Part shown: one piece after another, positions 1 through 64,000 of the stretch | How the letters are laid out: each line of letters opens with the position of its first letter | How positions within the stretch are numbered: the stretch's first letter is position 1 | Origin: Natronobacterium gregoryi SP2 | Lineage (GTDB): Archaea; Halobacteriota; Halobacteria; Halobacteriales; Natrialbaceae | Assembly: GCF_000230715.2 (NCBI RefSeq) | Contig: NC_019792.1 | Span: 1,426,001-1,490,000 of the forward strand | Reading direction: 5' to 3' | DNA: 64,000 nt | Position numbers and translations under genes: made by a program | Notes under the pieces: generated by a model | What the model saw: the letters and a program-made list of their open reading frames with translations, nothing else | Databases searched by the model: none | Told to the model about the DNA's origin: nothing

Positions 1-997
1 ACTCGGCCTCCCCGTAGGTGACGCGCGGATCGATGTACGCGTACGCGATGTCGGTGATGATGACGCCGATCACGAACATCGTCGCGATGATCATCGTGAT
101 ACCCATAATCAGCTGGTAGTCGAGCTGGACGATCGCATCGTAGAACAGCCGTCCGAGCCCGTTGATGTTGAACACGAACTCGATGAGGACGGCACCACCG
201 AGCGCCGTCGATAAGTTGAGGCCGACGATCGTGATAATCGGTAGCTGTGCGACCTGAAACGCGTGCTTTCGCATGATCGTCCGCTCGGGCACGCCGTAGG
301 CTCGAGCGAGTTTGACGTACTCACCTTGCAGGGACTCGATCATCTGGGTTCGCTCGACGCGCATCAGCGTCGCCATCTGCAAGGTGCCGAGTGCGATCAT
401 CGGCAACAGCAGGTGACGGATCGTCTCGACGAGGTGTTCGACGTAGCCGTCGTGTCCGTAGGCTTCGGGCGACCACCAAGGGTAGACCAGGTCGGCGGAC
501 GGGAGCCATCCAAGCTGGACCGCGAAAATCAGGATCAACATGATCCCGATCCAGAACGAGGGCGTGCTCACGCCGAGCAAGGCGACGATCCGCGAGACGT
601 GATCGAACGGCTCGTTTCGACGTTTGGCCGCGAGAATGCCCAGCGGAATCGACGTCACGAGTGCAAACGCGTACGCCGAGAGGACGAGCAACAGCGTCGG
701 ACCGATCCGACTGGCGATCAGCTCCGAGACGGGACGGTTCCGGTGGAAGCTATGTCCCATGTCTCCCTGAACCAGTCCGGCCATGTAATCGAGGTACCGC
801 TCGTGCATTGGCCGGTCGAGGCCGTACCGGGCCTCGACCTGTTCGATCATCTCCTGGTCGGCCTCTACCCCCTGGAGCATGAGTCTGACCGGGTCCCCCG
901 GCGTCAGGTTCGCGAGGACGAACGTCAGAATGGAGATCCCGATCAGGACGGGGATCGCCTGGATGAACCGGTAGACCGTATAGCGGAGAAGTCCCAT
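1..997 (-). CDS. Peptide ABC transporter permease (DppB-like), partial at left edge
   Basis: Inner-membrane permease half of a dipeptide/oligopeptide ABC importer; the reading frame enters the window from the left on the minus strand and begins at ATG 995-997. The N-terminus (MGLLRYTVYRFIQAIPVLIG) is the usual first membrane segment of DppB, followed by the large periplasm-facing stretch and a binding-protein-dependent transport domain with the EAA-type cytoplasmic loop (ARAYGVPERTIMRKHAF) that contacts the ATPase. The stop codon lies outside the window. It starts 70 bp downstream of the binding protein gene that ends at 1068, so the two very probably form one operon continuing leftward, where DppC and the ATPases would be expected. 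Confidence 0.88.
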   Translation of the reverse strand, partial: MGLLRYTVYRFIQAIPVLIGISILTFVLANLTPGDPVRLMLQGVEADQEMIEQVEARYGLDRPMHERYLDYMAGLVQGDMGHSFHRNRPVSELIASRIGPTLLLVLSAYAFALVTSIPLGILAAKRRNEPFDHVSRIVALLGVSTPSFWIGIMLILIFAVQLGWLPSADLVYPWWSPEAYGHDGYVEHLVETIRHLLLPMIALGTLQMATLMRVERTQMIESLQGEYVKLARAYGVPERTIMRKHAFQVAQLPIITIVGLNLSTALGGAVLIEFVFNINGLGRLFYDAIVQLDYQLIMGITMIIATMFVIGVIITDIAYAYIDPRVTYGEAE

Positions 998-1067
998 GAC
1001 GGAAAGCTACGTGCGGTGGTCGCGATCGTCGGTCGATTCGCCGAGAGGGAACGAACCCGTCACCGGC

Positions 1068-2732
1068 TCACTCCTCGATCCAGGTATTCTGGTAGTCGGA
1101 GACGATACGCGGATTGTAGCTGACAGCCGGATGCGCGTGAAGGTCCCTGACGTTTTCACGGGCAGCCATCGTATTGTGTTCCGAGTACGCCGGCAACGCC
1201 GGGAGATACTCGAGAACCTCCTCGGTAAGCTCGATGTACAGGTCGCGTCGCTCGTCGTGGTCTGCACTCTCCCTGGCGGCGACGATGTTGTCGTGGAACT
1301 CACCCTGGCCCTCGTAGAAGTGACCCTGTCCGACCTCTTCCTGGCTCTCGTGGAAGAGGTTGTAGAAGTACGCGTCGGGATCGGGTCCGCCGGTCCAGCC
1401 GAGCAGGTACATCTCGTAGTCATCGGCATTCCCAGTCGTGTAGGTGTCGACCAGCGTCGCAAACGACATTCCCTGAACGTCGGCACCGTACCCGATCTCC
1501 GTCAGCCGCGAGCCGATCCGTTCGGCCAGCGCCTCGCGGGGGCCTCCTTCGGGAGCGATGATGCGTGGCTCCCAGCCGTCGGGAACCCCCGCGTCCTCGA
1601 GGAGTTGTTCTGCCTGGTCGGGATCGTACTCCGGCATCTGTTCTTCCCACTCGTCGACGGGAAAGTCCCAGTCCCCTTCGTCGTTGGTGATCTCGGGGAT
1701 GGGACTCGACAGTGGGGCTGCTGCGGGGCCGAGGTGTTCGTCGACGAACGCCTGCATAGAAAACGAGTGAGAGACGGCACGTCGCACGTCGGGATCGGTC
1801 GTCTCCCCCTCGTTGCAATTGAATCCAAGGTACATGTAGGACGGGCTGCGGCTCCCGTGGATGCGGACGTCGTCTGCACCTTCAACCTCGTCCCACTCCG
1901 TCGCCGGGACAGTATCGATAACGTCCGCGTCACCGGCGAGAACCTGTGCGACACGGTTGGCGTCGTCCGGCGCGTCCTCGAAACGAATCTCCTCAACGTA
2001 CGGCTGGGGCTCGTCCCAGTAGTCGTCCCACCGCTCGAGTTCGACGTACTCGCCGGACTGGAAATCGACGAACTCGAAGGGACCGGAACCGATCGGATCC
2101 GTGTTGAACTCGTCTCGGTCCTCGGTTCGGACGTCTTCTGGCACCACGGGAACCGCCATTGTCACCAGCGTGAACGGCCCGTAGGGATGCTCGAGGGCGA
2201 CCTCGAGCGTGTGATCGTCGACGACCTCTGTCGACTCGATCATCGCGTACGTCGCCGCGTTCTCGGTCTCTTCCTCGACCGGCGCGGTAAAGGAGTGAGC
2301 GACGTCTCCTGCGGTCACCTCGTCGCCGTTGTGGAACTCGATCCCGTCCTGGATCTCGAAGACGTAGGTCTCGCCGTCGTCTTCTTCCTCGGGCATCCCG
2401 TCGGCGATCTTCGGCTCGAGTCCCATTTCGTCGTCCCACTCGTAGAGGCCGTCGAACACGAGGTTCGCGACCTGCATACTGTAGGAGTCGAAGGAAACGA
2501 CCGGGTCGAAGTCCTCGTCGCGTTCTGCGGGCTGGAGGAACTCGAGTGAACTCTCGCGTGCAGCGTCTTCGTCGTCCGGCTCTTCTCTGTCGTACTGGTA
2601 TTCGCTGATGTCGGCGACGTCTCCACCATCGTCGCCCTCGGCGTCCTCACCAATGCACCCTGCGATGGTCGCCGCGGAGACCGCCGCCCCAGAAGCGAGA
2701 ACCCGTCGACGAGTCTGTAACTTGTCTACCAT
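1068..2732 (-). CDS. Extracellular solute-binding protein of a peptide ABC transporter (SBP family 5), Tat lipoprotein
   Basis: Captures peptides or similar solutes outside the cell and delivers them to the adjacent permease. I chose ATG at 2732 because it gives a compact Tat lipoprotein signal: TRRRVLASG followed by a hydrophobic run and the lipobox AGC, with the cysteine as the expected lipid anchor; longer starts only add an unlikely polar leader. After an acidic linker the protein shows family-5 features such as FEIQDGIEFHNGDEVTAGDV near the N-terminal third. Its length (about 554 residues) is normal for the family. It heads the operon with the partial permease at 1-997. It is a paralogue of the binding protein at 10016-11809. 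The true substrate cannot be told from sequence. Confidence 0.92.
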   Translation of the reverse strand: MVDKLQTRRRVLASGAAVSAATIAGCIGEDAEGDDGGDVADISEYQYDREEPDDEDAARESSLEFLQPAERDEDFDPVVSFDSYSMQVANLVFDGLYEWDDEMGLEPKIADGMPEEEDDGETYVFEIQDGIEFHNGDEVTAGDVAHSFTAPVEEETENAATYAMIESTEVVDDHTLEVALEHPYGPFTLVTMAVPVVPEDVRTEDRDEFNTDPIGSGPFEFVDFQSGEYVELERWDDYWDEPQPYVEEIRFEDAPDDANRVAQVLAGDADVIDTVPATEWDEVEGADDVRIHGSRSPSYMYLGFNCNEGETTDPDVRRAVSHSFSMQAFVDEHLGPAAAPLSSPIPEITNDEGDWDFPVDEWEEQMPEYDPDQAEQLLEDAGVPDGWEPRIIAPEGGPREALAERIGSRLTEIGYGADVQGMSFATLVDTYTTGNADDYEMYLLGWTGGPDPDAYFYNLFHESQEEVGQGHFYEGQGEFHDNIVAARESADHDERRDLYIELTEEVLEYLPALPAYSEHNTMAARENVRDLHAHPAVSYNPRIVSDYQNTWIEE

Positions 2733-2946
2733 CGTCCTCGGGATAGGCATCCGTCCGTTCTTTGTTATCCCCTTCCAAACGAGGGTGGAGATCATTACGC
2801 GCCAACGCTCGCTCAAGTAATAGCGGTTTACGCGAACCGATCAGGGGCTTACCAGCCAATAGTGGAAAACAGTGCACAGATATGGTCGAACGAGGCCCGA
2901 CGGTGGCCGTCAGCCACTCTGGAGCGCGACCAGTCCAGTCGTCGAC

Positions 2947-3498
2947 CTACCGTCCGTCGACGCTGTCGTGCCAGTTGGCGACCCGTTCGACGTCGGGGAC
3001 GAACTTCTCGTACTCGTCGTGCTGGAACGAACCACATACCGTCCCGTCGAGCGTCCGAACGCGAGTATAGATCGCGTCTTCGTCTATCGCCGCAGTCGCC
3101 ATTCCGGCCGCGTCACGAAGCCTGTACTGACCGGCCACCATAATCACCGTCTCTGCATCCGGATCACGATACTCGACGACGAGGAAAACGCGGTCGTCGA
3201 CAGTCTCCCGGTAGACCTCGTAGAGCGGGAACCCACCGCGCTCGAACGCCTCCTCGAACTGCTCGGCCTCGTCGTCCGGGACAATGAACGACGGCCCGAA
3301 CCGATCGTCCGAACTGTTTGACGGCGCAGTCGGCGTGGTGGTTCCGGCCCTGATAGTGACGACATCCCAACCCTGCTCCTCGCGCTGCTCGGCGAGTGCG
3401 TCCATATCCTCGAGCGTTCGCTCCCAGGCGTTCGTTACTGCTTCTTGGCCCGGGGTCGGCCGTCCGCGCGTTTCGTGGTCGCTCCCAGTGTCGGTCAT
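2947..3498 (-). CDS. Conserved haloarchaeal hypothetical protein
   Basis: Acidic soluble protein of 183 residues with no signal peptide or membrane segment. ATG 3498 (MTDTGSDHETRG) is preferred over an upstream start seven codons earlier. The N-terminal half carries a helical segment (TPGQEAVTNAWERTLEDMDA), the middle a strand-rich region (FIVPDDEAEQFEEAFERGGF, then VYRETVDDRVFLVVEYRDP) that ends in a short hydrophobic strand TVIMVAGQY, and the C-terminus ends with a conserved-looking HDEYEKFVPDVERVANWHDS segment. I do not recognise a function. It lies between two peptide transporter loci but is separated from both by more than 200 bp, so no operon link is implied. Confidence 0.7.
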   Translation of the reverse strand: MTDTGSDHETRGRPTPGQEAVTNAWERTLEDMDALAEQREEQGWDVVTIRAGTTTPTAPSNSSDDRFGPSFIVPDDEAEQFEEAFERGGFPLYEVYRETVDDRVFLVVEYRDPDAETVIMVAGQYRLRDAAGMATAAIDEDAIYTRVRTLDGTVCGSFQHDEYEKFVPDVERVANWHDSVDGR

Positions 3499-3687
3499 AT
3501 CAGCCCCCAGTGGCGGCACACTGGTTTACTTTTCTCTTCGAACCGGAGAAGACTCGAGACGCACGACGATCCACTCTGTCGCGCCGTCTCGTCTGGGCTA
3601 CTGTCTTCGATTCCCGCCGATCGTCGGCCCCGTCTCTGGCGATCGGCGGGACATGGTTACAGCGGTCCGACCTTGTTGCAACCCTCG

Positions 3688-3848
3688 TACGGTTTGCTGT
3701 CATACGGTTTACTGTAGGTCATTTTCGGCACAACCGCGACCCGGGCGGCGGTTGCGCCGGTAAATCGGTACAGTAATCCGTATCAGTTGTTTCCGGCGCG
3801 ACCGCGCGCTCCTGCGGTCGCGCCGGGACATCGGCACAGCAGTCCGTA
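3688..3848 (+). repeat. Family-A mobile repeat, interrupted by a second copy
   Basis: Outer family-A element with ends TACGGTTTGCTGT (3688) and ACAGCAGTCCGTA (to 3848), flanked by TCG on the left and TCA on the right. It is split after its first 15 bases by another family-A element plus one duplicated TCA (3703-3785); removing that leaves 78 bp, the normal family size. The flanking intervals 3499-3687 and 3849-3940 hold nothing recognisable. Confidence 0.85.
3703..3782 (+). repeat. Family-A mobile repeat, 80 bp, nested copy
   Basis: Ends TACGGTTTACTGT and ACAGTAATCCGTA are a 13-bp inverted repeat with one mismatch; the interior holds a GC-rich hairpin. It is bounded on both sides by TCA (3700-3702 and 3783-3785), a 3-bp duplication generated within the outer copy at 3688-3848. 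This is direct structural evidence of transposition. Confidence 0.88.
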
Positions 3849-3940
3849 TCAGTCGGTGATAGGGTACAGCAGCGGTTCCATCGAGTCAGCACACATCATC
3901 TATCATCGGCTAAGGATTTCAACGGAGCCAGCGGTCCGTC

Positions 3941-4357
3941 TCAGACGCCAAACCTCGTCTCCATGACGAACGAGACGGCGAGGACGATCAGGCTCCCGAC
4001 GAACAGCTTGGTTCCTGGTGAAATTCGAACTGCTGGTGGGATGGAGTCGGTCGGATAGATGGAGCGGTCGTCGAGTGCCGTCTGGAGTCGCGATTCCTGT
4101 TCTCGAGAGACGGTCGAGCGCGAGTCCCGTTTCTCGTCGTACTTTTGTTGGGACGACTGGAGCCACAGCCAGATGCTACTGTAGCCGAAAAACGCCATCC
4201 CAACGAGGAACAGTCCGACTTTGACACCCGTCCAGCCGTCGCCGGCGACGTAGCCGACTGGCGTCACCGCTACGACGACGAGCGTCGCGAAGACGACTGC
4301 GTACGCGACGACGTCGACGAGCAGCAAGCCGACAGTAGACGGGCTCGGTCGAGACAT
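3941..4357 (-). CDS. Small haloarchaeal membrane protein of unknown function
   Basis: 138-residue protein with two N-terminal membrane segments (about residues 10-32 and 45-66), a basic/polar cytoplasmic or extracellular stretch (QQKYDEKRDSRSTVSREQES, residues 70-90) and a third hydrophobic segment near the C-terminus (LFVGSLIVLAVSFVM). It begins 6 bp after the stop of the DppF-like ATPase gene, so it may be the last gene of that transporter operon, but nothing in its sequence ties it to peptide transport. Function unknown. Confidence 0.7.
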   Translation of the reverse strand: MSRPSPSTVGLLLVDVVAYAVVFATLVVVAVTPVGYVAGDGWTGVKVGLFLVGMAFFGYSSIWLWLQSSQQKYDEKRDSRSTVSREQESRLQTALDDRSIYPTDSIPPAVRISPGTKLFVGSLIVLAVSFVMETRFGV

Positions 4358-4363
4358 GCTCGG

Positions 4364-5683
4364 CTACAGTTCCTCTTCTGGTGGGGCGTACTCGGGCTGA
4401 TGACGATGGCAGGCACTTGCTCGCCCACCGTCACCGACCTCACAGGGAGACGGCTCGTCGCGGTCGCAGACGCTGTCGAACTCGTCGGCGAGGTGCTCGA
4501 GCGCGCGGTCGAACTCGTTGTCCGCCACGTACTCTTGGACCTGGTCGACGTGCCGTTCGACCTCGGCCGGGAGCTCGAGATCGCCGAATAGTTCGGCACG
4601 AACGTCTGTAATGTTTTCGAACCGCACGTTCTGCCCGCGGAATTCGCGGACTCGGTCCCGAATCGACAGTCCTGCGCGGGTGCGTTCTTCCAGCAGGACA
4701 CGGAAGAGGTTGATCGCTTCCCAGACGTCGTCGTCGAGGTCTTCGTAGGCGTCGGGACGGATCTTCGCCGGACAGCGAGTGCTGAACGGACAGCCCGACG
4801 GCGGATCGCGCGGACTCGGCGGCGTCCCGTTGAGGATGATTCGATCCCGTTCGACGGTCGGGTCGGGTTCGGGAATCGCCGACAGGAGAGCGTGCGTGTA
4901 CGGGTTCGCCGGATTCTGGAACAGTTCTTCGGTTGGGCCGATTTCCAGGACGTTCCCCAGGTACATCACGGCCACACGATCACAGATGTGCCGGACGACG
5001 CTCAGGTCGTGGGCGATAAAGAGATACGTGAGGCCGAACTCCTCCTGGAGTTCGTCTAGCAGGTTCAGGACCTTCGCCTGCACGGAGACGTCGAGAGCCG
5101 ACACCGGTTCGTCGAGGACGACGAAATCCGGTTCCAGTGCGAGTGCTCGGGCGATCCCGATCCGCTGGCGCTGCCCACCGGAGAACTGGTGGGGATACCG
5201 GTAGTAGTGTTCCTTCTGGAGGCCGACAGTCTCGAGCAGGTCGCGGACGTGTTCGCGCCGTTCTCGCGGCGTCTTCCAGTCGTGGACGTCGAGTGGCTCC
5301 CTGACGATCTCGCCGACCGTCATCCGGTCGTTCAGGCTCGACTGTGGGTCCTGAAACACCATCTGGGCGTTCCGCCGCCACTCTTTCAGTTCGGCACCGC
5401 CGAGTCTCGTCACGTCGGTGCCGTCGAAGCGGATCTCGCCGTCGGTGGCTTCCTCTAGGTGGATGAGGGTGCGACCGAGCGTCGTCTTCCCACAGCCGGA
5501 CTCGCCGACGAGCCCGAGAGTCTCTCCTCGAGAAATCTCGAAGTTGACCCCGTCGACGGCCTTCACCGGCTTGCCGCCGAGGAGTCCGTCCCCCTCGTAG
5601 TAGGTCTTGAGGTCCTCGACTTCGATCAGCGTCTCACCGTGCCGGTCGCTCGATTCGGATCGTTCGGATACCTGTTGGCTCAT
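4364..5683 (-). CDS. Oligopeptide/dipeptide ABC transporter ATP-binding protein (DppF/OppF-like)
   Basis: Cytoplasmic ATPase that drives peptide import together with the DppD-like partner. It shows Walker [11 protein letters not shown]-loop VFQDPQSSL, the ABC signature [15 protein letters not shown], Walker [14 protein letters not shown] and the H-loop [10 protein letters not shown]. At 439 residues it is about 110 longer than usual: the C-terminal oligopeptide domain, with CPFSTRCP as the start of its cysteine cluster, is interrupted by a helical, acidic insertion of about 90 residues before the last cysteines ([15 protein letters not shown]). In relatives the four cysteines of this domain can hold an iron-sulfur cluster. 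It overlaps the upstream dppD gene by 4 bp, a sign of translational coupling. Confidence 0.94.
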
Positions 5684-7062
5684 CGGTTCTCACCTCCCGT
5701 GTTCGCGTCGTCGGCTCCGTTCTTCCGGTCGTGAACTGCGATGCGTTCAGACTCCGGTTCGTGCTCCGGATAGAGGAGACACGAGACACGGTGGTCTTCC
5801 TCCTCGTCGACGACGACCGACTCGGGATGTAACTGGTCACACGCCTGGAACGCCTTCGGACACCGCGGCGCGAACCGGCAGTAACTCGCCGGTTCGTTCG
5901 GCGTCGGAACGTCGCCCTCGATCGTCGAGAGTCGGTCCTCACCGACCTGGCGTCCCGGGATCGACTCGAGCAGTCCCTGCGTGTACGGATGGGCAGGTTC
6001 GGCAAACAGCGTCTCGACGTCGGCCGACTCGATGAGTTCGCCGGCGTACATGACGTTGACCCGGTCGGCGACCTCCGCGATGACGCCCATGTCGTGGGTG
6101 ATGAACATGATCGCGAGGTCCCGTTCTTCCTGGAGATCCTCGAGCAGTTCGAGGATCTGGGCCTGGATCGTCACGTCGAGTGCGGTCGTCGGCTCGTCAC
6201 AGATCAACATCTCCGGATCGCAGGCAAGCGCCATCGCGATCACCGCACGCTGGCGCATCCCACCGGAGAACTGGTGGGGATACTCCGAGACGCGCTTCGG
6301 GGCGTCGGGGATGCCGACGGCCTCGAGCAGTTCGATCGCCTCTTCGGTCGCTTCCTTGCCGGTGATGCCCTGGTGGAGTCGTAGCGACTCCTCGATCTGG
6401 TTTCCGACGGTGTAGACCGGGTTGAGGCTGGTCAGTGGGTCCTGGAACACCATCGCGATGTTCCCGCCACGGAGCTTGCGCAGCGACTCCCCGCTGGTCC
6501 GAGTGACGTCGACGTAGCTGTCCGTTCGATCGTCGCTCGAGCTGTCGACGAAGACGAAGTCGTCCTCGTCGATCAGACCGAGTTCCTCGCCGTAGCCGGT
6601 GTCGATGACGTCGGTCACGTCGAGGTCGTCGACCGACGGCACCGGTTCGCCCGGCCCGGCGAACTCCGCTATAGAGGCGTCGACCGTCGGGTTCTCGAGG
6701 ACGTCTGCCGGATCGAACCGGTCGCGGACGGCGGCGAGGTCGACCGTATTGTCCGCGAACTCCTCGGCGAACTGTTCGACCGTCTCGGGGTGATGGTAGC
6801 GAATGCTACTGCCCTCGAGAACGCGGCCAGGGGAGTCGATCAGACCCATGATCGAGCGGGCCGTGACGCTCTTTCCGGACCCGCTCTCTCCGACGATACC
6901 GACGGTTTCGCCGACGTCGATGTCGAAGCTCACGCCGTCGACGGCTCGGATGACCTCCTTGTCCGTGAAGAAGGCGGTCTGGAGGTTCCGGATCGTCAGG
7001 ATCGGCTCGGTCGCTGTGCTCGCGTCGTCGCTTGCGTCTTCGATCGGATCTTCCATAGACAT
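5680..7062 (-). CDS. Oligopeptide/dipeptide ABC transporter ATP-binding protein (DppD-like)
   Basis: Second nucleotide-binding subunit of the importer. Walker A is [14 protein letters not shown]-loop [15 protein letters not shown], signature [15 protein letters not shown], Walker [14 protein letters not shown] and H-loop [10 protein letters not shown]. Between Walker A and the Q-loop there is an acidic insertion of roughly 100 residues (starting around [15 protein letters not shown] and ending at [11 protein letters not shown]) that ordinary DppD proteins lack. The C-terminus has the four-cysteine pattern [14 protein letters not shown]...C expected of this subfamily. It overlaps dppC by one base upstream and dppF by 4 bp downstream, so the ATPases and permeases are one transcription unit. 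Confidence 0.94.
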
Positions 7063-8786
7063 TAGCCACCACCTCCGGCAGCCCCGGAACTAGCGTCGGC
7101 TTCGGCGTCGCTCTCGGGGTCGATCGCGTCGCGGATGCCGTCACCAAGTGCGTTGAACGCGGTGACGACGAGGACGACCATGATCCCGGGAATCGTGGCG
7201 GTGTGCCAGGACGCCGTCGAGACGTACGGCCGTCCCTCGTAGACCGCACGCCCCCACTCGGGGGTCGGCGGCTGAACGCCGAATCCGAGGAACGAGAGCG
7301 CGGCGACGCCGATGATGATTCCACCGAGATACATCGACGCGTAGACCAGCATGTACCCCGCGATGTAGGGAGCCATGTGTTTCTTCATCGTCGTCACCGG
7401 GCTCTGGCCGAAGCTCTTTGCGGCGTCGATCCACTCCTGTTCGGCGACCTGTAGTGCCGGCCCACGCACCGCACGCCAGAGGTGTGGCCAGCCTGTCGCC
7501 GCGAAGATCAACGCCAGTAGCAACCCGCCATCGTATATCGTCGCTATCGGGTGCTGGGCTTCCATGAACAGCACCGACAGCAGCAACACGACCAGGAACC
7601 GCGGCAGCGACATGATCGAGTCGCTGGTGACGACCGTGATCAGGTCGATCAGTCCCTTGTAGTAGGCTGTTATCAGCGCGAGCGCAGACGCAAACACCGC
7701 CATCAGTCCCGTTGCGAGCAGACCGATAACAAGCGACACTTGCGCTCCGTGTGCCAGGAAAGTAAACAGGTCTTTCCCGTCGTTGTTCGTCCCGAACGGA
7801 TGGAACCTGTCGTACTGATCGTAGCTCATCAGTCCGACGTTGCTGTCACCGCCGACGGAGCGTGTATCGAGGTTCGCCTCGCCGTAGGTGATCGCCGCAA
7901 CCTCCTCGAGTCCCTCGTCGTAGTACTCGAGTTCGTGTTCGTACGGCTGGTAGATGTCAGCTTCGGCGGGCGTGGGACCGAGTGCGGGTGCCCATAGCGC
8001 CATCACGATGAACGCGACGACGACGACCAGTCCGAACAGCCCCCAGTAGTGGTTCCGGAATCGATTGATGCTGTCGTCACGCGGCGTCCAGTCGGCCTCG
8101 CGGTAGTGTTCGCGGAAGATCGTGTACCCCTTCCATAACCAGCCGAGGAGGACGAACGCGTAGGCGTAGACGACGACGACTCGAACCGCCCACGCCACGG
8201 CAGGCGAGAGGCCGAGCCAGGTGCCTTCCCAGCTACCGTCCGGCAGCTGGTAGCCTTCGTTCGGGATCGTCTCGCGGCTGGTCAGCGTCTGGAGGGAGCT
8301 GACGGACTCGATGGCCTGACTGAGAACGCTGACGACGGCGTCGACTGCGGCCCCGAGTGGCGTCGCAACCAGTGTTGCGACGACGACAGCGACGAGTCCG
8401 GTCACGATCGTCGCCTCGAGGACGTCTTCTTTGCCGGTCCCGAGTTCGATGTCGAGTCGGTCGACGATCGAGAACGGGACGAACAGCCACTTGACGAGTA
8501 CGCCGGCCATCGAGAGCAACACTACGGCCGTCACTGCGAAGGCGAGCGTGGCGCTGATCGGTCCGAGCGAGTCGGCGACGACGCCGGCCATCCAGGACGG
8601 TCCACTCGCAATACCACCGATCGTCAACCGGGTCACTTCGCCGACTCGGAGGACGGCAGCCGCGATCGACCCGAGCTCTAATACGAGCAGAACCGCCAGT
8701 CCGGCGAGCCAGAGAGCTGCCGGTTTCGGGTTCTCTGCGATGCGATCGCGAAGCGTCTTGTCGTCGAGTTCGGTTTCTACACTCAT
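7062..8786 (-). CDS. Peptide ABC transporter permease (DppC-like) with long N-terminal membrane extension
   Basis: Inner-membrane permease half. The C-terminal 330 residues are a normal DppC: an N-terminal helix (HYWGLFGLVVVVAFIVMALW), an extracytoplasmic segment containing FHPFGTNNDGKDLF (the conserved HPFGTD-like motif), the permease domain and the EAA-type loop (AAKSFGQSPVTTMKKHMAPY). The first roughly 240 residues are additional and hydrophobic, with at least four predicted membrane segments, making the protein 574 residues instead of about 300. Start ATG 8786 overlaps the end of dppB by 4 bp. The role of the extension is unknown; it is either a haloarchaeal speciality or a fused membrane module. 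Confidence 0.92.
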   Translation of the reverse strand: MSVETELDDKTLRDRIAENPKPAALWLAGLAVLLVLELGSIAAAVLRVGEVTRLTIGGIASGPSWMAGVVADSLGPISATLAFAVTAVVLLSMAGVLVKWLFVPFSIVDRLDIELGTGKEDVLEATIVTGLVAVVVATLVATPLGAAVDAVVSVLSQAIESVSSLQTLTSRETIPNEGYQLPDGSWEGTWLGLSPAVAWAVRVVVVYAYAFVLLGWLWKGYTIFREHYREADWTPRDDSINRFRNHYWGLFGLVVVVAFIVMALWAPALGPTPAEADIYQPYEHELEYYDEGLEEVAAITYGEANLDTRSVGGDSNVGLMSYDQYDRFHPFGTNNDGKDLFTFLAHGAQVSLVIGLLATGLMAVFASALALITAYYKGLIDLITVVTSDSIMSLPRFLVVLLLSVLFMEAQHPIATIYDGGLLLALIFAATGWPHLWRAVRGPALQVAEQEWIDAAKSFGQSPVTTMKKHMAPYIAGYMLVYASMYLGGIIIGVAALSFLGFGVQPPTPEWGRAVYEGRPYVSTASWHTATIPGIMVVLVVTAFNALGDGIRDAIDPESDAEADASSGAAGGGG

Positions 8787-9859
8787 CCTTGATACCCCAC
8801 GCGCGGATCCAGAATCGTGTAGAGCACGTCCTGGAGAATGTTGATCGAGACGATGATGATGATGAAGACGAACATCAGCGATCCGACAAGCGGGAGGTCA
8901 CCCTGGGTGGCAGCCTGGAAGAACAGGTAGCCGATACCGTTGATACCGAAGATGTATTCGACGATGACCGACCCGCCGAGCAGGATAAACGCCTCGTTGG
9001 TGATGATCGGCACGAGCGGGATCAACGCGTTCCGGAAGACGTGTTTCCAGACGATCACTCGATCCCGCAGTCCCTTCGCTTTCGCCGTCTCGACGTAGTT
9101 GGAGTTGATCGTCTCGAGCACTGCCGTACGGCCGATACGCAACTCGTTACCCATCGACGCCGATCCCAGCACGATCGCCGCTGGCAACACTTGCTTGACC
9201 GACGCCAGGAACGTCTCGAACGAGAAGTAGATCCCGATCGGGATGCTCACGACGCCGACGGTGGCCCAGTCGGTCACCGCGAAGAAATCAAGCGGTGGCG
9301 GCCCGACGAGGCTGTCGATCTCGACGATAAACGTGTGCCAGTCGAGTCCGAACAGGAACTGCTCGGTTTGGCGAAGGAACGCCAGGAACATGATCGCCAG
9401 CCAGAAGTTCGGCATCGCTCGCCAGATGATGCCGCCGAACGAGGCGACGTAGTCGCCCCACGTGTTCGAGTTGAGGCCGGCATAGAAGCCGAGCGGAATC
9501 CCGATGAAAAGTGGGATCAGCACGGACCAGAAGCCGAGCCACAGCGTTCGCGGCGCGTAACTGCGAAGCAGCGTCGTGACGTCGGTGTTCGGTTGGACGA
9601 CCCAGGACTGACCGAGGTCGAACGACCACGGCAGCAGCATGTTCGACATGAACTCGAAGTACTGCTCCCATAGCGGCCGATCCAGCCCGAGTCGTTGCTC
9701 GATCTGTACTCGTTGTCCCGGTCCTGCGTCTTGGCCCAGTATAGCCGAAACTGGGTCGATCGGTCCCATCCGGATGATGATAAACGTGATCGTCAGGCCG
9801 AAAACGATGACCGGGATCGACAACAGAATCCGGCGCAGGAGATATCGCCAGCGGCTCAC
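8783..9859 (-). CDS. Peptide ABC transporter permease (DppB-like)
   Basis: Complete 358-residue permease: a first membrane helix (LLRRILLSIPVIVFGLTITF), a cytoplasm-distal domain, several membrane helices and the EAA-type loop (AKAKGLRDRVIVWKHVF) near residue 265 that docks onto the ATPase. It ends with the typical ILDPRVGYQG tail, and its stop codon overlaps the dppC start. The binding protein gene ends 156 bp upstream, so the order of transcription is binding protein, dppB, dppC, dppD, dppF. It is a paralogue of the partial permease at 1-997. Confidence 0.93.
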   Translation of the reverse strand: MSRWRYLLRRILLSIPVIVFGLTITFIIIRMGPIDPVSAILGQDAGPGQRVQIEQRLGLDRPLWEQYFEFMSNMLLPWSFDLGQSWVVQPNTDVTTLLRSYAPRTLWLGFWSVLIPLFIGIPLGFYAGLNSNTWGDYVASFGGIIWRAMPNFWLAIMFLAFLRQTEQFLFGLDWHTFIVEIDSLVGPPPLDFFAVTDWATVGVVSIPIGIYFSFETFLASVKQVLPAAIVLGSASMGNELRIGRTAVLETINSNYVETAKAKGLRDRVIVWKHVFRNALIPLVPIITNEAFILLGGSVIVEYIFGINGIGYLFFQAATQGDLPLVGSLMFVFIIIIVSINILQDVLYTILDPRVGYQG

Positions 9860-10015
9860 TGGATCTCACCTCCGTTTCGTCTCGGTTCGAGTAAATCCAA
9901 TCTAGGTTTCATATGGCTCTATTTGTAGCGAGATGACTGGAACCGACCGCCAGCGACGAGCTGACGGCCGAGTGGTTTGTTGCTGCCGACGAGTCTCGTC
10001 ATTCGTCGTCCCGTC

Positions 10016-11809
10016 TTACTGGTCCAGCGTGACTTCGTTGAAGACCTGGAGGTAGTCGCCCATCGCACCGAAGGGCTCGGCGTCGACGTGGTCGTAGTAG
10101 AACTGCTCGGCGAGTTCGTGGTGCAGTGGCATACAGACCATGTCCTCCCAGATCGCTTCCTCCATTTCGACGTAGCCCTCGTTGCGGACGTCCGCGTCGT
10201 CGGGGTCGGGATGCGCCTGGATGCGTTCCCAGGCGTCCTGAGCAGTCTGGGCCGCGTCGGTGTCGGACTCGTGCCAGTCGAGGTAGAACCCGGTGGTCTC
10301 CTCGGGCATACGGGACGTGTCGGTGTTCTCCGGCTCGAACCCGAACATCCCGTAACCGGGGTCCGGCCAGTTCCAGGTCCACCCCATCGAGAAGAACTCG
10401 AGATCACCGTTCTCGCCACGTTCCTGTAGCGTCGCAAACGGTGCTTCCTCGAGGTTGAGGTCGACGCCGAGACCGGCAAGTTGGTCGCGAAGCTGCCGAC
10501 CCGCTTCCTGGAAGACGTCCGACTCGTAGGTAGTCAACGTCAGCTCGTAGGGCTCGTCGTCGGTGTATCCGGCGTCTTCGAGGACATCGCGGGCCGCATC
10601 GCGGTTTGCCTCGTCACGGCTGTAGGGGTACTCTTCGAGGAACGCTTCGTAGGCGTCGGCACCGCCGGGCCACATGCCGGGCGGCGTGAACGTGTATGCT
10701 TCGTCACCACGACCCTCGAAGAGCGTCTGGATCAGCACCTCACGGTCGAGAACGTAGGCGACCGCCTGTCGAACCTCGAGTGGCACCGACGATACGTTGA
10801 ATCCGAAGTAGAACGTACTGAGTTGTGGGACGCCGACGTAATCGACGGTGTCACCGTTCTCGAGTGGGCCGTAGGTGCCGACCTCACGGCCGCGTTCGTC
10901 AGTCTCGGCATCGATCAGGCTCGCATCGTACTGCGCGGTCGGAAGGTTGAACATGTCGGCGTTGCCCTCGACCGCGTAGGTGTACTCGGCCTCGTCGTCC
11001 TCGAAGACCGCCCAGTGGACGCCGTCGACGTTGGCGACGCTGCCGTGATAGTCGTCGAAACGAGTGACCTCTACCTCGGCGTCTGGCTCCCACTTTTCGA
11101 ACTCGAACGGTCCAGTTCCGACCGGGCGCTCCGAGGAGAACTCGCTCTGATCGATCTCGCCGTCGTAGCCCTCGATGTCGCCGACGAGACCCTCCGGTAC
11201 GACGGTAAACGAGTCGTAGGCGAGGATCTCGAGTGCGTCCGGCGCTGGCGTCACGAGAGTGATTTCGAGTGTGTAGTCGTCGACGGCTTCGACCGCGAGG
11301 CTCTCGGGCTCGACGTCGCCGCTTTCGTCGAACTCGGCGTCGACGTTGAGAAACGAGGAGTCTCCTACGATGAAGTTGCCACGTTCGCTGTTGGGCGACT
11401 CGGCGAGTCGCCGAAACGAGTACACGAAGTCGTGGGCGGTCAGTTCGTCACCGTTGTGGAACTGGACGCCTTCCTTGATGTCGAACGTGTAGGTTAGTCC
11501 GTCGTCGGAGAGTTCGTAGCCGTCCGCGAGGCGGGTCTCGAGGTCCGTCGTCCCGTTCGGGAAGTGCGTCAGCGACTCGAAAATCTGGCGAACGACACGA
11601 CCGGAGGCGGTGTCAGTCGATTGAATCGGGTCGAGCGACGTTATCGTCGCGTTAACGAGGTTGAGAACCCCGTCCTGACCGCCCTCTACCCCGTCGTCGT
11701 CATCGTCGCCCGGTTCTTCCCCAACACAGCCGGCAAGCGCTAGCGCACCAGCAGCCCCACCAGTCGCTTTGAGGAACGAACGTCGTTCCAGTTCGTCTCC
11801 ATCCATCAT
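10016..11809 (-). CDS. Extracellular solute-binding protein of the complete peptide ABC transporter (SBP family 5), Tat lipoprotein
   Basis: Lipid-anchored receptor for peptides or related solutes. The chosen ATG 11809 (or the next codon, 11806) yields a Tat signal with RRSFLKATGG, an alanine-rich hydrophobic stretch and the lipobox ALAGC; the longer upstream start adds residues that do not fit a signal peptide. After an acidic linker the family-5 fold is recognisable (TFDIKEGVQFHNGDELTAHD). The mature domain is about 570 residues. It heads the operon that continues with dppB at 9859. A 300-bp untranslated stretch separates it from the divergent PPC-domain gene and contains AT-rich tracts near 11940-12005 suitable for promoters, but I cannot fix a start site. 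Confidence 0.93.
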   Translation of the reverse strand: MMDGDELERRSFLKATGGAAGALALAGCVGEEPGDDDDDGVEGGQDGVLNLVNATITSLDPIQSTDTASGRVVRQIFESLTHFPNGTTDLETRLADGYELSDDGLTYTFDIKEGVQFHNGDELTAHDFVYSFRRLAESPNSERGNFIVGDSSFLNVDAEFDESGDVEPESLAVEAVDDYTLEITLVTPAPDALEILAYDSFTVVPEGLVGDIEGYDGEIDQSEFSSERPVGTGPFEFEKWEPDAEVEVTRFDDYHGSVANVDGVHWAVFEDDEAEYTYAVEGNADMFNLPTAQYDASLIDAETDERGREVGTYGPLENGDTVDYVGVPQLSTFYFGFNVSSVPLEVRQAVAYVLDREVLIQTLFEGRGDEAYTFTPPGMWPGGADAYEAFLEEYPYSRDEANRDAARDVLEDAGYTDDEPYELTLTTYESDVFQEAGRQLRDQLAGLGVDLNLEEAPFATLQERGENGDLEFFSMGWTWNWPDPGYGMFGFEPENTDTSRMPEETTGFYLDWHESDTDAAQTAQDAWERIQAHPDPDDADVRNEGYVEMEEAIWEDMVCMPLHHELAEQFYYDHVDAEPFGAMGDYLQVFNEVTLDQ

Positions 11810-12113
11810 GATACAGTTTCCCTTTACCGAAGCCGCAGGTAAATCCATCGTTACTTCTTTATCCAGCCGTTACTCTCGGAATCATGCCTGTTGGAACCTG
11901 TAGCGGCGATGAATTGGACTTCTACCATCACTTAGCTTATCTGCTCATTTTCATCATGTGATTAATGCCCAGCCGAGTTCAATGAATTTCTAAAATTCAC
12001 TCTAATTGAAACGATTGGCGTGGTTCCTGGCAGACACTCGCAAGCTTCGGAGTCGATTCTCGACCGTCCGGCGTTCCTCAAGCTTTTTGCGTCTCTCAGT
12101 CAGACGTGAGCGT

Positions 12114-12575
12114 ATGCATTATCGTGAGGTCGAGACGGCACGTGAATACGTCGCCCGCCTCGAGACCGGTGCGGACTGGCGCGCGGAGATCGAAGCGCTC
12201 GCGGAGGCGGTCGAGGCCGACGCCGCGTGGTTCACCGCGCTGGGTGCAGTCCAGGACGCAGAACTTTGGTTTTACGAGCAGGACGACTGCGAGTACTACC
12301 CCATCGAACTCGAAGAGCCACTCGAGGTTGCAAGTTGTGTCGGTAACGTCTCGCTGCTCGACGGCGAAGAGCAAAGTTCCTCGAGCAGTCGAACGCAGTC
12401 CGACGACGACCGGTTCGCCCATACCCACGCCGTGCTCTCGGACGCCGAGGGAACCACGTACGCCGGCCACCTGAACGAGGCCACGGTGTGGGCCGGCGAA
12501 CTCCACATGCGCGTCTTCGAGGAATCGCTCGAGCGCGAGTACGACGAGACCACCGATCTCGACCTCTGGCTCTGA
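12114..12575 (+). CDS. PPC-domain (DUF296) protein, probable DNA-binding regulator
   Basis: 153-residue single-domain protein of the plants-and-prokaryotes-conserved (PPC/DUF296) fold, which forms trimers and in some members follows an AT-hook or binds DNA. Diagnostic stretches are AWFTALGAVQDAELWFYEQD, the central EVASCVGNVSLLDGE, and the histidine motif FAHTHAVLSD followed by YAGHLNEATVWAGELHM. ATG 12114 is used because the frame upstream of it is arginine/serine-rich and unlike the family. It stops one base before polC starts, so the two genes are probably cotranscribed; what that means for replication is unknown. Confidence 0.85.
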   Translation: MHYREVETAREYVARLETGADWRAEIEALAEAVEADAAWFTALGAVQDAELWFYEQDDCEYYPIELEEPLEVASCVGNVSLLDGEEQSSSSSRTQSDDDRFAHTHAVLSDAEGTTYAGHLNEATVWAGELHMRVFEESLEREYDETTDLDLWL

Positions 12576-12576
12576 G

Positions 12577-15500
12577 ATGCGCGAGGAGAACGAACGGTAC
12601 TTCAGGCGAATCGAGTCCCAGCTCGAGGACGCCTTCGACGTCGCCGAGGAGGCCAAGGAACGCGGCGCAGACCCCGAGCCAGAAGTCGAGATTCCGACCG
12701 CACGAGACATGGCGGATCGCGTCGAGAACATCCTCGGGATCGACGGCGTCGCCGAACGAGTGCGAGAACTCGAGGGCGAAATGAGCAGGGAGGAAGCCGC
12801 TCTCGAACTCGCAAAAGACTTCGCCGAGGGACGGGTCGGCGACTACGAGACGAAAGCAGGCAAGGTCGAAGGTGCCGTCCGAACCGCGGTCGCCCTGCTA
12901 ACCGAGGGTGTCGTCGCTGCACCGATCGAAGGGATCGACAAGGTCGAACTCCTCGAGAACGACGACGGGACGGAGTTCGTCAACGTCTACTACGCCGGGC
13001 CGATCCGCTCTGCAGGGGGGACTGCACAGGCGCTGTCCGTGCTCGTCGCCGACTACACGCGTGCGCTCGTCGGGATCGACCAGTACAAGGCCCGCGGCGA
13101 AGAGATCGAGCGCTACGCCGAAGAGATCGCCCTCTACGACAAGGAGACCGGCCTCCAGTACTGTCCGAAAGACACGGAGGCCAAATTCATCGCCACACAC
13201 CTCCCGATCATGCTCGATGGGGAAGCCACCGGCGACGAGGAGGTCTCTGGCTTCCGGGACTTAGAACGGGTCGACACCAACAGCGCCCGCGGCGGGATGT
13301 GTCTCGTGCTGGGTGAGGGGATCGCTCTGAAAGCTCCCAAAATCCAGCGGTATACCCGCAACCTCGAGGAAGTCGACTGGCCGTGGCTGCAGGACCTGAT
13401 CGACGGCAACTACGGCGACGAGGACGACGGCGGCGAGGAAGATGCCGAGCCAGACGAGGACGACGAAAAAGCCGACGACGCCGAAACCGACGAAGACGCG
13501 CCGGCCACAGACGAACCCGAGGGGCCGCCACGCGTCGGCGAATCGAAGAAGTTCCTCCGAGACCTGATCGCCGGTCGTCCCGTCTTCTCACACCCCTGTG
13601 CAGACGGCGGCTTCCGACTGCGGTACGGTCGCGCCCGCAACCACGGCTTCGCGACCGCCGGCGTCCATCCCGCCGCGATGCACCTGGTCGACGACTTCCT
13701 CGCGACCGGCACCCAGATCAAGACCGAACGCCCCGGAAAAGCCGCAGGTGTCGTTCCCGTCGACTCCATCGAGGGGCCGACGGTCAAACTGGCAAACGGC
13801 GACGTCCGCCGGATCGACGACCCCGAGAACGCCCTCGAGATCAGAAACGGCGTCGAGAAAATCCTCGATCTGGGCGAATACCTGGTCAACTACGGTGAGT
13901 TCGTCGAGAACAACCACCCACTTGCGCCGGCCTCTTACACCTACGAGTGGTGGATTCAGGACGTAGAGGCCGCCGGTGTGGACATCCAAGCCCTCGAGGA
14001 CGACCCACGGATCGACCTCGAGTTTCCGAATCCCGAGGAAGCACTCGAGTGGGCGCTCGAATACGACGCACCCCTCCATCCCGAGTACACCTACCTCTGG
14101 CACGACATTTCGGTCGAGACGTTCTGTACGCTCGCCGAGGCAGCCGCAGACGGCCGGATCGAGCGCGACGGTGACGGCAGCGTAAACGGGAACGGAGACG
14201 ACAGCATCCTCGTCCTCGAGTACGCCGAGAACGTCGCCGCCGCCCTCGAGACGATCGTTCTCGAGCATCGGCAGCGACCGGACGAGGATCGCATCGAGAT
14301 CGACGACTGGCGGCCGTTCGTTCACTCGGTCGGCTGCAATCCCCGGCGGACGGCCGCTGACGGTGCCACAGTAGAGGCCGAAGCGAACGCCCCCGAGGTC
14401 GAACTCGAACGGGCCTGGAGCGACGACGATCTCTCCGAGCGCGCTCGAACGTGGGGCCAGGAGGCGGGCGACAACGCCGTCGAGGCAGTCAACGAGGTCG
14501 CACCCTTCGAGATTCGCGAACGGGCACCGACCCGGGTTGGCAACCGGATGGGCCGCCCGGAGAAATCCGAAAGCCGCGATCTGAGTCCCGCCGTCCACAC
14601 CCTGTTTCCGATCGGCGAAGCCGGCGGCACGCAGCGAAACGTCGCGGACGCGGCCAAACACGCCGAGACGATGTCCGACACGCCTGGCGTCGTCGAGGTC
14701 GAGATCGGCCGCCAGCGCTGTCCGGACTGCGACACTGAGACGTTCAAGAACCGCTGTCCGGACTGTAACGCGCGAACCGAACCAGACTACCGATGTCCCG
14801 ACTGCGAGCAAGAACTCGAGCCCGACGACGCCGGCCGCGTCGAGTGTGACCGCTGTGAGATCGAGGGGACCTGCGTCGAGAACCGCGAAATCGACATCAA
14901 CGACGAGTTCCGCAGCGCTCTCGAGTCGGTCGGCGAACGCGAGAACGCCTTCGACATCCTGAAAGGCGTCAAAGGGCTGTCTTCCACGAACAAGATCCCC
15001 GAACCGATCGAGAAAGGGATTCTGCGGGCGAAACACGACGTTTCGTCGTTCAAAGACGGGACCGTCCGATACGATATGACCGACCTCCCGGTGACGTCGG
15101 TCAGGGCCAGCGAACTCGACGTCGACGTCGGCCAGCTACAGGCACTTGGCTACGAGGAAGACATCCACGGCGAACCGTTGAGCCACGAAGACCAACTGGT
15201 CGAGCTGAAAGTACAGGACATCGTCCTCTCCGACGGCGCGGCCGAGCACATGATGCAGACGGCCGACTTCATCGACGACCTGCTCGAGCAGTACTACGGG
15301 CTCGAGCCGTTCTACGAACTCGAGAATCGCCAGGACCTCGTGGGGGAGCTGGTGTTCGGGATGGCGCCGCACACGAGCGCCGCAACTGTCGGGAGAGTAA
15401 TTGGTTTTACGAGTGCTGCAGTTGGATATGCTCATCCGTACTTTCACGCCGCGAAACGCCGCAATTGCGACGGTGACGAGGACTGTGTGATGCTCCTCAT

Positions 15501-16212
15501 GGACGGTTTACTGAACTTTAGTATCAGTTTCTTGCCGGATAAGAGAGGAGGGCGTATGGACGCACCTCTGGTCATGTCCTCCCGCATCGATCCCTCCGAG
15601 ATCGACGACGAGGCCCACAACATGGACATCGTCTCGCAGTACCCCCGCGAATTCTACGAGGCGACCCTCGAGCAGGCCGACCCCGAGGCGGTCGACATCC
15701 AGATCGGCGAGGACACGCTCGGCACGGACGGCGAGTACACCGGCTTCGAGCACACCCACGACACCACCGACATCGCGATGGGGCCGGACCTCTCTGCCTA
15801 CAAGACCCTGGGATCGATGATGGACAAGATGGACGCGCAACTCGAACTCTCGCGGAAACTCGAAGCAGTCGACGAGACCGACGTCGCCGAGCGGGTCATC
15901 GAGTACCACTTCCTGCCAGACCTGATCGGGAATCTGCGGGCGTTCTCCCGCCAGGAGACGCGGTGTCTCAACTGCGGGGAGAAGTTCCGCCGGATGCCCC
16001 TGACCGGCGACTGTCGGGAGTGTGGCGGCCAGGTCAACCTCACCGTCCACCAGGGCTCAGTCAACAAGTACATGCAGACCGCGATCCAGGTCGCCGAGGA
16101 GTACGACTGCCGACCCTACACGAAACAGCGACTAGAGGTGCTCGAGAAGTCACTCGAAAGTATCTTCGAAAATGATAAGAACAAACAGTCGGGCATCGAG
16201 GACTTCATGTAA
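12577..16212 (+). CDS. polC: DNA polymerase D (Pol II), large subunit DP2
   Basis: Catalytic subunit of the archaeal replicative polymerase PolD, which works with the DP1 proofreading subunit and PCNA. It is a full-length 1211-residue intein-free protein. Visible features: conserved N-terminal block (FVNVYYAGPIRSAGGTAQAL), an acidic low-complexity insertion around residues 280-310, the zinc-binding cluster CPDCDTETFKNRCPDC and following CxxC pairs (about 710-765), the active-site block with NCDGDED (Asp965 and Asp967 as metal ligands), a second zinc motif CLNCGEKF...CRECGG near 1130, and a C-terminal PIP-box-like end QSGIEDFM for PCNA binding. Codon use changes sharply to AT-richer, rare codons over 15391-15567, around the known archaeal intein insertion site (see findings). 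Confidence 0.97.
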   Translation: MREENERYFRRIESQLEDAFDVAEEAKERGADPEPEVEIPTARDMADRVENILGIDGVAERVRELEGEMSREEAALELAKDFAEGRVGDYETKAGKVEGAVRTAVALLTEGVVAAPIEGIDKVELLENDDGTEFVNVYYAGPIRSAGGTAQALSVLVADYTRALVGIDQYKARGEEIERYAEEIALYDKETGLQYCPKDTEAKFIATHLPIMLDGEATGDEEVSGFRDLERVDTNSARGGMCLVLGEGIALKAPKIQRYTRNLEEVDWPWLQDLIDGNYGDEDDGGEEDAEPDEDDEKADDAETDEDAPATDEPEGPPRVGESKKFLRDLIAGRPVFSHPCADGGFRLRYGRARNHGFATAGVHPAAMHLVDDFLATGTQIKTERPGKAAGVVPVDSIEGPTVKLANGDVRRIDDPENALEIRNGVEKILDLGEYLVNYGEFVENNHPLAPASYTYEWWIQDVEAAGVDIQALEDDPRIDLEFPNPEEALEWALEYDAPLHPEYTYLWHDISVETFCTLAEAAADGRIERDGDGSVNGNGDDSILVLEYAENVAAALETIVLEHRQRPDEDRIEIDDWRPFVHSVGCNPRRTAADGATVEAEANAPEVELERAWSDDDLSERARTWGQEAGDNAVEAVNEVAPFEIRERAPTRVGNRMGRPEKSESRDLSPAVHTLFPIGEAGGTQRNVADAAKHAETMSDTPGVVEVEIGRQRCPDCDTETFKNRCPDCNARTEPDYRCPDCEQELEPDDAGRVECDRCEIEGTCVENREIDINDEFRSALESVGERENAFDILKGVKGLSSTNKIPEPIEKGILRAKHDVSSFKDGTVRYDMTDLPVTSVRASELDVDVGQLQALGYEEDIHGEPLSHEDQLVELKVQDIVLSDGAAEHMMQTADFIDDLLEQYYGLEPFYELENRQDLVGELVFGMAPHTSAATVGRVIGFTSAAVGYAHPYFHAAKRRNCDGDEDCVMLLMDGLLNFSISFLPDKRGGRMDAPLVMSSRIDPSEIDDEAHNMDIVSQYPREFYEATLEQADPEAVDIQIGEDTLGTDGEYTGFEHTHDTTDIAMGPDLSAYKTLGSMMDKMDAQLELSRKLEAVDETDVAERVIEYHFLPDLIGNLRAFSRQETRCLNCGEKFRRMPLTGDCRECGGQVNLTVHQGSVNKYMQTAIQVAEEYDCRPYTKQRLEVLEKSLESIFENDKNKQSGIEDFM

Positions 16213-16407
16213 TGGCTGGCGGCCGTAGGACAGTCGACTCGAGTCAGGCTTCGAAGTCGACGTTCCGCGCGTCCAGAACGGACAGAACGATCAGCAGCTA
16301 CGCGTCCAGAACCGTCGTCCTGTAATTTCGTTCTGTCGTGGCCGTTCCGGAATCGTCGACGCCTCGTCCCCCGACGATCCGTCTCGATGGCCCGACGGAC
16401 CACTTGA
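16213..16407. other. Intergenic region downstream of polC, no gene seen
   Basis: About 195 bases of non-coding sequence before the tandem family-A elements. No ORF, tRNA or clear terminator was recognised. Confidence 0.5.
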
Positions 16408-16482
16408 TACGGATTGCTGTAACTAGTTGCCGCTGATCGACAGAACGAGGAGCGATCGGCGGCAAGTGACTACTAAACCGTA
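16408..16482 (+). repeat. Family-A related repeat, 75 bp, first of a tandem trio
   Basis: Ends TACGGATTGCTGT and AGTACTAAACCGTA-like, flanked by TGA (16405-16407 and 16483-16485). The interior differs from the main family: it has the hairpin arms TTGCCGCTGATCG and CGATCGGCGGCAA and contains a CTAG. The same subtype recurs, split, at 35868-36113. Confidence 0.8.
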
Positions 16483-16485
16483 TGA

Positions 16486-16565
16486 GACGGTTTGCTGTCG
16501 GTCAGTGCCGGCGGGCCCGCGAGCCCGCCTGCGGTCGCGTCGGGACATCGGTACAACATTCAGTC
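16486..16565 (+). repeat. Family-A repeat, 80 bp, second of a tandem trio
   Basis: Begins GACGGTTTGCTGT and ends at CAGTC, with TGA on both sides (16483-16485 and 16566-16568); each TGA is shared with the neighbouring copy. Inner hairpin of the GCGAGCCCGCCTGCGGTCGC type. The ends have decayed more than those of the third copy, suggesting it is older. Confidence 0.82.
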
Positions 16566-16568
16566 TGA

Positions 16569-16648
16569 TACGGTTTACTGTAAGTCATTTCCGGCACAAC
16601 CGCGACCCGGGCGGCGGTTGCGCCGGTAAATCGTTACAGTAATCCGTA
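16569..16648 (+). repeat. Family-A repeat, 80 bp, third of a tandem trio
   Basis: Near-perfect copy (ends TACGGTTTACTGT and ACAGTAATCCGTA) almost identical to the nested copy at 3703-3782, flanked by TGA at 16566-16568 and 16649-16651. Hairpin arms CCGGCACAACCGC and GCGGTTGCGCCGG. From 16652 to 17009 I see no gene, only the upstream region of panE. Confidence 0.86.
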
Positions 16649-17009
16649 TGAGTCGTCCGGCACCGCACCCGGAGCGATCGATCGGTGCTGTCGCGGTGTC
16701 CGAGACGGTCGCGGTTCGGTCCTCCGTCGTTTCTCACTCGAGCGATAGTTTTCGACTCTGAGCAGCCTCGTTCCTGGTCTGTCGCTTTTCACCTCACGTG
16801 GCGACCACCCACATTTAGTATATCGGTTATTGGTTTACCCGCTGTGCGAGACGGCACACCGACGACCCGAGATTCGAAACGCCTCTTCCGACAGGAGGCC
16901 GAGACGCGAGACTGCTCGTCGAGTCGGCGGAGAAGACGGCCAATCCCAAGACCCACCCCGGTCGCCGGCGAAGAAAACCGTTTTGAGGGTCGTCCACGGG
17001 ACCGACACC

Positions 17010-17933
17010 ATGGAAATCGTCGTCTTCGGTGCCGGTAGTCTCGGCAGCCTCGTCGGCGGAATACTCGCCGGCGACCACGACGTGACGCTGGTCGCTCGCC
17101 GGGAACACGCCCAGACAGTCCACGAGTCGGGTCTTCGCATCGACGGCGAACTCGAGACCCAGGTAACCCCGGCAGCCACGACCGATGGCCGCGATCTCGA
17201 GGGGGATCTCGCCGTCGTCACGGTCAAGTCGTTCGACACGCCGTCGATCGCAGAGACGATCGCGACGGGGTCGTTCGAGGTCGTCCTCTCCCTGCAAAAC
17301 GGGATGGGTAACGAGGAGAGCCTCGCATCCGCCCTCGAGTCGCCGGTACTCGCCGGAACTGCCACCTACGGCGCGATCCTCCGGGAGCCCGGACTCGTCG
17401 AGTGTACTGGAATCGGCGACGTCGTCGTCGGCGACCGACGGGGTGGGACTTCGAACGTCGCCGAGACTGTCGGCGAGGCGTTTTCCAGTGGCGGTCTCGA
17501 GACGACCGTCGCGGCGGACATGCCTTACCGGCTTTGGGAGAAACTCGCGGTCAACGCCGGCATCAACGCCGTGACGGCACTGACCGAAACGGAGAACCGC
17601 GCCGTCCTCGAGTCGCCCACAGACCATATCGCCCGTGCAGCCACGAAAGAGACGGCTCGAGTCGCTCGCGCCGACGGCGTAGACCTCTCGAACCGCGAGG
17701 CGCTGGTGGCGATGGAGTCGGTCGCCGAAGCCACGGCGACGAACACGTCTTCGATGGCCCAGGACCTGCAGGCGGGTCGTCGAACCGAGATCGACGCGAT
17801 CAACGGCTACGTGGTCGACCGAGGTGACGAGTTGGGACTCGAGACGCCGACGAACCGGCTGCTCGCGGCACTCGTCCGGACGTGGGAGCGGGGTCAGGAA
17901 CTACGAAACGCGTCGCTGTCGGCGTCGCGGTAG
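17010..17933 (+). CDS. panE: Ketopantoate reductase family protein (PanE/ApbA)
   Basis: NADPH-dependent reduction of 2-dehydropantoate to pantoate in the coenzyme A pathway is the family's usual reaction. The 307-residue product starts with the Rossmann motif GAGSLGSLVGG directly after MEIVVF, continues with VTLVARREHA, and has the central VTVKSFDTPSIAETIA and LSLQNGMGNEE segments (the N of QNG is a conserved substrate-binding residue) and the C-terminal helical domain with WEKLAVNAGINAVTAL, whose lysine is the expected catalytic residue. ATG 17010 places the nucleotide-binding loop at the N-terminus as in all relatives; the long upstream frame is not coding. Paralogues with other 2-keto acid substrates exist, so the exact substrate is inferred. 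Confidence 0.88.
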   Translation: MEIVVFGAGSLGSLVGGILAGDHDVTLVARREHAQTVHESGLRIDGELETQVTPAATTDGRDLEGDLAVVTVKSFDTPSIAETIATGSFEVVLSLQNGMGNEESLASALESPVLAGTATYGAILREPGLVECTGIGDVVVGDRRGGTSNVAETVGEAFSSGGLETTVAADMPYRLWEKLAVNAGINAVTALTETENRAVLESPTDHIARAATKETARVARADGVDLSNREALVAMESVAEATATNTSSMAQDLQAGRRTEIDAINGYVVDRGDELGLETPTNRLLAALVRTWERGQELRNASLSASR

Positions 17934-17965
17934 AACGGGAAACGACGATCAACTCGAAGCGTGAC

Positions 17966-18325
17966 TTAGAATGGGGCTTCCGGTCCTTCGTCGGGCTCGC
18001 CGTCATCGACGGTTTCGCCGGGGAACGATGGGCTCGTGCCACCGCCTGCATCGCCACCACCATCCATACCAGTATGGGCGTTGACCTGCTCGATCTCGGG
18101 AATCTCCTTGACCATCCGGCTCTTGATCGCCTGGATCGTCATCGGCGAGATACCACAGCCGCTGCAGGCTCCGCCGAGTGCGATCGTGACTTCGCCGCTA
18201 TCCCGGTCGAGGTCCTGGATCGCTGCGCTGCCGCCGTGCATCTGGATCTGTGGGAAGTTGCGTCGCAGGAAGTTCGAAACACGCTCTTCGAGGTCGTCTC
18301 CGTCGCTCTGAGTCTCGGTGCTCAT
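17966..18325 (-). CDS. NifU-like (C-terminal domain) iron-sulfur protein
   Basis: 119-residue protein with the NifU C-terminal (Nfu) domain, a scaffold or carrier that transfers iron-sulfur clusters to target proteins. The cluster-binding motif CSGCGIS lies in the middle, followed by TIQAIKSRMVKEIPEIE. Preceding sequence (FLRRNFPQIQMHGGSAAIQD) matches the family, and the C-terminus is a disordered, acidic glycine-rich tail. ATG 18325 is chosen since residues upstream of it are unlike the family. It converges with panE, with 32 bp between the stops. Confidence 0.9.
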   Translation of the reverse strand: MSTETQSDGDDLEERVSNFLRRNFPQIQMHGGSAAIQDLDRDSGEVTIALGGACSGCGISPMTIQAIKSRMVKEIPEIEQVNAHTGMDGGGDAGGGTSPSFPGETVDDGEPDEGPEAPF

Positions 18326-18409
18326 AGAGGCCTCTTGGGTACCAGCCCCCCTAAACCTTCCGTCGCTCACGGTGGCCGACACTGGCGGAATCGACCGACG
18401 CCGGTTCCT

Positions 18410-18727
18410 TCAGGCGAAACCGAAGACACGCTCGAGTTCGGTCTCGATTTCGTCGACGTGCGCCTCGAGTACGTCTTCGAATCGCTCTTTGTCGACGAGG
18501 ACGCCCGAGACGCGGTCGTAAGGGTCTTCGGGCAACTCCACGTGGAACTCTCCGTCACCTTCGTAGAACGGTTCGCTCTCGTTCAAGACCTGCTGGTCGA
18601 TCGCGTGGACCAGTTCGGAGTCGTACTGGTCGTTCATGCGGTTGAATGCGTTCTTGTACGCCTGCTGGAGTTCGGTAAAGTAGTTGGCGTACTTGTCTTC
18701 GAACTTCTCTGGATCGAAATCGACCAT
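18410..18727 (-). CDS. DUF5783 family protein
   Basis: 105-residue, highly acidic soluble protein found across haloarchaea, function unknown. It starts MVDFDPEKFEDKYANYF at ATG 18727 and carries the conserved-looking core SEPFYEGDGEFHVELPEDPY, ending FGFA. Mostly helical with no cysteine motif, membrane segment or signal. It is transcribed towards the NifU-like gene, 84 bp upstream of its start, so the two may be cotranscribed. The family assignment is from memory of its sequence pattern. Confidence 0.8.
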   Translation of the reverse strand: MVDFDPEKFEDKYANYFTELQQAYKNAFNRMNDQYDSELVHAIDQQVLNESEPFYEGDGEFHVELPEDPYDRVSGVLVDKERFEDVLEAHVDEIETELERVFGFA

Positions 18728-18900
18728 ACCCGTATACGAACGCCGGCGAAGACAAAAGTCGGACGGTCGGTGTCGGCGTTTCCCTCGCCACGTCGCCGAG
18801 TACCGTTGCCGTCTTCCCCACACGACAGACAACCGGGACGGGCAGCGAGATTGCATCTGCAAGCCGAACTGTCACTCCCACAGGTATCGACGCGACCCAC

Positions 18901-19296
18901 ATGAACTCGAACTCGCGCGCGCTCCCGCCGGACGCCCTCCCCCCTGGATGGAGCGAATCGACTGTCTCGGACGACGAACTCGCGTATCGCCACTGCCAGT
19001 TGCCACTCGAGTTCGTGGCAGCCCGGACGACTGCAGATAACTGCCACCCTGGGCTAGGACTGGGTTGTTGCTGGGAATTGCAGTACGGCTATCCCGTCGG
19101 CAACCAGTCGGTATCCGACGTGATCGGGCGAGTTTCGACGCGACGCGCGGCGGTCGACGGACTACTCGAGTGCATGCACGGCGTCCACGAAACTATCGAG
19201 TCGGTAGATAGTCCGGTCACGGTCGGAGAGGTACTCGAGTGCGTCTCCCTTTCCAGTCTCGTTCCGGCCGGTTCACTCGGGCCAGACGAGAGATGA
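18901..19296 (+). CDS. Conserved haloarchaeal hypothetical protein
   Basis: 131-residue protein with no known motif. It begins MNSNSRALPPDALPPGW, includes LPLEFVAARTTADN, then a cysteine pair in LGLGCCWELQYGYPVG, and a C-terminal helical region with LLECMHGVHETIESV. The pattern of an N-terminal WSESTVSDDELAYRH stretch followed by a strand-rich core suggests a small globular cytoplasmic protein. No function can be inferred. It is divergent from the DUF5783 gene. Confidence 0.65.
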   Translation: MNSNSRALPPDALPPGWSESTVSDDELAYRHCQLPLEFVAARTTADNCHPGLGLGCCWELQYGYPVGNQSVSDVIGRVSTRRAAVDGLLECMHGVHETIESVDSPVTVGEVLECVSLSSLVPAGSLGPDER

Positions 19297-19426
19297 CGGC
19301 GCGCGAATCGCGGCCGACGGCGGTCCACACCGTCCGTTGTGGCGGCAGGTCGGGATCGGTCGTCGTCGTTCTCGACCAGTAGGTCGCAAGCGACTCGATG
19401 TCGTTCAACGCTCTGTGACTCGCTAG

Positions 19427-19506
19427 TGGCGGGTCAAGCCTGAACTGATGGGTCGAATCTGGCGGTGTGGCTCGATTCGACCCGTCAGTCGACGGTTTGG
19501 ACGGTA
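19427..19506 (+). repeat. Family-B repeat, 80 bp between CTAG sites
   Basis: Exactly 80 bp between CTAG 19423-19426 and CTAG 19507-19510. Interior contains a hairpin with arms TGATGGGTCGAAT and ATTCGACCCGTCA separated by about 16 bases, then GTCGACGGTTTGGACGGTA before the right CTAG. Same orientation as the copies at 35931 and 48263. Confidence 0.83.
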
Positions 19507-19615
19507 CTAGTACTGTCCCAAGTGTGGACCGACTAGTTGAGAGTTGGCCCAAACCGATCACGATTCTCGATCAGAAGTGGGTGGACTAGTCAGAGTAGAC
19601 GTGGGACGATACTAG

Positions 19616-19695
19616 TCCCACCTCAACCGTCGACGACTGCGTCGAGCCGAGCCACGCGACCGGGTTCGACCCAGCAGTGCGGCGTGATTCACTGC
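19616..19695 (-). repeat. Family-B repeat, diverged, inverted relative to the copy at 19427
   Basis: Begins after CTAG 19612-19615 and carries the reverse complement of the family-B core (CAACCGTCGACGACTGCGTC ... GGGTTCGACCCAGCAGTG). The distal CTAG has decayed. Additional CTAG sites lie between the two copies at about 19534 and 19585. Confidence 0.6.
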
Positions 19696-21045
19696 TGGTA
19701 TCATCAATCGGGATAAAAGACCTAATACCGAAGCCTGACTCTCTAAAACCGTGCGTCTAGCCGCAAGAAGGCGAGGGGTGAATGATTTGATAATGACTGA
19801 TGGACCCACGGACTCCCACACAAATATACTATACTGCCCACGTGACTCTCTCGACAGTTGACTCGGCGGCGAAAGCAGTCGTCGGGGAGTGCAGGTAGAG
19901 ACAAACCGAACGCAGATTCTGTGGGCACGAAACTGGAGTCGCATAGCGACGGTCCCCTCGCCGACGGCGACCTTCCCCGAGGTTATCGCTGGGAACGGAC
20001 ACTGACCGCCAGACGCGCCCGTCGAGTGCATTCTGGTGGCAGAGACCGGGCCTGGCGGGGACGGACTCAATGTCTTCTCTGGGGTGGGAAACGACGTTGC
20101 CCGTCGCCGAACAGTTGAATCGCGTCCCCCACCCTGAGTACGAACGAAAACGGGGCGTCCGCTCGAGAATCAGGGCGTCGAGTCCGACCGCATCCGTCGG
20201 GGTGACGTCTCGCTCTCTCGCGGTCTCCGACCGACGACTGTCGTTCCACGACGGCGTCGAGACGACGGTCGCCGACTCGAGTTGGGTTGGCTCTCGAGAG
20301 TAGGTCGTCGCAGTCGACGGCGACGTCGTCGTCATGCGGGACGGTCGTCCTGGCGAACGAAGCGGACGGTTTGGCTCCAGCTTCGACCAGGACGGCTGTT
20401 TCGTGTTTGCAAACGCGACGGTCCGATGTGTCCGTATCGCTGGTCCAACTGATCTATCGAGAGACGGCCCACACTCCTGCGTTCGAGACGACGTACTGGT
20501 TGGACTTTCACTCCGACTTCCGTTCCCGGACCGGTTCGTCTCGAGATCACTGACCGTGAGCGAACGTCCACTGTCACGCTTCGTCCGGCTAGAGTCGTGG
20601 CGTGAAGGTGGCCTCTCGGGCCGTCACTCTCCTCTCGACACCTGCGTGTCCACCTCCCGGTGTACGTACACGATCGGGTAGCGGAACGAGAACGACCTAA
20701 TAAACCAATTATTGCTATATCAAACTGGCTGACGTTGGCGGGGCGTTCGACTTCGACAGACGTACCGTGGTCGGTTCCCGCGTCTCTCCTTCGAACGCCG
20801 GTGTCAGTCATGTCTGGCGCAACTGCGACCCAAAGCGGGCACACCGAGAGATCGAGACAACACTCCGTGGGAACACCGAGCCAGAAATACGCCCGGCTCT
20901 CACCGACGAGAGGGCGATACACCTCGCTTCGATGGCATCGTCGAGACGATTCACGAACCACGTACCGGACAGCACAGCTATTCGGCGTCGACAGTGGCGT
21001 CATCGAAGAAGCCACCACGTCCGTCGGCGTTCGTCGCTCGAGCGG
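19696..21045. other. 1.35-kb region with no recognisable gene
   Basis: Several frames are open over 150-230 codons here on both strands, but none has a recognisable domain, a haloarchaeal amino-acid profile or a convincing start; they are rich in Ser, Arg and Thr and lack the Asp/Glu bias of the real genes. AT-rich tracts occur at about 19790-19850 and 20690-20735. It may be decayed gene or element remnants. Confidence 0.55.
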
Positions 21046-22530
21046 TCAGGTGAGTTGTTCGCCGGCGATTTCGTCGGCGTGCTCGAGGAACTCGGACTCG
21101 CGGCCTTTCGGGACGGTCGCGCCGGCAGCGACGTCGTGACCGCCGCCGTCACCGCCGACGGCTCGCGAGGCCTCACCCATCACGACCGAAAGATCGAGTC
21201 CGTTTCGAACGAGGGCGTGCGTTCCGCGAGCCGAGACCTTGAGTTCGACGTCTTCGCCGCCGTCCTCACTCTCGTCCGACTTCTCCGCGAACGCGACGAT
21301 CGGTTTCGACCGGCTGACGCCGTCGTTGCCCATCGCCATCCCCGCGACGATGCCGACGATCGTCTCACGGATGCGATCGCCCGCGTGGAACCACTGGATG
21401 TGCTCCTCGTGGGTGACGCCCTCTCGAGTGACGAGATCGATCCCCGCCGAGAGGTTCCGGCGGTGGTTCCGCAGAAGCGTCCGGGCACGCTCGAGTGCAC
21501 CCTCGCGGTTGCCGAGACAGACGCCGAGTCCGACGTCGGCGCGTTCGTAGCGGGCGGTCGCGTTCAACAGCGTCGAGAACTCGCTTGCATCCCGGAGTTC
21601 CGTCCCGACCGGCTCCTCGCTCAGGACGTACGCCGTACCGACGAGATTGTCGATCTTCTTCGCAGGAACGCCCCGCGAGACGGCTCGCTTGACGAGTGCG
21701 CTGGCGACGGTCCGTTTCTCCTCGTTGGTCAGCCCGGACCACCGTCGCCACTCGCCGTCCCGTTTCAACTCGAGATCGAGGTCCTCGAGGAACTGCAAGG
21801 CACCGGCCTGGTCGTTCGAGATGCCGGGGATGTGGACGTCGGTGGCGTACTCGAGCAGTTTCGGCAGCGGCCGGGTCTGTTTCCCGTAGAGCGTGAGGTC
21901 TTTCCCGGTCTCGAGAACGCCGGCCTCGACGCCTTCCTCGACGATCTCTTCGTTTGCACCCTCGAGTTTCCCGCCGGAGGCCTGCATGTCGCCGACAGCG
22001 CCGACGACGGCCAGCGCGGCGAGGTCGCGGTTGTCGGCGCGGGCGGTCGCGCTCGCGGTGCCGCCGTCGGTCGCGACCTCGGGTTCCGAGATGTCGGCGA
22101 GTGCTCGTGCGAGGACGTAGCTCGCGCCGGCCCCCGAGAGTTCCGAAGCGCCGTCGATCCCGAACAGGAGTGGGTTGAGATGGTACTCCGTCTCCCGATC
22201 CGCGGGCTGGTGGTGGTCCGCGACGACGGGCGTGAAATCACCCGCATCCTCGTGTTCTCCGATGATATCGAGCTGGCCGCTCCCGAAGTCGGTAAAGCAG
22301 ACGGTGTCGTAGTCGGTCGTCGCAATCGCGGCGATTGCCTCTTCGTCGAGTTGTTTCTCGAAGACCGTCTCGAACGGAATCCCCGCACGCTCGAGTGCCT
22401 GGGCGGCGATCGCGGCGCTCGTCAGTCCGTCCGCGTCGATGTGGGAGGCGAGCAACACGCGATCGGCCTCGCACAGTCGGCGCGCACAGCGAGTCGCCCG
22501 GCCTTCGAGTTCGGGAATCGGCCCTGCCAT
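21046..22530 (-). CDS. DHH-family phosphoesterase, RecJ-like single-strand-specific exonuclease
   Basis: 494-residue member of the archaeal RecJ/GAN group, metal-dependent nucleases that act in DNA replication and repair and relate to Cdc45. Motif I is SHIDADGLTSAA, motif II includes the TDFGSGQLD stretch, motif III is the DHH signature ADHHQPAD, and a second conserved block occurs at the C-terminus with the glycine-rich EASRAVGGDGGGHDVAAG of the DHHA1 domain. ATG 22530 gives MAGPIPELEGRA, typical of haloarchaeal relatives. It is divergently transcribed from the short gene at 22655. Haloarchaea encode several RecJ paralogues and I cannot tell which one this is. Confidence 0.9.
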   Translation of the reverse strand: MAGPIPELEGRATRCARRLCEADRVLLASHIDADGLTSAAIAAQALERAGIPFETVFEKQLDEEAIAAIATTDYDTVCFTDFGSGQLDIIGEHEDAGDFTPVVADHHQPADRETEYHLNPLLFGIDGASELSGAGASYVLARALADISEPEVATDGGTASATARADNRDLAALAVVGAVGDMQASGGKLEGANEEIVEEGVEAGVLETGKDLTLYGKQTRPLPKLLEYATDVHIPGISNDQAGALQFLEDLDLELKRDGEWRRWSGLTNEEKRTVASALVKRAVSRGVPAKKIDNLVGTAYVLSEEPVGTELRDASEFSTLLNATARYERADVGLGVCLGNREGALERARTLLRNHRRNLSAGIDLVTREGVTHEEHIQWFHAGDRIRETIVGIVAGMAMGNDGVSRSKPIVAFAEKSDESEDGGEDVELKVSARGTHALVRNGLDLSVVMGEASRAVGGDGGGHDVAAGATVPKGRESEFLEHADEIAGEQLT

Positions 22531-22654
22531 CGCTCGAGTGTGGGGCGGCTTCCGGGATAAACGTGCGGACCTCGTCCGGCGAGTGCGAGAAGACGGATCA
22601 TCCAGCCAAGCTGTCGGCTACGGCTTTATTTCGGCGGTCGTCCTACGGCCGCCC

Positions 22655-22957
22655 ATGAGGGTGGTACGATCACTCACACTCGAGGCAGCGACCACCGAGG
22701 CGACGGTCGGTGATCCGGTCACAGTGCGCGTGACGGACGACTTCGGGCGGCCGATTGAGGGGGCGGTCGTGACGAGCGAGTCGATCACCGCTTGGACGGA
22801 CGAGCGCGGTCGCTGTCAGATCACGTTTCACACGCCGGGGTTTCGAACGCTAAAAGCAGCGCGCTCGCCCGGTGAACGCGTCGCGTACAGGTCCGCTCGG
22901 GCGACGCTGCGGGTCGTTCCCGAGGGACGGGTGCCGCTGGCTCGTCGCATCGGTTGA
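22655..22957 (+). CDS. Small Ig-like / carboxypeptidase-regulatory-like domain protein
   Basis: 100-residue all-beta protein: MRVVRSLTLEAATTEATVGD, then VTVRVTDDFGRPIEGAVVTS, ITAWTDERGRCQITFHTPGF. This is the pattern of carboxypeptidase-regulatory-like or bacterial Ig-like domains (GDPVTVRVTDDFGRPIEGA; TDERGRCQITF). There is no signal peptide or anchor, so it may be cytoplasmic. The end lies 8 bp from the hemD stop (convergent). Function unknown. Confidence 0.7.
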   Translation: MRVVRSLTLEAATTEATVGDPVTVRVTDDFGRPIEGAVVTSESITAWTDERGRCQITFHTPGFRTLKAARSPGERVAYRSARATLRVVPEGRVPLARRIG

Positions 22958-22965
22958 CGGCTGGC

Positions 22966-23712
22966 TCAGTGCTCGTCGTCCGTCTCCTCGAGTGTCTCGT
23001 GAGCCAGCGCTTCGAACGTCGCCTCGCTCGCGACGAGGTCGGCTTCGATCCCTTGCTCGCGTGCCGTCTCCGCCGTCGGTTCGCCGATGACGCCGACCGT
23101 CGCGTCCTCGAGTCCGGCAAGCACGTCTTCGCGGACGCCGCAAGCGTCGGCTGCCTCGAGGAAGTGTTCGACCGTCAGCGAGGAAGTGAAACAGAGCCCG
23201 TCGAGGTCGCCGTCGGCGGCTAGTTCGGCCGATCGGCCGCTCTCCTCTGGTCGAACGAGCCGGTAAAGGACGGTCTCGTGGACGTACGCGCCGGCATCCT
23301 CGAGTCCCTCGAGGAGGACGTCGCTGCCGTGATCGCTGCGGGCGACCTCGACGCGTGCGCCGGCGACCTCGTCTTCCAGTGTGGCGACGAGCCCGCTTGA
23401 GGTGTACTCCTCGGGGACGACGTCGACCTCGTAGCCGGCCTCGCGGAGCACGTCGGCGGTCGCGGGGCCGATCGCACAGACGGTCGCGTCGCCGGGCTCC
23501 CAGCGGGCGTCGGCGACGAGCTCGACGCCCGTCTTGCTCGTCAGGACGACGTAGTCGGCGTCGGTCCGTGGCTCCGCTGCCGTGGGGTCGACCGCCAGCA
23601 TCGGATCGGGGACGGGTTCGGCACCGAGCGACTCGAGGAGGTCGGTCGCGTCTTCGATCCGTTCGTCGCCGGGGCGGAAGACGGCGATCGTGGGTCGATC
23701 GGTCGCACTCAC
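22966..23712 (-). CDS. hemD: Uroporphyrinogen-III synthase
   Basis: Cyclises hydroxymethylbilane with inversion of ring D to give uroporphyrinogen III, precursor of heme, siroheme and cobalamin. The 248-residue product has the two-lobed HemD pattern: N-terminal TIAVFRPGDERIEDATDLLE, the linker ADYVVLTSKTGVELV, central GPATADVLREAGY, and C-terminal LDGLCFTSSLTVEHFLEA and VGVIGEPTAETAREQGI blocks. It begins with GTG (23710-23712), two bases after the hemC stop, so translation is probably coupled. No uroporphyrinogen methyltransferase gene is inserted between hemC and hemD here, although such an arrangement is common in haloarchaea. Confidence 0.9.
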   Translation of the reverse strand: MSATDRPTIAVFRPGDERIEDATDLLESLGAEPVPDPMLAVDPTAAEPRTDADYVVLTSKTGVELVADARWEPGDATVCAIGPATADVLREAGYEVDVVPEEYTSSGLVATLEDEVAGARVEVARSDHGSDVLLEGLEDAGAYVHETVLYRLVRPEESGRSAELAADGDLDGLCFTSSLTVEHFLEAADACGVREDVLAGLEDATVGVIGEPTAETAREQGIEADLVASEATFEALAHETLEETDDEH

Positions 23713-23714
23713 GG

Positions 23715-24848
23715 TTACTCCCCCTCCGACGGCTCGGCAGTACTCTCGTCGTCTCTCTCCGTTTCCTTCCGGGCGCTTTCGATCAACTCCGCCGCGCCGC
23801 GATCTGCCAGGTCGCTCGCGAACTCGCGGGCGGCCTCGGCGTGGCGTTGGACGGACAGATCACGACTCGCGATTACCGACTCCTCGCCATCGCGGTCGAA
23901 GACAGTGACGTTCGCGTGGACGTACTCGCCTTGTAGGATCGCGTAGATACCGATCGGGGCGATACAACCGCCGCCGAGTTCCGAGAGCAGCGTGCGCTCG
24001 ACGGTCGTCTCGACGCGGCTGCGCGGGTGATCGATTGCCTCGCGGATCTCGCGGGCTGTCTCGCCGTCGGCCGCGGTCACCGCCAGTGCACCCTGGCCCG
24101 GCGCGGGGACGAACGTTCCCGTCGGCAGCTGCTGGTAGTCGACGTAGTGGGCGAGCCCGCTGCGCTCGAGGCCGACCGCCGCGAGTACGATAGCGTCGTA
24201 CTCCGTCTCGACTTCGCGACCGAGCGCCTGGCGCTCGAGTTCCGAGAGGTCGTCGAACCACTCGTCGACGGTACGTTCGTACTCGGGTTCGAAATCCTCG
24301 TTTCCGGTGTTTCCTTTCCGCTCTTTGTCCGCTTCTGATCGTTTCTGGTGTTCCGCCTGGAGCGTGGGTGCGAGCAACTTCTCGAGACGGGTGTCGACGT
24401 TCCCCCGCAGTGGTGCGACCTCGAGGTCGGGTCGTTCCGAGAGCAGTTGTGCTCGGCGGCGCAAACTCGAGGTGCCGACGGTCGCTCCCCGTGGTAGTTG
24501 CTCGAGACTCGAGTCGTCGGGCGTCACGAGGGCGTCGCCCGGTCGCCCTCGCTCGGGAACGGCGGCGGTGACGAGGTCGTCGGGCTGTTCGGTCGGCATG
24601 TCTTTCATCGAGTGGATCGCGCCGTCGAGGTCGCCCTCGAGGACGCGCTCGTCGAGTTCGCGGACGAACGCCCCGGTCTTCCCCAGTCGGTGGATGAGTT
24701 CGTCTCTGATCTGGTCGCCAGTCGTCTCGACGGTCACGAGTTCGACCTCGTACCGGCGGTCCTCCAGGGCCTCCTCGACCAGGCCGGCCTGTCGCCGAGC
24801 CAGCGTCGATCCCCGCGTCGCCAGTCGCAACGTCCCACGCGTTCTCAT
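23715..24848 (-). CDS. hemC: Hydroxymethylbilane synthase (porphobilinogen deaminase)
   Basis: Polymerises four porphobilinogens into hydroxymethylbilane. Starting at ATG 24848 the product is about 377 residues. It has RGTLRLATRGSTLARRQAGL at the N-terminus, the active-site region KTGAFVRELDERVLEGDLDG and AIHSMKDMPTEQ, GTSSLRRRAQLL, LRGNVDTRLEKL, and the C-terminal dipyrromethane-cofactor cysteine in ELGGGCIAPIG. An acidic-basic insertion of about 50 residues follows LRGNVDTRLEKLL (QAEHQKRSEADKERKG...), as in other haloarchaea. It is the first gene of a hemC-hemD operon. Confidence 0.94.
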   Translation of the reverse strand: MRTRGTLRLATRGSTLARRQAGLVEEALEDRRYEVELVTVETTGDQIRDELIHRLGKTGAFVRELDERVLEGDLDGAIHSMKDMPTEQPDDLVTAAVPERGRPGDALVTPDDSSLEQLPRGATVGTSSLRRRAQLLSERPDLEVAPLRGNVDTRLEKLLAPTLQAEHQKRSEADKERKGNTGNEDFEPEYERTVDEWFDDLSELERQALGREVETEYDAIVLAAVGLERSGLAHYVDYQQLPTGTFVPAPGQGALAVTAADGETAREIREAIDHPRSRVETTVERTLLSELGGGCIAPIGIYAILQGEYVHANVTVFDRDGEESVIASRDLSVQRHAEAAREFASDLADRGAAELIESARKETERDDESTAEPSEGE

Positions 24849-24905
24849 AGTCGGTAGTCGTCGCTTCGGGTATGAAAAGCGCACGCTTGTTCGACGGGCT
24901 GTCGG

Positions 24906-25028
24906 TTAGCCGAGAACGAAGTACGGCAGCGTCCACATCGTCGCGTGGATCACTGCGGGATCACGGAGGTTTCGGGTCTGTTCGTACGCCGTACCGAACG
25001 CCAGTCCGGCAACGAGCGTCTCGATCCT
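24906..25028 (-). pseudogene. C-terminal remnant of a CPBP-type membrane protease or related protein
   Basis: A 40-codon open stretch ending with TAA at 24906 reads ETLVAGLAFGTAYEQTRNLR then DPAVIHATMWTLPYFVLG. The small-residue helix followed by YEQTRNLRDPAVIHA fits the last conserved block of CPBP (Abi/CAAX-type) intramembrane proteases (T.NL..P...H). It is immediately preceded by in-frame TGA and unrelated sequence, so only the C-terminus survives. From 25030 to 25209 I see no gene; there is an imperfect palindrome built on CGCCTCGGGGTCG and CGACCCCGAGGC. Confidence 0.55.
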
Positions 25029-25212
25029 TCAGCTAGCGATCCCGACGATCGACTCGCCCCCATCACGAAGAGGACGTGCGTCAACCGCCTCGGGGTCGAG
25101 TGGTTCGCGAGAGCGTCGCTCTCTCGTCATCACGAGACGGTGAAGCCGTCTCGGACGACCCCGAGGCTTGTCAGTGGGCGCACCCTCTAACCGAGTAACT
25201 CGGTAGGTCTGA

Positions 25213-25292
25213 TACGGTTTGCTGTCAGTCAGTTCCGGCGCGACAGCGAGCCCGCCTGCGGTCGCGCCGGGAAATCGGTACAGCATTCCGTT
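25213..25292 (+). repeat. Family-A repeat, 80 bp
   Basis: Ends TACGGTTTGCTGT and ACAGCATTCCGTT flanked by TGA (25210-25212 and 25293-25295). Its right side abuts the TnpB fragment. Confidence 0.86.
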
Positions 25293-25295
25293 TGA

Positions 25296-25440
25296 ATCGA
25301 CCGTTCGCGTTCAACGTCTTTAACTTCAGAGCCAGTTGACTTGTGGCTCGTTCAGAACCAGACTTGAGCCAGTGCTGAACGAGACGCTGCCCGATGTTCC
25401 AAGCGGCGTTAGTCCGGTACAGCCACGTCCCAAAGCGGTT
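25296..25440 (-). pseudogene. Fragment of IS605-family TnpB (C-terminus), caught between two family-A elements
   Basis: On the minus strand the sequence reads FGTWLYRTNAAWNIGQRLVQ, then a short hydrophilic stretch and TSQLALKLKTLNANGRF. The NAAWNIGQRL block resembles the last RuvC motif region of haloarchaeal TnpB (normally preceded by Asp), and LALK...TLNxNG is the usual C-terminal sequence of these proteins. The open frame is truncated at its 5' side by a partial family-A element and at its 3' side by the family-A element at 25213. Nothing else of the transposon, such as tnpA or an omega-RNA boundary, is visible. Confidence 0.6.
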
Positions 25441-25468
25441 GTCCGGTGAATCGGCACAGCCATCCGTA
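25441..25468 (+). repeat. Right end of a family-A element, truncated
   Basis: Ends ACAGCCATCCGTA, followed by TCA 25469-25471, which is the complement of the TGA stop codon of the minus-strand gene at 25469. Only about 28 bp of the element remain; the rest is replaced by the TnpB fragment. Confidence 0.65.
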
Positions 25469-26143
25469 TCACGGCGTTCCGATGGCCTGTCGTCGCCGAT
25501 AGAGGTAGTAGACCGCGAGCAGCGGCTGCAGTGGCGGGACGAAAAGCGAAACGAAAGCGAACGCGAGGTAGACGCCGGGGTTGGGTCGCCAGGAACTGCG
25601 TTGTGTACAGACGTAGGCTGCGTCCTGGTGGATCGCGATGGGAAACGCACCGAAGGCGACCGCGCCGGCGAGTCCAACCCCCGTCGTCAACAGGGTCGGT
25701 ATCGCAAAGAGGACAGCGACCGTCGCTGCCGCGAACCCGACGACCGTCGCCGACAGCGAGGCCGCGACGACGAGCCACCAGCCAGACCGGCCCGCTGGCG
25801 TTCCGAACCGGCGATGTCGTCGTGCCAGATAGACGACTGCCGCCGCCGGTGCCCAAACCAGTGCGAACACGGCGTTGAGCCACGGTCGCGGCCGCCAGTT
25901 GCCGCCCGCACCCGGCTGGCGTCGAACGCGCCGCGCGTCGAAAAACAGCACCGTCGCAACCCCGAGCGTCAGAACGGTATAGCCGAGAGCAGCCACGATG
26001 AGCAGGGCCGGTCGGAGCCCCGGAACGGCGTACTCGAGGTCCTGTAACACGCCAACGACGCCGACACCGACGGCCGGCGGAAAGAGATAACACAGACGCT
26101 CGAGGAGACGCGCCCAGCCGATTTCGTCGACGTGCGTTCGCAT
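25469..26143 (-). CDS. Conserved haloarchaeal multi-pass membrane protein
   Basis: 224-residue protein with about six hydrophobic segments, for instance FPPAVGVGVVGVLQDL, LLIVAALGYTVLTLGVATVL, LNAVFALVWAPAAAVVYLA, WWLVVAASLSATVVGFAAAT, ALFAIPTLL region and VYLAFAFVSLFVPPLQPLLA near the end. ATG 26143 (MRTHVDEIGWARLLERL) is preferred over a start 15 codons upstream. No transport or enzymatic motif is recognised. Its TGA stop codon coincides with the target triplet of the family-A remnant at 25441-25468. Confidence 0.72.
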   Translation of the reverse strand: MRTHVDEIGWARLLERLCYLFPPAVGVGVVGVLQDLEYAVPGLRPALLIVAALGYTVLTLGVATVLFFDARRVRRQPGAGGNWRPRPWLNAVFALVWAPAAAVVYLARRHRRFGTPAGRSGWWLVVAASLSATVVGFAAATVAVLFAIPTLLTTGVGLAGAVAFGAFPIAIHQDAAYVCTQRSSWRPNPGVYLAFAFVSLFVPPLQPLLAVYYLYRRRQAIGTP

Positions 26144-26234
26144 CGGTGCCTGTGAGGTCCATCGTCGATTCGTCGCCGTCGACCGCACGCCTCGAGGCGG
26201 AGGTTGAGACGGGGCAGACGGCTACTCACCGACG

Positions 26235-27509
26235 TTACAGCGCGTCCTTGTACGCCTCGAGAGTTCGTTCGACGTCGTCTTCGGTGTGGTTGTAGCTGAC
26301 GAACTGACACTCGAACTGGTTCTGCGAGAGGAACACGTTCTGGTCTTTCATCTGCCCCCAGAAGACGCGCCGCCAGCGGTCGGTTTCGGCGTTTTGCACG
26401 TCGGCGGCGTTCGTCGGCGCTTCGCCGTCCCGAGTGAAGATCACCTTGAACATACTGTCGGTGCCGGCGACGGTGTATTCGGGTGCCTGGTCGGCGACGA
26501 TCTCCTCGAGTCCGCCGCGTAACTGGTCGCCGAGGTCGTTGACGTGATCGTAGACGTCGTTTGCGGCGGCGAACTTGAGCGTCTCGAGGCCGGCGGCCAT
26601 CGTGACGGGGTGGCCGGAGAAGGTGCCGGCCTGGAAGACCGGGCCGGAGGGGGCGAACTGTTCGATGATTTCGGCGCGACCACCGATCGCGCCGACGGGG
26701 AAGCCGCCGCCGACGATCTTGCCGAATGTGGTGATGTCGGGCGTGATGCCGAACTCGCTTTGGGCACAGCCGAGGCCGCCGACGCGGAAGCCGGTGATGA
26801 CCTCGTCGAAAATGAGGAGCGAGCCGTGTTCCTCGGTGATCTCTCGGAGGAACTCGTGGTAGCCTTCGGCAGGTTCGACGATGCCGTAGTTCCCCAGGAT
26901 GGGTTCGGTCATCACGGCCGCGATGTCGTCGCCGTGTTCCTCGAAAACCTCGCGGACGGCCTCCTCGTCGTTGAACGGCACCGGGAGGGTGTGTTCGGCG
27001 AACGACTGCGGGACGCCGGCCGAAGAGGGTGCGGGATTCTCGTGGTCGCCCTCGACGAGCGTCGACTCCTGTGCGCCGTGGTAGCCGCCCTGGTTGACGA
27101 CGATCTTGTTCCGGCCCGTGTAACCTCGAGCGAGTCGAACTGCGGAGGTCGTTGCCTCTGTCCCCGAATTGACGAACCGAACCTTCTCGACGCTTGGCAC
27201 GTGGCGGACGACGAACTCCGCGAGGTCGACCTCGATCTCGGTCGGCGTGCCGTATATCGGCCCCTCGCTGGCTTTCTGCTGGATCGAAGCTTGGACCTGC
27301 TCGGGGAGGTCGTGACCCAGCAGCAGCGGTCCGAGCCCCATCACCCAGTCGATATAGCGGTTGCCGTCGGCGTCGACGACGTGGCCGCCGTCACCCTTCT
27401 GCACGAAGAAGGGGTACGGCTCGATCGCCGCACGAACGGCCGAGTTGACGCCACCGGGCATGACTGACAGCGCTCTCTCGTACAGGTCACGTGAGTTGTC
27501 GTCGTTCAT
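26235..27509 (-). CDS. hemL: Glutamate-1-semialdehyde 2,1-aminomutase
   Basis: PLP enzyme converting glutamate-1-semialdehyde to 5-aminolevulinate, the committed precursor of tetrapyrroles in archaea. From ATG 27509 the product is 424 residues: [20 protein letters not shown] and [20 protein letters not shown] at the N-terminus, substrate and cofactor regions [20 protein letters not shown] and [13 protein letters not shown], and the PLP-lysine segment [18 protein letters not shown]. The long frame upstream of 27509 is arginine/serine-rich and not coding. hemA is not in this window; hemB, hemC and hemD are nearby but as separate units. Confidence 0.95.
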
Positions 27510-27878
27510 ACCCGCCGGTTGGGTCGCGGACGGGAAAGTTGTACCGAGGTTCGATCGAGTCGATCGCTCTCTGCAGGGCCGGTCGACCGAGTCCAGTTCG
27601 TCCGGGTCGAGAGTCCGAGGCCGGAATCGGCGTCGAGGACCAGTGATGCAACGTGCCAGCGGCCTCGGCGAGCAGGTGTATCGGTCGATCGGCGTCCGAC
27701 TCGTCACGGAGGAACCGCTCACAGAGAGTCGTCCGTGCAGTCCTACGGCCTCGAGACAGCCGACAGGAATCCCGATCGAGCCGGCTGTGAGAGAAGAGAA
27801 AAATATCCGGCGAAAACGGGACACGGCGTCTAAACCGGTTTTCCGCGGTTCGTTCCGTCTCGTCGGTACCGAACCAAG
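27510..27878. other. Intergenic region between hemL and amt, nothing recognised
   Basis: About 370 bases including the upstream region of hemL. Frames are open on both strands but have no recognisable product. No repeat element or RNA was seen. Confidence 0.5.
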
Positions 27879-29600
27879 TCACACGGCATCGGAACCGCGC
27901 TTGCCGGTCCGGATCTGGCAGGCGTCCTCGATCGACTGGACGAAGATCTTGCCGTCGCCCGGTTCGCCGGTGTTGGCGGCCTCTCGGATGGCATCGACGA
28001 CCTCGGCGGCAGAGACGTCCGCGACGACGCACTCGACCTTGACTTTCTGGTGAAGATCGACCGTGTACTCCTCGCCACGCCACTGGCCTTTCTTGGCGGG
28101 CTGGGAGCCACGTCCCGAGACATTCGTGACCGTCAGCGAGGGGGCACCGATCGCCGCGAGTTCCGTCTTGACCGCTCCGAGGCGGTCGGGACGGACGATC
28201 GCGCTAATTAGCTTGATCCCGCCGTCGTTCGGTTCGCCACCATCCGCGCGGGCGACGGTCGTTCCGCCGTCGGTCGCCACGTCGGGCTTGCCGAATTCGG
28301 GGTAGGTGTCGACGCCGTGTTCGGCGACGTCCAGGCCGTCGCGTTCGTGGTCGGGCGTGACTCGAGCCTGTCCGACTGCTTTGAACGCACCCCAGACGGC
28401 GGCGGTCGCGGCGACCGTCCAGATCGTGATGACGGCGACGCCGACGATCTGGGGGACAAACGCGCTCGCTTCGACCGAGAGGATGCCGCCAGCGACGAGG
28501 CCGCTCCCGACGGCCGTCCCCTCGATCGACCAGAGCGGGTAGAGGATCAGGCCGAGCATCCCCGCGCTGCCGTGGACGGGGAAGACCGCACAGACGTCGT
28601 CGATCTCGAGTCGTTGTTCGACGAACCGGAAGACGACTGGAAGCTGTGCGCCGGCGAGGAAGCCGATGGCGATCGCTCCCATCGGCGTGATGAGATCGGT
28701 CGGTCCGGTGACGCCGACGAGGCCCGCGAGCATGCCGTTTGCGACGTACAGCGTATCGACCTTGCCGGTGGTGTAAAGCGAGACGGTCGAGGCACCGATC
28801 GCACCCAGACCCATCCCAAGGGCGGTGACCATCGCGACGCTTCCGACGTAGTCGAAGTCGGCCAACTCGAGGGTTCCGGGGTCGATCACGGTGGCGGCAG
28901 TACCGACGTTGAAGCCGAACCAGCCGAAACAGAGGATAAGGGTCCCGAGGACGGCGAAGGTCAGCGAGTGACCTGGGATGACGTTGACGCTCCCGTCTGC
29001 GCCGTACTTGTCCATGCGAGCGCCGAGGATCCACGCGGCCGTGAGACCGGCGACGCCGCCGACGCCGTGGACGACCATCCCGCCAGCGAAGTCGGAAAAG
29101 CCGAACGCGGCCAGAATCGGCGTCCCGCCGGGCGCGTACCAGACCAGCGCCGCGACGACCGGGTAGATCACCGCCGCCAGCAGGAAGGTGTAGGTGACGT
29201 ACGCGCGCAGTTTCGCACGCCCTGCCACGGCACCAGAGACGATGGTGGCAGCGGTCATCGCAAACACCGCGCTGAAGAGCCACATCGCCCAGTCGAACGA
29301 TCCCTCGCCGAACATCGTCAGCGAGCTACTCTCGCCGCCGCCCAGCACCGAACCGACGTTGTTCGAGATCCCCATTCCGATCACGAAGAAGACGCCGATG
29401 CCGACCGCCCAGGTCAGCATGTTCTTCGTCAGCTGGTTCGCGACGTTCTTCGAGCGGACCTGCCCCGCCTCGAGCATCGCGAAGCCGGCGTGCATGAAGA
29501 AAATGAGGAAGGTGACGGTCAACGCCCACAGCAGGTTCATCCCCGTCGCGAGCGACTCGAGGTCGCCGGTCGTGACCTCGAGGGCGACTGGTTCGATCAT
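27879..29600 (-). CDS. Ammonium transporter fused to its PII signalling protein (Amt-GlnK fusion)
   Basis: 573-residue fusion. Residues 1 to about 410 form an Amt/MEP ammonium channel: many membrane helices, the start [20 protein letters not shown], and the paired pore histidines in [15 protein letters not shown] and [14 protein letters not shown]. After a polar linker (about 415-460), residues 462-573 are a complete PII protein: [17 protein letters not shown], a T-loop with [20 protein letters not shown], and the nucleotide-binding end [20 protein letters not shown] then RTG. PII normally plugs Amt when 2-oxoglutarate is low; here the regulator is covalently tethered, fixing a 1:1 ratio. Amt and glnK are usually separate adjacent genes. 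No other nitrogen gene is next to it. Confidence 0.93.
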
Positions 29601-30008
29601 TCACTTGCCTCCGTCGATCCCGGGCTCTCCACCCATTCCGAGTATTTCGGACGTTCGTATAGCGACGCGACCTCGAACAACACGTGCGTATTCCGGATCA
29701 CGGTTTACCGGGACGGAAGGACCAGATATAAGGTTTAGCGTTGGTGTTCGTCTAAAATTACCCTATAATAGGCCAGTTCGTGAAAATCTAGAGTCAATAT
29801 AAGTAGTATAAGGTGGACGATGTCCGGGAACAACTGCCGTTCGTGGCCCACAACTGGACGGACGGCAACTCCTCACTCGCACTGGAATTGCCGTGGACGT
29901 CGTTTCGACCCCCGTTTTCGGGTGGTATCGCTTGCACGCGCCACTCGTTACCACGCAATCAGTTCGCTCACGCCGTCGCTGGACGGTCGTCAGAATCGCG
30001 TCGGTTCC
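29601..30008. other. Intergenic region upstream of amt
   Basis: About 400 bases. An AT-rich stretch at roughly 29745-29815 includes several TATA-like runs (TAATAGG, AATATAAGTAGTATAAGG) and probably holds promoter elements, possibly of the nitrogen-regulated amt gene or of an unseen small transcript. A 63- to 88-codon frame on either strand shows no recognisable product. Confidence 0.45.
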
Positions 30009-30998
30009 CTACTCGAGTGCGTCGGCGACGTCCTCGGCGAAGTAGGTCAGAATCAGATCTGCGCCCGCACGCTTGATCGACAGTAGCGACTCGAGGGCCA
30101 CCCCCTCGAGCTCGAGCCAGCCCTTCTCGGCGGCGGCGTGAAGCATGGCATACTCGCCGGAGACGTTGTAGGCGGCGACGGGGTGGTCGAACTCTCGGCG
30201 GACGTCGGCGACGATATCGAGGTACGGCAGGGCGGGTTTGACCATCAGCACGTCGGCACCCTGTTCGACGTCGAGTGCGACCTCGCGGACGGCCTCCCGT
30301 CGGTTTGCGGGGTCCATCTGATAGTGTCGCCGGTCGCCGAACGAGGGCGCACCGTCGGCAGCGTCCCGGAACGGGCCGTAGAACGCGCTCTCGTACTTGG
30401 CCGCGTAGCTCATGATCGGGACGTGGTCGTACCCCTCCCGGTCGAGTGCCGAGCGGATCGCTCCGACCATCCCGTCCATCATCCCGCTGGGGGCGACCAT
30501 GTCCGCGCCGGCCGCGGCGTGGGAGACGGCGATCCGCTCGAGGCTCTCGAGGGTGGCGTCGTTGTCGACGGTCGTCGTCGCCTCGTCGTGGGCGTCGAGT
30601 CCGTCCTCGAGCGTGCCACAGTGGCCGTGGTCGGTATACTCGCAGAGACAGACGTCGGTGACGACGTAGGCGTCGGTCTCGGCAGTGATCTGTCGGGTCG
30701 CCTTCTGGATCACGCCGTCCTCGGCCCAGGCGCGGGTGCCCTCGGGGTCTTTCGACTCCGGAATCCCGAACAGCATGACGGCCTCGACGCCGGTCTCGAG
30801 GACGTCCTCGACGCGGGAGACGGCGTCCTCGAGCGGGACACGCTCGTGACCGGGCATCGACTCGATCGGCTGTCGCTCGTCCGTCGTCGCGTCGACGAAC
30901 ACCGGGGCGATGAGATCCGTCGACTCGAGGCCCGTCTCGCTGACGAGCCCGCGAACGCCGTCCTGTCGGAGCCGTCGCGGACGATGTGTGAGATCCAT
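30009..30998 (-). CDS. hemB: Delta-aminolevulinic acid dehydratase (porphobilinogen synthase)
   Basis: Condenses two 5-aminolevulinates to porphobilinogen. From ATG 30998 (MDLTHRPRRLRQDGVRGL) the product is 329 residues. It has the zinc-binding cysteines in DVCLCEYTDHGHCGTLEDG, the DMVAPSGMMDGMVGAIRSAL block, the substrate Schiff-base lysine in SYAAKYESAFYGPF and the second lysine in VLMVKPALPYLDI. It supplies the substrate for hemC and uses the product of hemL, both on the same strand 3-7 kb away, but intervening unrelated genes rule out one operon. Confidence 0.95.
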   Translation of the reverse strand: MDLTHRPRRLRQDGVRGLVSETGLESTDLIAPVFVDATTDERQPIESMPGHERVPLEDAVSRVEDVLETGVEAVMLFGIPESKDPEGTRAWAEDGVIQKATRQITAETDAYVVTDVCLCEYTDHGHCGTLEDGLDAHDEATTTVDNDATLESLERIAVSHAAAGADMVAPSGMMDGMVGAIRSALDREGYDHVPIMSYAAKYESAFYGPFRDAADGAPSFGDRRHYQMDPANRREAVREVALDVEQGADVLMVKPALPYLDIVADVRREFDHPVAAYNVSGEYAMLHAAAEKGWLELEGVALESLLSIKRAGADLILTYFAEDVADALE

Positions 30999-31108
30999 AC
31001 CGGGTCCTACTAACGACAGGGCCAAAAGGGGTGCGTTCGCGGGAGCGGGCGTCGACGACGACCATCATATCACTCCGCCAGCGACGTATCGTAGCCTCTC
31101 GAAGGCGG

Positions 31109-31390
31109 TCACCGCGGCTGGTCACGAAGCGTTTCCTCGATCGCCTCGAGTTCGGCTTTCCGAAACGGGCGGTCGGCGCTGTCCGGATCGTCGTCCAGAC
31201 CGTCAATCGTCGAGCGAATGCCCGCACGCATCTCTGCCTTCGGTGGGAAGGGATTCGTTTCGACGTCGTGGTCCAGAGCCTCACAGATCGCAGCGAGGGA
31301 CTCTTTCGTGAAACCGGTCGATTCGATACGCTCGTATCGACCGACAGCGACGCGAATCTCGTTTCGGAGGTCGTCGACGGTTCGTGTCAC
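31109..31390 (-). CDS. Small haloarchaeal hypothetical protein
   Basis: 93-residue, hydrophilic, mostly helical protein: MTRTVDDLRNEIRVAVGRYE, then FTKESLAAICEALDHDV, and a C-terminal AELEAIEETLRDQPR. The N-terminal helices resemble small helical domains but match no family I know. It lies 110 bp upstream of hemB on the same strand and could be cotranscribed. Function unknown. Confidence 0.6.
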   Translation of the reverse strand: MTRTVDDLRNEIRVAVGRYERIESTGFTKESLAAICEALDHDVETNPFPPKAEMRAGIRSTIDGLDDDPDSADRPFRKAELEAIEETLRDQPR

Positions 31391-31441
31391 GCACTCACGA
31401 ACGGAGAGAGCCGCCCTGTAGCTTCCGGTCGGCCGAAAGCC

Positions 31442-32313
31442 CTACCACCGTCCGAAGGGGGAGACGTCTTCGAACGCGGCCGCGACGCGCTCGAGGGCAG
31501 TTCCCGACTCTCCCTCGTCTGTGAGTGAGAGGGCGAGCGCGGTTTGCAGCCGCGCCTTCCAGGGCGGAAAGTCGCCGCCGGAGACCGCACCGGCCGCTTC
31601 CAGCGTCGCTCCACCGCCGGGGCCACCGTAGAGCCCGGCGGTCGTCCCGTCGTGACACCGCGAGGTCTGGACCACTGGAACGCCAGCGTCGATCGCACCC
31701 TCGAGTGCCTCGCCCAGGCCGGCGGTCGCGTTCCCGAGCCCGGTGCCAGCGAGAACGAAGCCGTCGACGCCGTCCTCGAGTGCGCGGTCGACCTACCGCC
31801 CGTCGACACCCATCGCGTTCGTGACGATTTCGACGCGGACGGCGGGATCGATTCGGGCGCCGGGAACCGGCTCCGCGTAGCGACGGGGCTCGTGCAGCAG
31901 TCGCAGGCCATTCGGTGACAGTTCGGCGACTGGTCCCGCCGTCGGCGACGTGAACGTCTCGAGTTTGCTCGTGTTGCGCTTGCCGACCCAGCGGGCGGCA
32001 TAGACGCGATCGTTGAACGCGAGGTAGGTGCCGCCGGACTCGCGGAACTGCTCGTGTGTTACGGCCCGGACCGCGGTGACGAGGTTCGAAGGGCCGTCGG
32101 CACCGAACCGGTCGAACAGTCGCTGTGCACCGGTGTAGGCTACCGGCAGGTCGCGTTCGTCTCGCCCATCTGGAATCCCGGGAGCTGACAGACTTCCGCG
32201 ACCTCGAGGCTCGCGTAGTCGGCGAGTTCTGGAACGATCGCGACGAGGTCGTCGCCCGAATCGCCCGTGCTCGCGATCGTACCACCGGTGCTCAGAATGC
32301 GAACCGTCGGCAT
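31442..32313 (-). pseudogene. L-asparaginase pseudogene (deletion plus nonsense codon)
   Basis: Type of amidase that hydrolyses asparagine. The gene starts normally at ATG 32313 with MPTVRILSTGGTIAST, which contains the active-site GGTI, and is in frame up to CQLPGFQM. There the reading frame breaks: the next 150-180 bases expected for the family (with the second catalytic motif THGTDT) are missing and the following coding sequence continues in another frame as DLPVAYTGAQRLFDRFGADG through AMGVDGR. A TAG at 31793-31795 interrupts this frame, after which VDRALEDGVDGFVLAGTGLG continues to the natural C-terminus DVSPFGRW. With a deleted active-site motif and two breaks the gene is non-functional. 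Confidence 0.85.
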
Positions 32314-32493
32314 ACGCTCCCGATCGGTTCGCGGCCTCAAAGTCTTCGTGGACTCGTTGCCGCCGCTGTCGAGATCAATATCCTCATTTGCCGGGACTGT
32401 CGAGGGGCAAGTGAACCGTCGTATTACGAGAGAACAGATGACTGGAATCCGACTCGAGGGCGACGGCCCGAACGAGATCGAGCGTGGTGACGA

Positions 32494-33675
32494 GTGACGA
32501 TGATGCGCTGGCGATACAGCGAGACCGTACTCGCACTGTGTACGCTCGCGTTCTTCGCGACGATGGTCGGCAGGCTGGCGATCAGCCCGGTCGTCCCTCT
32601 CGTCATCGAAGACTTCGAGGTCTCGAACTCACTGGTCGGGATCGCCCTGACGGGGATGTGGATGGCCTACTTCCTCTCGCAGTTTCCCAGCGGCCTGCTT
32701 GCCGACCGTCACGGCGAGCGGCCGATCATCCTCGTGGCCGTCGGCGGAACCGCCGTTGCAAGTCTCTTCCTTGCAGTCGCACCGCTTTTCACGGTCTTTC
32801 TGATCGGTACCATCCTCCTCGGTGCCGTTGCTGGCCTCCACTACAGCGTCGCGACCACTCTGCTCACCCGGACCTACGACGAGATCGGCACGGCGATCGG
32901 CATTCACAACAGCGGCGGCCCGCTCGCAGGACTGATCGCGCCCCCAATCGCCGCCTGGATCGGCGTTCAGTACGGCTGGCGGCCTGCGGTCGCCGTCGGG
33001 ACGGCTATCGCCGTTCCCGTCTTCGTCCTGTTTGCCTGGCGCGTGCGTGAAACCGAACCGCGCCGACCCGACGAACGCGTACGCGAACGACTCGAACTCG
33101 AGCCGGTCGTCGAGTTGCTTTCGCGGCCGAAGATCGCGTTTCCGATCGTGCTGGCGATCCTCGCCGCGTTCGTCTGGCAGGCAACGTCTTCGTTCCTGCC
33201 GACGTTTCTCGTCGAGCACCGCGAGCAGTCGCCCGAACTCGCCGGTCTCGTCTTCGCCGGCTACTTCGTCGTCCAGGCGGTCACGCAAGTCGGCGTCGGT
33301 GCGATCTCGGATCGGTACGGCCGGGATCTGGCGACGGCGGGCTGTATGGTCCTGGCATCGGCTGGGTTCGCCATGCTGGTCCTCGTCCCGGGGACGCTCG
33401 CACTCGCCGTCGCTGTCGTACTCGTCGGCACCGGACTCGGCTGGGGGGCCGCGCTCTTGCCACGCTTTATGGACGTACTGGGAGACGAGGAACGCGGTGC
33501 CGGGTTCGGGCTCGTCCGAACTGTCTACGGGTTCGTCGGAGCCCTGGGATCGGTCTGTACGGGACTGTTGGCCGATCTCTTCGGCTGGGGCGTCTCCTTT
33601 GCCGTCCTGAGCGCGTTGCTCGCGATCGTCTTGCTCGCGTTGCTCCTCAACTGGGCGCTATCGCTGGGCTACTGA
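32494..33675 (+). CDS. Major facilitator superfamily transporter
   Basis: 393-residue membrane protein with twelve predicted helices. MFS features are the loop between helices 2 and 3 (SGLLADRHGERPII, the GxLaDrxGrrpv pattern), the repeat in the second half (VGAISDRYGRDLA), and the glycine-rich helix GIHNSGGPLAGLIAPPIAAW. GTG at 32494 is the longest start; ATG 32500 or 32503 are equally plausible. Substrate cannot be inferred. It is transcribed away from the asparaginase pseudogene. Confidence 0.88.
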   Translation: MTMMRWRYSETVLALCTLAFFATMVGRLAISPVVPLVIEDFEVSNSLVGIALTGMWMAYFLSQFPSGLLADRHGERPIILVAVGGTAVASLFLAVAPLFTVFLIGTILLGAVAGLHYSVATTLLTRTYDEIGTAIGIHNSGGPLAGLIAPPIAAWIGVQYGWRPAVAVGTAIAVPVFVLFAWRVRETEPRRPDERVRERLELEPVVELLSRPKIAFPIVLAILAAFVWQATSSFLPTFLVEHREQSPELAGLVFAGYFVVQAVTQVGVGAISDRYGRDLATAGCMVLASAGFAMLVLVPGTLALAVAVVLVGTGLGWGAALLPRFMDVLGDEERGAGFGLVRTVYGFVGALGSVCTGLLADLFGWGVSFAVLSALLAIVLLALLLNWALSLGY

Positions 33676-33856
33676 TCGTCTCGCAGCCGCGGTATACGGG
33701 GGTCCAGCATTCGAGCGCTCACGTCGACCCGACGACCGCCGCGAGCGCCACTCGCGGATCACTGGCGTTTTCTCGAGTCTGCCGACCGCAACGAAAACTG
33801 CCCGCTCGAGCGCCAAGCGGCCCATCGTCGATGCCACAGACTGGTTCGAGTCCGTA

Positions 33857-34217
<361 letters not shown>

Positions 34218-34296
34218 GACGGGGTACCGTCAGTCAGTGCCGGTGTCATCGCGCCCCCGAAGCGGCCACACCGGCAAGTCGGTACAGCGATCCGCA
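34218..34296 (+). repeat. Family-A repeat, diverged, on the ferredoxin stop codon
   Basis: Begins GACGGGGTACCGT right after the stop codon TGA of the ferredoxin gene and ends ACAGCGATCCGCA; the right triplet is now CGA. Inner arms CCGGTGTCATCGCG and AGCGGCCACACCGG. 79 bp. Confidence 0.72.
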
Positions 34297-34320
34297 CGAA
34301 CCGGTCGAAGAAAGCCGTGC

Positions 34321-34485
34321 TTACTCGGCTCGATCGACATCGACTTCTTCTTTGAGCGTTTCGAGACCGTCTGCCTCGGCGAGTTCCTGCAACCGCTCCC
34401 GGAAGTGCTCTTCGCAGAGTCCGACCTTCAGACCGCCGGACTCCGCTGCGAAGGCGGCTTCGCGGTCGCAGTAGTGGCAGTTCAT
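34321..34485 (-). CDS. DUF6757 small zinc-ribbon-like protein
   Basis: 54-residue protein: MNCHYCDREAAFAAESGGLK, then VGLCEEHFRERLQELAEADG and a charged tail. The CxxC pair plus C..H arrangement (CHYC ... CEEH) is a probable zinc site. It is conserved in haloarchaea, function unknown. ATG 34485 is 61 bp from the stop of the PHP-domain gene upstream, so the two may be cotranscribed. The larger frame beyond the ATG is a shadow of the PHP gene. Confidence 0.8.
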   Translation of the reverse strand: MNCHYCDREAAFAAESGGLKVGLCEEHFRERLQELAEADGLETLKEEVDVDRAE

Positions 34486-34546
34486 GACCGCGAATACGAA
34501 CCCGAAGACATTGAACCCTGCGCTATCAGTTGATAGTGTCACCGTC

Positions 34547-35365
34547 TTATGACGGGTGAAGTTCGAGGCACTGATACGCTTCACGCGAGAGACCAGAAAC
34601 ACCAACTTCGCCTCCGTGAGCGTCGCTACCACCGGTGGCGAGGAGATCGTAGCGGTCGATCGTCCGTTCGATCGGCTCGAGATCGACTTCGCGACCATAT
34701 GGATACTGGAGTTCGACGGCGTCGAGTTCGCCTGCTCGCTCGAGTGCGAACTCGGGATCGGGGTATCGAAGTGGATGTGCGAGCGCGACAAGCTGTGAGG
34801 CGTCCGCGAGTATCTCCCGGCCGCGTTCGAAGGAGGGGACGTTCCGGGGGACAAAGCACGGGCCGTCACTCCCGATGAGGTCGTCGAACGCGTCCTCGTA
34901 GTCGTACTCGACGTCCGGGTGGTCGTCGATCGCTCGAGCGACGTGTGGGCGGCCGAACCCGTCGGTGACAGTGACGCCAAGGTCGACAGCCAGCCGATTC
35001 TCGACGCGGTCGACGATAGCGTGCCCGCGTTCGATGCGATCCTGCTGGATTCGGTCGACGAGTGCCTCGAGGTCGACCGTCGGCTCGACACCGTAGCCGA
35101 GCAGATCGACGCGCGGTCCCGGTTCCGGTCGTTCTCCCGGCGGTGCGGGCTCGTCGTTGGCGTCGATCTCGACGCGGAGTTCGATCCCGTTGACGATCGT
35201 CACGTCGTCGTCCTCGACGATCGGCTCCGCGACCGGTTGTAGTCGATCGTGGTCGGTGAGTGCAACGACGTCCACGCCAGCACGACGCGCCGCGGCCGGC
35301 ACCTCAGACCGCTCGAGGCTGCCGTCGGAGCGCGTCGTGTGAACGTGGAGATCGGCGTATGGCAT
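34547..35365 (-). CDS. PHP-domain metal-dependent phosphoesterase
   Basis: 272-residue single-domain hydrolase of the polymerase-and-histidinol-phosphatase (PHP) superfamily. Metal ligands are visible in order: DLHVHTTRSDGS, ALTDHDRL, NGIELRVEID, ALAHPLRYPD and, near the C-terminus, ATGGSDAHGGE. This set is complete, so the enzyme should be active. Relatives cleave nucleotide 3'-phosphates, histidinol phosphate or act in tRNA/DNA metabolism; the true substrate is not determined by sequence. Start ATG 35365. Confidence 0.88.
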   Translation of the reverse strand: MPYADLHVHTTRSDGSLERSEVPAAARRAGVDVVALTDHDRLQPVAEPIVEDDDVTIVNGIELRVEIDANDEPAPPGERPEPGPRVDLLGYGVEPTVDLEALVDRIQQDRIERGHAIVDRVENRLAVDLGVTVTDGFGRPHVARAIDDHPDVEYDYEDAFDDLIGSDGPCFVPRNVPSFERGREILADASQLVALAHPLRYPDPEFALERAGELDAVELQYPYGREVDLEPIERTIDRYDLLATGGSDAHGGEVGVSGLSREAYQCLELHPS

Positions 35366-35520
35366 GGTTTACTCGAGCGGATCTGCCCCTAAATGTGTTT
35401 CCAGTGTCGCCTTTCGGATCGACCTCTCGAAGGAACCTCTAGCAGTATTAGGTATGGAGTCAGCCTAGAGATCGTTTATGCACAATGTTTATAATCATTG
35501 TTCACGGAAGACTTCTCGTA

Positions 35521-35808
35521 ATGCTGCTCAACGGCACTGGCGAAGTCATCGACGACTACGAGTATCCCGCAACCACCGACGAACTGATCGCGGAACACGG
35601 TGACCGCGTCCTCGAGCTCCCAAACGGCTCCGAAGCGGTGGGTGACGTACTCGCCCGTCTCGAGTCCGAGACGTTTGAAACTCCCGAGGACGCCCGATTC
35701 GCGATCTACGCTGCCGTAAGCGACAAGGCGGTCGGCCGGGTTGGGTACAGCGACCGCGATCCGACGCCGGTCGGGAGCCCCTACAGACCCGACGCACTGT
35801 CGTTTTGA
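35521..35808 (+). CDS. Small haloarchaeal protein of the DUF5789-like type
   Basis: 95-residue acidic protein, MLLNGTGEVIDDYEYPATTD then ELIAEHGDRVLELPNGSEAV and a helical C-terminus. The block YPATTDELIAEHGD...L.NG...VGDVL matches the DUF5789 pattern I know from haloarchaea, some of which are genome-encoded stress-related proteins. ATG 35521 is chosen because an upstream start at 35485 adds a hydrophobic stub. The family assignment is moderately sure, and no function is established. Confidence 0.65.
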   Translation: MLLNGTGEVIDDYEYPATTDELIAEHGDRVLELPNGSEAVGDVLARLESETFETPEDARFAIYAAVSDKAVGRVGYSDRDPTPVGSPYRPDALSF

Positions 35809-35930
35809 TTCGCCAGCCGTCTTTTCAACTCGCGTTGTGCGGACCATCGCGTTCGACCGTCCACTGCTTCGGTTTACTGTAGTCAATTACCACCGATCGC
35901 CGCCCCGTTCTGACGACCGGCGGCAACGAG

Positions 35931-36010
35931 TGGCGGGCCACGCCTGCACTGCGGGGCCGAATCTGGCGGTGTGGCTCGATTCGACCCGTCAGTCGACGGT
36001 TGGGACGGTA
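35931..36010 (+). repeat. Family-B repeat, 80 bp
   Basis: Exactly 80 bp, preceded by CGAG (35927-35930, decayed CTAG) and followed by CTAG (36011-36014). Contains hairpin arm ATTCGACCCGTCA and the GTCGACGGTTGGGACGGTA end. Confidence 0.84.
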
Positions 36011-36014
36011 CTAG

Positions 36015-36094
36015 TGCTTTGGCAAGCCTGAACGGATGAGTGAAACCGAATGCGGTCGTCTGGGTTCACGCATCAGTCGACGCTTGGCGGAGTA
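36015..36094 (+). repeat. Family-B repeat, 80 bp, in tandem with the copy at 35931
   Basis: Exactly 80 bp between CTAG 36011-36014 and CTAG 36095-36098. More diverged than its neighbour but still ends in GTCGACGCTTGGCGGAGTA. From 36114 to 36402 lies the untranslated upstream region of cheD with an AT-rich stretch near 36310. Confidence 0.8.
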
Positions 36095-36402
36095 CTAGTG
36101 ACGGCCATCCGCATCACGCACTGATCGTGGTGCGGCCGGACGACGCAGCATGCACTGGTCGACAGTGACGACGGGAGTCGTCGATACAGTGGCCGCTTAC
36201 TGGAAAGTACTTTCTAGTGACACTAATTCTCCGCCCGGTATGGCGTCTCGGAAGCCACGAGTCGAGCGCCGACGACGGCCTCGGGCATTGTACCGTTGGC
36301 CACCACTGGTAATTATCTTTCACATGACACTGGGAGCGGCCAGAAGTACTACTATCAAGAAGCGACGACCTGCGGTTGCATCGGCGGATCGACGACCCAC
36401 TA

Positions 36403-36888
36403 ATGGCCGAACCCACGCCCATCCAAGTCGGTATTTCGGAGTACGATTTCTCGACGGACGGCCGTCCGTTAGTGACGAATGGGGTTGGGTCGTGCGTCGT
36501 CGTCGTGCTCGTCGACGACAAAGCGTCAGTCAGTGGTATGCTACACTTCATGTTGCCAGAGTCCCGCCAGACTGGCAACAGAGACCACGACGCGAAGTTT
36601 GCGGATACGGGAATCGAGGAGATGATCGCTGCCTTCGAAGCTCACGGCGGTCGGCTGACTCGAGCCTGGGCCAAACTCGCCGGCGGAGCCAGCATGTTCG
36701 ATTTCGACGGCTTCGACGTCCCAATCGGCGAGCAAAACGTCGAGGCAGCCCGCGACATCCTCGCGGCGCAGGACGTTCCGCTCCGGGCTACTGACGTCGG
36801 CGGCAACGAGGGACGACAGGTGACGTTCGAACCGTCCTCCGGTGACCTGCTCGTCAAGACTGCCGATGGCGGCGTCCGTCGGCTGTAG
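36403..36888 (+). CDS. cheD: Chemotaxis protein CheD, receptor glutamine deamidase
   Basis: 161-residue enzyme that deamidates glutamines on chemoreceptors and partners CheC in adaptation. From ATG 36403 (MAEPTPIQVGISEYDF): conserved TNGVGSCVVVVL with the catalytic cysteine, GMLHFMLPES with the catalytic histidine, AKLAGGASMF and a C-terminal DVGGNEGRQVTFEPSSGDL. The expected Cys-His-Thr triad appears present. It is convergent with cheC, whose product is its classical partner. The rest of the che/archaellum cluster is outside this window. Confidence 0.93.
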   Translation: MAEPTPIQVGISEYDFSTDGRPLVTNGVGSCVVVVLVDDKASVSGMLHFMLPESRQTGNRDHDAKFADTGIEEMIAAFEAHGGRLTRAWAKLAGGASMFDFDGFDVPIGEQNVEAARDILAAQDVPLRATDVGGNEGRQVTFEPSSGDLLVKTADGGVRRL

Positions 36889-36919
36889 TAGCGTTCCCGA
36901 CCCAAACTGCTGACCGAGA

Positions 36920-38116
36920 TCAAAAGACAGCGTCGGGGTCTACGTCGGTTTCTCCAGCGCGTTTGACGAGTAGTTCGTCGAGTGCCGTCTCGAGTTCGCC
37001 ACTCTGGGGCAACGCAAACAGTCGGCACTGCAACGTTTTGCTATCGCCAGTACAGATCGTCGAGTCGAGCATGAACGCGTACTCCTCGGACCGTGCGATA
37101 TCCGCGATGATCGGGCTCACGATCGACGAACTCATGTCCGCGACGAACTCGGGCGGCGAGTGTCTGATCGACGTCTCGAGGACGTTCGCCCAGCCGTCGA
37201 TGAAGCCACTGGCGATCACGTTACAGAGTTCCTCGAGCGCACTCCGTTCCTGATCGGTCCACTCGCCCTCGCTCTCGATCGACAGCAATGCGTCGACGGC
37301 GGTGCGGGCAGCAGCCGGATCGAACAAGATCGCGAGATAGCCACTCGGCGTTCCGCTGTACTCGACAGCGGTCCCCACCCGCCGCTCGTCGCTCACGTGA
37401 GCAGGGATGTCCGCGATCGGGACGAAACTCAGCCGGTTGACCTCGACGCCCGTCGTGAGACCCGTCATCGTCGTAATGTTGTCGGCAGCCTTCGTCGCGC
37501 CTCGCTCAGTCATCTCGGTGAAGACCTCGAGTTTCTCCCGAGAAATGCCGCCGTCCCCCCGGTTCTCGAGGATTCGCTCGAGCGAGTCGATATCCGGGAA
37601 TAAGAGCATGTGAAAGTCGACACTGTCGTCGACAGCTTCGACGCAATTTCGAAAGACGAAGGCATATTCGTTCGAGCCAGCGGCGAGTTCCGGAAGGACG
37701 CCGGTCCCGGTCCCTTCGACGTACTCCGGCGGCGAGACGTCGACGCTCGTATCGAGGTGGTCTGCCCAGCCGCCGATGAAGCCGTTGACCATGATGTTCC
37801 CGACCTCGAGGATCGCACTTTCGGTGAGTTGCTCGTCCGCACTGGGGACGAGGTTGCTCGTGATCATCTCCCGACCCTCGTCGTCGAAGACGAGTACTGT
37901 CTCACCGGAGAGTGGTTCGCCAGAAGCGACCTCGACGCCAGCGAACTCCCGACCAGCGAACTCATACTGGAGGTCCGCCGCCGACAGCAACGACACGTCA
38001 GTCACTTCGACGCGGGTTTCGATGCCCGCCAGTTCCGAGAGTGCATCCGCGGCTGACTCGGCACCTTCTTTCGCGAGTTCGTTGTAAGTCTTCAGCGAGT
38101 GGATATCGATTTCCAT
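36920..38116 (-). CDS. cheC: Chemotaxis protein CheC with two phosphatase domains
   Basis: 398-residue protein with a duplicated CheC/FliY-type domain; CheC removes phosphate from CheY and is controlled by CheD. Each half carries the catalytic E..N helix followed by a distant proline: ESAILEVGNIMVNGF...PPEY in the N-terminal copy and RSALEELCNVIASGF...PPEF in the C-terminal copy. ATG 38116 (MEIDIHSLKTYNELAKEGAE) gives a normal N-terminus. Ordinary CheC is about 200 residues, so this is a tandem fusion. Upstream, 38117-38250, AT-rich sequence including ATATCTAGATAAATC probably contains its promoter. Confidence 0.92.
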   Translation of the reverse strand: MEIDIHSLKTYNELAKEGAESAADALSELAGIETRVEVTDVSLLSAADLQYEFAGREFAGVEVASGEPLSGETVLVFDDEGREMITSNLVPSADEQLTESAILEVGNIMVNGFIGGWADHLDTSVDVSPPEYVEGTGTGVLPELAAGSNEYAFVFRNCVEAVDDSVDFHMLLFPDIDSLERILENRGDGGISREKLEVFTEMTERGATKAADNITTMTGLTTGVEVNRLSFVPIADIPAHVSDERRVGTAVEYSGTPSGYLAILFDPAAARTAVDALLSIESEGEWTDQERSALEELCNVIASGFIDGWANVLETSIRHSPPEFVADMSSSIVSPIIADIARSEEYAFMLDSTICTGDSKTLQCRLFALPQSGELETALDELLVKRAGETDVDPDAVF

Positions 38117-38285
38117 GACCTCTCCTCCGAACGCGCCGGTTGCCCGGAGCACGTTTCATATCTAGATAAATCGATTCATCTATCTTTCGGGCGATCGAGA
38201 TCACGTCGCCCGAACTGCCGTAGTACTACTATAAGCCGCTATTAGGACTGTAAACGTCGGTTCACGCGTGTACCGAGGAGCAGTC

Positions 38286-39293
38286 TCAGTCACAGCAGTC
38301 GATCGCACCCTCGAGTTCGAGTGGCACCGATCCCTTCCTGTACCCCTCGACGTACCCGTTCGGCCGCGCGCGATAGACGACGGCCGGCCGGTGGCGGACG
38401 TCAGGCTGTTCACCTCGAACCGCCGCCCAGTTATCCTCACGGAAACTCGAGCAGTCGACGAACAGAGTCGCGCCGCCGCCGTGTTTGGCGAGTTGGCCGT
38501 TGGTCTTCGTTTCGGCGGTGTCCCGGACGGCAGCGACCGGGCCTGGAGCACTGCGGTTCGTCGGCGGCTGTGGCCGAGTGACTTCGACCAACCTGTTCGT
38601 CTCCCCGTTTTTCGCCCGGAAGTCGAGCGAGTGGCCGGTCGTCACCTCGATTTCCGGGACGACGTCGTAGCCGGCGTCGGTCAAGATCTTTGCCGCGATA
38701 AACTCGCCCATCGCGGCGCTCATCCGCACCCGATCGACGTGATCGCTGGTCCCGAGCTTGCCGGCCATGACGTGTCTATACTCGTCTAAAACACCCGTCT
38801 CGAGAAAGGTCTCGAAAAATCGTGTCGTCTCGCGCCGACCAGCATCGGGGAAGCCAGCCGCGTGTTCCCGGAAGAACGCTCGAGTCGACTCGCGACCGTC
38901 CTTGGACATGAAGACAGGCAGGAAAAACCACGAGATGTACGGGTAGTCAGCGAGCCACTGATCCGCTTCGTGAAGCGTCTCGAGCAGTTCCCGCTGGGCC
39001 CACCGCGAGACGTGATACGGAACCTCTTGCCAGCCGAACTTGTCGGTTCGCCACAGCGAAGAGGGCGTTTCGGTGTTGCCCATCCAGTAGGCAGCATCGC
39101 CGCTGTGGGCAAACAGGGCGACGTCACCGTTTTTCATTTCGAAGCGGTGAGTCATCCAGTCGGCACCGATTTCGTGCTCCGGCGTGACCGCACGGGCACC
39201 GATGTTCGACCGAAGCGGCTGGAGAATCTCTCGTCGGACTCGCTGCTCGCTCCAGTGTTCGGGCGAGTAGCGAAAGCGCAGCGGCTGAGCCAC
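38286..39293 (-). CDS. DUF5784 family protein
   Basis: 335-residue haloarchaeal protein. I set the start at GTG 39293 (VAQPLRFRYSPEHW), which matches the N-terminus seen in relatives; the frame upstream is not family-like. Core blocks: RFEMKNGDVALFAHSGDAAY, WMGNTETPSSLWRTDKFGW, SWFFLPVFMSKDGRESTRAF, then DAGYDVVPEIEVTTGHSLDF with LVEVTRPQPP. The latter resembles a nuclease-like fold (E...D...E-x-K type) but I do not assign catalysis. Function unknown. It is divergent from the DUF5786 gene at 39394. Confidence 0.8.
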   Translation of the reverse strand: MAQPLRFRYSPEHWSEQRVRREILQPLRSNIGARAVTPEHEIGADWMTHRFEMKNGDVALFAHSGDAAYWMGNTETPSSLWRTDKFGWQEVPYHVSRWAQRELLETLHEADQWLADYPYISWFFLPVFMSKDGRESTRAFFREHAAGFPDAGRRETTRFFETFLETGVLDEYRHVMAGKLGTSDHVDRVRMSAAMGEFIAAKILTDAGYDVVPEIEVTTGHSLDFRAKNGETNRLVEVTRPQPPTNRSAPGPVAAVRDTAETKTNGQLAKHGGGATLFVDCSSFREDNWAAVRGEQPDVRHRPAVVYRARPNGYVEGYRKGSVPLELEGAIDCCD

Positions 39294-39393
39294 ACCGTGG
39301 TTTCGACTCGAGTCGGCATACGTGTTACGAGACGAGAGACGTGAACGACCGTTACATTGATAATCGGTAGGCGCATATGTGTGTATACCCACC

Positions 39394-39567
39394 ATGTCAA
39401 TGGGTGCCTATGATGAAGACGAACACGAGCGGCGTGAACAACAGTCTTCGCGCGTCGACGCGGATTTCGACGACGAGCGGACGCTCTATCACGGCGACGT
39501 AGAGTACGATTCCGGCGACTCTACCGAAGCACTCCTCGACCAGTTCGAGCAGATCAAATCGAACTAA
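39394..39567 (+). CDS. DUF5786 family protein
   Basis: 57-residue, very acidic, probably disordered protein: MSMGAYDEDEHERREQQSSR, VDADFDDERTLYHGDVEYDS, and SGDSTEALLDQFEQIKSN. It is conserved across haloarchaea with no known function. Either ATG 39394 or an ATG two codons later can be the start. Confidence 0.78.
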   Translation: MSMGAYDEDEHERREQQSSRVDADFDDERTLYHGDVEYDSGDSTEALLDQFEQIKSN

Positions 39568-39624
39568 CCAGGTGACAGACGCCTCTCTCCGTTTCCTGCA
39601 CTCGGCCGGGAACTCTAGAATTGA

Positions 39625-39787
39625 GACGGACTGCTGTACCGCTCTACCGGCGCGACCGTAGACGGGCTCGCGGTCGCGCCGGGACTGATACGGATTACTG
39701 TACCGATTTACCGGCGCAACCGCCGCCCGGGTCGCGGTTGTGCCGAAAATGACCTACAGTAAACCGTATGACTGACACCAAACCGTA
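39625..39787 (-). repeat. Family-A repeat split by a nested copy
   Basis: Flanked by TGA (39622-39624 and 39788-39790). The nested copy and its TGA duplicate (39689-39771) interrupt it; the remaining 80 bp match the reverse complement of the element at 25213-25292. Confidence 0.85.
39689..39768 (-). repeat. Family-A repeat, 80 bp, nested copy
   Basis: Ends TACGGATTACTGT and ACAGTAAACCGTA, TGA on both sides (39686-39688 and 39769-39771). It lies inside the copy 39625-39787 and is nearly identical to the elements at 3703 and 16569 but inverted. Confidence 0.88.
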
Positions 39788-39790
39788 TGA

Positions 39791-39870
39791 GACAGTCTCC
39801 CAGCCGTCGCTTCCGGCACAACGACAGATCGGACCGCAACCGTTTCGAGACGCCGGCACAGCAATCCGTT
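39791..39870 (+). repeat. Family-A repeat, decayed, next to pcn promoter
   Basis: 80 bp beginning GACAG right after TGA 39788-39790 and ending CAGCAATCCGTT. The interior hairpin has degraded and the right TGA has become CGG. It is the last of a cluster of three elements in front of the pcn promoter. Confidence 0.62.
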
Positions 39871-39930
39871 CGGCTTCGGGAGAACACTGACTCGAGTTCG
39901 ACCCTGTCCCCGACCGCGCGTAAAGGGTGG

Positions 39931-39939
39931 CTTTTTATG
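39931..39939 (+). promoter_or_regulatory. Probable TATA box of pcn
   Basis: CTTTTTATG centred about 29 bases upstream of the pcn start codon at 39964. The spacing fits a leaderless transcript beginning at or near the ATG. Confidence 0.5.
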
Positions 39940-39963
39940 TCGACCGTCCGTACCACGGCGTAT

Positions 39964-40707
39964 ATGTTCAAGGCCATCGTGAGCGCGGAAACGCTCACCA
40001 GCGCGCTCGACTCGGTGAGCGTGCTGGTCGACGAGTGCAAAATCCACCTCGAGGAAGACGGACTCGAAATCCGGGCCGTCGACCCCGCGAACGTCGGGAT
40101 GGTCGACCTCTCGCTCGACGCGGCCGCGTTCGAATCCTACGAGGCCGACGGCGGGCTGATCGGCGTCGATCTCTCCCGGCTTGAGGACATCGCAGGCATG
40201 GCGGACTCGGGCCAGCTCATCCACCTCGAACTCGACGAAAAAACTCGCAAGCTCCAGATCCAGATCGACGGGCTCGAGTACACGCTGGCACTGATCGATC
40301 CCGACTCGATCCGCCAGGAACCAGACATTCCCGACCTCGACCTCCCAGCCGAGGTAATTCTCGAAGGGAAAGACGTCGATCGCTCGGTGACCGCCGCCGA
40401 CATGGTCTCCGATCACATCGCGCTGGGCGTCGAGGAAGGCGAAGAGTTCTTCTACGTCGACGCAGAGGGCGACACCGACGACGTCCACCTCGAACTCACC
40501 GAAGACGATCTAATCGATCTGCAGGTTGGTCCGGCCCACTCGCTGTTCTCGCTGGACTATCTTAAGGACATGAACAAGGCGATTCCATCCGACACCGAGG
40601 TCACGCTACACCTCGGCGAGGAGTTCCCCGTCAAGATCTACTTCGGCTTCGCAGAAGGACAGGGACAGGTCACCTACATGCTTGCGCCGCGGATCCAAAG
40701 CGAGTAA
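39964..40707 (+). CDS. pcn: DNA polymerase sliding clamp PCNA
   Basis: Ring-forming trimeric clamp that tethers PolD, ligase and other factors to DNA. The 247-residue product starts [20 protein letters not shown], has the conserved [15 protein letters not shown] region, the interdomain connector ([14 protein letters not shown]-type [12 protein letters not shown]), and the C-terminal strand [12 protein letters not shown]. Length and sequence are typical; ATG 39964 gives the normal N-terminus, the longer frame upstream being the repeat cluster. The polC gene encoding its main client lies 24 kb away, and the priL primase gene 1.5 kb downstream on the same strand. Confidence 0.97.
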
Positions 40708-40831
40708 CTCGACACTCGAGATCCGTTCGGTCGTATCGCCGGCTGGTAGTGATGTCTCGTTTTCTCGCTATATTTAAAGGTAGGATATAGAAAGGATCGG
40801 ATCTACCTACAGGACGGCGATAGGAGGGGGT

Positions 40832-41149
40832 ATGCCTTCGGACCACGATGCCAGACGAGCGGCGGACTCCGACCCCAAGTACGTGGCGGCGTTCGACCCC
40901 GTCGACGGCGACAAGCCGAGCGAGGCAATCGTCGACGCCGTCGCTTCCGTCACCGGCAAAGACCCGCTCGAGATGACGCCGCTGTACGAGGCCATCGATC
41001 CCGACGCACTCGACGCGCTGTTCGACCAGCGCCAGGCGGGAGACGAGACCCACGAACTGTGGTTCACCTACGACGGGTTCGACGTCGGCGTCCACAGCGA
41101 CGGCGAGATCCGACTTCGGACGGCGACCGACACGACTTCGAGCACCTGA
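40832..41149 (+). CDS. HalOD1 domain protein
   Basis: 105-residue haloarchaeal output-domain protein, often part of signal-transduction systems. The core reads PSEAIVDAVASVTGKDPLEM, then TPLYEAIDPDALDALFDQRQ and ELWFTYDGFDVGVHSDGEI, the usual HalOD1 pattern. A GGAGGGGG ribosome-binding-like run directly precedes ATG 40832 and a TATA-like CTATATTTAAA lies near 40768. It has no fused sensor or kinase domain. Confidence 0.85.
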   Translation: MPSDHDARRAADSDPKYVAAFDPVDGDKPSEAIVDAVASVTGKDPLEMTPLYEAIDPDALDALFDQRQAGDETHELWFTYDGFDVGVHSDGEIRLRTATDTTSST

Positions 41150-42007
41150 TCATCCTCGTTCCTCGAGAAAGGACAGCAACACCTCGTTTACTCGAGTCGC
41201 GTTCTCGACGAACGTGAAGTGTGAGCCGCCGTCGACGAGTTCGAGTCGACTATCGGTGAGCGTCTCGGCCAGCAGCCGCCCGTTCTCGACTGGAATCACT
41301 CGATCGTCGGTCCCGTGAACGACCAGCGTCGGCACGCGAATCTCGTCCAGTCGATCGCCCGCATCGAACTCGAGGAGGGCTGTGGCCTGTGCCTCGCGGG
41401 CTGGATCGCTCGCGTCCTGTTCGCGTCGCCACTCGACGATTCGGTCTAACAGGTGTGGGTTGCGATTCGTGAACCGCTCGGTGAAGACGGGTCGCATGCG
41501 CTTGCGAATCCGTTTGCGGTCGGTCCCGGCGCTGGCGACGAGGTGATCCCTGGCCTCGTCGGGGATCGGGACCGCATCACCACCACCGTGGGTCGTCCCA
41601 CACAGCGTCAGCGTCGCCGCCCGCGAGTAGTCGACCGCGTACTGCTGGGCGACCGCGCCGCCGAGTCCTGCACCAACCAGATGCGCCCCGGAAACGCTGG
41701 CGTCCTCGAGGACGGCCTCGAGGTCGGCAGCCAGTTCCTCGACCGAGTAGCCGGCGGCTTTCAAGACGAGCGGCGTGCGCAGTGGTCCCGGAAGCCGAGA
41801 GACGAGCGGCGGCAGATCGGCGTCTGACCGGCCGGTGCCACGGCTGTCGGGAGCGACTGCCTCGTACTCGTCGGCAACGGCCTCGCGTTGCCAGCGCCAC
41901 GTCCAGCGGCCGGCACCGACGTCCTGGAGGAAAACCACCGGATCGCCGTCGTCGTTTCCGTCGCGTTCGTAGTAGATCGACACGCCCTCTCGCATCGCCC
42001 GTGGCAT
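41150..42007 (-). CDS. Alpha/beta hydrolase fold protein lacking the usual nucleophile
   Basis: 285-residue alpha/beta hydrolase. It has the oxyanion/entry region VVFLQDVGAGRW, the strand AVAPDSRGTGRSD, the acid loop VVHGTDDRVIPVENG and the histidine in GGSHFTFVENA. The nucleophile elbow, normally G-x-S-x-G, reads GAGLGGAVAQQ with glycine at residue 114 in place of serine, aspartate or cysteine. The acid and base are retained, so this may be a binding protein, an enzyme using another mechanism, or an inactive relative. ATG 42007 is chosen over upstream frames. It converges with the HalOD1 gene, sharing adjoining stop codons. Confidence 0.85.
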   Translation of the reverse strand: MPRAMREGVSIYYERDGNDDGDPVVFLQDVGAGRWTWRWQREAVADEYEAVAPDSRGTGRSDADLPPLVSRLPGPLRTPLVLKAAGYSVEELAADLEAVLEDASVSGAHLVGAGLGGAVAQQYAVDYSRAATLTLCGTTHGGGDAVPIPDEARDHLVASAGTDRKRIRKRMRPVFTERFTNRNPHLLDRIVEWRREQDASDPAREAQATALLEFDAGDRLDEIRVPTLVVHGTDDRVIPVENGRLLAETLTDSRLELVDGGSHFTFVENATRVNEVLLSFLEERG

Positions 42008-42150
42008 ACTTGGAGTGACGTGTCGAATCCTCTTGAAATCGATCCTCTCGTTCGAGTGACGACGGGCAGCGACCACGACTCGGTAACACTTTCTTACCCT
42101 CGAGTCACGGATCAAGGCGTTTATGCTGCCACAGTAATATCCTCTTACCG

Positions 42151-43233
42151 ATGCAGACGCTCCACGCCCGGTACCCGTTTCTCGAGGCTGCTCGCGAGAC
42201 GGTCGCGACGGAAGCGGTCGATCTCGCCACCGTCGTCCAGAACGACCGGGCGGTCGTCGAGCGCGCGACCCAGCGTGTGATTACCGCGCTCGAGGAGGGA
42301 GAGGTCGGCGACTCTCACCGCGACACTCGTACCGAGTTGCTCTCCTATCCGGTCGCGCGCGTCCTCGTGTCGATGGTCGAAGAGCGCGTCCTCGTGCGCA
42401 AGTACGCTCGTGCCGAGGCCGCGACTGCCTACGAACGGTTCACCGACGATATAGCTGACACGACCGAACTGAAAAGCGTCGAATCGACCGGCCTCGACCT
42501 CGGGCAACTGCTGGCAGAGTTCGACCTCGACGACGCCGTCCGGGAGACGCCCGAGGGGTACCGAATGGGCGTCGGACGGTACCTTCCCCTCGCAGAGGAC
42601 CTCTGGACCGACGAGTGGCGGCTGGTCAACCAGCCCCTCTCTGACGGCGACGTTCCACTCTCAGACGGAGAACTACTCACGCTCGTCCGCGAGGCGATTC
42701 GCACTCGCATCGACGAGGGACTCCCCTTCGACGTGCCGGACACCATCGGGGACGAACTCGAGGCCGAAGCCGCCGAGATTCGGGACGTGCTCGCGGATCT
42801 CGATCTTACGCGCGAGATCGATACCGTCGTTCCAGAACTGTTCCCGCCGTGTATGAAGGCGCTGCTGGACGACATCCAGAAGGGCGAACACCTTCCACAT
42901 CACTCCCGGTTCGCAATCACCTCGTTCCTGACGAGTATCGGGATGACGACCGACGAAGTCGTCGACCTCTACCGCGTGAACTCTTCGTTCGGCGAGGAGA
43001 TGACCCGCTACCAGACCGACCACATCCGCGGAGACAGCTCGCCGACGGAGTACTCGCCGCCCTCGTGTGCGACGATGCAGTCCTACGGCGACTGCGTGAA
43101 CAAAGACGACCTCTGTGAGCGGATTCCCCATCCGATGGCCTACTACGAGGAGCGGATCGACGACGCCGACGACGACGAACTCGAGGACTGGCGGGAAGCA
43201 CAGGCAGGGGAAGAAGCGGCGAGTGCCGAGTGA
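42151..43233 (+). CDS. priL: DNA primase large subunit PriL
   Basis: Non-catalytic partner of the archaeal primase PriS; it holds a 4Fe-4S cluster and helps set primer length. The 360-residue product begins MQTLHARYPFLEAARETV, and the C-terminal domain has cluster ligands in LFPPCMKALLDD, YSPPSCATMQSYGDC and KDDLCERIPHPMAYYEE. The block ALLDDIQKGEHLPHHSRFAI and SFLTSIGMTTDEVV are typical of PriL. PriS is not in this window. Confidence 0.94.
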   Translation: MQTLHARYPFLEAARETVATEAVDLATVVQNDRAVVERATQRVITALEEGEVGDSHRDTRTELLSYPVARVLVSMVEERVLVRKYARAEAATAYERFTDDIADTTELKSVESTGLDLGQLLAEFDLDDAVRETPEGYRMGVGRYLPLAEDLWTDEWRLVNQPLSDGDVPLSDGELLTLVREAIRTRIDEGLPFDVPDTIGDELEAEAAEIRDVLADLDLTREIDTVVPELFPPCMKALLDDIQKGEHLPHHSRFAITSFLTSIGMTTDEVVDLYRVNSSFGEEMTRYQTDHIRGDSSPTEYSPPSCATMQSYGDCVNKDDLCERIPHPMAYYEERIDDADDDELEDWREAQAGEEAASAE

Positions 43234-43257
43234 GACGTGTAGCGACCGACGTGTAAG

Positions 43258-43268
43258 TTTTATAATAT
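43258..43268 (+). promoter_or_regulatory. Probable TATA box of the DUF2332 gene
   Basis: TTTTATAATAT about 25 bases before GTG 43288, between priL and the DUF2332 gene, indicating a separate, nearly leaderless transcript. Confidence 0.45.
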
Positions 43269-43287
43269 AGCCGTCGGAAATAGGGTC

Positions 43288-44340
43288 GTGACCGTCGCTG
43301 ACAGGTTTAGACGGTACGCGGACTGGGTGGACGAGAAGTGTCCGCTGTACGCCGAACTGACGGAAGCGGTGGCCGACGACAGCCAACTTCTCGAGATCGC
43401 AGCGGAGGCGTCGCCGAACCAGCCCGAACCGGAACTGCTGCTCGCGGCGGTGCAGTCGCTGCTACTGGACGGGAGGGAGCATCCGCTGGCGCAGTTCTAC
43501 CCCACGTGTGACCGAACTGGAAGCGCCGACGATCCAGCAGCGCAGTTCCGGGACTTCTGTCTGGAACACGAGTCGGAGCTCCGATCGATAGTCGCCACTC
43601 GTCGCTGCCAGACGAACGACGTCGGACGATCGGCGGTCCTCCTCCCGGCGTTCGAGTACGTCTCCCGGCTCGCGGACGGTGACAGGCTCTCCCAGATCGA
43701 GATCGGGACGAGTGCGGGCCTCAATCTCAACTGGGACCGGTATCGGTACGACTTCTCCGGGGTCGAGACCGTCGGGGACGACGATTCACCCGTTACGATC
43801 ACGGCGGAGCTGCGTGGCGATCGACGGCCGCCGCTCCCTCGAGCGTTTCCGACGGTCGTCCATCGGCGTGGAATCGACCTGAACACGCCCGACGTGACCG
43901 ACGAAGCGGACGCGCGGTGGCTTCGCGCACTGGTCCACCCGAACCAGGCCGGCCGCCGCCAACGACTCGAGGCGGCTATCGACGTCGCCCGGGAGAACCG
44001 GCCGCCACTCGTCGAGGGAGACGTCCTCGAGGAACTCCCCGCGCAGTTGTCGGACGCGCCGACCGATACCGACCTCGTCGTGTTCAGTACGCACGTCCTC
44101 TACCAACTCGAGGCAGAGACGATCGCGAAGCTCCGCGCGTTGCTCTCGAGTCGTAGCTCGGACCAGTCCGTCCACTGGCTCTCCATCGATCCCGCCGAAG
44201 ACCTCGGCGACCCCACATACCGGATAGTCACGTTCAGGGACGGAGACAGCGTCGAATCACAGGTCGCGCAGTTCGAGTCGTACGGGAACTGGGTGGAGTG
44301 GGACGGCGGTCACGGGCGTCGCTATACAGGACGGCAGTAA
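43288..44340 (+). CDS. DUF2332 domain protein
   Basis: 350-residue soluble protein starting with GTG 43288 (TVADRFRRYADWVDEKC). Family blocks: SPNQPEPELLLAAVQSLLLD, HPLAQFYPT, AQFRDFCLEHESELRSIV, then IEIGTSAGLNLNWDRYRYDF, DLNTPDVTDEADARWLRALV and VLYQL with HWLSIDPAED. The combination of IGTSAGLNL (a glycine motif like that of methyltransferases) and downstream acidic strands hints at a nucleotide or SAM-binding fold, but the family is uncharacterised. No operon partner is evident. Confidence 0.86.
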   Translation: MTVADRFRRYADWVDEKCPLYAELTEAVADDSQLLEIAAEASPNQPEPELLLAAVQSLLLDGREHPLAQFYPTCDRTGSADDPAAQFRDFCLEHESELRSIVATRRCQTNDVGRSAVLLPAFEYVSRLADGDRLSQIEIGTSAGLNLNWDRYRYDFSGVETVGDDDSPVTITAELRGDRRPPLPRAFPTVVHRRGIDLNTPDVTDEADARWLRALVHPNQAGRRQRLEAAIDVARENRPPLVEGDVLEELPAQLSDAPTDTDLVVFSTHVLYQLEAETIAKLRALLSSRSSDQSVHWLSIDPAEDLGDPTYRIVTFRDGDSVESQVAQFESYGNWVEWDGGHGRRYTGRQ

Positions 44341-44368
44341 TCGAAGCAGTCAGCGGACCGAAACCGGT

Positions 44369-44629
44369 TCAGGCCGGGCTTTGAGTCTCCGCGTCCTCAT
44401 CTTCGAGTCCGTCACCAGGTTCGTTCATGACGTAGGCCAGTCCGACGCCGACGGCAGTAAGTAAGACGATAAAGCCGACGATAGCCCAGACGAGCAGTTC
44501 TGCACCCTCCGACGAGAGGACGCTATCGTGGCCGCCGTGTATACTGCCGATACCGATCATGACGCCGATCATCAGGGCAACGGCGAAGACGGCGACGACG
44601 ATTTCGATAATTCGCTCACGCTCGAGCAT
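44369..44629 (-). CDS. Small two-helix membrane protein
   Basis: 86-residue protein with two hydrophobic helices, IIEIVVAVFAVALMIGVMIG (residues 7-26) and LLVWAIVGFIVLLTAVGVGL (44-63), joined by a short histidine-glycine loop, and an acidic C-terminal tail ending ETQSPA. It is a haloarchaeal hypothetical in front of htpX in opposite orientation to DUF2332; it begins 48 bp downstream of the htpX stop, so both could be on one transcript. Function unknown. Confidence 0.75.
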   Translation of the reverse strand: MLERERIIEIVVAVFAVALMIGVMIGIGSIHGGHDSVLSSEGAELLVWAIVGFIVLLTAVGVGLAYVMNEPGDGLEDEDAETQSPA

Positions 44630-44676
44630 TGTACGACGAATTTCGTCGGGCGGATCAAAAGCGCTTCGAAGCCATC

Positions 44677-45561
44677 TTAGACAGTCATCTCGTGTTCGAG
44701 TTCCCGGAGCTGTTCGATCCGCCGTTCGGTCGGCGGATGCGTACTAAAGAGGCGACCGACGACACCGGACTTGATCGGGATGATGAAGAAGGCGTTCATT
44801 TCGGCTTCTTCGCGCATGTCGTCTTTGGGGACGTCGTCCATCCGGCCGGAGATTTTCATCAGTGCGGACGCGAGCGCCGACGGGTTGCCGGTAATGGCTG
44901 CTGCGCCGCGGTCGGCAGCGTACTCGCGGTACCGCGAGAGCGCCCGTATCAACAGGTAGCTGACGATCCAGACGATCAGCGAGACGAGGATGGCGACGAC
45001 GACGCCACCACCGCCGCGACCGCCACCACGACCGCGACCGCCGCCGAAGAACGCTCCCCACCGAACCATCATGAACGCAATCGTCGAGAGAAACGAGGCG
45101 ATGGTCATCACCATCATGTCGCGGTTCTTGACGTGGGCGAGTTCGTGAGCGAGGACGCCGTCGAGTTCCTCGCGGTCGAGCGTGTTCAACAGCCCCGTCG
45201 TCACCGCGACTGCTGCGTTCTTCTGGTTGCGGCCGGTCGCGAAGGCGTTGGGTACCTGCGAGTCGATCACGGCGACTTTCGGTTTGGGGAGGTCGGCCTG
45301 CTGGGAGAGCCGTTCGATAGAGCTGTGTAGCTGTGGATACTCGTCTGCTGAGACCGTCGTCGCACCCATACTCCGGAGGGTGAGCGTGTCGCTGTAGTAG
45401 TACTGAACGAGGGACAGACCACCGAACAGGAGTGCAAAGAGCAAAGGCCCGCCACCGACGTACGCGGTGATGACTCCTGCGAAGACGATGTACAGTGCAA
45501 ACAGCAGGAACATCGTCAGGAACATCCGAAACCGAAGACCCCAGTCCGCCTGCCAGTTCAT
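44677..45561 (-). CDS. htpX: M48-family membrane metalloprotease HtpX-like
   Basis: 294-residue zinc protease of the inner membrane involved in quality control of membrane proteins. The zinc motif HELAH is at residues 139-143 (GVLAHELAHVKNRDM), with the third ligand glutamate in YREYAADRGAA. Membrane helices lie near residues 12-55 and 145-205, separated by an unusual glycine/arginine-rich loop (GGGRGRGGGRGGGG, about 173-186). ATG 45561 gives a family-like start, MNWQADWGLRFRMF. The 327 bp upstream to nmd3 (45562-45888) contain AT-rich tracts suitable for two divergent promoters but no gene. Confidence 0.92.
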   Translation of the reverse strand: MNWQADWGLRFRMFLTMFLLFALYIVFAGVITAYVGGGPLLFALLFGGLSLVQYYYSDTLTLRSMGATTVSADEYPQLHSSIERLSQQADLPKPKVAVIDSQVPNAFATGRNQKNAAVAVTTGLLNTLDREELDGVLAHELAHVKNRDMMVMTIASFLSTIAFMMVRWGAFFGGGRGRGGGRGGGGVVVAILVSLIVWIVSYLLIRALSRYREYAADRGAAAITGNPSALASALMKISGRMDDVPKDDMREEAEMNAFFIIPIKSGVVGRLFSTHPPTERRIEQLRELEHEMTV

Positions 45562-45888
45562 ACTCGAACGTAGTGCTCGGCACGAATAAGTTTGATAGGT
45601 AATTTTGTACGTCCGATCGAAGTATCGAACCCCTCCGTTTCCCATGGAGACAGCCTGCCGTGACGATGTCTGACGCGTCACTCGACACCACTGTTTGATG
45701 GAAGGAAGACGGTAGTTGCACGAATTTTATGCCCGAATTATCGGTAACGGAAGTGGTGTGTTCCGCCTCCCAACGATTCCCCACCCCCTCGTTTCGGGTG
45801 GAATCACGACCCGCAACATCGAACCCAAGCGACTCGAGACCACGACCGGAGCGCGTCGCTTAACATCGTCAGTCTGCAAGGACGGGTA

Positions 45889-47067
45889 ATGAGTAAGTCA
45901 CGTGCGTTCTGTCCCCGGTGTGGGGACCCGGTTCCCGATCGATCCGATCGAGAGGGGGAGGCCCCCGATCCCCTTCGACCGGGCACGGAGGTCGACCTCT
46001 GTGATTCGTGTTACTTCGACGACTTCGACTTCGTCGACGCCCCCGACCGGATCGACGTCATGGTCTGTTCGCAGTGTGGTGCGGTCCACCGTGGAAACCG
46101 GTGGGTCGACGTCGGTGCGAAAGATTACACCGACATCGCTATCGAGGAGGTCAGCGAGGCGCTTGCCGTCCACGTCGACGTCGAAGACGTCGCCTGGCAG
46201 GTCGAACCTGAGCAGGTCGACCAGAACACGATCCGGATGCACGCCTATTTTACCGGCGTCGTTCGGGGGACACCAGTCGACGAGGAGGTGACGGTGCCGG
46301 TCAAGATCGCCCGCCAGACCTGCGAACGCTGTGGCCGGATCGCCGGCGACTACTACGCAAGCATCGTCCAAATCCGTGCCGAGGACCGAACGCCAACGAG
46401 CGAAGAGACCGACCGTGCGGCGGAGATTGCCCACGAAATCGTCGCCGAGATGGAGGCGACCGGGGACCGCAACGCCTTCGTCACCGAGATGGGAAAGGTA
46501 GACGACGGCCTGGATATGAAGGTCTCGACCAACAAGATCGGCAAGAAGATCGCGAACAAGATGGTCGAGGAGTTCGGCGGCACGGTCAACGACGCGGAGA
46601 CGCTCGTCACGGAAGACGAGGACGGCAACGAGGTCTACCGGGTCACCTTCGCCGTCCGCCTGCCGCCGTACACCCCCGGCGACATTATCGACCTGAAAGA
46701 CGACGACGAAGGACCAGTACTCGTCCGCAGCGCCCACGGCAACCTCAAGGGCACACGCGTGACGACCGGCGAACGCTACGAGGCCAGCCACGAGGAAGGT
46801 GCCTCGCCCGACGCACGCAAACTCGGCGAAGCGGCGGACGCCGAACGGACGACGGTCGTCACTGTCGAAGACGAGAACGCCGTCCAGGTCCTCGATCCGG
46901 AGACCTACCAGGCCAAGACCGTCGCACGACCGGACTACTTCGATACCGACACCGAGACGGTGCCGGTCCTGAAGAGTCGTGCCGGCCTCCACGTCCTCCC
47001 CGATCCCGACCCGGACGCCGACGAGAACGACGAGAGGTACTACGACCCCTACGAGGACGATGGGTGA
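45889..47067 (+). CDS. NMD3 family protein (ribosomal large-subunit factor)
   Basis: 392-residue archaeal homologue of the eukaryotic 60S export adaptor NMD3; in archaea its role is thought to be in large-subunit maturation. The N-terminal zinc region has paired cysteines CPRCG, CDSC, CSQCG and CERCG, and the core includes KVSTNKIGKKIANKMVEEFG. It starts MSKSRAFCPRCGDP at ATG 45889 and ends DPYEDDG. The downstream methyltransferase gene starts inside it (47060), an 8-bp overlap indicating translational coupling. Confidence 0.92.
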   Translation: MSKSRAFCPRCGDPVPDRSDREGEAPDPLRPGTEVDLCDSCYFDDFDFVDAPDRIDVMVCSQCGAVHRGNRWVDVGAKDYTDIAIEEVSEALAVHVDVEDVAWQVEPEQVDQNTIRMHAYFTGVVRGTPVDEEVTVPVKIARQTCERCGRIAGDYYASIVQIRAEDRTPTSEETDRAAEIAHEIVAEMEATGDRNAFVTEMGKVDDGLDMKVSTNKIGKKIANKMVEEFGGTVNDAETLVTEDEDGNEVYRVTFAVRLPPYTPGDIIDLKDDDEGPVLVRSAHGNLKGTRVTTGERYEASHEEGASPDARKLGEAADAERTTVVTVEDENAVQVLDPETYQAKTVARPDYFDTDTETVPVLKSRAGLHVLPDPDPDADENDERYYDPYEDDG

Positions 47068-48178
47068 GGAATCCGACGCCGGGAGAGCACGGAGCGTCGA
47101 CGACACCATTGCCCGCGCGGACGCGCCGCTGGCCGCGATCGTCGAGAAACCGCAAGCCGAAACTGCGATCGAGTCGCTACGCACCGAAGGCGTCTACGAC
47201 GACTGCCGACAGATCCTCGAGGACGGTCCCGACGAGGTCGCACTCCCAGTCACCGAGACACCGACCGAGACGCAAGTCCTCGAGGTCGTCCGGCAGCTCG
47301 AGCCCAAGTTCCGGACGACGGATCTGGCAGATCTACTTGCCGAACGCGGCTGGAGCGATGCCGACCTCGAGTCGGCTCCGAAGTCGTGGGCCGTGATCGG
47401 CTCAGTCGTCCTCGTCTCCATCCCCGACAACTGTCCGGACGAGAGAGCGGTTGCGGAGGCGTTGCTCGAGTTACACGGCGAGACCGACAGCGTGCTGGCA
47501 AACGAGGGGATCGCAAACGACGGCGAGGCCGGCACCTACAGGGAGCCGAAGACGCGACTGTTGGCTGGTGAGTCGGAGACGGAGACGATCCACACCGAAC
47601 ATGGCACCCGCTACGGACTCGATCCGGCGACCGTGATGTTCTCGCCTGGCAACCAGGCAGAACGGGCACGCATGGGCGAGGTCTGTGCCGAAGACGAACG
47701 CGTCTTCGACATGTTCGCTGGCATCGGCTACTTCACCCTCCCGATGGCTCGCAGCGGCGCACGGGTGACCGCAACCGAGATCAACCCGACCGCGTTCCGG
47801 TACCTGCTCGAGAACGCCGTTCTCAACGACGTCTCGGACCGCGTCGACGCCTACATGACCGACTGCCGGAAGCTCGCTGACGACCTCGAAGCCGATCGCG
47901 TGGTGATGGGCTACTACGGCACTAGCGAGGACGACTCGAGCCAGCGCCGCGACGAGGCACACGACTTCCTTCCCGAAGCCCTCGAGGCGCTCGTTCCTGG
48001 TGGGATCGTCCACTATCACGAGGCGACGCCGGAGGCACTGCTCTGGGAACGGCCGACAGAGAGACTCGAGGAGGCGGTCGACGGGGCTGGCAGAACGCTC
48101 GAGTATCTCGATCGGCGACGTATAAAGAGTCACAGTGCAGGCGTCGAACACGTCGTTCTCGACGTCCGTATCGACTGA
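47060..48178 (+). CDS. Trm5/Taw2-type tRNA-modifying enzyme
   Basis: 372-residue class I SAM-dependent enzyme of the Trm5/TYW2 family that modifies tRNA at guanosine 37. It has an N-terminal domain (LEPKFRTTDLADLLAERGWS), a connector with FSPGNQAERARMGEV, SAM-binding motif I FDMFAGIGYFTLPMARSG, and TEINPTAFRYLLENAVLND. Instead of the NLP motif of a methyltransferase such as Trm5, the catalytic-loop position reads VVMGYYGTSEDDS, which suggests the Taw2 (wyosine aminocarboxypropyl) branch. It overlaps nmd3 by 8 bp. Its TGA stop codon (48176-48178) is the target triplet of a family-A repeat. Confidence 0.85.
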   Translation: MGEESDAGRARSVDDTIARADAPLAAIVEKPQAETAIESLRTEGVYDDCRQILEDGPDEVALPVTETPTETQVLEVVRQLEPKFRTTDLADLLAERGWSDADLESAPKSWAVIGSVVLVSIPDNCPDERAVAEALLELHGETDSVLANEGIANDGEAGTYREPKTRLLAGESETETIHTEHGTRYGLDPATVMFSPGNQAERARMGEVCAEDERVFDMFAGIGYFTLPMARSGARVTATEINPTAFRYLLENAVLNDVSDRVDAYMTDCRKLADDLEADRVVMGYYGTSEDDSSQRRDEAHDFLPEALEALVPGGIVHYHEATPEALLWERPTERLEEAVDGAGRTLEYLDRRRIKSHSAGVEHVVLDVRID

Positions 48179-48258
48179 TTCGGTTTGCTGTCGGTCAGTG
48201 CCGGTGCGACCGCGAGCCAGCCTGCGGTCGCGCCGGGACATCGATACAGTATTCCGTA
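48179..48258 (+). repeat. Family-A repeat, 80 bp, on a stop codon
   Basis: Begins TTCGGTTTGCTGT directly after the TGA stop codon at 48176-48178 and ends ACAGTATTCCGTA, followed by TGA 48259-48261. The duplicated triplet is therefore the stop codon itself. Confidence 0.88.
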
Positions 48259-48262
48259 TGAG

Positions 48263-48342
48263 TGACACCCCTGCCCTGCACTGACGGGTCGAACCTGGTT
48301 GCGTCGGTCGGTTCGGCTCGGCAGTCGACGGTTGGAACGGTA
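48263..48342 (+). repeat. Family-B repeat, 80 bp, next to the family-A copy
   Basis: 80 bp with decayed flanking sites TGAG and CTGG in place of CTAG. Core GACGGGTCGAACCTGG, ... GCAGTCGACGGTTGGAACGGTA. From 48343 to 48507 no gene is recognised. Confidence 0.72.
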
Positions 48343-48507
48343 CTGGGTCAGCCGTCGCTGGGCGATTCACACGGTCTGTTGTCGTCGAGTACAGCGATGG
48401 TCGACCGTCGACTGGCGATCGGCGGTAAACGGAGACAGCGAACCGCGACAGTCCACCCCGAAACCATCATCGGCAACGCCAGGTCGATTCACGTACCGAA
48501 CGGACGA

Positions 48508-49395
48508 TCAGACGAGCCCACTGATAAAGGCGAGTCCCATCCCAACCAGAACGATCGCCGTGATCGTCGGCAGGTACGGCGTGATCCGCTCGACTCGCTC
48601 CCGGTGGCGTTCGTACCCTGCGATCAAAAGCAGTGTCGGAACGACGATTGCGACGATCACTGCCAGCGAGTAGAGCAACATCAACTCGAGACAGGCCTCC
48701 GTCCCGACGCAGATTGCCAGGATCTGGATCGGCTCCTCGTGGGCAAAGCCAAGCAGTAATGCCGTCAATCCGAGCGCCGCCAGTCCGCGCTCGGCGTGTT
48801 CTTCGTCCAGATGCTCGTGGCCGCCACCGCCAGGAAGAACGCTCCGGGTTCGCTCGAGGATGCCGCCGTCTGTGTGTGCGTGGTGGTCGCCGTCTGTGTG
48901 TGCGTGGTGGTCGCCGTCTGTGTGTGCGTGGTGGTCGTCGTCTGTGTGTGCGTGGTGGTCGTCGTCTGTGTGTGCGTGGTGGTCGTCGTCTGTGTGTGCG
49001 TGGTGATCGTCGTCTGTGTGTGCGTGGTGGTCGTCGTCTGTGTGTGCGTGGTGGTCGTCGTCTTCCCGTTTGTCGTGTCCGTTCTCGTGAAGGTGGGTGT
49101 GACTGCCGTTTCGGTACTCGTGGATACCGAGCAGGATCAACAGCGTCCCGGCGAGATACCGCATCCACGGCCCTTCCGCGAACTCGGCGAACGTGCTAAA
49201 CCAGTAGTATGCGAGCACGAGAACGACGCTGCTTATCAGGTGGCCAACCCCGAGGATCAGCGCCGCGAGTAGGCCGTACAGCAGGTGGCGACTCCGGTTT
49301 AGTGCGTACATCGCCGCAATCGGCCAGCCGTGATCGGGCAACACGCCGTGGACGAATCCGATAACGATCACACCAGCGACGATGCCGAGTTCCAT
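48508..49395 (-). CDS. Nickel/cobalt permease-like membrane protein with histidine-rich tandem repeat loop
   Basis: 295-residue membrane protein related to NiCoT/UreH/RcnA-type nickel or cobalt transporters. The family's H-x4-D-H motif is at residues 16-22 (GFVHGVLPDHGWPI). Helices flank a large hydrophilic loop (about residues 96-185) that contains eight copies of an 8-residue unit (D[DG]DHHAHT), giving dozens of metal-ligating histidines and aspartates, after an HTHLHENGHD stretch. A later helix has AHEEPIQILAICVGTE, typical of the family. A regulatory or export role is possible; direction of transport is not determined by sequence. Starts ATG 49395. Confidence 0.86.
   Translation of the reverse strand: MELGIVAGVIVIGFVHGVLPDHGWPIAAMYALNRSRHLLYGLLAALILGVGHLISSVVLVLAYYWFSTFAEFAEGPWMRYLAGTLLILLGIHEYRNGSHTHLHENGHDKREDDDHHAHTDDDHHAHTDDDHHAHTDDDHHAHTDDDHHAHTDDDHHAHTDGDHHAHTDGDHHAHTDGGILERTRSVLPGGGGHEHLDEEHAERGLAALGLTALLLGFAHEEPIQILAICVGTEACLELMLLYSLAVIVAIVVPTLLLIAGYERHRERVERITPYLPTITAIVLVGMGLAFISGLV
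48868..49062 (-). repeat. In-frame 24-bp minisatellite (8 copies)
   Basis: Eight near-identical 24-bp units inside the permease gene, encoding D[DG]DHHAHT; the two units nearest the C-terminus have DGD, the other six DDD. The near-identity of the copies implies recent expansion or frequent homogenisation, so length variation between strains is likely. Confidence 0.9.
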
Positions 49396-49499
49396 ACGTG
49401 CTCGAGGGTGCTGTCAGAGTAAACCAGTTGTTATGATCGGTTTCAGGGAGTCGTAATACCGATATTAGAGACTAACAACGAGAATGAGTGCGCTGCTAG

Positions 49500-49657
49500 T
49501 ACCGTTTCGGACGGATTGCTGGACCCGACCCCAGTGAAACCGCTTCGGACGCGGCTACACCGGCCTGACGGGCAGGAACCCATCTCGATCGTCGGCTGTG
49601 AAGTCGGGCTGGCCCACACGACCAGGTTCGACCCATCAGCGCGGGCGTAGCCCGCCA
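49500..49657 (-). repeat. Family-B repeat interrupted by a family-A element
   Basis: Lies between CTAG 49496-49499 and CTAG 49658-49661. Ten bases at the left end (TACCGTTTCG), then an inserted family-A element plus a TCG duplicate (49510-49587), then 70 bases. Without the insert the length is exactly 80 bp. Confidence 0.82.
49510..49584 (-). repeat. Family-A related repeat nested in family B
   Basis: Begins GACGGATTGCTGG and ends CAGGAACCCATC with TCG on each side (49507-49509 and 49585-49587). 75 bp, strongly diverged. Its TCG target is one base off the usual TCA. Confidence 0.65.
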
Positions 49658-49661
49658 CTAG

Positions 49662-49741
49662 TACCGTCCCAACCGTCGACTGACGGGTCGAATCGAGCCA
49701 CACCGCCAGATTCGACCCATCAGTTCAGGCTTGGTCTGCCA
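49662..49741 (-). repeat. Family-B repeat, 80 bp, at the end of a gene
   Basis: Exactly 80 bp between CTAG 49658-49661 and CTAG 49742-49745. The right CTAG contains the TAG stop codon (complement at 49742-49744) of the minus-strand gene at 49742-50323. Confidence 0.86.
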
Positions 49742-50323
49742 CTAGTTCCCGTCACTGTACTCGTACTCCGCCTCCGGATCGTCGACGCCCTCCGTCCGCG
49801 AGCCGACCCAGGCTCCCAGCGCGATGCCGTAGACGAGGTGGCCGGCGTGAAACAACGCGAGCTCGTCGCTCTCGAGTCGGATATCGAGCAGTTCCCGGAG
49901 CAAGAGCTGTGAGCCGAGCGCCGACAGCGCCAGTCCGTACACTGACCCCCAGACGAGGCCACGCTGTTCGGGTTCGATCGATCGTTCGGCGTCCTGTAAC
50001 GCAAAAAGTCCTCCGAAGATTGCGCCAGCCTGCGTTCCATACGCGAGATGTAAGCCGAGGCCGGCGACCGGATGATCGCCTGGGTCACCACCCGAAACGT
50101 ACTGCGCCCAGAAGTTCGCTGACGGTGGCAGCGACCGCAAGACCGGAAGCCGAAACGCCGTCATAATCAGCGTCGCGACGAATCCGGCCTGGAGACCGCG
50201 GACCGCGGCGTAGGCCGCGTGCTCGAGTCGAGATCGTTCGTCAGTCTCCTCGGTTCGATCGTCGGGGTCACCGGCAGGCCGAAGCCGTCGCAGCCGGTCG
50301 GGAACGGAAAGCGATGTGGACAT
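49742..50323 (-). CDS. Haloarchaeal membrane protein of unknown function
   Basis: 193-residue protein with a cytoplasmic N-terminus (residues 1-45, rich in Asp/Arg) and about four membrane segments: GLQAGFVATLIMTAFRLPVL, LAYGTQAGAIFGGLFAL, GLVWGSVYGLALSALGSQLL and ALFHAGHLVYGIALGAWVGS. The paired G-x-x-x-G and histidines in HLAYG and HAGHLVYG resemble the small DUF1440/YagU-like membrane proteins, but I do not assign it. It uses a TAG stop within the CTAG flanking a family-B repeat. Confidence 0.72.
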   Translation of the reverse strand: MSTSLSVPDRLRRLRPAGDPDDRTEETDERSRLEHAAYAAVRGLQAGFVATLIMTAFRLPVLRSLPPSANFWAQYVSGGDPGDHPVAGLGLHLAYGTQAGAIFGGLFALQDAERSIEPEQRGLVWGSVYGLALSALGSQLLLRELLDIRLESDELALFHAGHLVYGIALGAWVGSRTEGVDDPEAEYEYSDGN

Positions 50324-50568
50324 GGAATCCTCGAGACCAGTGATACCACGCCGTCGAACTTAACGAGCGGGCACGCTGGTGACTGCAAGCCAGTTCGGTG
50401 AGTTCTCACGGCGACTCTCCACTCGAGAAACTGCACGGTCCCACGAATTCGTCGGTCGTATACGCGTCCGGCCCGCAAATTGACAGCCACGTGGGCGACA
50501 ACAGCGCGCGTACGGGAATATTGCGTGAGACAGTACTCCCGTAGTCGCGTTCGTCCTATCGGTGAGTG

Positions 50569-50931
50569 ATGGACGCCAATCTGCCGGACGACTGGACCGA
50601 GAGCACGCGCCGGAGCTACACGCCGGCAGATAGCACCCGGAAGCGGGAGTATCGAACGTACCGCCACGATTCCGGGGACGTACGGCTAAAGGTCGCTCCC
50701 GCATCGCTCGGTGACGGCGGCGATCGGCCGGGGTACACGCTGACCGCGACGAGCTACCCGGGCCTCGAGTTCGCGCAGACGACGCGGGTCAGAACCGTCC
50801 TGACGTTCGACCGCTGCGAGCAGGTCGCTCGCCGGTTTATGACTCTCTTTACCGGCCGGTACGATGGACCAGGATCGTTCGACGCTGCACTCGAGTACGC
50901 CTGCAAACGGACGCGGGAGCCACCCCGCTAA
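50569..50931 (+). CDS. Conserved haloarchaeal hypothetical protein
   Basis: 120-residue soluble protein: DANLPDDWTESTRRSYTPAD, RKREYRTYRHDSGDVRLKVA, then GYTLTATSYPGLEF and VRTVLTFDRCEQVARRFMTL with a C-terminal helix. ATG 50569 directly follows GTG 50566; either may start. It is probably a small alpha/beta protein of unknown function. It converges with tatC. Confidence 0.68.
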   Translation: MDANLPDDWTESTRRSYTPADSTRKREYRTYRHDSGDVRLKVAPASLGDGGDRPGYTLTATSYPGLEFAQTTRVRTVLTFDRCEQVARRFMTLFTGRYDGPGSFDAALEYACKRTREPPR

Positions 50932-50941
50932 CGCCGGTTGA

Positions 50942-51919
50942 CTACTCTCTTCCGACCCACTTCAGGATCGCAAGCGTTCCCTCGAACAGCAGGATCATCG
51001 TGATGGCCACGAGAACGGGTGCCATCATCGTCGGGTCCACGGTAAACATGAAGGCGAGTCCAGCGAAAGCGGCCCAGAAGTACAGTCGCTTCTGGGCGAG
51101 CCAGCGTCTGGTCGTCACACCCATCATGATCGCCAACATCATGAACAGCGGAATCTGGAAGACGATCGCGAGAAATCCAGTCAGCGTGATGATCAGGTCG
51201 AACGTATCACCCAGGGCGTAGGCGATGTCTGCACTGCCCTCAGCGTAGAACGTGAAGTACTCGAAGAGGATCGGCAAGACGAGCACGTAGGAAAACAGCA
51301 TTCCGACGGCCGCAAGCACGACGCTCGTCGGGACGGCCGCCAGGTAGTACTTGCGCTCGTTGGGGTACAGCCCCGGTCGCATGAACAGGTAACACTCGTA
51401 GACGAACGCGGGCAGGGCGATCAGAATCCCGAGCAGCGCCGAGAGCTTGATCCGCGTCAGCCACAACTCGAGCGGATTATAGACGTGTGGCGGCGGCACC
51501 TGCTCGATCGCGTAGGGGAAGATGTTGAACCAGATGTGTTCGATAGCTTGCGAGGCCCAGAGGAGACCGATCGCGGTACCGGCAGCGCCGAACAGGAACA
51601 CGACCGCGAGACGGAGAACCATCTCCTCGATGTGGTCGGCCAGTGGCATCTCCTCGTCGTCAGGCGGCGTCGAGATACCGCCGATGTCGTCGTCGGGATC
51701 GGGATAGGACGAGTCACCCGGATCGGTTCCGGGTTCGGGTCGGTCACCGACGGCACCTTCGCCGTCGGTCTCGACGGGGTGATCGCCGGCTGCGTCCGAA
51801 GCGGTTTCGTCCTCCGACTCGAGGTCGGCGGCGGCGATACCGTCGGACTCGTCCGTGGACTTGAGTGGCGACTCGTCGGACTCTCGACTTGCGCCGTCAT
51901 CTCCCGGCTCGTCCGCCAT
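50942..51919 (-). CDS. tatC: Twin-arginine translocase subunit TatC (single-domain, TatCo type)
   Basis: 325-residue integral membrane component that recognises twin-arginine signal peptides. The N-terminal 92 residues are a long acidic, probably disordered cytoplasmic extension. The TatC domain begins LADHIEEMVLRLAVVFLFG, a variant of the L-x-EL-R signature, and contains six helices with PLELWLTRIKLSALLGILIA and FDLIITLTGFLAIVFQIPLF. It is divergent from tatCt, so both are driven from the 143-bp interval 51920-52062. Tat is the main secretion route in haloarchaea and is needed for the lipoproteins in this window. Confidence 0.93.
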   Translation of the reverse strand: MADEPGDDGASRESDESPLKSTDESDGIAAADLESEDETASDAAGDHPVETDGEGAVGDRPEPGTDPGDSSYPDPDDDIGGISTPPDDEEMPLADHIEEMVLRLAVVFLFGAAGTAIGLLWASQAIEHIWFNIFPYAIEQVPPPHVYNPLELWLTRIKLSALLGILIALPAFVYECYLFMRPGLYPNERKYYLAAVPTSVVLAAVGMLFSYVLVLPILFEYFTFYAEGSADIAYALGDTFDLIITLTGFLAIVFQIPLFMMLAIMMGVTTRRWLAQKRLYFWAAFAGLAFMFTVDPTMMAPVLVAITMILLFEGTLAILKWVGRE

Positions 51920-52062
51920 CTATCGAGATATAGATAGGGCGCCAGTTATAGGCCTTTTTCTTACGTCCATCGAGCGAAAGCGTCGTCCCAGCGAACGCGG
52001 CCGCAAAACGGCAACCCACTCGAAAGGTTGATAACTGGATATGGGCTATCCAAACCCAGCAA
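51920..52062. promoter_or_regulatory. Divergent promoter region between the two tatC genes
   Basis: 143 bp between the start codons, including an AT-rich stretch CGATATAGATAGGGC near 51925 close to tatC and AAAGGTTGATAACTGGATAT near 52025 close to tatCt. Sharing one interval could allow joint regulation. Confidence 0.5.
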
Positions 52063-54390
52063 ATGAGTTCTGCCGTCGACGAGGATACCGTCCGGGCGAT
52101 CAACTCCGGGCGGGAAACCCTCGGTGCGATGTTCTCGAGCGCTCAGGCGCATCTCCAGAAGGTGTTTATCGTCTTCGTCGCCGGCTTCATGGGTGCGTTC
52201 TGGGCCCTGCGGATCTACATCTGGGACTTCCTGGAAGAGACCGCCAAAGCCGAGATGAGCCAGTACGTCGCCGAATCGACGGACCTCATCACCCGAACGC
52301 CGTTCGAAGTGATCCTCTTACAGGCGAAAATCGGGTTGCTGTTCGGGATCATCGTCTCGATTCCTGCCTTGCTCTACTTCGCCCGGGGGAAGCTCAAGGA
52401 ACGCGGGCACGACAGTGTCGTTCCAATATCGCGGCTCTACCTGGTCAGCTTCGCCGTGAGTTCGTTCGTCCTCTTCTGGGGCGGTATCATCTATGCGTAC
52501 GCCATCTTCTTTCCCTACGCGTTCGACTTCCTCGCGAGTAACGCCGTCCACACCGGCGTCAAACCCAGCTTCGGGATCACCGAGTTCACCGAGTTCATAG
52601 CGCTGCTGACGCTCTCGTTCGGCCTCGCAGCGCAACTCCCGCTTTTCATGGGTGTGCTCTCCTACACCGAGATCGTCCCCTACGAGACGTTCCGTGACAA
52701 GTGGCGACACGCGATCGTCGGCGTCACCGTCTTCGGTGCCCTGTTCTCCCCCCCGGACCCGTTCACCCTGATCATGTGGGCGATGCCGATGGTCGTCCTC
52801 TACGTCTTCAGCCTCGGTCTCGCAAAAGTCGTCGCGAACGTCCGCCGCCGCGGGGCTGCCGAGACCCCCGGCTCCGGTACCACACACATCAAGCGTCTCG
52901 TCCTACAGTTCGTGGCTGCGCTCGTGATCGTCGCGCTCGCAACCGCCGCCGCCGTCAGCCAGGGCGCGTTCGACTACCTCCAGACGAACGTCTACCCAAC
53001 ACTCCCCGACTACCTCGAGCCGTCTGGTGGCGATCCCGCCGGCCTCGAGTCGATCGCCCTCGAGTATGGCCTACTGGGTGAGGCCGCAGTCGGTCTGATA
53101 GTCGCCGCCTCCGTCGGCTTCCTCGTTCTCCTGGTGTACACGCTGAAAGTACTACAGGGGCCGGTCTATCCACGCGAGGGCGACATCCGGAACGCCGACG
53201 ACCCGGAAGATGTCGATTTCGAGATGCTCGAGGCCGACGACATCGAGGACGTCCCGGCACAGGTCTTCCGCTCGATGTCCGAAGACGACGCCCTCGAGTA
53301 CTCCCGGAAGGCAATGTACGACGACAACCGGGAGAAAGCCGAGGCGATCCTGAACCGGTTCGACTCACTCGAGAAAGCCGAGCAAGACCCGACCAGCGGA
53401 GAAGCGTCCGCAACGGGAAGCGACGGCGATAGCGCGGCCGGTGGCGACGAAGAAGCGGGCGGCGTCATCTCGAGTACTGCTGCTGGCATGCTCGATCCGT
53501 TCACCGAGGAAGAGACGACCGAAGACGACATCGGCGGGTACGCCTACGATATCGCGTTCGTCTTCAACAGTCTCACTTCGAAGATGTTCCGGATCGTCGG
53601 CCTCCTGATGATCGTCATGGGTGGCAGTTTCTTCTGGCTGTACCAGGGCGGTCTCCGACAGGTCCTCACGGCTTTCCTCGATCGGGTGCCGGAGCCAGTC
53701 CTCCAGGAGGTCGCCGTCCGCAACGGCATCGATCCCAGCGGGATGGCGCTCGAAGAACTCATCATGCAGATGGACATCGTCATCGCCCTCCATCCGGTCG
53801 AAGTGCTGATCTTCAACGTGAAAGTGAGCGTGCTCGCTTCGATTATCGCCGTCTTGCCGCTGGTCTTGTACTACGCCTGGCCCGCACTCAAAGAGCGCGG
53901 TCTCGTGTACGGTGACCGACGCATCTTCATCGTCTGGGGTGGCTCGCTGCTTGGCGGGTTCGCCGTCGGGACCTACCTCGGGTTCTTCTGGGTCGCACCC
54001 GCGGTCGTCTCCTATCTGGTCTCGGACGCGGTCACCAACGGGATGGTCGTCTCTTTCCGGATCAGCAGTTTCTTTTGGCTGGTGATCTTCACGACCGCCG
54101 GCATCGGCTTCCTGTTCAACGTCGTCGTCACGATGGCGCTTTTCCACGTCGGCGGCATCGTCCGGTACCGGACGATGCTGCGGGGATGGCGTCCCGTCGT
54201 GGTCGGCATCTTCGCCGTCGCCGCAGTCGCCAGCCCGAAAGGAATCCTGACGATGTTGCTCTTTGCGATCCCGATCGCGCTGACGTACATGCTCGGGCTC
54301 GCCGTACTCTATGCACTGACCGGTGGCGGCCGCCTATTCGGCGGTAAGGGTGGTGGCCCGGACCTCGAGACGGGGCTTCTCGGCCGGTAA
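52063..54390 (+). CDS. tatCt: Double TatC fusion protein (TatCt)
   Basis: 775-residue haloarchaeal-specific protein with two TatC domains. The first (about 20-300) starts LGAMFSSAQAHLQKVFIVFV and contains FSPPDPFTLIMWAMPMVVLY. A membrane-proximal helix and a long acidic cytoplasmic stretch follow (about 375-485). The second domain (about 490-760) has LNSLTSK-like VFNSLTSKMFRIVGLLMIVM, YYAWPALKERGLVYGDRRIF and ASPKGILTMLLFAIPIALTY. Haloferax TatCt has the same architecture. ATG 52063 (MSSAVDEDTVRAINSGRETL) is the natural start. Confidence 0.94.
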   Translation: MSSAVDEDTVRAINSGRETLGAMFSSAQAHLQKVFIVFVAGFMGAFWALRIYIWDFLEETAKAEMSQYVAESTDLITRTPFEVILLQAKIGLLFGIIVSIPALLYFARGKLKERGHDSVVPISRLYLVSFAVSSFVLFWGGIIYAYAIFFPYAFDFLASNAVHTGVKPSFGITEFTEFIALLTLSFGLAAQLPLFMGVLSYTEIVPYETFRDKWRHAIVGVTVFGALFSPPDPFTLIMWAMPMVVLYVFSLGLAKVVANVRRRGAAETPGSGTTHIKRLVLQFVAALVIVALATAAAVSQGAFDYLQTNVYPTLPDYLEPSGGDPAGLESIALEYGLLGEAAVGLIVAASVGFLVLLVYTLKVLQGPVYPREGDIRNADDPEDVDFEMLEADDIEDVPAQVFRSMSEDDALEYSRKAMYDDNREKAEAILNRFDSLEKAEQDPTSGEASATGSDGDSAAGGDEEAGGVISSTAAGMLDPFTEEETTEDDIGGYAYDIAFVFNSLTSKMFRIVGLLMIVMGGSFFWLYQGGLRQVLTAFLDRVPEPVLQEVAVRNGIDPSGMALEELIMQMDIVIALHPVEVLIFNVKVSVLASIIAVLPLVLYYAWPALKERGLVYGDRRIFIVWGGSLLGGFAVGTYLGFFWVAPAVVSYLVSDAVTNGMVVSFRISSFFWLVIFTTAGIGFLFNVVVTMALFHVGGIVRYRTMLRGWRPVVVGIFAVAAVASPKGILTMLLFAIPIALTYMLGLAVLYALTGGGRLFGGKGGGPDLETGLLGR

Positions 54391-54452
54391 CGATTGTACG
54401 TAGCGCCGTCGGCGGCCAGTAGCATTTTCCGGTGACATCGACAGCTTCGAAC

Positions 54453-54881
54453 ATGCAGAGACGCAACTGCATCGTCACTGGTGTCGCGATGATGACGACA
54501 GCAATAGCCGGCTGCGCGACGACATCCGACGAGGACGTCCTCGACCCCGACACGGACGCGAGTGATTTCCTGCCGAACAGCGACGACTGGCCGCTCGACG
54601 AAGCGATCGCACAGGACGAGGCAAGCGTCGGGGCGAGCGACGGGATCATGGGCCTGTGGGACGGGCCCGAAGGAGAGCATCGGTACACGATGGTCATAAT
54701 GCGGTTCGACGACGAGGAAACCGCCGAACGAATCGTCGAAGACGAGTACGGCGACTGGGATCTCAACCTCCAACACGGCGTGTTCACGTTCGCCGTCAAC
54801 GGCGAGAACACGACTCACGCACGAGACCTGCTCGCGGACTCGCCGGCGCTCGACGAAGACATCGTCGACGAGAAGACCTGA
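54453..54881 (+). CDS. Tat-exported lipoprotein, small
   Basis: 142-residue secreted protein. The start is ATG 54453, giving MQRRNCIVTGVAMMTTAIAG followed by the lipobox cysteine (AIAGC): a twin-arginine-like signal with RR near the N-terminus. The mature domain (TTSDEDVLDPDTDASDFLPN...) is very acidic, with a strand-helix region IMGLWDGPEGEHRYTMVIMR and AERIVEDEYGDWDLN. No family is recognised. Its position 62 bp after tatCt suggests a neighbourly but not necessarily functional link; it may simply be a Tat substrate. Confidence 0.75.
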   Translation: MQRRNCIVTGVAMMTTAIAGCATTSDEDVLDPDTDASDFLPNSDDWPLDEAIAQDEASVGASDGIMGLWDGPEGEHRYTMVIMRFDDEETAERIVEDEYGDWDLNLQHGVFTFAVNGENTTHARDLLADSPALDEDIVDEKT

Positions 54882-54952
54882 ACGGCGTCCCGACGAACCG
54901 GCCGGCGGCCAGTGCCAGAGTTAAGAGGGAACCCGACGAAACAGCAACCCGG

Positions 54953-55129
54953 ATGCCAAAGATCAGCGTCGAAATCCCGGAGGAACTGCTCGAGGATCTG
55001 GACGAACACGTCGGCGACGACGGAAAGTTCGTCAACCGCAGCGACGCGATCCGCGCGTCGATCCGCAAGACACTCGACATCTTAGACGAGATCGACGAAC
55101 GACACGACCGCCTCGAGACTGAAGAGTAG
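54953..55129 (+). CDS. CopG/ribbon-helix-helix transcriptional regulator
   Basis: 58-residue regulator: MPKISVEIPEELLEDLDEHV forms the DNA-binding beta-strand and first helix, followed by FVNRSDAIRASIRKTLDILD. This is the ribbon-helix-helix pattern (VEIP.EL...D, RSDAIRASIR). Such proteins bind DNA as dimers. It lies 71 bp after the Tat lipoprotein gene and converges with rlmE. Its target is unknown. Confidence 0.88.
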   Translation: MPKISVEIPEELLEDLDEHVGDDGKFVNRSDAIRASIRKTLDILDEIDERHDRLETEE

Positions 55130-55183
55130 GCGATGGGCTGTCGACGGTCGTCCGTTTCGTGCAGACTGCTTCGACAATCCGTC

Positions 55184-55966
55184 TCAGTCGCGCTCGAGTG
55201 GCTGTGCGAACCCGAAGTTCGGTTTCACGTCGTCGACCCGGACCGTGACGACATCGCCCTCCTCGGCCGCCGGGACGAACAGGCGGTAGCCGTCGACAGA
55301 CGCGATTCCGTCACCCTCGCTACCGACGTCTTCGATCTCGACCTCGAGTTCGTCGCCCGGCTGTACCGGTGCGGTGATCCGCCCCTTCGCGATGAAGTAT
55401 ACCTCGGAAGACTCCTTGCGAGAGGCTTCGGGGTTCGTGACGCGAACGTACTGGAACTCTTCTTCGATTTCGTCTTTGAAGTCGTCGACGTCAGGCCCTT
55501 CGAAAATCTTCACGACGAAGTCGCCACCGGTGTCGAGCAACTCCGTCGCCGTCTCGTAGGCCTGCCGGGCGAGGTGTAGCGACCGGGCCTGATCGAGCGA
55601 GTACTCGCCGGACATGTTGGGTGCCATGTCGGAGACGACCACGTCGACGGTTCCGCCGGCGGCGTCAACGACCCGCTCGCGCGTGCGCTCTTCGGTCATG
55701 TCGCCACGAAGCGTCTCGATGCGGTCGTCGATCTCGTCGTCGAACCCCTTGATCCGCTGAAGATCGACGCCGATGACCTGCCCCTCGGAACCGACTGCTT
55801 CGGCAGCGACCTGCAGCCAGCCACCCGGAGCCGCACCGAGGTCGACGACCGTGTCGCCACGAGAGATGACATCCTCGAGCTCGTCGAGCTGTTTGAGTTT
55901 GTACGCCGCTCGAGAGCGGTAGCCTTCCTGCTTTGCCTTGTTGTAGTAGTGGTCTTTTCGAGCCAT
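55184..55966 (-). CDS. rlmE: 23S rRNA (uridine 2'-O) methyltransferase RlmE with TRAM domain
   Basis: 260-residue FtsJ/RlmE-type methyltransferase that methylates the ribose of a uridine in the large-subunit rRNA. N-terminal YYNKAKQEGYRSRAAYKLKQ, SAM motif VVDLGAAPGGWLQVAAEA, the catalytic KDKE-type lysines and aspartate in VVVSDMAPNMSG and FVVKIFEGPD, then SSEVYFIAKG. A C-terminal TRAM domain (about 198-258: PGDELEVEIEDVGSEGDGIA, VVTVRVDDVKPNFGFAQP) binds RNA; bacterial RlmE lacks it, archaeal ones often have it. Start ATG 55966. Confidence 0.93.
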   Translation of the reverse strand: MARKDHYYNKAKQEGYRSRAAYKLKQLDELEDVISRGDTVVDLGAAPGGWLQVAAEAVGSEGQVIGVDLQRIKGFDDEIDDRIETLRGDMTEERTRERVVDAAGGTVDVVVSDMAPNMSGEYSLDQARSLHLARQAYETATELLDTGGDFVVKIFEGPDVDDFKDEIEEEFQYVRVTNPEASRKESSEVYFIAKGRITAPVQPGDELEVEIEDVGSEGDGIASVDGYRLFVPAAEEGDVVTVRVDDVKPNFGFAQPLERD

Positions 55967-56248
55967 CGAATTCGTCAGTTGTCCGTCGTAGGAGGTCGAG
56001 ACGGTTAGGTGTCGCGACTCGAGAAAACCAACCTCGAGTTCGTGACACCCAGTCGGCTCGTTCTCGGCCGCGTCTCGGCTCGCGTCGATCCGCCGGCCCG
56101 CGATCCGCGCTGGCTGATCGACCGGCGACGACAGCGGATGGTCGAAACACTCGTGGCCGGCTGCTATCGGTGCCGATCGATCACGACCGCCCGTGCCGGC
56201 GTCGGTCTCGTCGGGACAGACGTCGGTGTCTCTCCGTCACTCGAGGCA

Positions 56249-57196
56249 TCATTCGGTTCGTCGATCGTCTTCGACTGCCGGGAGAGTGTCCCACCCCGGC
56301 GTCTCCGATGCACCACGGGCACGCTCGATCTGTCCGCCTAGCTCCGGCGTCAGCTCCGCAGTCGAGCGTGCGAGAGCCTGCCACTCCCGAATCGCCGGGC
56401 CGACCCACGACTCCGTCTCGTCACCGACCGCTCGCTCTTTCCCCCACTCGTAGTGAGAGTCCGAAATCGCGAGCGTGCCGGGACTCGAGGCGGCGGCGAC
56501 GGCCAGACACTCCGCTCGATCGGCCGCCGTGAGGTTCCCGTCGACGAGTCGATCGATCGTTCCCTCGAGATCCCTGGGCCGTGGGTGACAGAAGAGTTTC
56601 TCGCCGATCGCCTGCGAGCCAAGCAGGAGATCTTCGGGCGTCGTCTCGACACTCTCCGCGAGCAGTCGGTTGCCGCCGACGGCCGCTTCGACGCGTTCGC
56701 ACTCAGTCTCGTACTCGAGCGCGAGGTTGTGAGCAGGATAGGCACTACATTCCGCGGGAAACAAGTCTTCGTCGTGGACCCGGCACTGCAGGGTCTCGGG
56801 GTCGAGAAAGACACAGGCTGGCAGCCACGACGATTCCGCGCGGTCGAAAGGGGCAACCGGCTTCGGCGGTTTGCACAGACCGACGAAAAAGACCGGCCGT
56901 CCAGCGACGGCGGCGACCTCGTAACCGTCGATCGTGACGCCTTCCTCGTCGTCGCGAGCGCCCCAGAACCGCAGCGTCAGCGCGGCAGCCATCCCCGCCT
57001 CGAGAAAGTCTCTGACCTCGTCACGAGCGAGTGCGACGAAGTTCGGATCGTCGTCCAGCGGCGGCCGACTGTTCTCGCCACTGTGGAGAGGGCCACGGCT
57101 CGAGTCGCTCACGTCCCCGTCTTCGTCGGTCAACTCCGCGAGCAGCGGCTGCCAGTCGAGACAACAGCCCGCACAGCCCTCGCAGTTCACCTTCAT
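56249..57196 (-). CDS. YkgJ-type cysteine-cluster protein
   Basis: 315-residue protein with an N-terminal cysteine cluster, MKVNCEGCAGCCLDWQP, of the YkgJ/CxxCxxCC type that may hold a metal or iron-sulfur centre. The second part continues with VFFVGLCKPPKPVAPFDRAE, LPACVFLDPETLQCRVHDED and LFPAECSAYPAHNL, giving more conserved cysteines. ATG 57196 puts the first cluster at the very N-terminus; an alternative start at 57223 adds nine residues including a cysteine. Function of the family is unknown. Converging/overlapping frame at 56009-56341 is not convincing. Confidence 0.78.
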   Translation of the reverse strand: MKVNCEGCAGCCLDWQPLLAELTDEDGDVSDSSRGPLHSGENSRPPLDDDPNFVALARDEVRDFLEAGMAAALTLRFWGARDDEEGVTIDGYEVAAVAGRPVFFVGLCKPPKPVAPFDRAESSWLPACVFLDPETLQCRVHDEDLFPAECSAYPAHNLALEYETECERVEAAVGGNRLLAESVETTPEDLLLGSQAIGEKLFCHPRPRDLEGTIDRLVDGNLTAADRAECLAVAAASSPGTLAISDSHYEWGKERAVGDETESWVGPAIREWQALARSTAELTPELGGQIERARGASETPGWDTLPAVEDDRRTE

Positions 57197-57279
57197 ACAG
57201 CCGAATACGGACTCGACGCGCATAATCGTGTCTGCCCTCGAGGGGAACGACTTTCACCGTTCGGCGACCACCTCCGGGT

Positions 57280-57525
57280 ATGGCAAAGGACTCCTGTGAC
57301 GGCTGTGGCCGAACCGTAACCGTCGCCGGCGGCATCGCCAACATCTGGACGTTCGGCCAGGACGACGGCAGCGAGGGGACGGCGATGACGCTGGAGTTCG
57401 AGGACGGCACGGACCATCTGCTCTGTTATCCCTGTATGGAGGTGTTGCCGGACAACCCGACCGCCGAGGACGTCGAGCGACTCGAGGAAGTCGACGCGGA
57501 GACGTCGCGGCTCACCGAGTACTGA
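57280..57525 (+). CDS. Small zinc-binding-type haloarchaeal protein
   Basis: 81-residue protein with paired cysteines MAKDSCDGCGRTV and LLCYPCMEVLPD, forming a probable zinc site, and a strand-rich middle (GIANIWTFGQDDGSEGTAMT). It is divergent from the YkgJ-type gene. Its stop TGA (57523-57525) is followed directly by TACGGACCGCTAG, a family-A-like start (see findings). Function unknown. Confidence 0.82.
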   Translation: MAKDSCDGCGRTVTVAGGIANIWTFGQDDGSEGTAMTLEFEDGTDHLLCYPCMEVLPDNPTAEDVERLEEVDAETSRLTEY

Positions 57526-57602
57526 TACGGACCGCTAGTCGTCGTTTTTCGTCCGAAAATGGCGGTAGGGGGCGAGCGTGGAGACGACCGCTGGAGCCGG
57601 CC
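57526..57602 (+). repeat. Possible decayed family-A element on a stop codon
   Basis: Left end TACGGACCGCTAGT follows the TGA stop at 57523-57525; the right boundary is TGA 57603-57605. 77 bp, but the right inverted end has been lost, so this copy is uncertain. Confidence 0.4.
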
Positions 57603-57605
57603 TGA

Positions 57606-57684
57606 TACGGACTACTGTAAGGCGGTTCCGACGCAACCGCGACCTGACGTCGGTTGCGTCGACAAACTGTTACAGCATTCCGTC
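57606..57684 (+). repeat. Family-A repeat, 79 bp
   Basis: Ends TACGGACTACTGT and ACAGCATTCCGTC, flanked by TGA at 57603-57605 and 57685-57687. Hairpin arms GACGCAACCGCGAC and GTCGGTTGCGTC. Confidence 0.85.
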
Positions 57685-57730
57685 TGACACCGGGGACACG
57701 ATTGCGTCACTGCACCGCACTGCACCGCAA

Positions 57731-57820
57731 GCGGAAGGGGTGGGATTTGAACGCCACGAGGCTGACGCCGCCGCGGGCCAGAAGGCACCGCGGTGCTCTA
57801 CCGCTGAGCGACCCTTCCGC
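57731..57820 (-). tRNA. tRNA-like gene or tRNA pseudogene, isotype unresolved
   Basis: On the minus strand GGAAGGG (5' at 57818) pairs with CCCTTCC (57733-57739), the pairing extending to nine base pairs with GCGGAAGGG. TC at positions 8-9, D-stem GCTC/GAGC with loop AGCGGTA and the T-loop TTCAAAT are canonical. The anticodon stem CCGCG/CGCGG encloses 13 bases (GTGCCTTCTGGCC) rather than 7, the variable arm is 13 bases with a GGC/GCC stem, and the T-stem GTGG-C-G/CCCAC has an extra C. No single anticodon can be fixed; TTCTGG would allow CTG or TCT. It might be a degenerate tRNA or one with a short intron. Confidence 0.5.
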
Positions 57821-57842
57821 ACGTCGATTCGAAGGCGGATTT

Positions 57843-57854
57843 CGTATTTGTAAT
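57843..57854 (-). promoter_or_regulatory. Possible TATA box of the tRNA-like gene
   Basis: On the minus strand ATTACAAATACG, centred about 30 bases upstream of the tRNA-like 5' end at 57818-57820. The location fits an archaeal promoter. Confidence 0.45.
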
Positions 57855-57939
57855 CGGGCAGCTACCCGCGGGTAGCTCCCACCTACGAACCGTTTTCCGA
57901 TCGGTGCCGGTTGTGGCTCCCGGTGCGAGGTCCCGACGG

Positions 57940-58321
57940 ATGACGACGACTCGAGAGCTCTCTCCCGTGGAGGCACCGGAACTGACTGCCCTCTACGAGG
58001 ACGACGAGTGGTGGGAGGACCGCGAGGTCGACGACGTTCGTTCGGCGCTCGAGGACACCGAAGTCGCGATTATCGCGACCCGACCGATTGCGGTGCATAA
58101 CAGGTACGACCGTCGCCGTCCTCGTCGGGAAGTACGCGGCCGGTGCGACGCTCGGGACGCTCCTCGTCGCGTACGGCCTCCAGGAGTTCCTGTCCGCGAC
58201 TGGACACTCGTGGTTCCGGTACACCGCGTACTAGGGCAGCGGTGTACTCGTCACGTTCGTCGGCTGGGTGATCCTGATTCTCACCTTCGTCAACCTGTAC
58301 GGCGAACTGAACGGTTCGTAG
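57940..58321 (+). pseudogene. Fused debris: N-terminus of a GNAT acetyltransferase and tail of a membrane protein
   Basis: ATG 57940 opens MTTTRELSPVEAPELTALYE, then DDEWWEDREVDDVRSALEDT, the usual start of a GNAT N-acetyltransferase domain. Near 58090 the frame loses all resemblance, and another frame beginning about 58097 reads ITGTTVAVLVGKYAAGATLG then LLVAYGLQEFLSATGHSWF, interrupted by TAG and continuing GVLVTFVGWVILILTFVNLY to TAG 58321, a hydrophobic membrane-protein C-terminus. Two unrelated, broken genes have been joined. Confidence 0.6.
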
Positions 58322-58410
58322 GGCGTCGATCGACGCCACTCGAGTCGATATAGTTGCCGTGAATTTACAGCACGAGCGACGGTCCGTAGCCTTTAGGATC
58401 GGTCCGGTCC

Positions 58411-60243
58411 GTGAGTCGAACGGTGAACCCCGACCGGAGCTTCGAGGAGTTTCCCGCGCCCAGCTACCGCGGGAACCAGGAATCCGCCCTCCAAGACATT
58501 CGTGACGCGTTCGCGGCCGACAACGACATCGTCCTCGTGCGTGCGCCGACCGGCAGCGGCAAGTCTCTGCTTGCACGCGCCGTCGCTGGCTGTGCCCGGC
58601 CCGCCGGCGAGGCCGACCCCAGCGAGGCAACGGGTGCCTACTACACGACCCCACAGGTTTCGCAACTCGACGACGTCGCGGCCGACGACCTGCTCGCCGA
58701 TCTCAACGTGATCCGCGGGAAGTCGAACTACACCTGCATCCTGCCGGACGAACGAAACACGCCGGTCAACCAGGCACCCTGCGTCCGCGAACGAGGGTAC
58801 GACTGCTCGGTGAAACACCGCTGTCCGTACTTCTCCGACCGAGCGATCGCCTCGAACCGCGAGATTGCGGCGATGACGCTCGCCTACTTCATGCAGACCG
58901 CCGGCAGCGAGGTCTTTCGCAAACGCGACGTCGTCGTCGTCGACGAAGCCCACGGCCTCGCCGAGTGGGCCGAGATGTACGCGACCATCCAAATCGGCCC
59001 CCGAACCGTCCCGTTCTGGGACGACCTCCGACTGCCCGACATCGACGACCTCGAGCGTGCCGTCCGCTACGCAGAGAACCTCCAGCAGACCTGCACCCGG
59101 CGCAAAGACGAACTGCTGACACAGGAGTCGCTGACGCCCGGCGAGGTCCGTGAACGGGACCGACTCCAGGAACTAATCGGCGAACTCGACTGGTTCGTCT
59201 CCGACTATCGGGACCCACAGAGCCCGACGACGTGGCTCGTCGACCAGTCCGAGCCCTCGAGCGACGACGAGAAAAAAGAGGGCGGGCCGCTGACCGTCAA
59301 GCCGATGAATCCCGAGAAGTACCTCCAGCACACCGTCTGGGACCGAGGTAACAAGTTCGCCCTGCTATCGGCGACCATCCTCAACAAAGACGCCTTCTGT
59401 CGCCAGGTCGGCCTCCCCCCCGACAACGTCGCACTGGTCGACGTCGGCCACACCTTCCCCGTCGAAAACCGGCCGCTGTACGACATCACCCAGGGGAAGA
59501 TGACCTACGAACACCGATCGGAAACGACGCCGAAGATCGCCCGTACTATCGTCCGGATCATGCAAAACCATCCCGACGAGAAAGGACTGGTTCACGCCCA
59601 CTCCTACGACATCCAGGAGCGACTCGCCGACCGACTCGCCGACTTCGGCGTCGGCGACCGGGTCCGGACCCACGACCGAGACAGTCGTGATGCCGACCTA
59701 GAAGCATGGAAAGCCACCGACGACCCTGACGTCTTCCTCTCGGTGAAGATGGAGGAAGCACTGGATTTGAAAGGCGACCTCTGTCGATTCCAGGTCCTTT
59801 GCAAGGCTCCCTTCCTCAACACCGGCGATTCGAGAGTGGCACACCGACTCGAGGAAGGACAGTGGGCGTGGTACTACCGAACCGCACTGCAAACGGTCAT
59901 CCAGGCCTGTGGCCGGGTCGTTCGCGCCCCCGACGACCACGGTGCGACGTATCTGGCCGACTCGAGCCTGCTCGACCTGTTCGAGCGAGCGAAGTCCGAC
60001 ATGCCCGGCTGGTTCAAAGAGCAAGTCGACCGGATGTCACGACCGGAGCTGCCAGCGTTCGAGCCACGGGCTGCAGTCGGCGAAACGGACTCGAGTAGCC
60101 CGTCACGAACCGACACCGGGAGTTCGACCGGAGCGAAAACGAACGCGGACCGTTCTCGCCAGTCACGTCGCTCGTCGTCTCGAGCCTCGCGGTCGCGCTC
60201 GCAGTCGAGCCCTGTCGCCGACGTCTGGGAGACGGACGGCTAA
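58411..60243 (+). CDS. DEAH-type DNA helicase of the XPD/DinG/Rad3 family
   Basis: 610-residue superfamily-2 helicase starting with GTG 58411. Walker A APTGSGKSLLARA (residues 45-57), an iron-sulfur domain with four cysteines (C at NYTCILPDERN, QAPCVRERGYDC and HRCPYF) as in XPD, Walker B/motif II VVVVDEAHGLAEW, motif III LLSATILNKDAF and motif VI QACGRVVRAPDDHG. The C-terminal 60 residues are a serine/arginine-rich low-complexity tail. In other organisms these helicases unwind DNA 5' to 3' in repair; the exact role here is not fixed. Confidence 0.94.
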   Translation: MSRTVNPDRSFEEFPAPSYRGNQESALQDIRDAFAADNDIVLVRAPTGSGKSLLARAVAGCARPAGEADPSEATGAYYTTPQVSQLDDVAADDLLADLNVIRGKSNYTCILPDERNTPVNQAPCVRERGYDCSVKHRCPYFSDRAIASNREIAAMTLAYFMQTAGSEVFRKRDVVVVDEAHGLAEWAEMYATIQIGPRTVPFWDDLRLPDIDDLERAVRYAENLQQTCTRRKDELLTQESLTPGEVRERDRLQELIGELDWFVSDYRDPQSPTTWLVDQSEPSSDDEKKEGGPLTVKPMNPEKYLQHTVWDRGNKFALLSATILNKDAFCRQVGLPPDNVALVDVGHTFPVENRPLYDITQGKMTYEHRSETTPKIARTIVRIMQNHPDEKGLVHAHSYDIQERLADRLADFGVGDRVRTHDRDSRDADLEAWKATDDPDVFLSVKMEEALDLKGDLCRFQVLCKAPFLNTGDSRVAHRLEEGQWAWYYRTALQTVIQACGRVVRAPDDHGATYLADSSLLDLFERAKSDMPGWFKEQVDRMSRPELPAFEPRAAVGETDSSSPSRTDTGSSTGAKTNADRSRQSRRSSSRASRSRSQSSPVADVWETDG

Positions 60244-60326
60244 AACGCAGCGAGGGCACCCCAGGCGATCATCGAGGTCGCCATGAGGACCGCAAAGAGC
60301 AGTGCCATGATCTGACTTCTATTCAT
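60240..60326 (-). CDS. 28-residue single-helix membrane peptide
   Basis: An ATG at 60324-60326 opens a 28-codon frame ending in TAG at 60240-60242, overlapping the helicase stop by 2-3 bases: MNRSQIMALLFAVLMATSMI followed by AWGALAAF. A short basic N-terminus and one hydrophobic helix make it a plausible small membrane peptide; haloarchaeal genomes encode many such. I could not confirm conservation. Confidence 0.45.
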   Translation of the reverse strand: MNRSQIMALLFAVLMATSMIAWGALAAF

Positions 60327-60429
60327 ACGCTCCGATACTCGCGCCGCTATCATGAATGTCACGACCGATCTCGCTCGAGCGACCGCGAGAACAGCCCCAT
60401 GGTGTAGTCACGGGACGGACATGCCATGG

Positions 60430-61014
60430 TCACGTGACGTTGAACACTGCCACCGAGAGGACGAGCGTAAGTAGAAGCGTTAGCAGAACCGCCCACAACA
60501 ACACGATCAACGTGAGGGAAAACGGAGAGGACGAAAACCGCTGTTTTTGATCGGTCTCAGGATCACTGGCAGCTTCCGAGAACGTGAATGCACGTGAGTC
60601 TGTCTCTGATCGACTGGCACCGGATTCGAAAGTGATCGGTACCTCAGTTCGGTCGTTTGGCTCGGAGTATGCCGACCGATACGAGATATAGTCGAGAATG
60701 TCGACAGCCAAGCTATAGTTCGAGGCCGTAGCGATCGTGTCCGACTCTTCGTCGTACTGGATAATGTCGTGGTCCACCAGTTTCGGAATGTGATTCTGTT
60801 TGAGTGAAACACGGACGCTGTTGTGTCGGCCGTCACCGTAACCATCTTCACTCGTGACGATCTCGTTCACGACCGCATTTAGTGGAGTTCGACAGTCATG
60901 TCCCTTTAAAGCCCGAATTGTGATCCGCCTTCGTTCGTTAGAAATGAGTTCGATAAGCCACTCACGGTCGCTCGAAGCAGATTGCTCATCGACTGTCTTA
61001 TTGTGAGAGCCCAT
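60430..61014 (-). CDS. Winged-helix (DUF7344-like) regulator with C-terminal membrane anchor
   Basis: 194-residue protein from ATG 61014 (MGSHNKTVDEQSASSDREWL). Residues 20-110 form a winged-helix-like DNA-binding domain (LISNERRRITIRALKGHDC, SVRVSLKQNHIPKLVDHDII), a pattern I know from haloarchaeal regulators of this type. The C-terminus (about 165-192) is one transmembrane helix (LTLIVLLWAVLLTLLLTLVL). Being membrane-tethered, it might control its own region, including the divergent or adjacent cohesin gene. The upstream frame before 61014 is not family-like. Confidence 0.72.
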   Translation of the reverse strand: MGSHNKTVDEQSASSDREWLIELISNERRRITIRALKGHDCRTPLNAVVNEIVTSEDGYGDGRHNSVRVSLKQNHIPKLVDHDIIQYDEESDTIATASNYSLAVDILDYISYRSAYSEPNDRTEVPITFESGASRSETDSRAFTFSEAASDPETDQKQRFSSSPFSLTLIVLLWAVLLTLLLTLVLSVAVFNVT

Positions 61015-61261
61015 CACAAACAGTGGGACAATTACCTCATATATAGTACCTCCGGACAATTCAGACTCGGCGTAAGTGATACTGCCGGACAGAACGACGT
61101 GACGATCGGTCGCTCTGCTGGGGCCGTCACCGGTGGAGACGGCCGCAAATCCGCGACCGACTTCGTATTGACTTCTGTCCGACACACAGTCTGACCAGCA
61201 GAAAGCGATAGAATCGGTCGCTGGTCACTCGAGAAGTAGTGGGGTGGCGACCCGTAACAGT

Positions 61262-61936
61262 TCACTGCTGTCCAAGTCGTTTTCCGTACAGAACAGCACC
61301 GACGATCACAGCCATCAGCAACACACCTGCACCGAAGGCAGCGCCCACAATCGTAAGCGGCGACAGATCGAGGACGCTTTCACTGATAGCCGTTTCAGTA
61401 CCGACCACTTCGAGCGAGGCTGACTCGGTCGTGATTTCTTCGCTGCTGGCTTCGTACACATCGAGGTCTGCCGTATTAACCAGTGTATCCGCCTCTATAA
61501 ACTGGATGTCAGTCTCGTCACCCCCAGTGCCGACGACGTCGAACTCTAGGACTGCTACTGTCGGATGTTCGTGTCCATCCTGGTGAGAACTCGTCAGGTA
61601 CACCCAGCCGTCGTCGTTGTCAAAGTTCGTGACTGGATCAGGAAAATCCGCGCCGGTAGCATTGTCAAACTGGAGAACGGACGGATCGAAAGAGACGTTC
61701 GCCTCGTATCCGGCGAGATCATCACCACGTGCGCCGAGTGTGACTACTGCGGCTTCTTCCGGACTTTCGGTTTCGGCTTCGAGCACTACGCCGAATTCGT
61801 CTTCCACCGTGGCAACCTGGGAGGTTTGGGTCGAAGGCAATCCGGCCGCAGTTACAGGTGCGGCAAAGAAGCCAGTAACGACCACCAGAGCCAGTAGGAC
61901 ACCGGCGACCGTAGACGCCGTTGTTATGTGTTTCAT
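61262..61936 (-). CDS. Secreted cohesin-domain protein with C-terminal membrane anchor
   Basis: 224-residue surface protein. ATG 61936 gives a Sec signal: MKHITTASTVAGVLLALVVV and TGFFAAPVTAAG with cleavage expected near the TAAG. The mature part (about 40-180) is a cohesin-like beta-sandwich: VVTLGARGDDLAGYEANVSF, DPSVLQFDNATGADFPDPVT, FDNDDGWVYLTSSHQDG and VAVLEFDVVGTGGDETDIQF. A hydrophobic helix (LTIVGAAFGAGVLLMAVIVG, about 192-212) and a short basic tail (YGKRLGQQ) anchor it. Cohesins bind dockerins; the neighbouring subtilase carries both modules, so this protein may display it on the cell surface. Confidence 0.8.
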   Translation of the reverse strand: MKHITTASTVAGVLLALVVVTGFFAAPVTAAGLPSTQTSQVATVEDEFGVVLEAETESPEEAAVVTLGARGDDLAGYEANVSFDPSVLQFDNATGADFPDPVTNFDNDDGWVYLTSSHQDGHEHPTVAVLEFDVVGTGGDETDIQFIEADTLVNTADLDVYEASSEEITTESASLEVVGTETAISESVLDLSPLTIVGAAFGAGVLLMAVIVGAVLYGKRLGQQ

Positions 61937-62088
61937 GCACAATGTACCAATAGCAGTGCTGTTAAAATTTTCGCAAATATACGTAATCTAACAGGCAGAC
62001 GAGTCGGCAACAATCGATGGACAGATGCTGAATCGCCAGAAGTGGCGTGGAGCAGGGAGAACCTACTCGTGTGGATGGCTAGTGCCAG

Positions 62089-64000
62089 TTATCCTGCCAG
62101 AGCAGGAGCCACCTCTTGTTCTTCAGGTTCGAAACCGGGATGATCAGGTTCGGTGATGTGTTGCAGGATAGCGGTCACGTCGGCAGATGTCACGTCGCCG
62201 TCCTGGGTCACGTCACCGTAGGTTTCGACCGCTTCGGGGTCGACCGGGATGTCCTGGCCAGCCAGGTACGCCTGGACTACGACAGCGTCACCAGCGTGGA
62301 TCTCGCCGTCGCCGAGCACGTCACCGAGCTCGCGGTCGAGCGACTTGATTTCGCCCCAGTCTAGGTCAGTCTTCAGTTTCTCACCCATCTCGTCGGTCAC
62401 GACGCTGTCGTCCTCGAGGTGGAGTTCGGTCGTCTCTCCCTCCTCGAGACCTGACGCGTTGAACTCGATCTTTGCCAGGTCAGGGTCGTCGTACCCTTCG
62501 GCTTCGGCACCGGCCACGTACAGCCAGCCGTCGTCGTTGTCGATCTGGTACTCTACGTTGATGTCCTGTTCGATGACGCTCTCGATGGAGACGTTCTCAG
62601 GATCGAAGTCGATGAACGACTGGAAGCCAGCGATGTCATCGTCGGAGTCCGAGTAGACCGTCGTCCAATCTTCCGGGTAGTCCTCCGAGACGTTCGCGTC
62701 CTCGATCGACATGCTAGCTACCGCTTCGGGCTCTTCGGCATCCATGAAGTACTCGATCGAGTTAGTCAGGACGTCGACACCGTCGTCGGTGTGATCGCCA
62801 GGGGAAATCCAGCCGAATCCAACCGACGTCAAGAGCACGTCGTTACGATCGTAATCGACGGCAACACCGTCGTCACCGTCTGCCTGTTCGGCGACGACGT
62901 CAGCATCCGTGCCGCTGAACGAAGCGCCGTCACCGAACGTGTCGGTGTGTACCGTTATCTCGTCGCCTGGCTCTGCAACGTCTTCGAAGATCGGGTGTGC
63001 TTCCTCGACGTGCCAGGTCGCAAGGTCCGTGCTCCGGACGACGTCAGCCGGGTCGTCGATCACATCAGATCGAGTGTCTAACGAGTCAGGACCGATGTTC
63101 TGAGACGTGTAAACGGTCGAAACGTCGTCAGTCACATCGAACCACTCCTCGGCGTTGCCGTCGTCGAGGGAGTGGACGAAGTACGAATCGTACGCGTCGA
63201 CATCGTCCAGCGCGTCACTAGAGTCGACCGAGTCGACCTCGTACACAGCAGGATAGTAGTCCTCGAGTTTGTCTGCCCAATCGTCTCCGTAGGTTGCCAT
63301 ATCGTCGATAACAGCAACCTGGAAGAACTCGTCGAACGCTTCCGTCGGACCGGTCGTCGCGACGAGTTCGTCACCAGCGCCTTCGAAGGTGTGTTCGAGT
63401 TCGATTTCGCCGGCAACGTCGTCTTCGGTGTCGACCGTGATCTCGACTTCGTCGGACCAACCGTCGAGGTCGAGTTCGACAGCTTCGCCGAATGCAACTT
63501 CCTCACCGTCGACGGACAGCGTCACGTTGCCCTCGTAGTCGGCAACCTCCTCGACGGTCACGTACTCCGCGTGTGCGGGATAGACAGTGACGGAGACGTC
63601 ATCGCCAGCTTCGATCGTCTCTGGCTGGTCCTCGAGCAGTTCGAGGTCGAGTTCGGCGTCAAGTTCGAAGTCCTGTTCGGCGGTTTCGTTCTCTTCGAGG
63701 TCGACGGTCTCGGTCTGGGCAGCGTGGCCGAAGGCGTCAGCGGTCACGTCCCAGGTTCCGTCTTCGTGGATCAGCGTGTACGAGCCGTCCGCCTCGGTCG
63801 TGGCAGCGAAGCCGGTCTCTTCGACTTCGACTTCGGCACCCTCGAGGCCGTTATCTGTCGCATCGTACACCGTCCCTTCGATCTCCTGGTCGTGTGCGAC
63901 TTGCTGGACGGCGGCGTGGCTATCGATGATACCGGCACCGTAGATCTGGTCGTCGCTCGGCTCCCAGGCCGTGTCTTCGATGATCTCCTGGAACTGTTCG
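62089..64000 (-). CDS. Secreted subtilase (S8) with cohesin and dockerin modules, partial at right edge
   Basis: The frame enters from the right. Its first visible residues (EQFQEIIEDTAWEPSDDQIY and GAGIIDSHAAVQQ) are the end of a subtilisin-type S8 protease domain (GaGivda..AV). Next comes a carboxypeptidase-regulatory-like domain (IEGTVYDATDNGLEGAEVEV), an acidic beta region (about 63000-63700), a cohesin-like module (GFQSFIDFDPENVSIESVIE, DNDDGWLYVAGAEAEGYDD, about 62340-62720) and a C-terminal dockerin with two calcium-binding repeats, DVLGDGEIHAGD and DVTQDGDVTSAD (about 62150-62330). The stop is TAA-type at 62089. The catalytic Asp/His/Ser lie outside the window. Confidence 0.85.
   Translation of the reverse strand, partial: EQFQEIIEDTAWEPSDDQIYGAGIIDSHAAVQQVAHDQEIEGTVYDATDNGLEGAEVEVEETGFAATTEADGSYTLIHEDGTWDVTADAFGHAAQTETVDLEENETAEQDFELDAELDLELLEDQPETIEAGDDVSVTVYPAHAEYVTVEEVADYEGNVTLSVDGEEVAFGEAVELDLDGWSDEVEITVDTEDDVAGEIELEHTFEGAGDELVATTGPTEAFDEFFQVAVIDDMATYGDDWADKLEDYYPAVYEVDSVDSSDALDDVDAYDSYFVHSLDDGNAEEWFDVTDDVSTVYTSQNIGPDSLDTRSDVIDDPADVVRSTDLATWHVEEAHPIFEDVAEPGDEITVHTDTFGDGASFSGTDADVVAEQADGDDGVAVDYDRNDVLLTSVGFGWISPGDHTDDGVDVLTNSIEYFMDAEEPEAVASMSIEDANVSEDYPEDWTTVYSDSDDDIAGFQSFIDFDPENVSIESVIEQDINVEYQIDNDDGWLYVAGAEAEGYDDPDLAKIEFNASGLEEGETTELHLEDDSVVTDEMGEKLKTDLDWGEIKSLDRELGDVLGDGEIHAGDAVVVQAYLAGQDIPVDPEAVETYGDVTQDGDVTSADVTAILQHITEPDHPGFEPEEQEVAPALAG

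Follow-up and report, generated by a model that had tools for sequence, protein, structure and literature searches.

We have found that a short repeat of Natronobacterium gregoryi SP2, here called family B, is very probably a MITE that an insertion sequence of the IS630/Tc1-mariner family mobilizes in trans. An intact copy lies on the forward strand at positions 49658–49745 of the window (the whole 64,000-nucleotide stretch that was analyzed). Its form, CTAG-N80-CTAG, was established from BLAST copies and from its structure, with an empty-site comparison taken from another locus. Each CTAG of this unit is most likely C-TA-G, which makes the element 82 bp long (49661–49742) rather than 80 bp and places it between the TA duplicates 49659–49660 and 49743–49744. 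It is preceded by an older, interrupted copy, so that the CTAGs of the pair start at 49496, 49658 and 49742. The last one contains, as the initial annotation had pointed out, the TAG stop codon of the neighboring gene (49742–50323, minus strand, 193 aa).

Copies of family B and its sister families

The genome to which the window belongs is a single contig of 3,788,356 bp. Searches and fetched stretches, on which all the family counts rest, gave about 40 full-length family-B copies with 95–100% identity, plus diverged ones (the best 40 of 163 candidates). The left-end motif of B, which is common to family C, had 196 matches in the genome at no more than two mismatches, while the reversed control had one. 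Family B is short and devoid of coding capacity, with a near-constant 80 bp between CTAGs. This length and these borders had been predicted for the remaining copies, and with few exceptions the BLAST copies were indeed 88-bp units running from CTAG to CTAG. They are often found in tandem, in steps of 84 bp and in either orientation, within arrays that mix B1, the sister B2 (TACTCCGCCAAGC...GCCAAAGCA) and family C, a 106-bp repeat with CTAGs located 26 bases inside each end.

The window contains several other examples. A family-B unit on the minus strand at 19423–19510 shares about 96% identity with the intact copy, and adjoining it there is a family-C-type unit (19507–19615), assigned by its end matches, the positions of its CTAGs (19507, 19533, 19586 and 19612) and the 26-53-26 spacing of the C layout. 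Another CTAG-bounded family-B unit (36011–36098) and a diverged copy with 77% identity (48261–48344) are also on the minus strand.

Among 41 genomes that were searched, 14 contained family B, counting the own genome, and all but one of these 14 belong to the same archaeal family. When public genomes were scanned for the exact pattern, 26 loci were detected, in Natrarchaeobius, Natronolimnohabitans, Natrialba, Salinadaptatus, Halostagnicola and Halobiforma. A few matches were found in haloarchaeal plasmids, and none in the phage records or viral contigs searched. Some copies have become associated with other sequences. In Halobiforma haloterrestris (L149, G002:C15:219500–226000) a nest of decayed insertion sequences of ~4.5 kb lies between two B-type units, and at the matching place Halobiforma lacisalsi has a single B unit. 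Another short repeat (AGTAACAACTGCAAC...) was found in or beside the B copies at L045 and L059.

Target site and empty sites

The initial annotation had suggested looking in relatives for an empty site with a single CTAG. Such a site was found in two genomes, G080 and G023, at a B copy other than the one at 49658. It reads CACCTAGTTCG in G080 and AACCTAGTCCG in G023, and CACCTAG-B-CTAGTTCG in the filled genome. Over a longer alignment the empty sites are GCACTGCAC-CTAG-TTCGACC (G080) and GGATCGAAC-CTAG-TCCGACC (G023), and the filled one (L106, Natrialba swarupiae) is GCACTGCAC-CTAG-B-CTAG-TTCGACC. The base preceding TA was C at 75 of the 79 outer left array edges. On the right, TA was followed by G in 121 of 124 cases, a count that also takes in array-internal junctions. 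The CTAG target itself is therefore seen, and in the B copies alone a 2-bp duplication (TA) looks the same as a 4-bp one (CTAG).

The word CTAG is avoided in haloarchaea, and a conserved orphan methylase has it as its motif (PMC6471742). Its link to a transposon family makes the effect of methylation on transposition open to experiment. The window has 38 CTAGs, where base composition would predict 219 and a second-order model 70, and 9 of these 38 were scored as ends of families B or C.

Insertions were found at TAG stop codons more often than other CTAGs were. Of 104 flanks in the own genome, 24 carry a GC3-rich ORF, 100 codons or longer, that stops with the TAG of the junction, the other frames giving 3 and 2. 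At CTAGs without an element the figure was 9 of 198 (odds 6.3, p 2.6e-6), these 198 coming from the stretches fetched around repeats and IS copies and not from a random genome sample. For two conserved genes with a B copy, the relatives stop at the same codon, several of them with a natural CTAG and no element, indicating that these two genes have not been truncated. The downstream flanks of these relatives could not be aligned.

IS630 elements with B-like ends

In the genome G002 a decayed transposase gene is found beside a B copy and ends in a CTAG next to CTAGTACTTTCCCAAGTGTTGAGTGACTAG. Only by searching with this sequence did the partner elements surface. Its homologues in the same archaeal family are CTAG-bounded IS630 elements of 1211–1212 bp, with one of 1509 bp. 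Ends shared with family B were found in L216, L220, L221 and L224. Those of L221 (CTAGTACCGTCCCAACCGTGGACAG) and L224 (CTAGTACCGTCCCAACCGTCGAGTGA) can be compared with that of B (CTAGTACCGTCCCAACCGTCGACTGA), the first 23 bases agreeing at up to 22 positions. Further ends of CTAG-bounded elements of ~1.2 kb were CTAGTACCGTCCCAACCGTGGACAGCTAG, CTAGTACCGTCCCAACCGTCGAGTGACTAG and similar. The partner transposase is coded in two frames. Its halves matched the NCBIfam IS630 model (3.5e-43 and 4.2e-18) and the second one also Pfam DDE_3 (1.7e-27); HTH domains were matched as well, and plasmid records annotate such genes as IS630 family transposase. Among the first DDE_3 matches, several IS630 subgroups were rejected as partners, their ends being different.

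Family C shares its first ~47 bases with the end of an IS630 transposase relic (L208) that is present in the window's own genome. A protein search of this genome at 1e-10 gave no intact IS630 with B-like ends, the ends of the L208 relic being of the C type, and the other IS630 groups present have different ends and no CTAG context. The B copies are nonetheless 97–98% identical, which calls for a partner that was recently lost, a diverged partner, or gene conversion, and family B may now be stranded in this genome.

A different IS630 subgroup provides a view of the duplication itself. In G001 it is found within the terminal CTAG of a B copy, where CCACTAG-CTCGAG has become CCACTA-[IS]-TAGCTCGAG. 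This junction indicates that TA, not CTAG, was duplicated by this subgroup. The element, with ends TAGTAGNCGTTAG, was located at L169 (G001:C1:3902043–3905459) and probably also at L034 and L041; G002 (L060) has the exact empty site for the L169 insertion. IS630 is cited as preferring TA within 5'-CTAG-3' (Tenzen and Ohtsubo, 1991, as listed in PMC2170065), and ISY100, of the IS630 family, inserts in vitro by cut-and-paste into TA with TA duplication (PMC2170065).

From these data we infer that family B, a gene-less DNA element with imperfect terminal inverted repeats and most likely 82 bp long, is mobilized by cut-and-paste by a DDE transposase of the IS630 type supplied in trans. The transposase would join the ends of B to the TA of a CTAG, and repair would then duplicate the TA. 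Every insertion would leave a CTAG on either side, and as each copy offers two new targets, tandem arrays with 84-bp steps in either orientation would be generated. This is a clean case of an element recreating its own target at both ends and giving rise to ordered arrays. It is also a clean case of insertion at a stop codon free of damage to the gene. Insertion at a CTAG that holds a TAG stop keeps the stop, so that the surviving insertions would concentrate there, those disrupting genes presumably having been purged.

The hairpin and alternative explanations

The 80-mer of family B has two imperfect inverted arms of ~33 bp and a 14-base loop. In the intact copy, the terminal inverted repeats form a predicted imperfect hairpin on the plus strand (49665–49738), with an outer stem at 49665–49674/49729–49738 and an inner one at 49680–49694/49709–49723. 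When 25 diverse copies were compared, 85.3% of the pairs proposed were formed, and both sides had changed in 13 of the 25 pairs. The covariation score was 0.263 vs. 0.124 after shuffling and 0.039–0.121 in slid controls, and the predicted DNA fold had z values of -3.3 on the plus strand and -5.8 on the minus strand. A near-palindromic transposon with equally constrained ends would yield such covariation in the absence of any RNA role. Rfam gave no match anywhere in the window. The conserved mismatches made us consider an attC-like folded recombination site, which was rejected since nothing cassette-like was seen and the structure is accounted for by the IS630 ends.

The conserved hairpin, with its strand-asymmetric mismatches and a fixed tetranucleotide beside it, would also fit an element of the REP or PATE type, for which an HUH transposase of the IS200/IS605 type (Y1 TnpA or RAYT) would recognize the single-stranded hairpin plus CTAG, and PATEs are known in the haloarchaeon Haloquadratum walsbyi (PMC3119063). 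We consider this origin highly improbable, given that the own genome has only three decayed Y1 fragments, one of them broken by a stop, that B-like ends occur on IS630 elements instead, and that PATEs have neither terminal inverted repeats nor target duplications (PMC3119063), whereas B has both. The presence of a family-C copy immediately upstream of one broken gene for a Y1 transposase (L031, G000:C1:3033088–3036339) was judged a coincidence.

There is similarly very little chance that B is a functional repeat maintained by the host, for example as a 3'-end hairpin or terminator cassette, and spread by gene conversion and not by transposition. The compensatory changes that keep the hairpin across genera, and the many copies located exactly at natural stop codons, would fit such a repeat. 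However, the precise single-CTAG empty sites, the tandem reinsertion into its own CTAGs, the IS630-type ends and gene neighbors that differ between genomes all speak against it, and near-palindromic ends would suffice to keep a hairpin. That B is a MITE belonging to a different DDE family and duplicates all 4 bp of CTAG, which B copies by themselves would allow, is hardly credible at all when the matching ends sit on IS630 elements and family C continues into the IS630 relic of the own genome.

A partial domestication of family B is conceivable but unlikely. Insertions at stop codons would have given many haloarchaeal genes a standard 3' hairpin, which selection on transcript ends, and not only transposition, would keep by compensatory change. 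If this were true, the avoided and methylated CTAG word would become a set of safe landing sites.

Comparison with known elements

A TA duplication is characteristic of the Correia and ERIC elements. Like B, these are short MITEs with hairpin potential near genes, although in different hosts (PMC10969869). The IS630 family resembles the partners of B in its ends, its DDE_3 transposase and the choice of TA within CTAG, but family B itself is 82 bp long and has no transposase, and the partners of B come from haloarchaea and use two coding frames. RUP of Streptococcus pneumoniae (107 bp, with ends like those of IS630-Spn1) is also short, gene-less and present in high copy number, its proposed mode of movement is mobilization in trans by an IS630 element, and it forms clusters of copies inserted into one another (PMC3049150). 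It differs in sequence and host, and B has in addition the ordered 84-bp CTAG arrays and the placement at TAG stops. The PATEs and SMRs of H. walsbyi are, as B is, short haloarchaeal repeats free of transposase genes that are invaded by mobile elements, but PATEs are related to IS605 and no transposon ends match the SMRs (PMC3119063), while B matches those of IS630. Archaeal IS and MITEs have been surveyed (PMC3852290), and our literature search found no paper joining IS630, MITE and haloarchaea. Family B thus adds a new member to a type of element already known, one that may have been described earlier.

The interrupted copy and family A

The older family-B copy (49496–49661, plus strand) consists of a CTAG at 49496–49499, a left part from 49500, a right part to 49657 and the CTAG at 49658–49661 that it shares with the intact unit. 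Between the two CTAGs there are 158 bases, and removing 78 of them leaves 80, as had been calculated in the initial annotation. These 80 bases align end to end with the intact copy (49662–49741) at 55 of 80 positions, ungapped; 2000 shuffles, each of which was also given its best cut point, did not exceed 39. The excision point is not fixed to the base: 55–56 matches are obtained when anything from 2 to 10 bases is kept on the left.

The insert had been ascribed to family A, a group of palindromic repeats of ~80 bp (TACGGWTTRCTGTA...TACAGYAAWCCGTA). At least 40 copies with 93–100% identity are found in the genome, among them those in the window at 3699–3787, 16568–16654, 25212–25300, 39684–39772 and 48178–48266. 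Identical TGA or TCA triplets flanked all 16 distinct copies inspected, a set of 12 plus four further ones from the window, which indicates that A is a MITE-like family of its own that duplicates 3 bp of its target. The insert (49510–49584 on the plus strand, ~75 bp) is probably a decayed member. It has TCG on both sides (49507–49509 and 49585–49587), presumably a 3-bp target duplication, whereas family-A copies have TGA or TCA. Its identity to the consensus was 62% over 77 bases. The alignment score, 10.5, is above the shuffled mean (2.3, sd 1.7) and equal to the best of 300 shuffles. The assignment of this insert to family A therefore has moderate support. The independence of the two families is supported, each being multicopy on its own in the genome and having different ends and different duplications. 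The proposed order of arrival at 49500–49657, with B first, is supported as well, as the insert sits within a decayed B copy.

Close to this pair, a 24-bp tandem repeat with about 10 copies is found at 48855–49082. It encodes a DDDHHAHT repeat within a predicted membrane protein (ORF 48508–49395, minus strand), and this stretch looks like a histidine/aspartate-rich metal-binding region.

Follow-up and report, generated by a model that had tools for sequence, protein, structure and literature searches.

What archaea use cohesin and dockerin modules for has been an open question, to which the haloarchaeal loci described here bring a defined cargo, an anchor and a conserved gene order. The closest tested precedent is in Archaeoglobus, where the ORF2375 dockerin has been reported to bind the ORF2376 cohesin strongly and specifically (PMC9705933). 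Archaea were earlier said to lack large scaffoldins; scaffoldin-like proteins with up to 5 cohesins have been described in ANME archaea (PMC9012536, 2022). In Clostridium thermocellum, surface anchoring through ScaD has been proposed for an S8 protease with a double dockerin (dDoc_0689; PMC12484212). Haloarchaeal dockerins have so far been interpreted as substrate-binding modules (PMC10963439; PMC13260240). Our search of the open-access literature (subscription papers were outside its scope) returned no description of a haloarchaeal protease-cohesin system.

We analysed a 64,000-nucleotide stretch (the window, G000:C1:1426001-1490000) of the Natronobacterium gregoryi SP2 genome, a single contig of 3.79 Mb. 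At the end of the window, a gene for a secreted S8 protease lies directly upstream of a gene for a small cohesin protein, on the same strand and across a 146-bp gap. Judging from sequence comparison, the two probably constitute the minimal form of a two-gene system in which cohesin-dockerin binding tethers a secreted enzyme to the cell surface.

Results

An anchored cohesin protein and a cohesin-dockerin subtilase

The features of the locus are as follows:

56249..57223, minus strand: cysteine-rich flanking gene, second synteny marker (53% identity in genome G087)
58411..60243, plus strand: Rad3/DinG-like helicase, convergent flanking gene, synteny marker
60430..61185, minus strand: DUF7344 protein with a C-terminal membrane helix, third gene of the neighbourhood
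61262..61942, minus strand: cohesin anchor protein, 226 aa (TTG start; ATG at 61936 equally possible)
61289..61363, minus strand: C-terminal transmembrane helix of the anchor protein; the short basic tail YGKRLGQQ comes after it (hydrophobic segment, AlphaFold2 model)
61406..61789, minus strand: cohesin domain of the anchor protein, residues 52-179 (Pfam, haloarchaeal profile, predicted fold)
61841..61942, minus strand: Sec-type signal region of the anchor protein (hydrophobic segment near residue 12)
62089..64000, minus strand: 3' part of the gene for an S8 subtilase with cohesin and dockerin (about 1.3 kb more beyond the window)
62149..62337, minus strand: type I dockerin of the protease, residues 999-1061, two calcium loops, 19 residues after it
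62341..62706, minus strand: cohesin domain of the protease, residues 876-997 (haloarchaeal profile, fold)
62722..63654, minus strand: middle region of the protease (no Pfam match)
63661..63882, minus strand: carboxypeptidase regulatory-like domain PF13620 of the protease, residues 484-557 (Pfam)
63931..64000, minus strand: C-terminal end of the S8 catalytic domain (remainder outside the window)

The original prediction, made from the letters of the window, assigned the small protein a Sec signal, a cohesin domain and a C-terminal membrane anchor, and our analysis confirmed all three. Hydrophobic segments lie at both ends of the protein, corresponding to the signal and the membrane anchor, and the haloarchaeal cohesin profile matches the domain between them at 2e-40 (the seed of this profile contains the same domain). 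The AlphaFold2 model (pLDDT 77) comprises a sandwich and a C-terminal helix and resembles solved cohesins with E around 1e-7. The score against the Pfam cohesin family is marginal (23.3 bits with a cut-off of 24.1; 24.4 bits in the genome search). A search for PGF-CTERM in the window's anchor protein gave no match, and the protein ends in a plain membrane helix. The anchors of relatives end in a membrane helix or a PGF-CTERM-like signal, with PGF-CTERM signals recognisable in several.

Completed from the genome sequence, the protease has 1080 residues and begins with a Sec-type signal. Its S8 domain (residues 201-467; Pfam, 118 bits) contains the full catalytic triad D210/H249/S422, encoded outside the window. 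The roughly 310 residues between the regulatory domain and the cohesin matched nothing in a Pfam search. The protease cohesin itself scores marginally against Pfam (18.0 bits, cut-off 24.1); the profile of haloarchaeal relatives, which was seeded with these sequences, is unambiguous for both cohesins of the window, and a profile of related cohesins matches solved cellulosomal cohesins. AlphaFold2 models the protease tail (pLDDT 86, pTM 0.72) as a beta sandwich with three helices after it. The best PDB match of the modelled cohesin is 2xdh, a cohesin of Archaeoglobus fulgidus (E 7e-11), and the other listed matches are bacterial cohesins. The Pfam and profile matches and the completed gene bear out the expectation of an adjacent secreted S8 protease ending in a cohesin and a dockerin, and the DNDDGW(V/L)Y pattern ascribed to both cohesins is real (FDNDDGWVYL and IDNDDGWLYV). 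Chance resemblance of the cohesin and dockerin domains was rejected in view of the fold matches together with the gene linkage.

Halolysins are known as Tat substrates. No twin-arginine motif was seen in the signal of the window's protease, so that the label 'halolysin-like' is a loose one.

The dockerin is above the Pfam cut-off (PF00404, 33.7 bits), is helical in the model and contains the duplicated calcium-loop/helix motif. It has two calcium loops, DVLGDGEIHAGD and DVTQDGDVTSAD. At ligand position 3, Leu (first loop) and Thr (second loop) stand in place of Asn/Asp; of the 'two intact calcium repeats' originally described, two loops are thus present and neither is intact at this position. 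In the first loop, position 3 is occupied by Asn or Asp in most relatives and by Leu in the window's clade, which includes Halopiger goleimassiliensis and Halovenus rubra. Because position 3 is non-canonical in both loops, calcium-driven folding of the window's dockerin is perhaps weaker.

The third gene of the neighbourhood, encoding the DUF7344 protein, also follows the pair in Halopiger goleimassiliensis (L035 8234-8791) and Halovenus rubra (L036 12106-12726). Its product is possibly a membrane-bound regulator.

Across the source genome, Pfam recognises exactly one dockerin, that of the S8 protease, and three cohesins, all in single-cohesin proteins: the two at the locus and a divergent one elsewhere. 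The protein with this third cohesin (L005 5648-6322; G000:C1 about 225.6-226.3 kb) has a signal and a C-terminal membrane helix. Its gene has no dockerin beside it and adjoins genes whose sequences resemble those of metal-binding/uptake proteins; similar loci occur in G235 and G023 (L109, L110). Haloarchaeal cohesins therefore exist outside docking pairs too.

Conservation of the gene pair with exchangeable cargo

The original prediction had staked itself on the two genes occurring together in relatives, and they do. Among 243 genomes of the order, a query with the protease's cohesin-dockerin region found matches in 18, and reading these loci showed an anchored cohesin gene adjacent in 14. The anchor-cohesin profile, searched alone, retrieved 27 of the 243 genomes; 23 of these have the cohesin gene immediately downstream (3') of a dockerin gene in the same orientation, often with a 4-nt overlap. 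Eight of the 23 were retrieved through the cohesin alone, the dockerin neighbour being seen only afterwards. With about 243 dockerins across the 243 genomes, chance would place a dockerin within 1 kb of a given cohesin gene with a probability of roughly 5e-4, which gives roughly 0.01 adjacent pairs expected among 27, compared with the 23 observed.

A separate pattern scan of named genomes, which partly overlaps the first survey (several genomes are the same), showed the pair in the same order at 12/12 cohesin-retrieved loci. These belong to two Haloarchaeobius, Halomicrococcus gelatinilyticus, three Haloarcula, Halopiger goleimassiliensis, Halovenus rubra, Halobiforma nitratireducens, Natronorubrum texcoconense, Halorubrum tebenquichense and an uncultured Halobacteriales genome. 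In Halobaculum halobium the pair is on a plasmid. No adjacent dockerin was found in 4 of the 27 cohesin genomes (G235, G023, G030 and G126), nor, in a survey of 125 genomes of the family, beside two extra cohesin genes of G244 and one of G255. A scan of viral contigs found no relatives.

The cargo of these loci varies. Beside the cohesin gene, the dockerin is carried by an S8 protease, a calcineurin-like phosphoesterase, a PhoX-type phosphatase, a beta-helix protein or others. What is constant is a dockerin on the enzyme and a cohesin on its anchored neighbour; the cargo is exchangeable. Nearly all S8 cargoes beside an anchor have a cohesin directly before the dockerin; some proteases of G266 have a dockerin and no cohesin. 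The calcineurin-like phosphoesterases also have a dockerin and no cohesin of their own, which makes the anchor the obvious receptor. Phosphoesterase and cohesin-anchor genes are paired, mostly with a 4-nt overlap, in Haloarcula and others (L102-L108, L118, L120, L121, L146). Such a pair is a simpler model system than the protease pair.

Dockerins also occur in other settings. A 2.7-Mb haloarchaeal genome (G003; L101 and others) has at least 25 dockerin genes and one locus matching the cohesin profile; its orphan dockerins are of the DFxGDGxVDxxDVLALF type. At five loci (L048, L049, L050, L051, L095), proteins of about 1500-1760 aa carry a dockerin internally, near residue 490-590, and their genes have no cohesin gene as a neighbour. 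S8 motifs were seen in those of L048-L051.

The docking model and its alternatives

Under the docking model, the subtilase would be exported by the Sec pathway, as its signal suggests, and would fold outside the cell. Its C-terminal dockerin would then bind the cohesin of the neighbouring protein, presumably in a calcium-dependent manner, and that protein would be held in the membrane by its C-terminal helix. A protease held in this way would be displayed on the cell rather than diffusing into the brine, and the peptides that it releases would be kept near the cell. At the level of genomics, the surface docking put forward in the original prediction is supported by the conserved adjacency (23/27 genomes, 12/12 loci), and the observation behind it holds with the correction to the calcium loops.

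Several points weigh against docking to the anchor: the non-canonical calcium loops, the four genomes of the order whose related cohesins lack a dockerin neighbour, the third cohesin of the source genome, likewise without one, and the protease's own cohesin, which could be the partner of the dockerin instead. The original prediction also allowed for protease chains. In these, each dockerin would bind the cohesin of a further protease molecule, and the anchored cohesin would form only the base; we regard this as conceivable though doubtful. Chains would fit the cohesin that directly precedes the dockerin in nearly all S8 cargoes beside anchors, and are hard to square with the phosphoesterases and G266 proteases that have no cohesin to offer. 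In the cohesin phylogeny, in which many forks are unresolved, the anchor and scaffoldin cohesins fall largely into one clade apart from the cargo cohesins (6 to 8 label changes versus 39 in shuffles), and this separation into classes also argues against chains. The window's protease cohesin is an exception, placed on a long branch inside the anchor group.

In a mirror-tree analysis, dockerin divergence tracks that of the anchor cohesin beyond the divergence of the protease domain (partial r 0.53, 0/2000 permutations) and beyond that of the cargo cohesin (partial r 0.41, no permutation as high). The dockerin also covaries with the cargo cohesin (partial r 0.61), as chains would predict, although covariation inside one protein is expected anyway. 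The mirror-tree result therefore supports coevolution without singling out the anchor, and leaves room for chains or for packing within one protein. Strands 3, 5 and 6, which presumably bind the dockerin, rank with the best-conserved strands in either class of cohesin, and strand conservation therefore cannot tell which cohesin is bound.

Packing within one protein, in which the protease's cohesin and dockerin would form a stabilising tail and the anchor would have some other role, we consider improbable. The two modules are adjacent and the modelled tail reaches a pTM of 0.72 overall, a value that by itself does not demonstrate docking; the conserved anchor gene and the dockerin-only cargoes beside anchors would be left unexplained. 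It is very hard to credit that the dockerin binds a substrate or has some other role and that the cohesin gene beside it is incidental, as the many haloarchaeal dockerins that lack a nearby cohesin gene and the proposals made for haloarchaeal polysaccharide enzymes (PMC10963439; PMC13260240) might suggest, since this type of cohesin adjoins dockerins far above chance, whatever the cargo.

Multi-cohesin scaffoldins at the same chromosomal site

The wider family to which the pair belongs offers more of interest than the minimal locus of the window. In the family survey, multi-cohesin proteins were found in one related genus (g6), in genomes G265 (4 and 2 cohesins), G087 (8) and G266 (14 and 3). 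Pfam confirms the proteins with 8, 14 and 3 cohesins; the 4-cohesin protein of G265 rests on the haloarchaeal profile and is not listed by Pfam. Two to eight dockerin subtilases lie beside the 4-, 8- or 14-cohesin scaffoldins: eight in the G266 cluster, all confirmed by Pfam, and five S8 dockerin genes in the G087 cluster, together with one dockerin gene without a recognised catalytic domain. The scaffoldin clusters share the chromosomal site of the window's pair, with the convergent helicase 77% and 75% identical and the next gene 53% identical.

The scaffoldin and its subtilases are most simply read as a multi-protease surface complex, and in the simplest history the scaffoldin would have grown from a single-cohesin anchor. 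We somewhat favour the view that, in this genus, a membrane-anchored scaffoldin of up to 14 cohesins gathers up to eight different dockerin subtilases on the surface into a cellulosome-like protease complex, and that this complex arose, through duplication of cohesins, from the two-gene pair retained in the window. At this one locus the number of cohesins rises in steps from 1 to 14. With the defined cargo and anchor and the conserved gene order, this makes a system that can be tested directly and that may serve as a salt-tolerant docking tool.

Far from its scaffoldin cluster, G266 also encodes a 2162-aa beta-propeller/CARDB/PKD protein with a C-terminal cohesin and dockerin (L145 762-7250).

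Comparison with known systems

The Archaeoglobus fulgidus pair resembles the window's pair in that it consists of ORFs with consecutive numbers, the dockerin on one and the cohesin on the other, and its structure, 2xdh, heads the fold matches of the window's protease cohesin. It differs in that the haloarchaeal system has an identified enzyme cargo, a clear membrane anchor and a wide spread with varied cargo. The ANME archaea likewise have multi-cohesin, scaffoldin-like proteins; the common dockerin proteins there are substrate-binding components of transporters, whereas in haloarchaea they are proteases and phosphatases, with up to 14 cohesins and a C-terminal anchor on the scaffoldins. In C. 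thermocellum dDoc_0689 a subtilase is recruited by a dockerin, as it would be here, but as one accessory enzyme of a cellulase system; in the window the protease is the cargo and the anchor gene its neighbour. Halolysins are secreted haloarchaeal S8 proteases like that of the window, which differs from them in its Sec-type signal and cohesin-dockerin tail.

The source genome has no multi-cohesin scaffoldin, in contrast to G265, G087 and G266, and no dockerin-bearing polysaccharide-degrading enzyme, its only Pfam dockerin being on the protease. On the haloarchaeal scaffoldins we saw neither an SLH anchor nor a carbohydrate-binding module. Haloarchaeal cargoes are proteases and phosphatases rather than polysaccharide enzymes, the anchors are PGF-CTERM-like or transmembrane, and most cargo proteases also carry a cohesin, all unlike the bacterial cellulosome. 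Shared with it are the cohesin and dockerin modules, the anchored cohesin proteins and, in the window's relatives, the multi-cohesin scaffoldins, and by analogy the expanded clusters of genus g6 look like a protein-digesting counterpart of the bacterial cellulosome.
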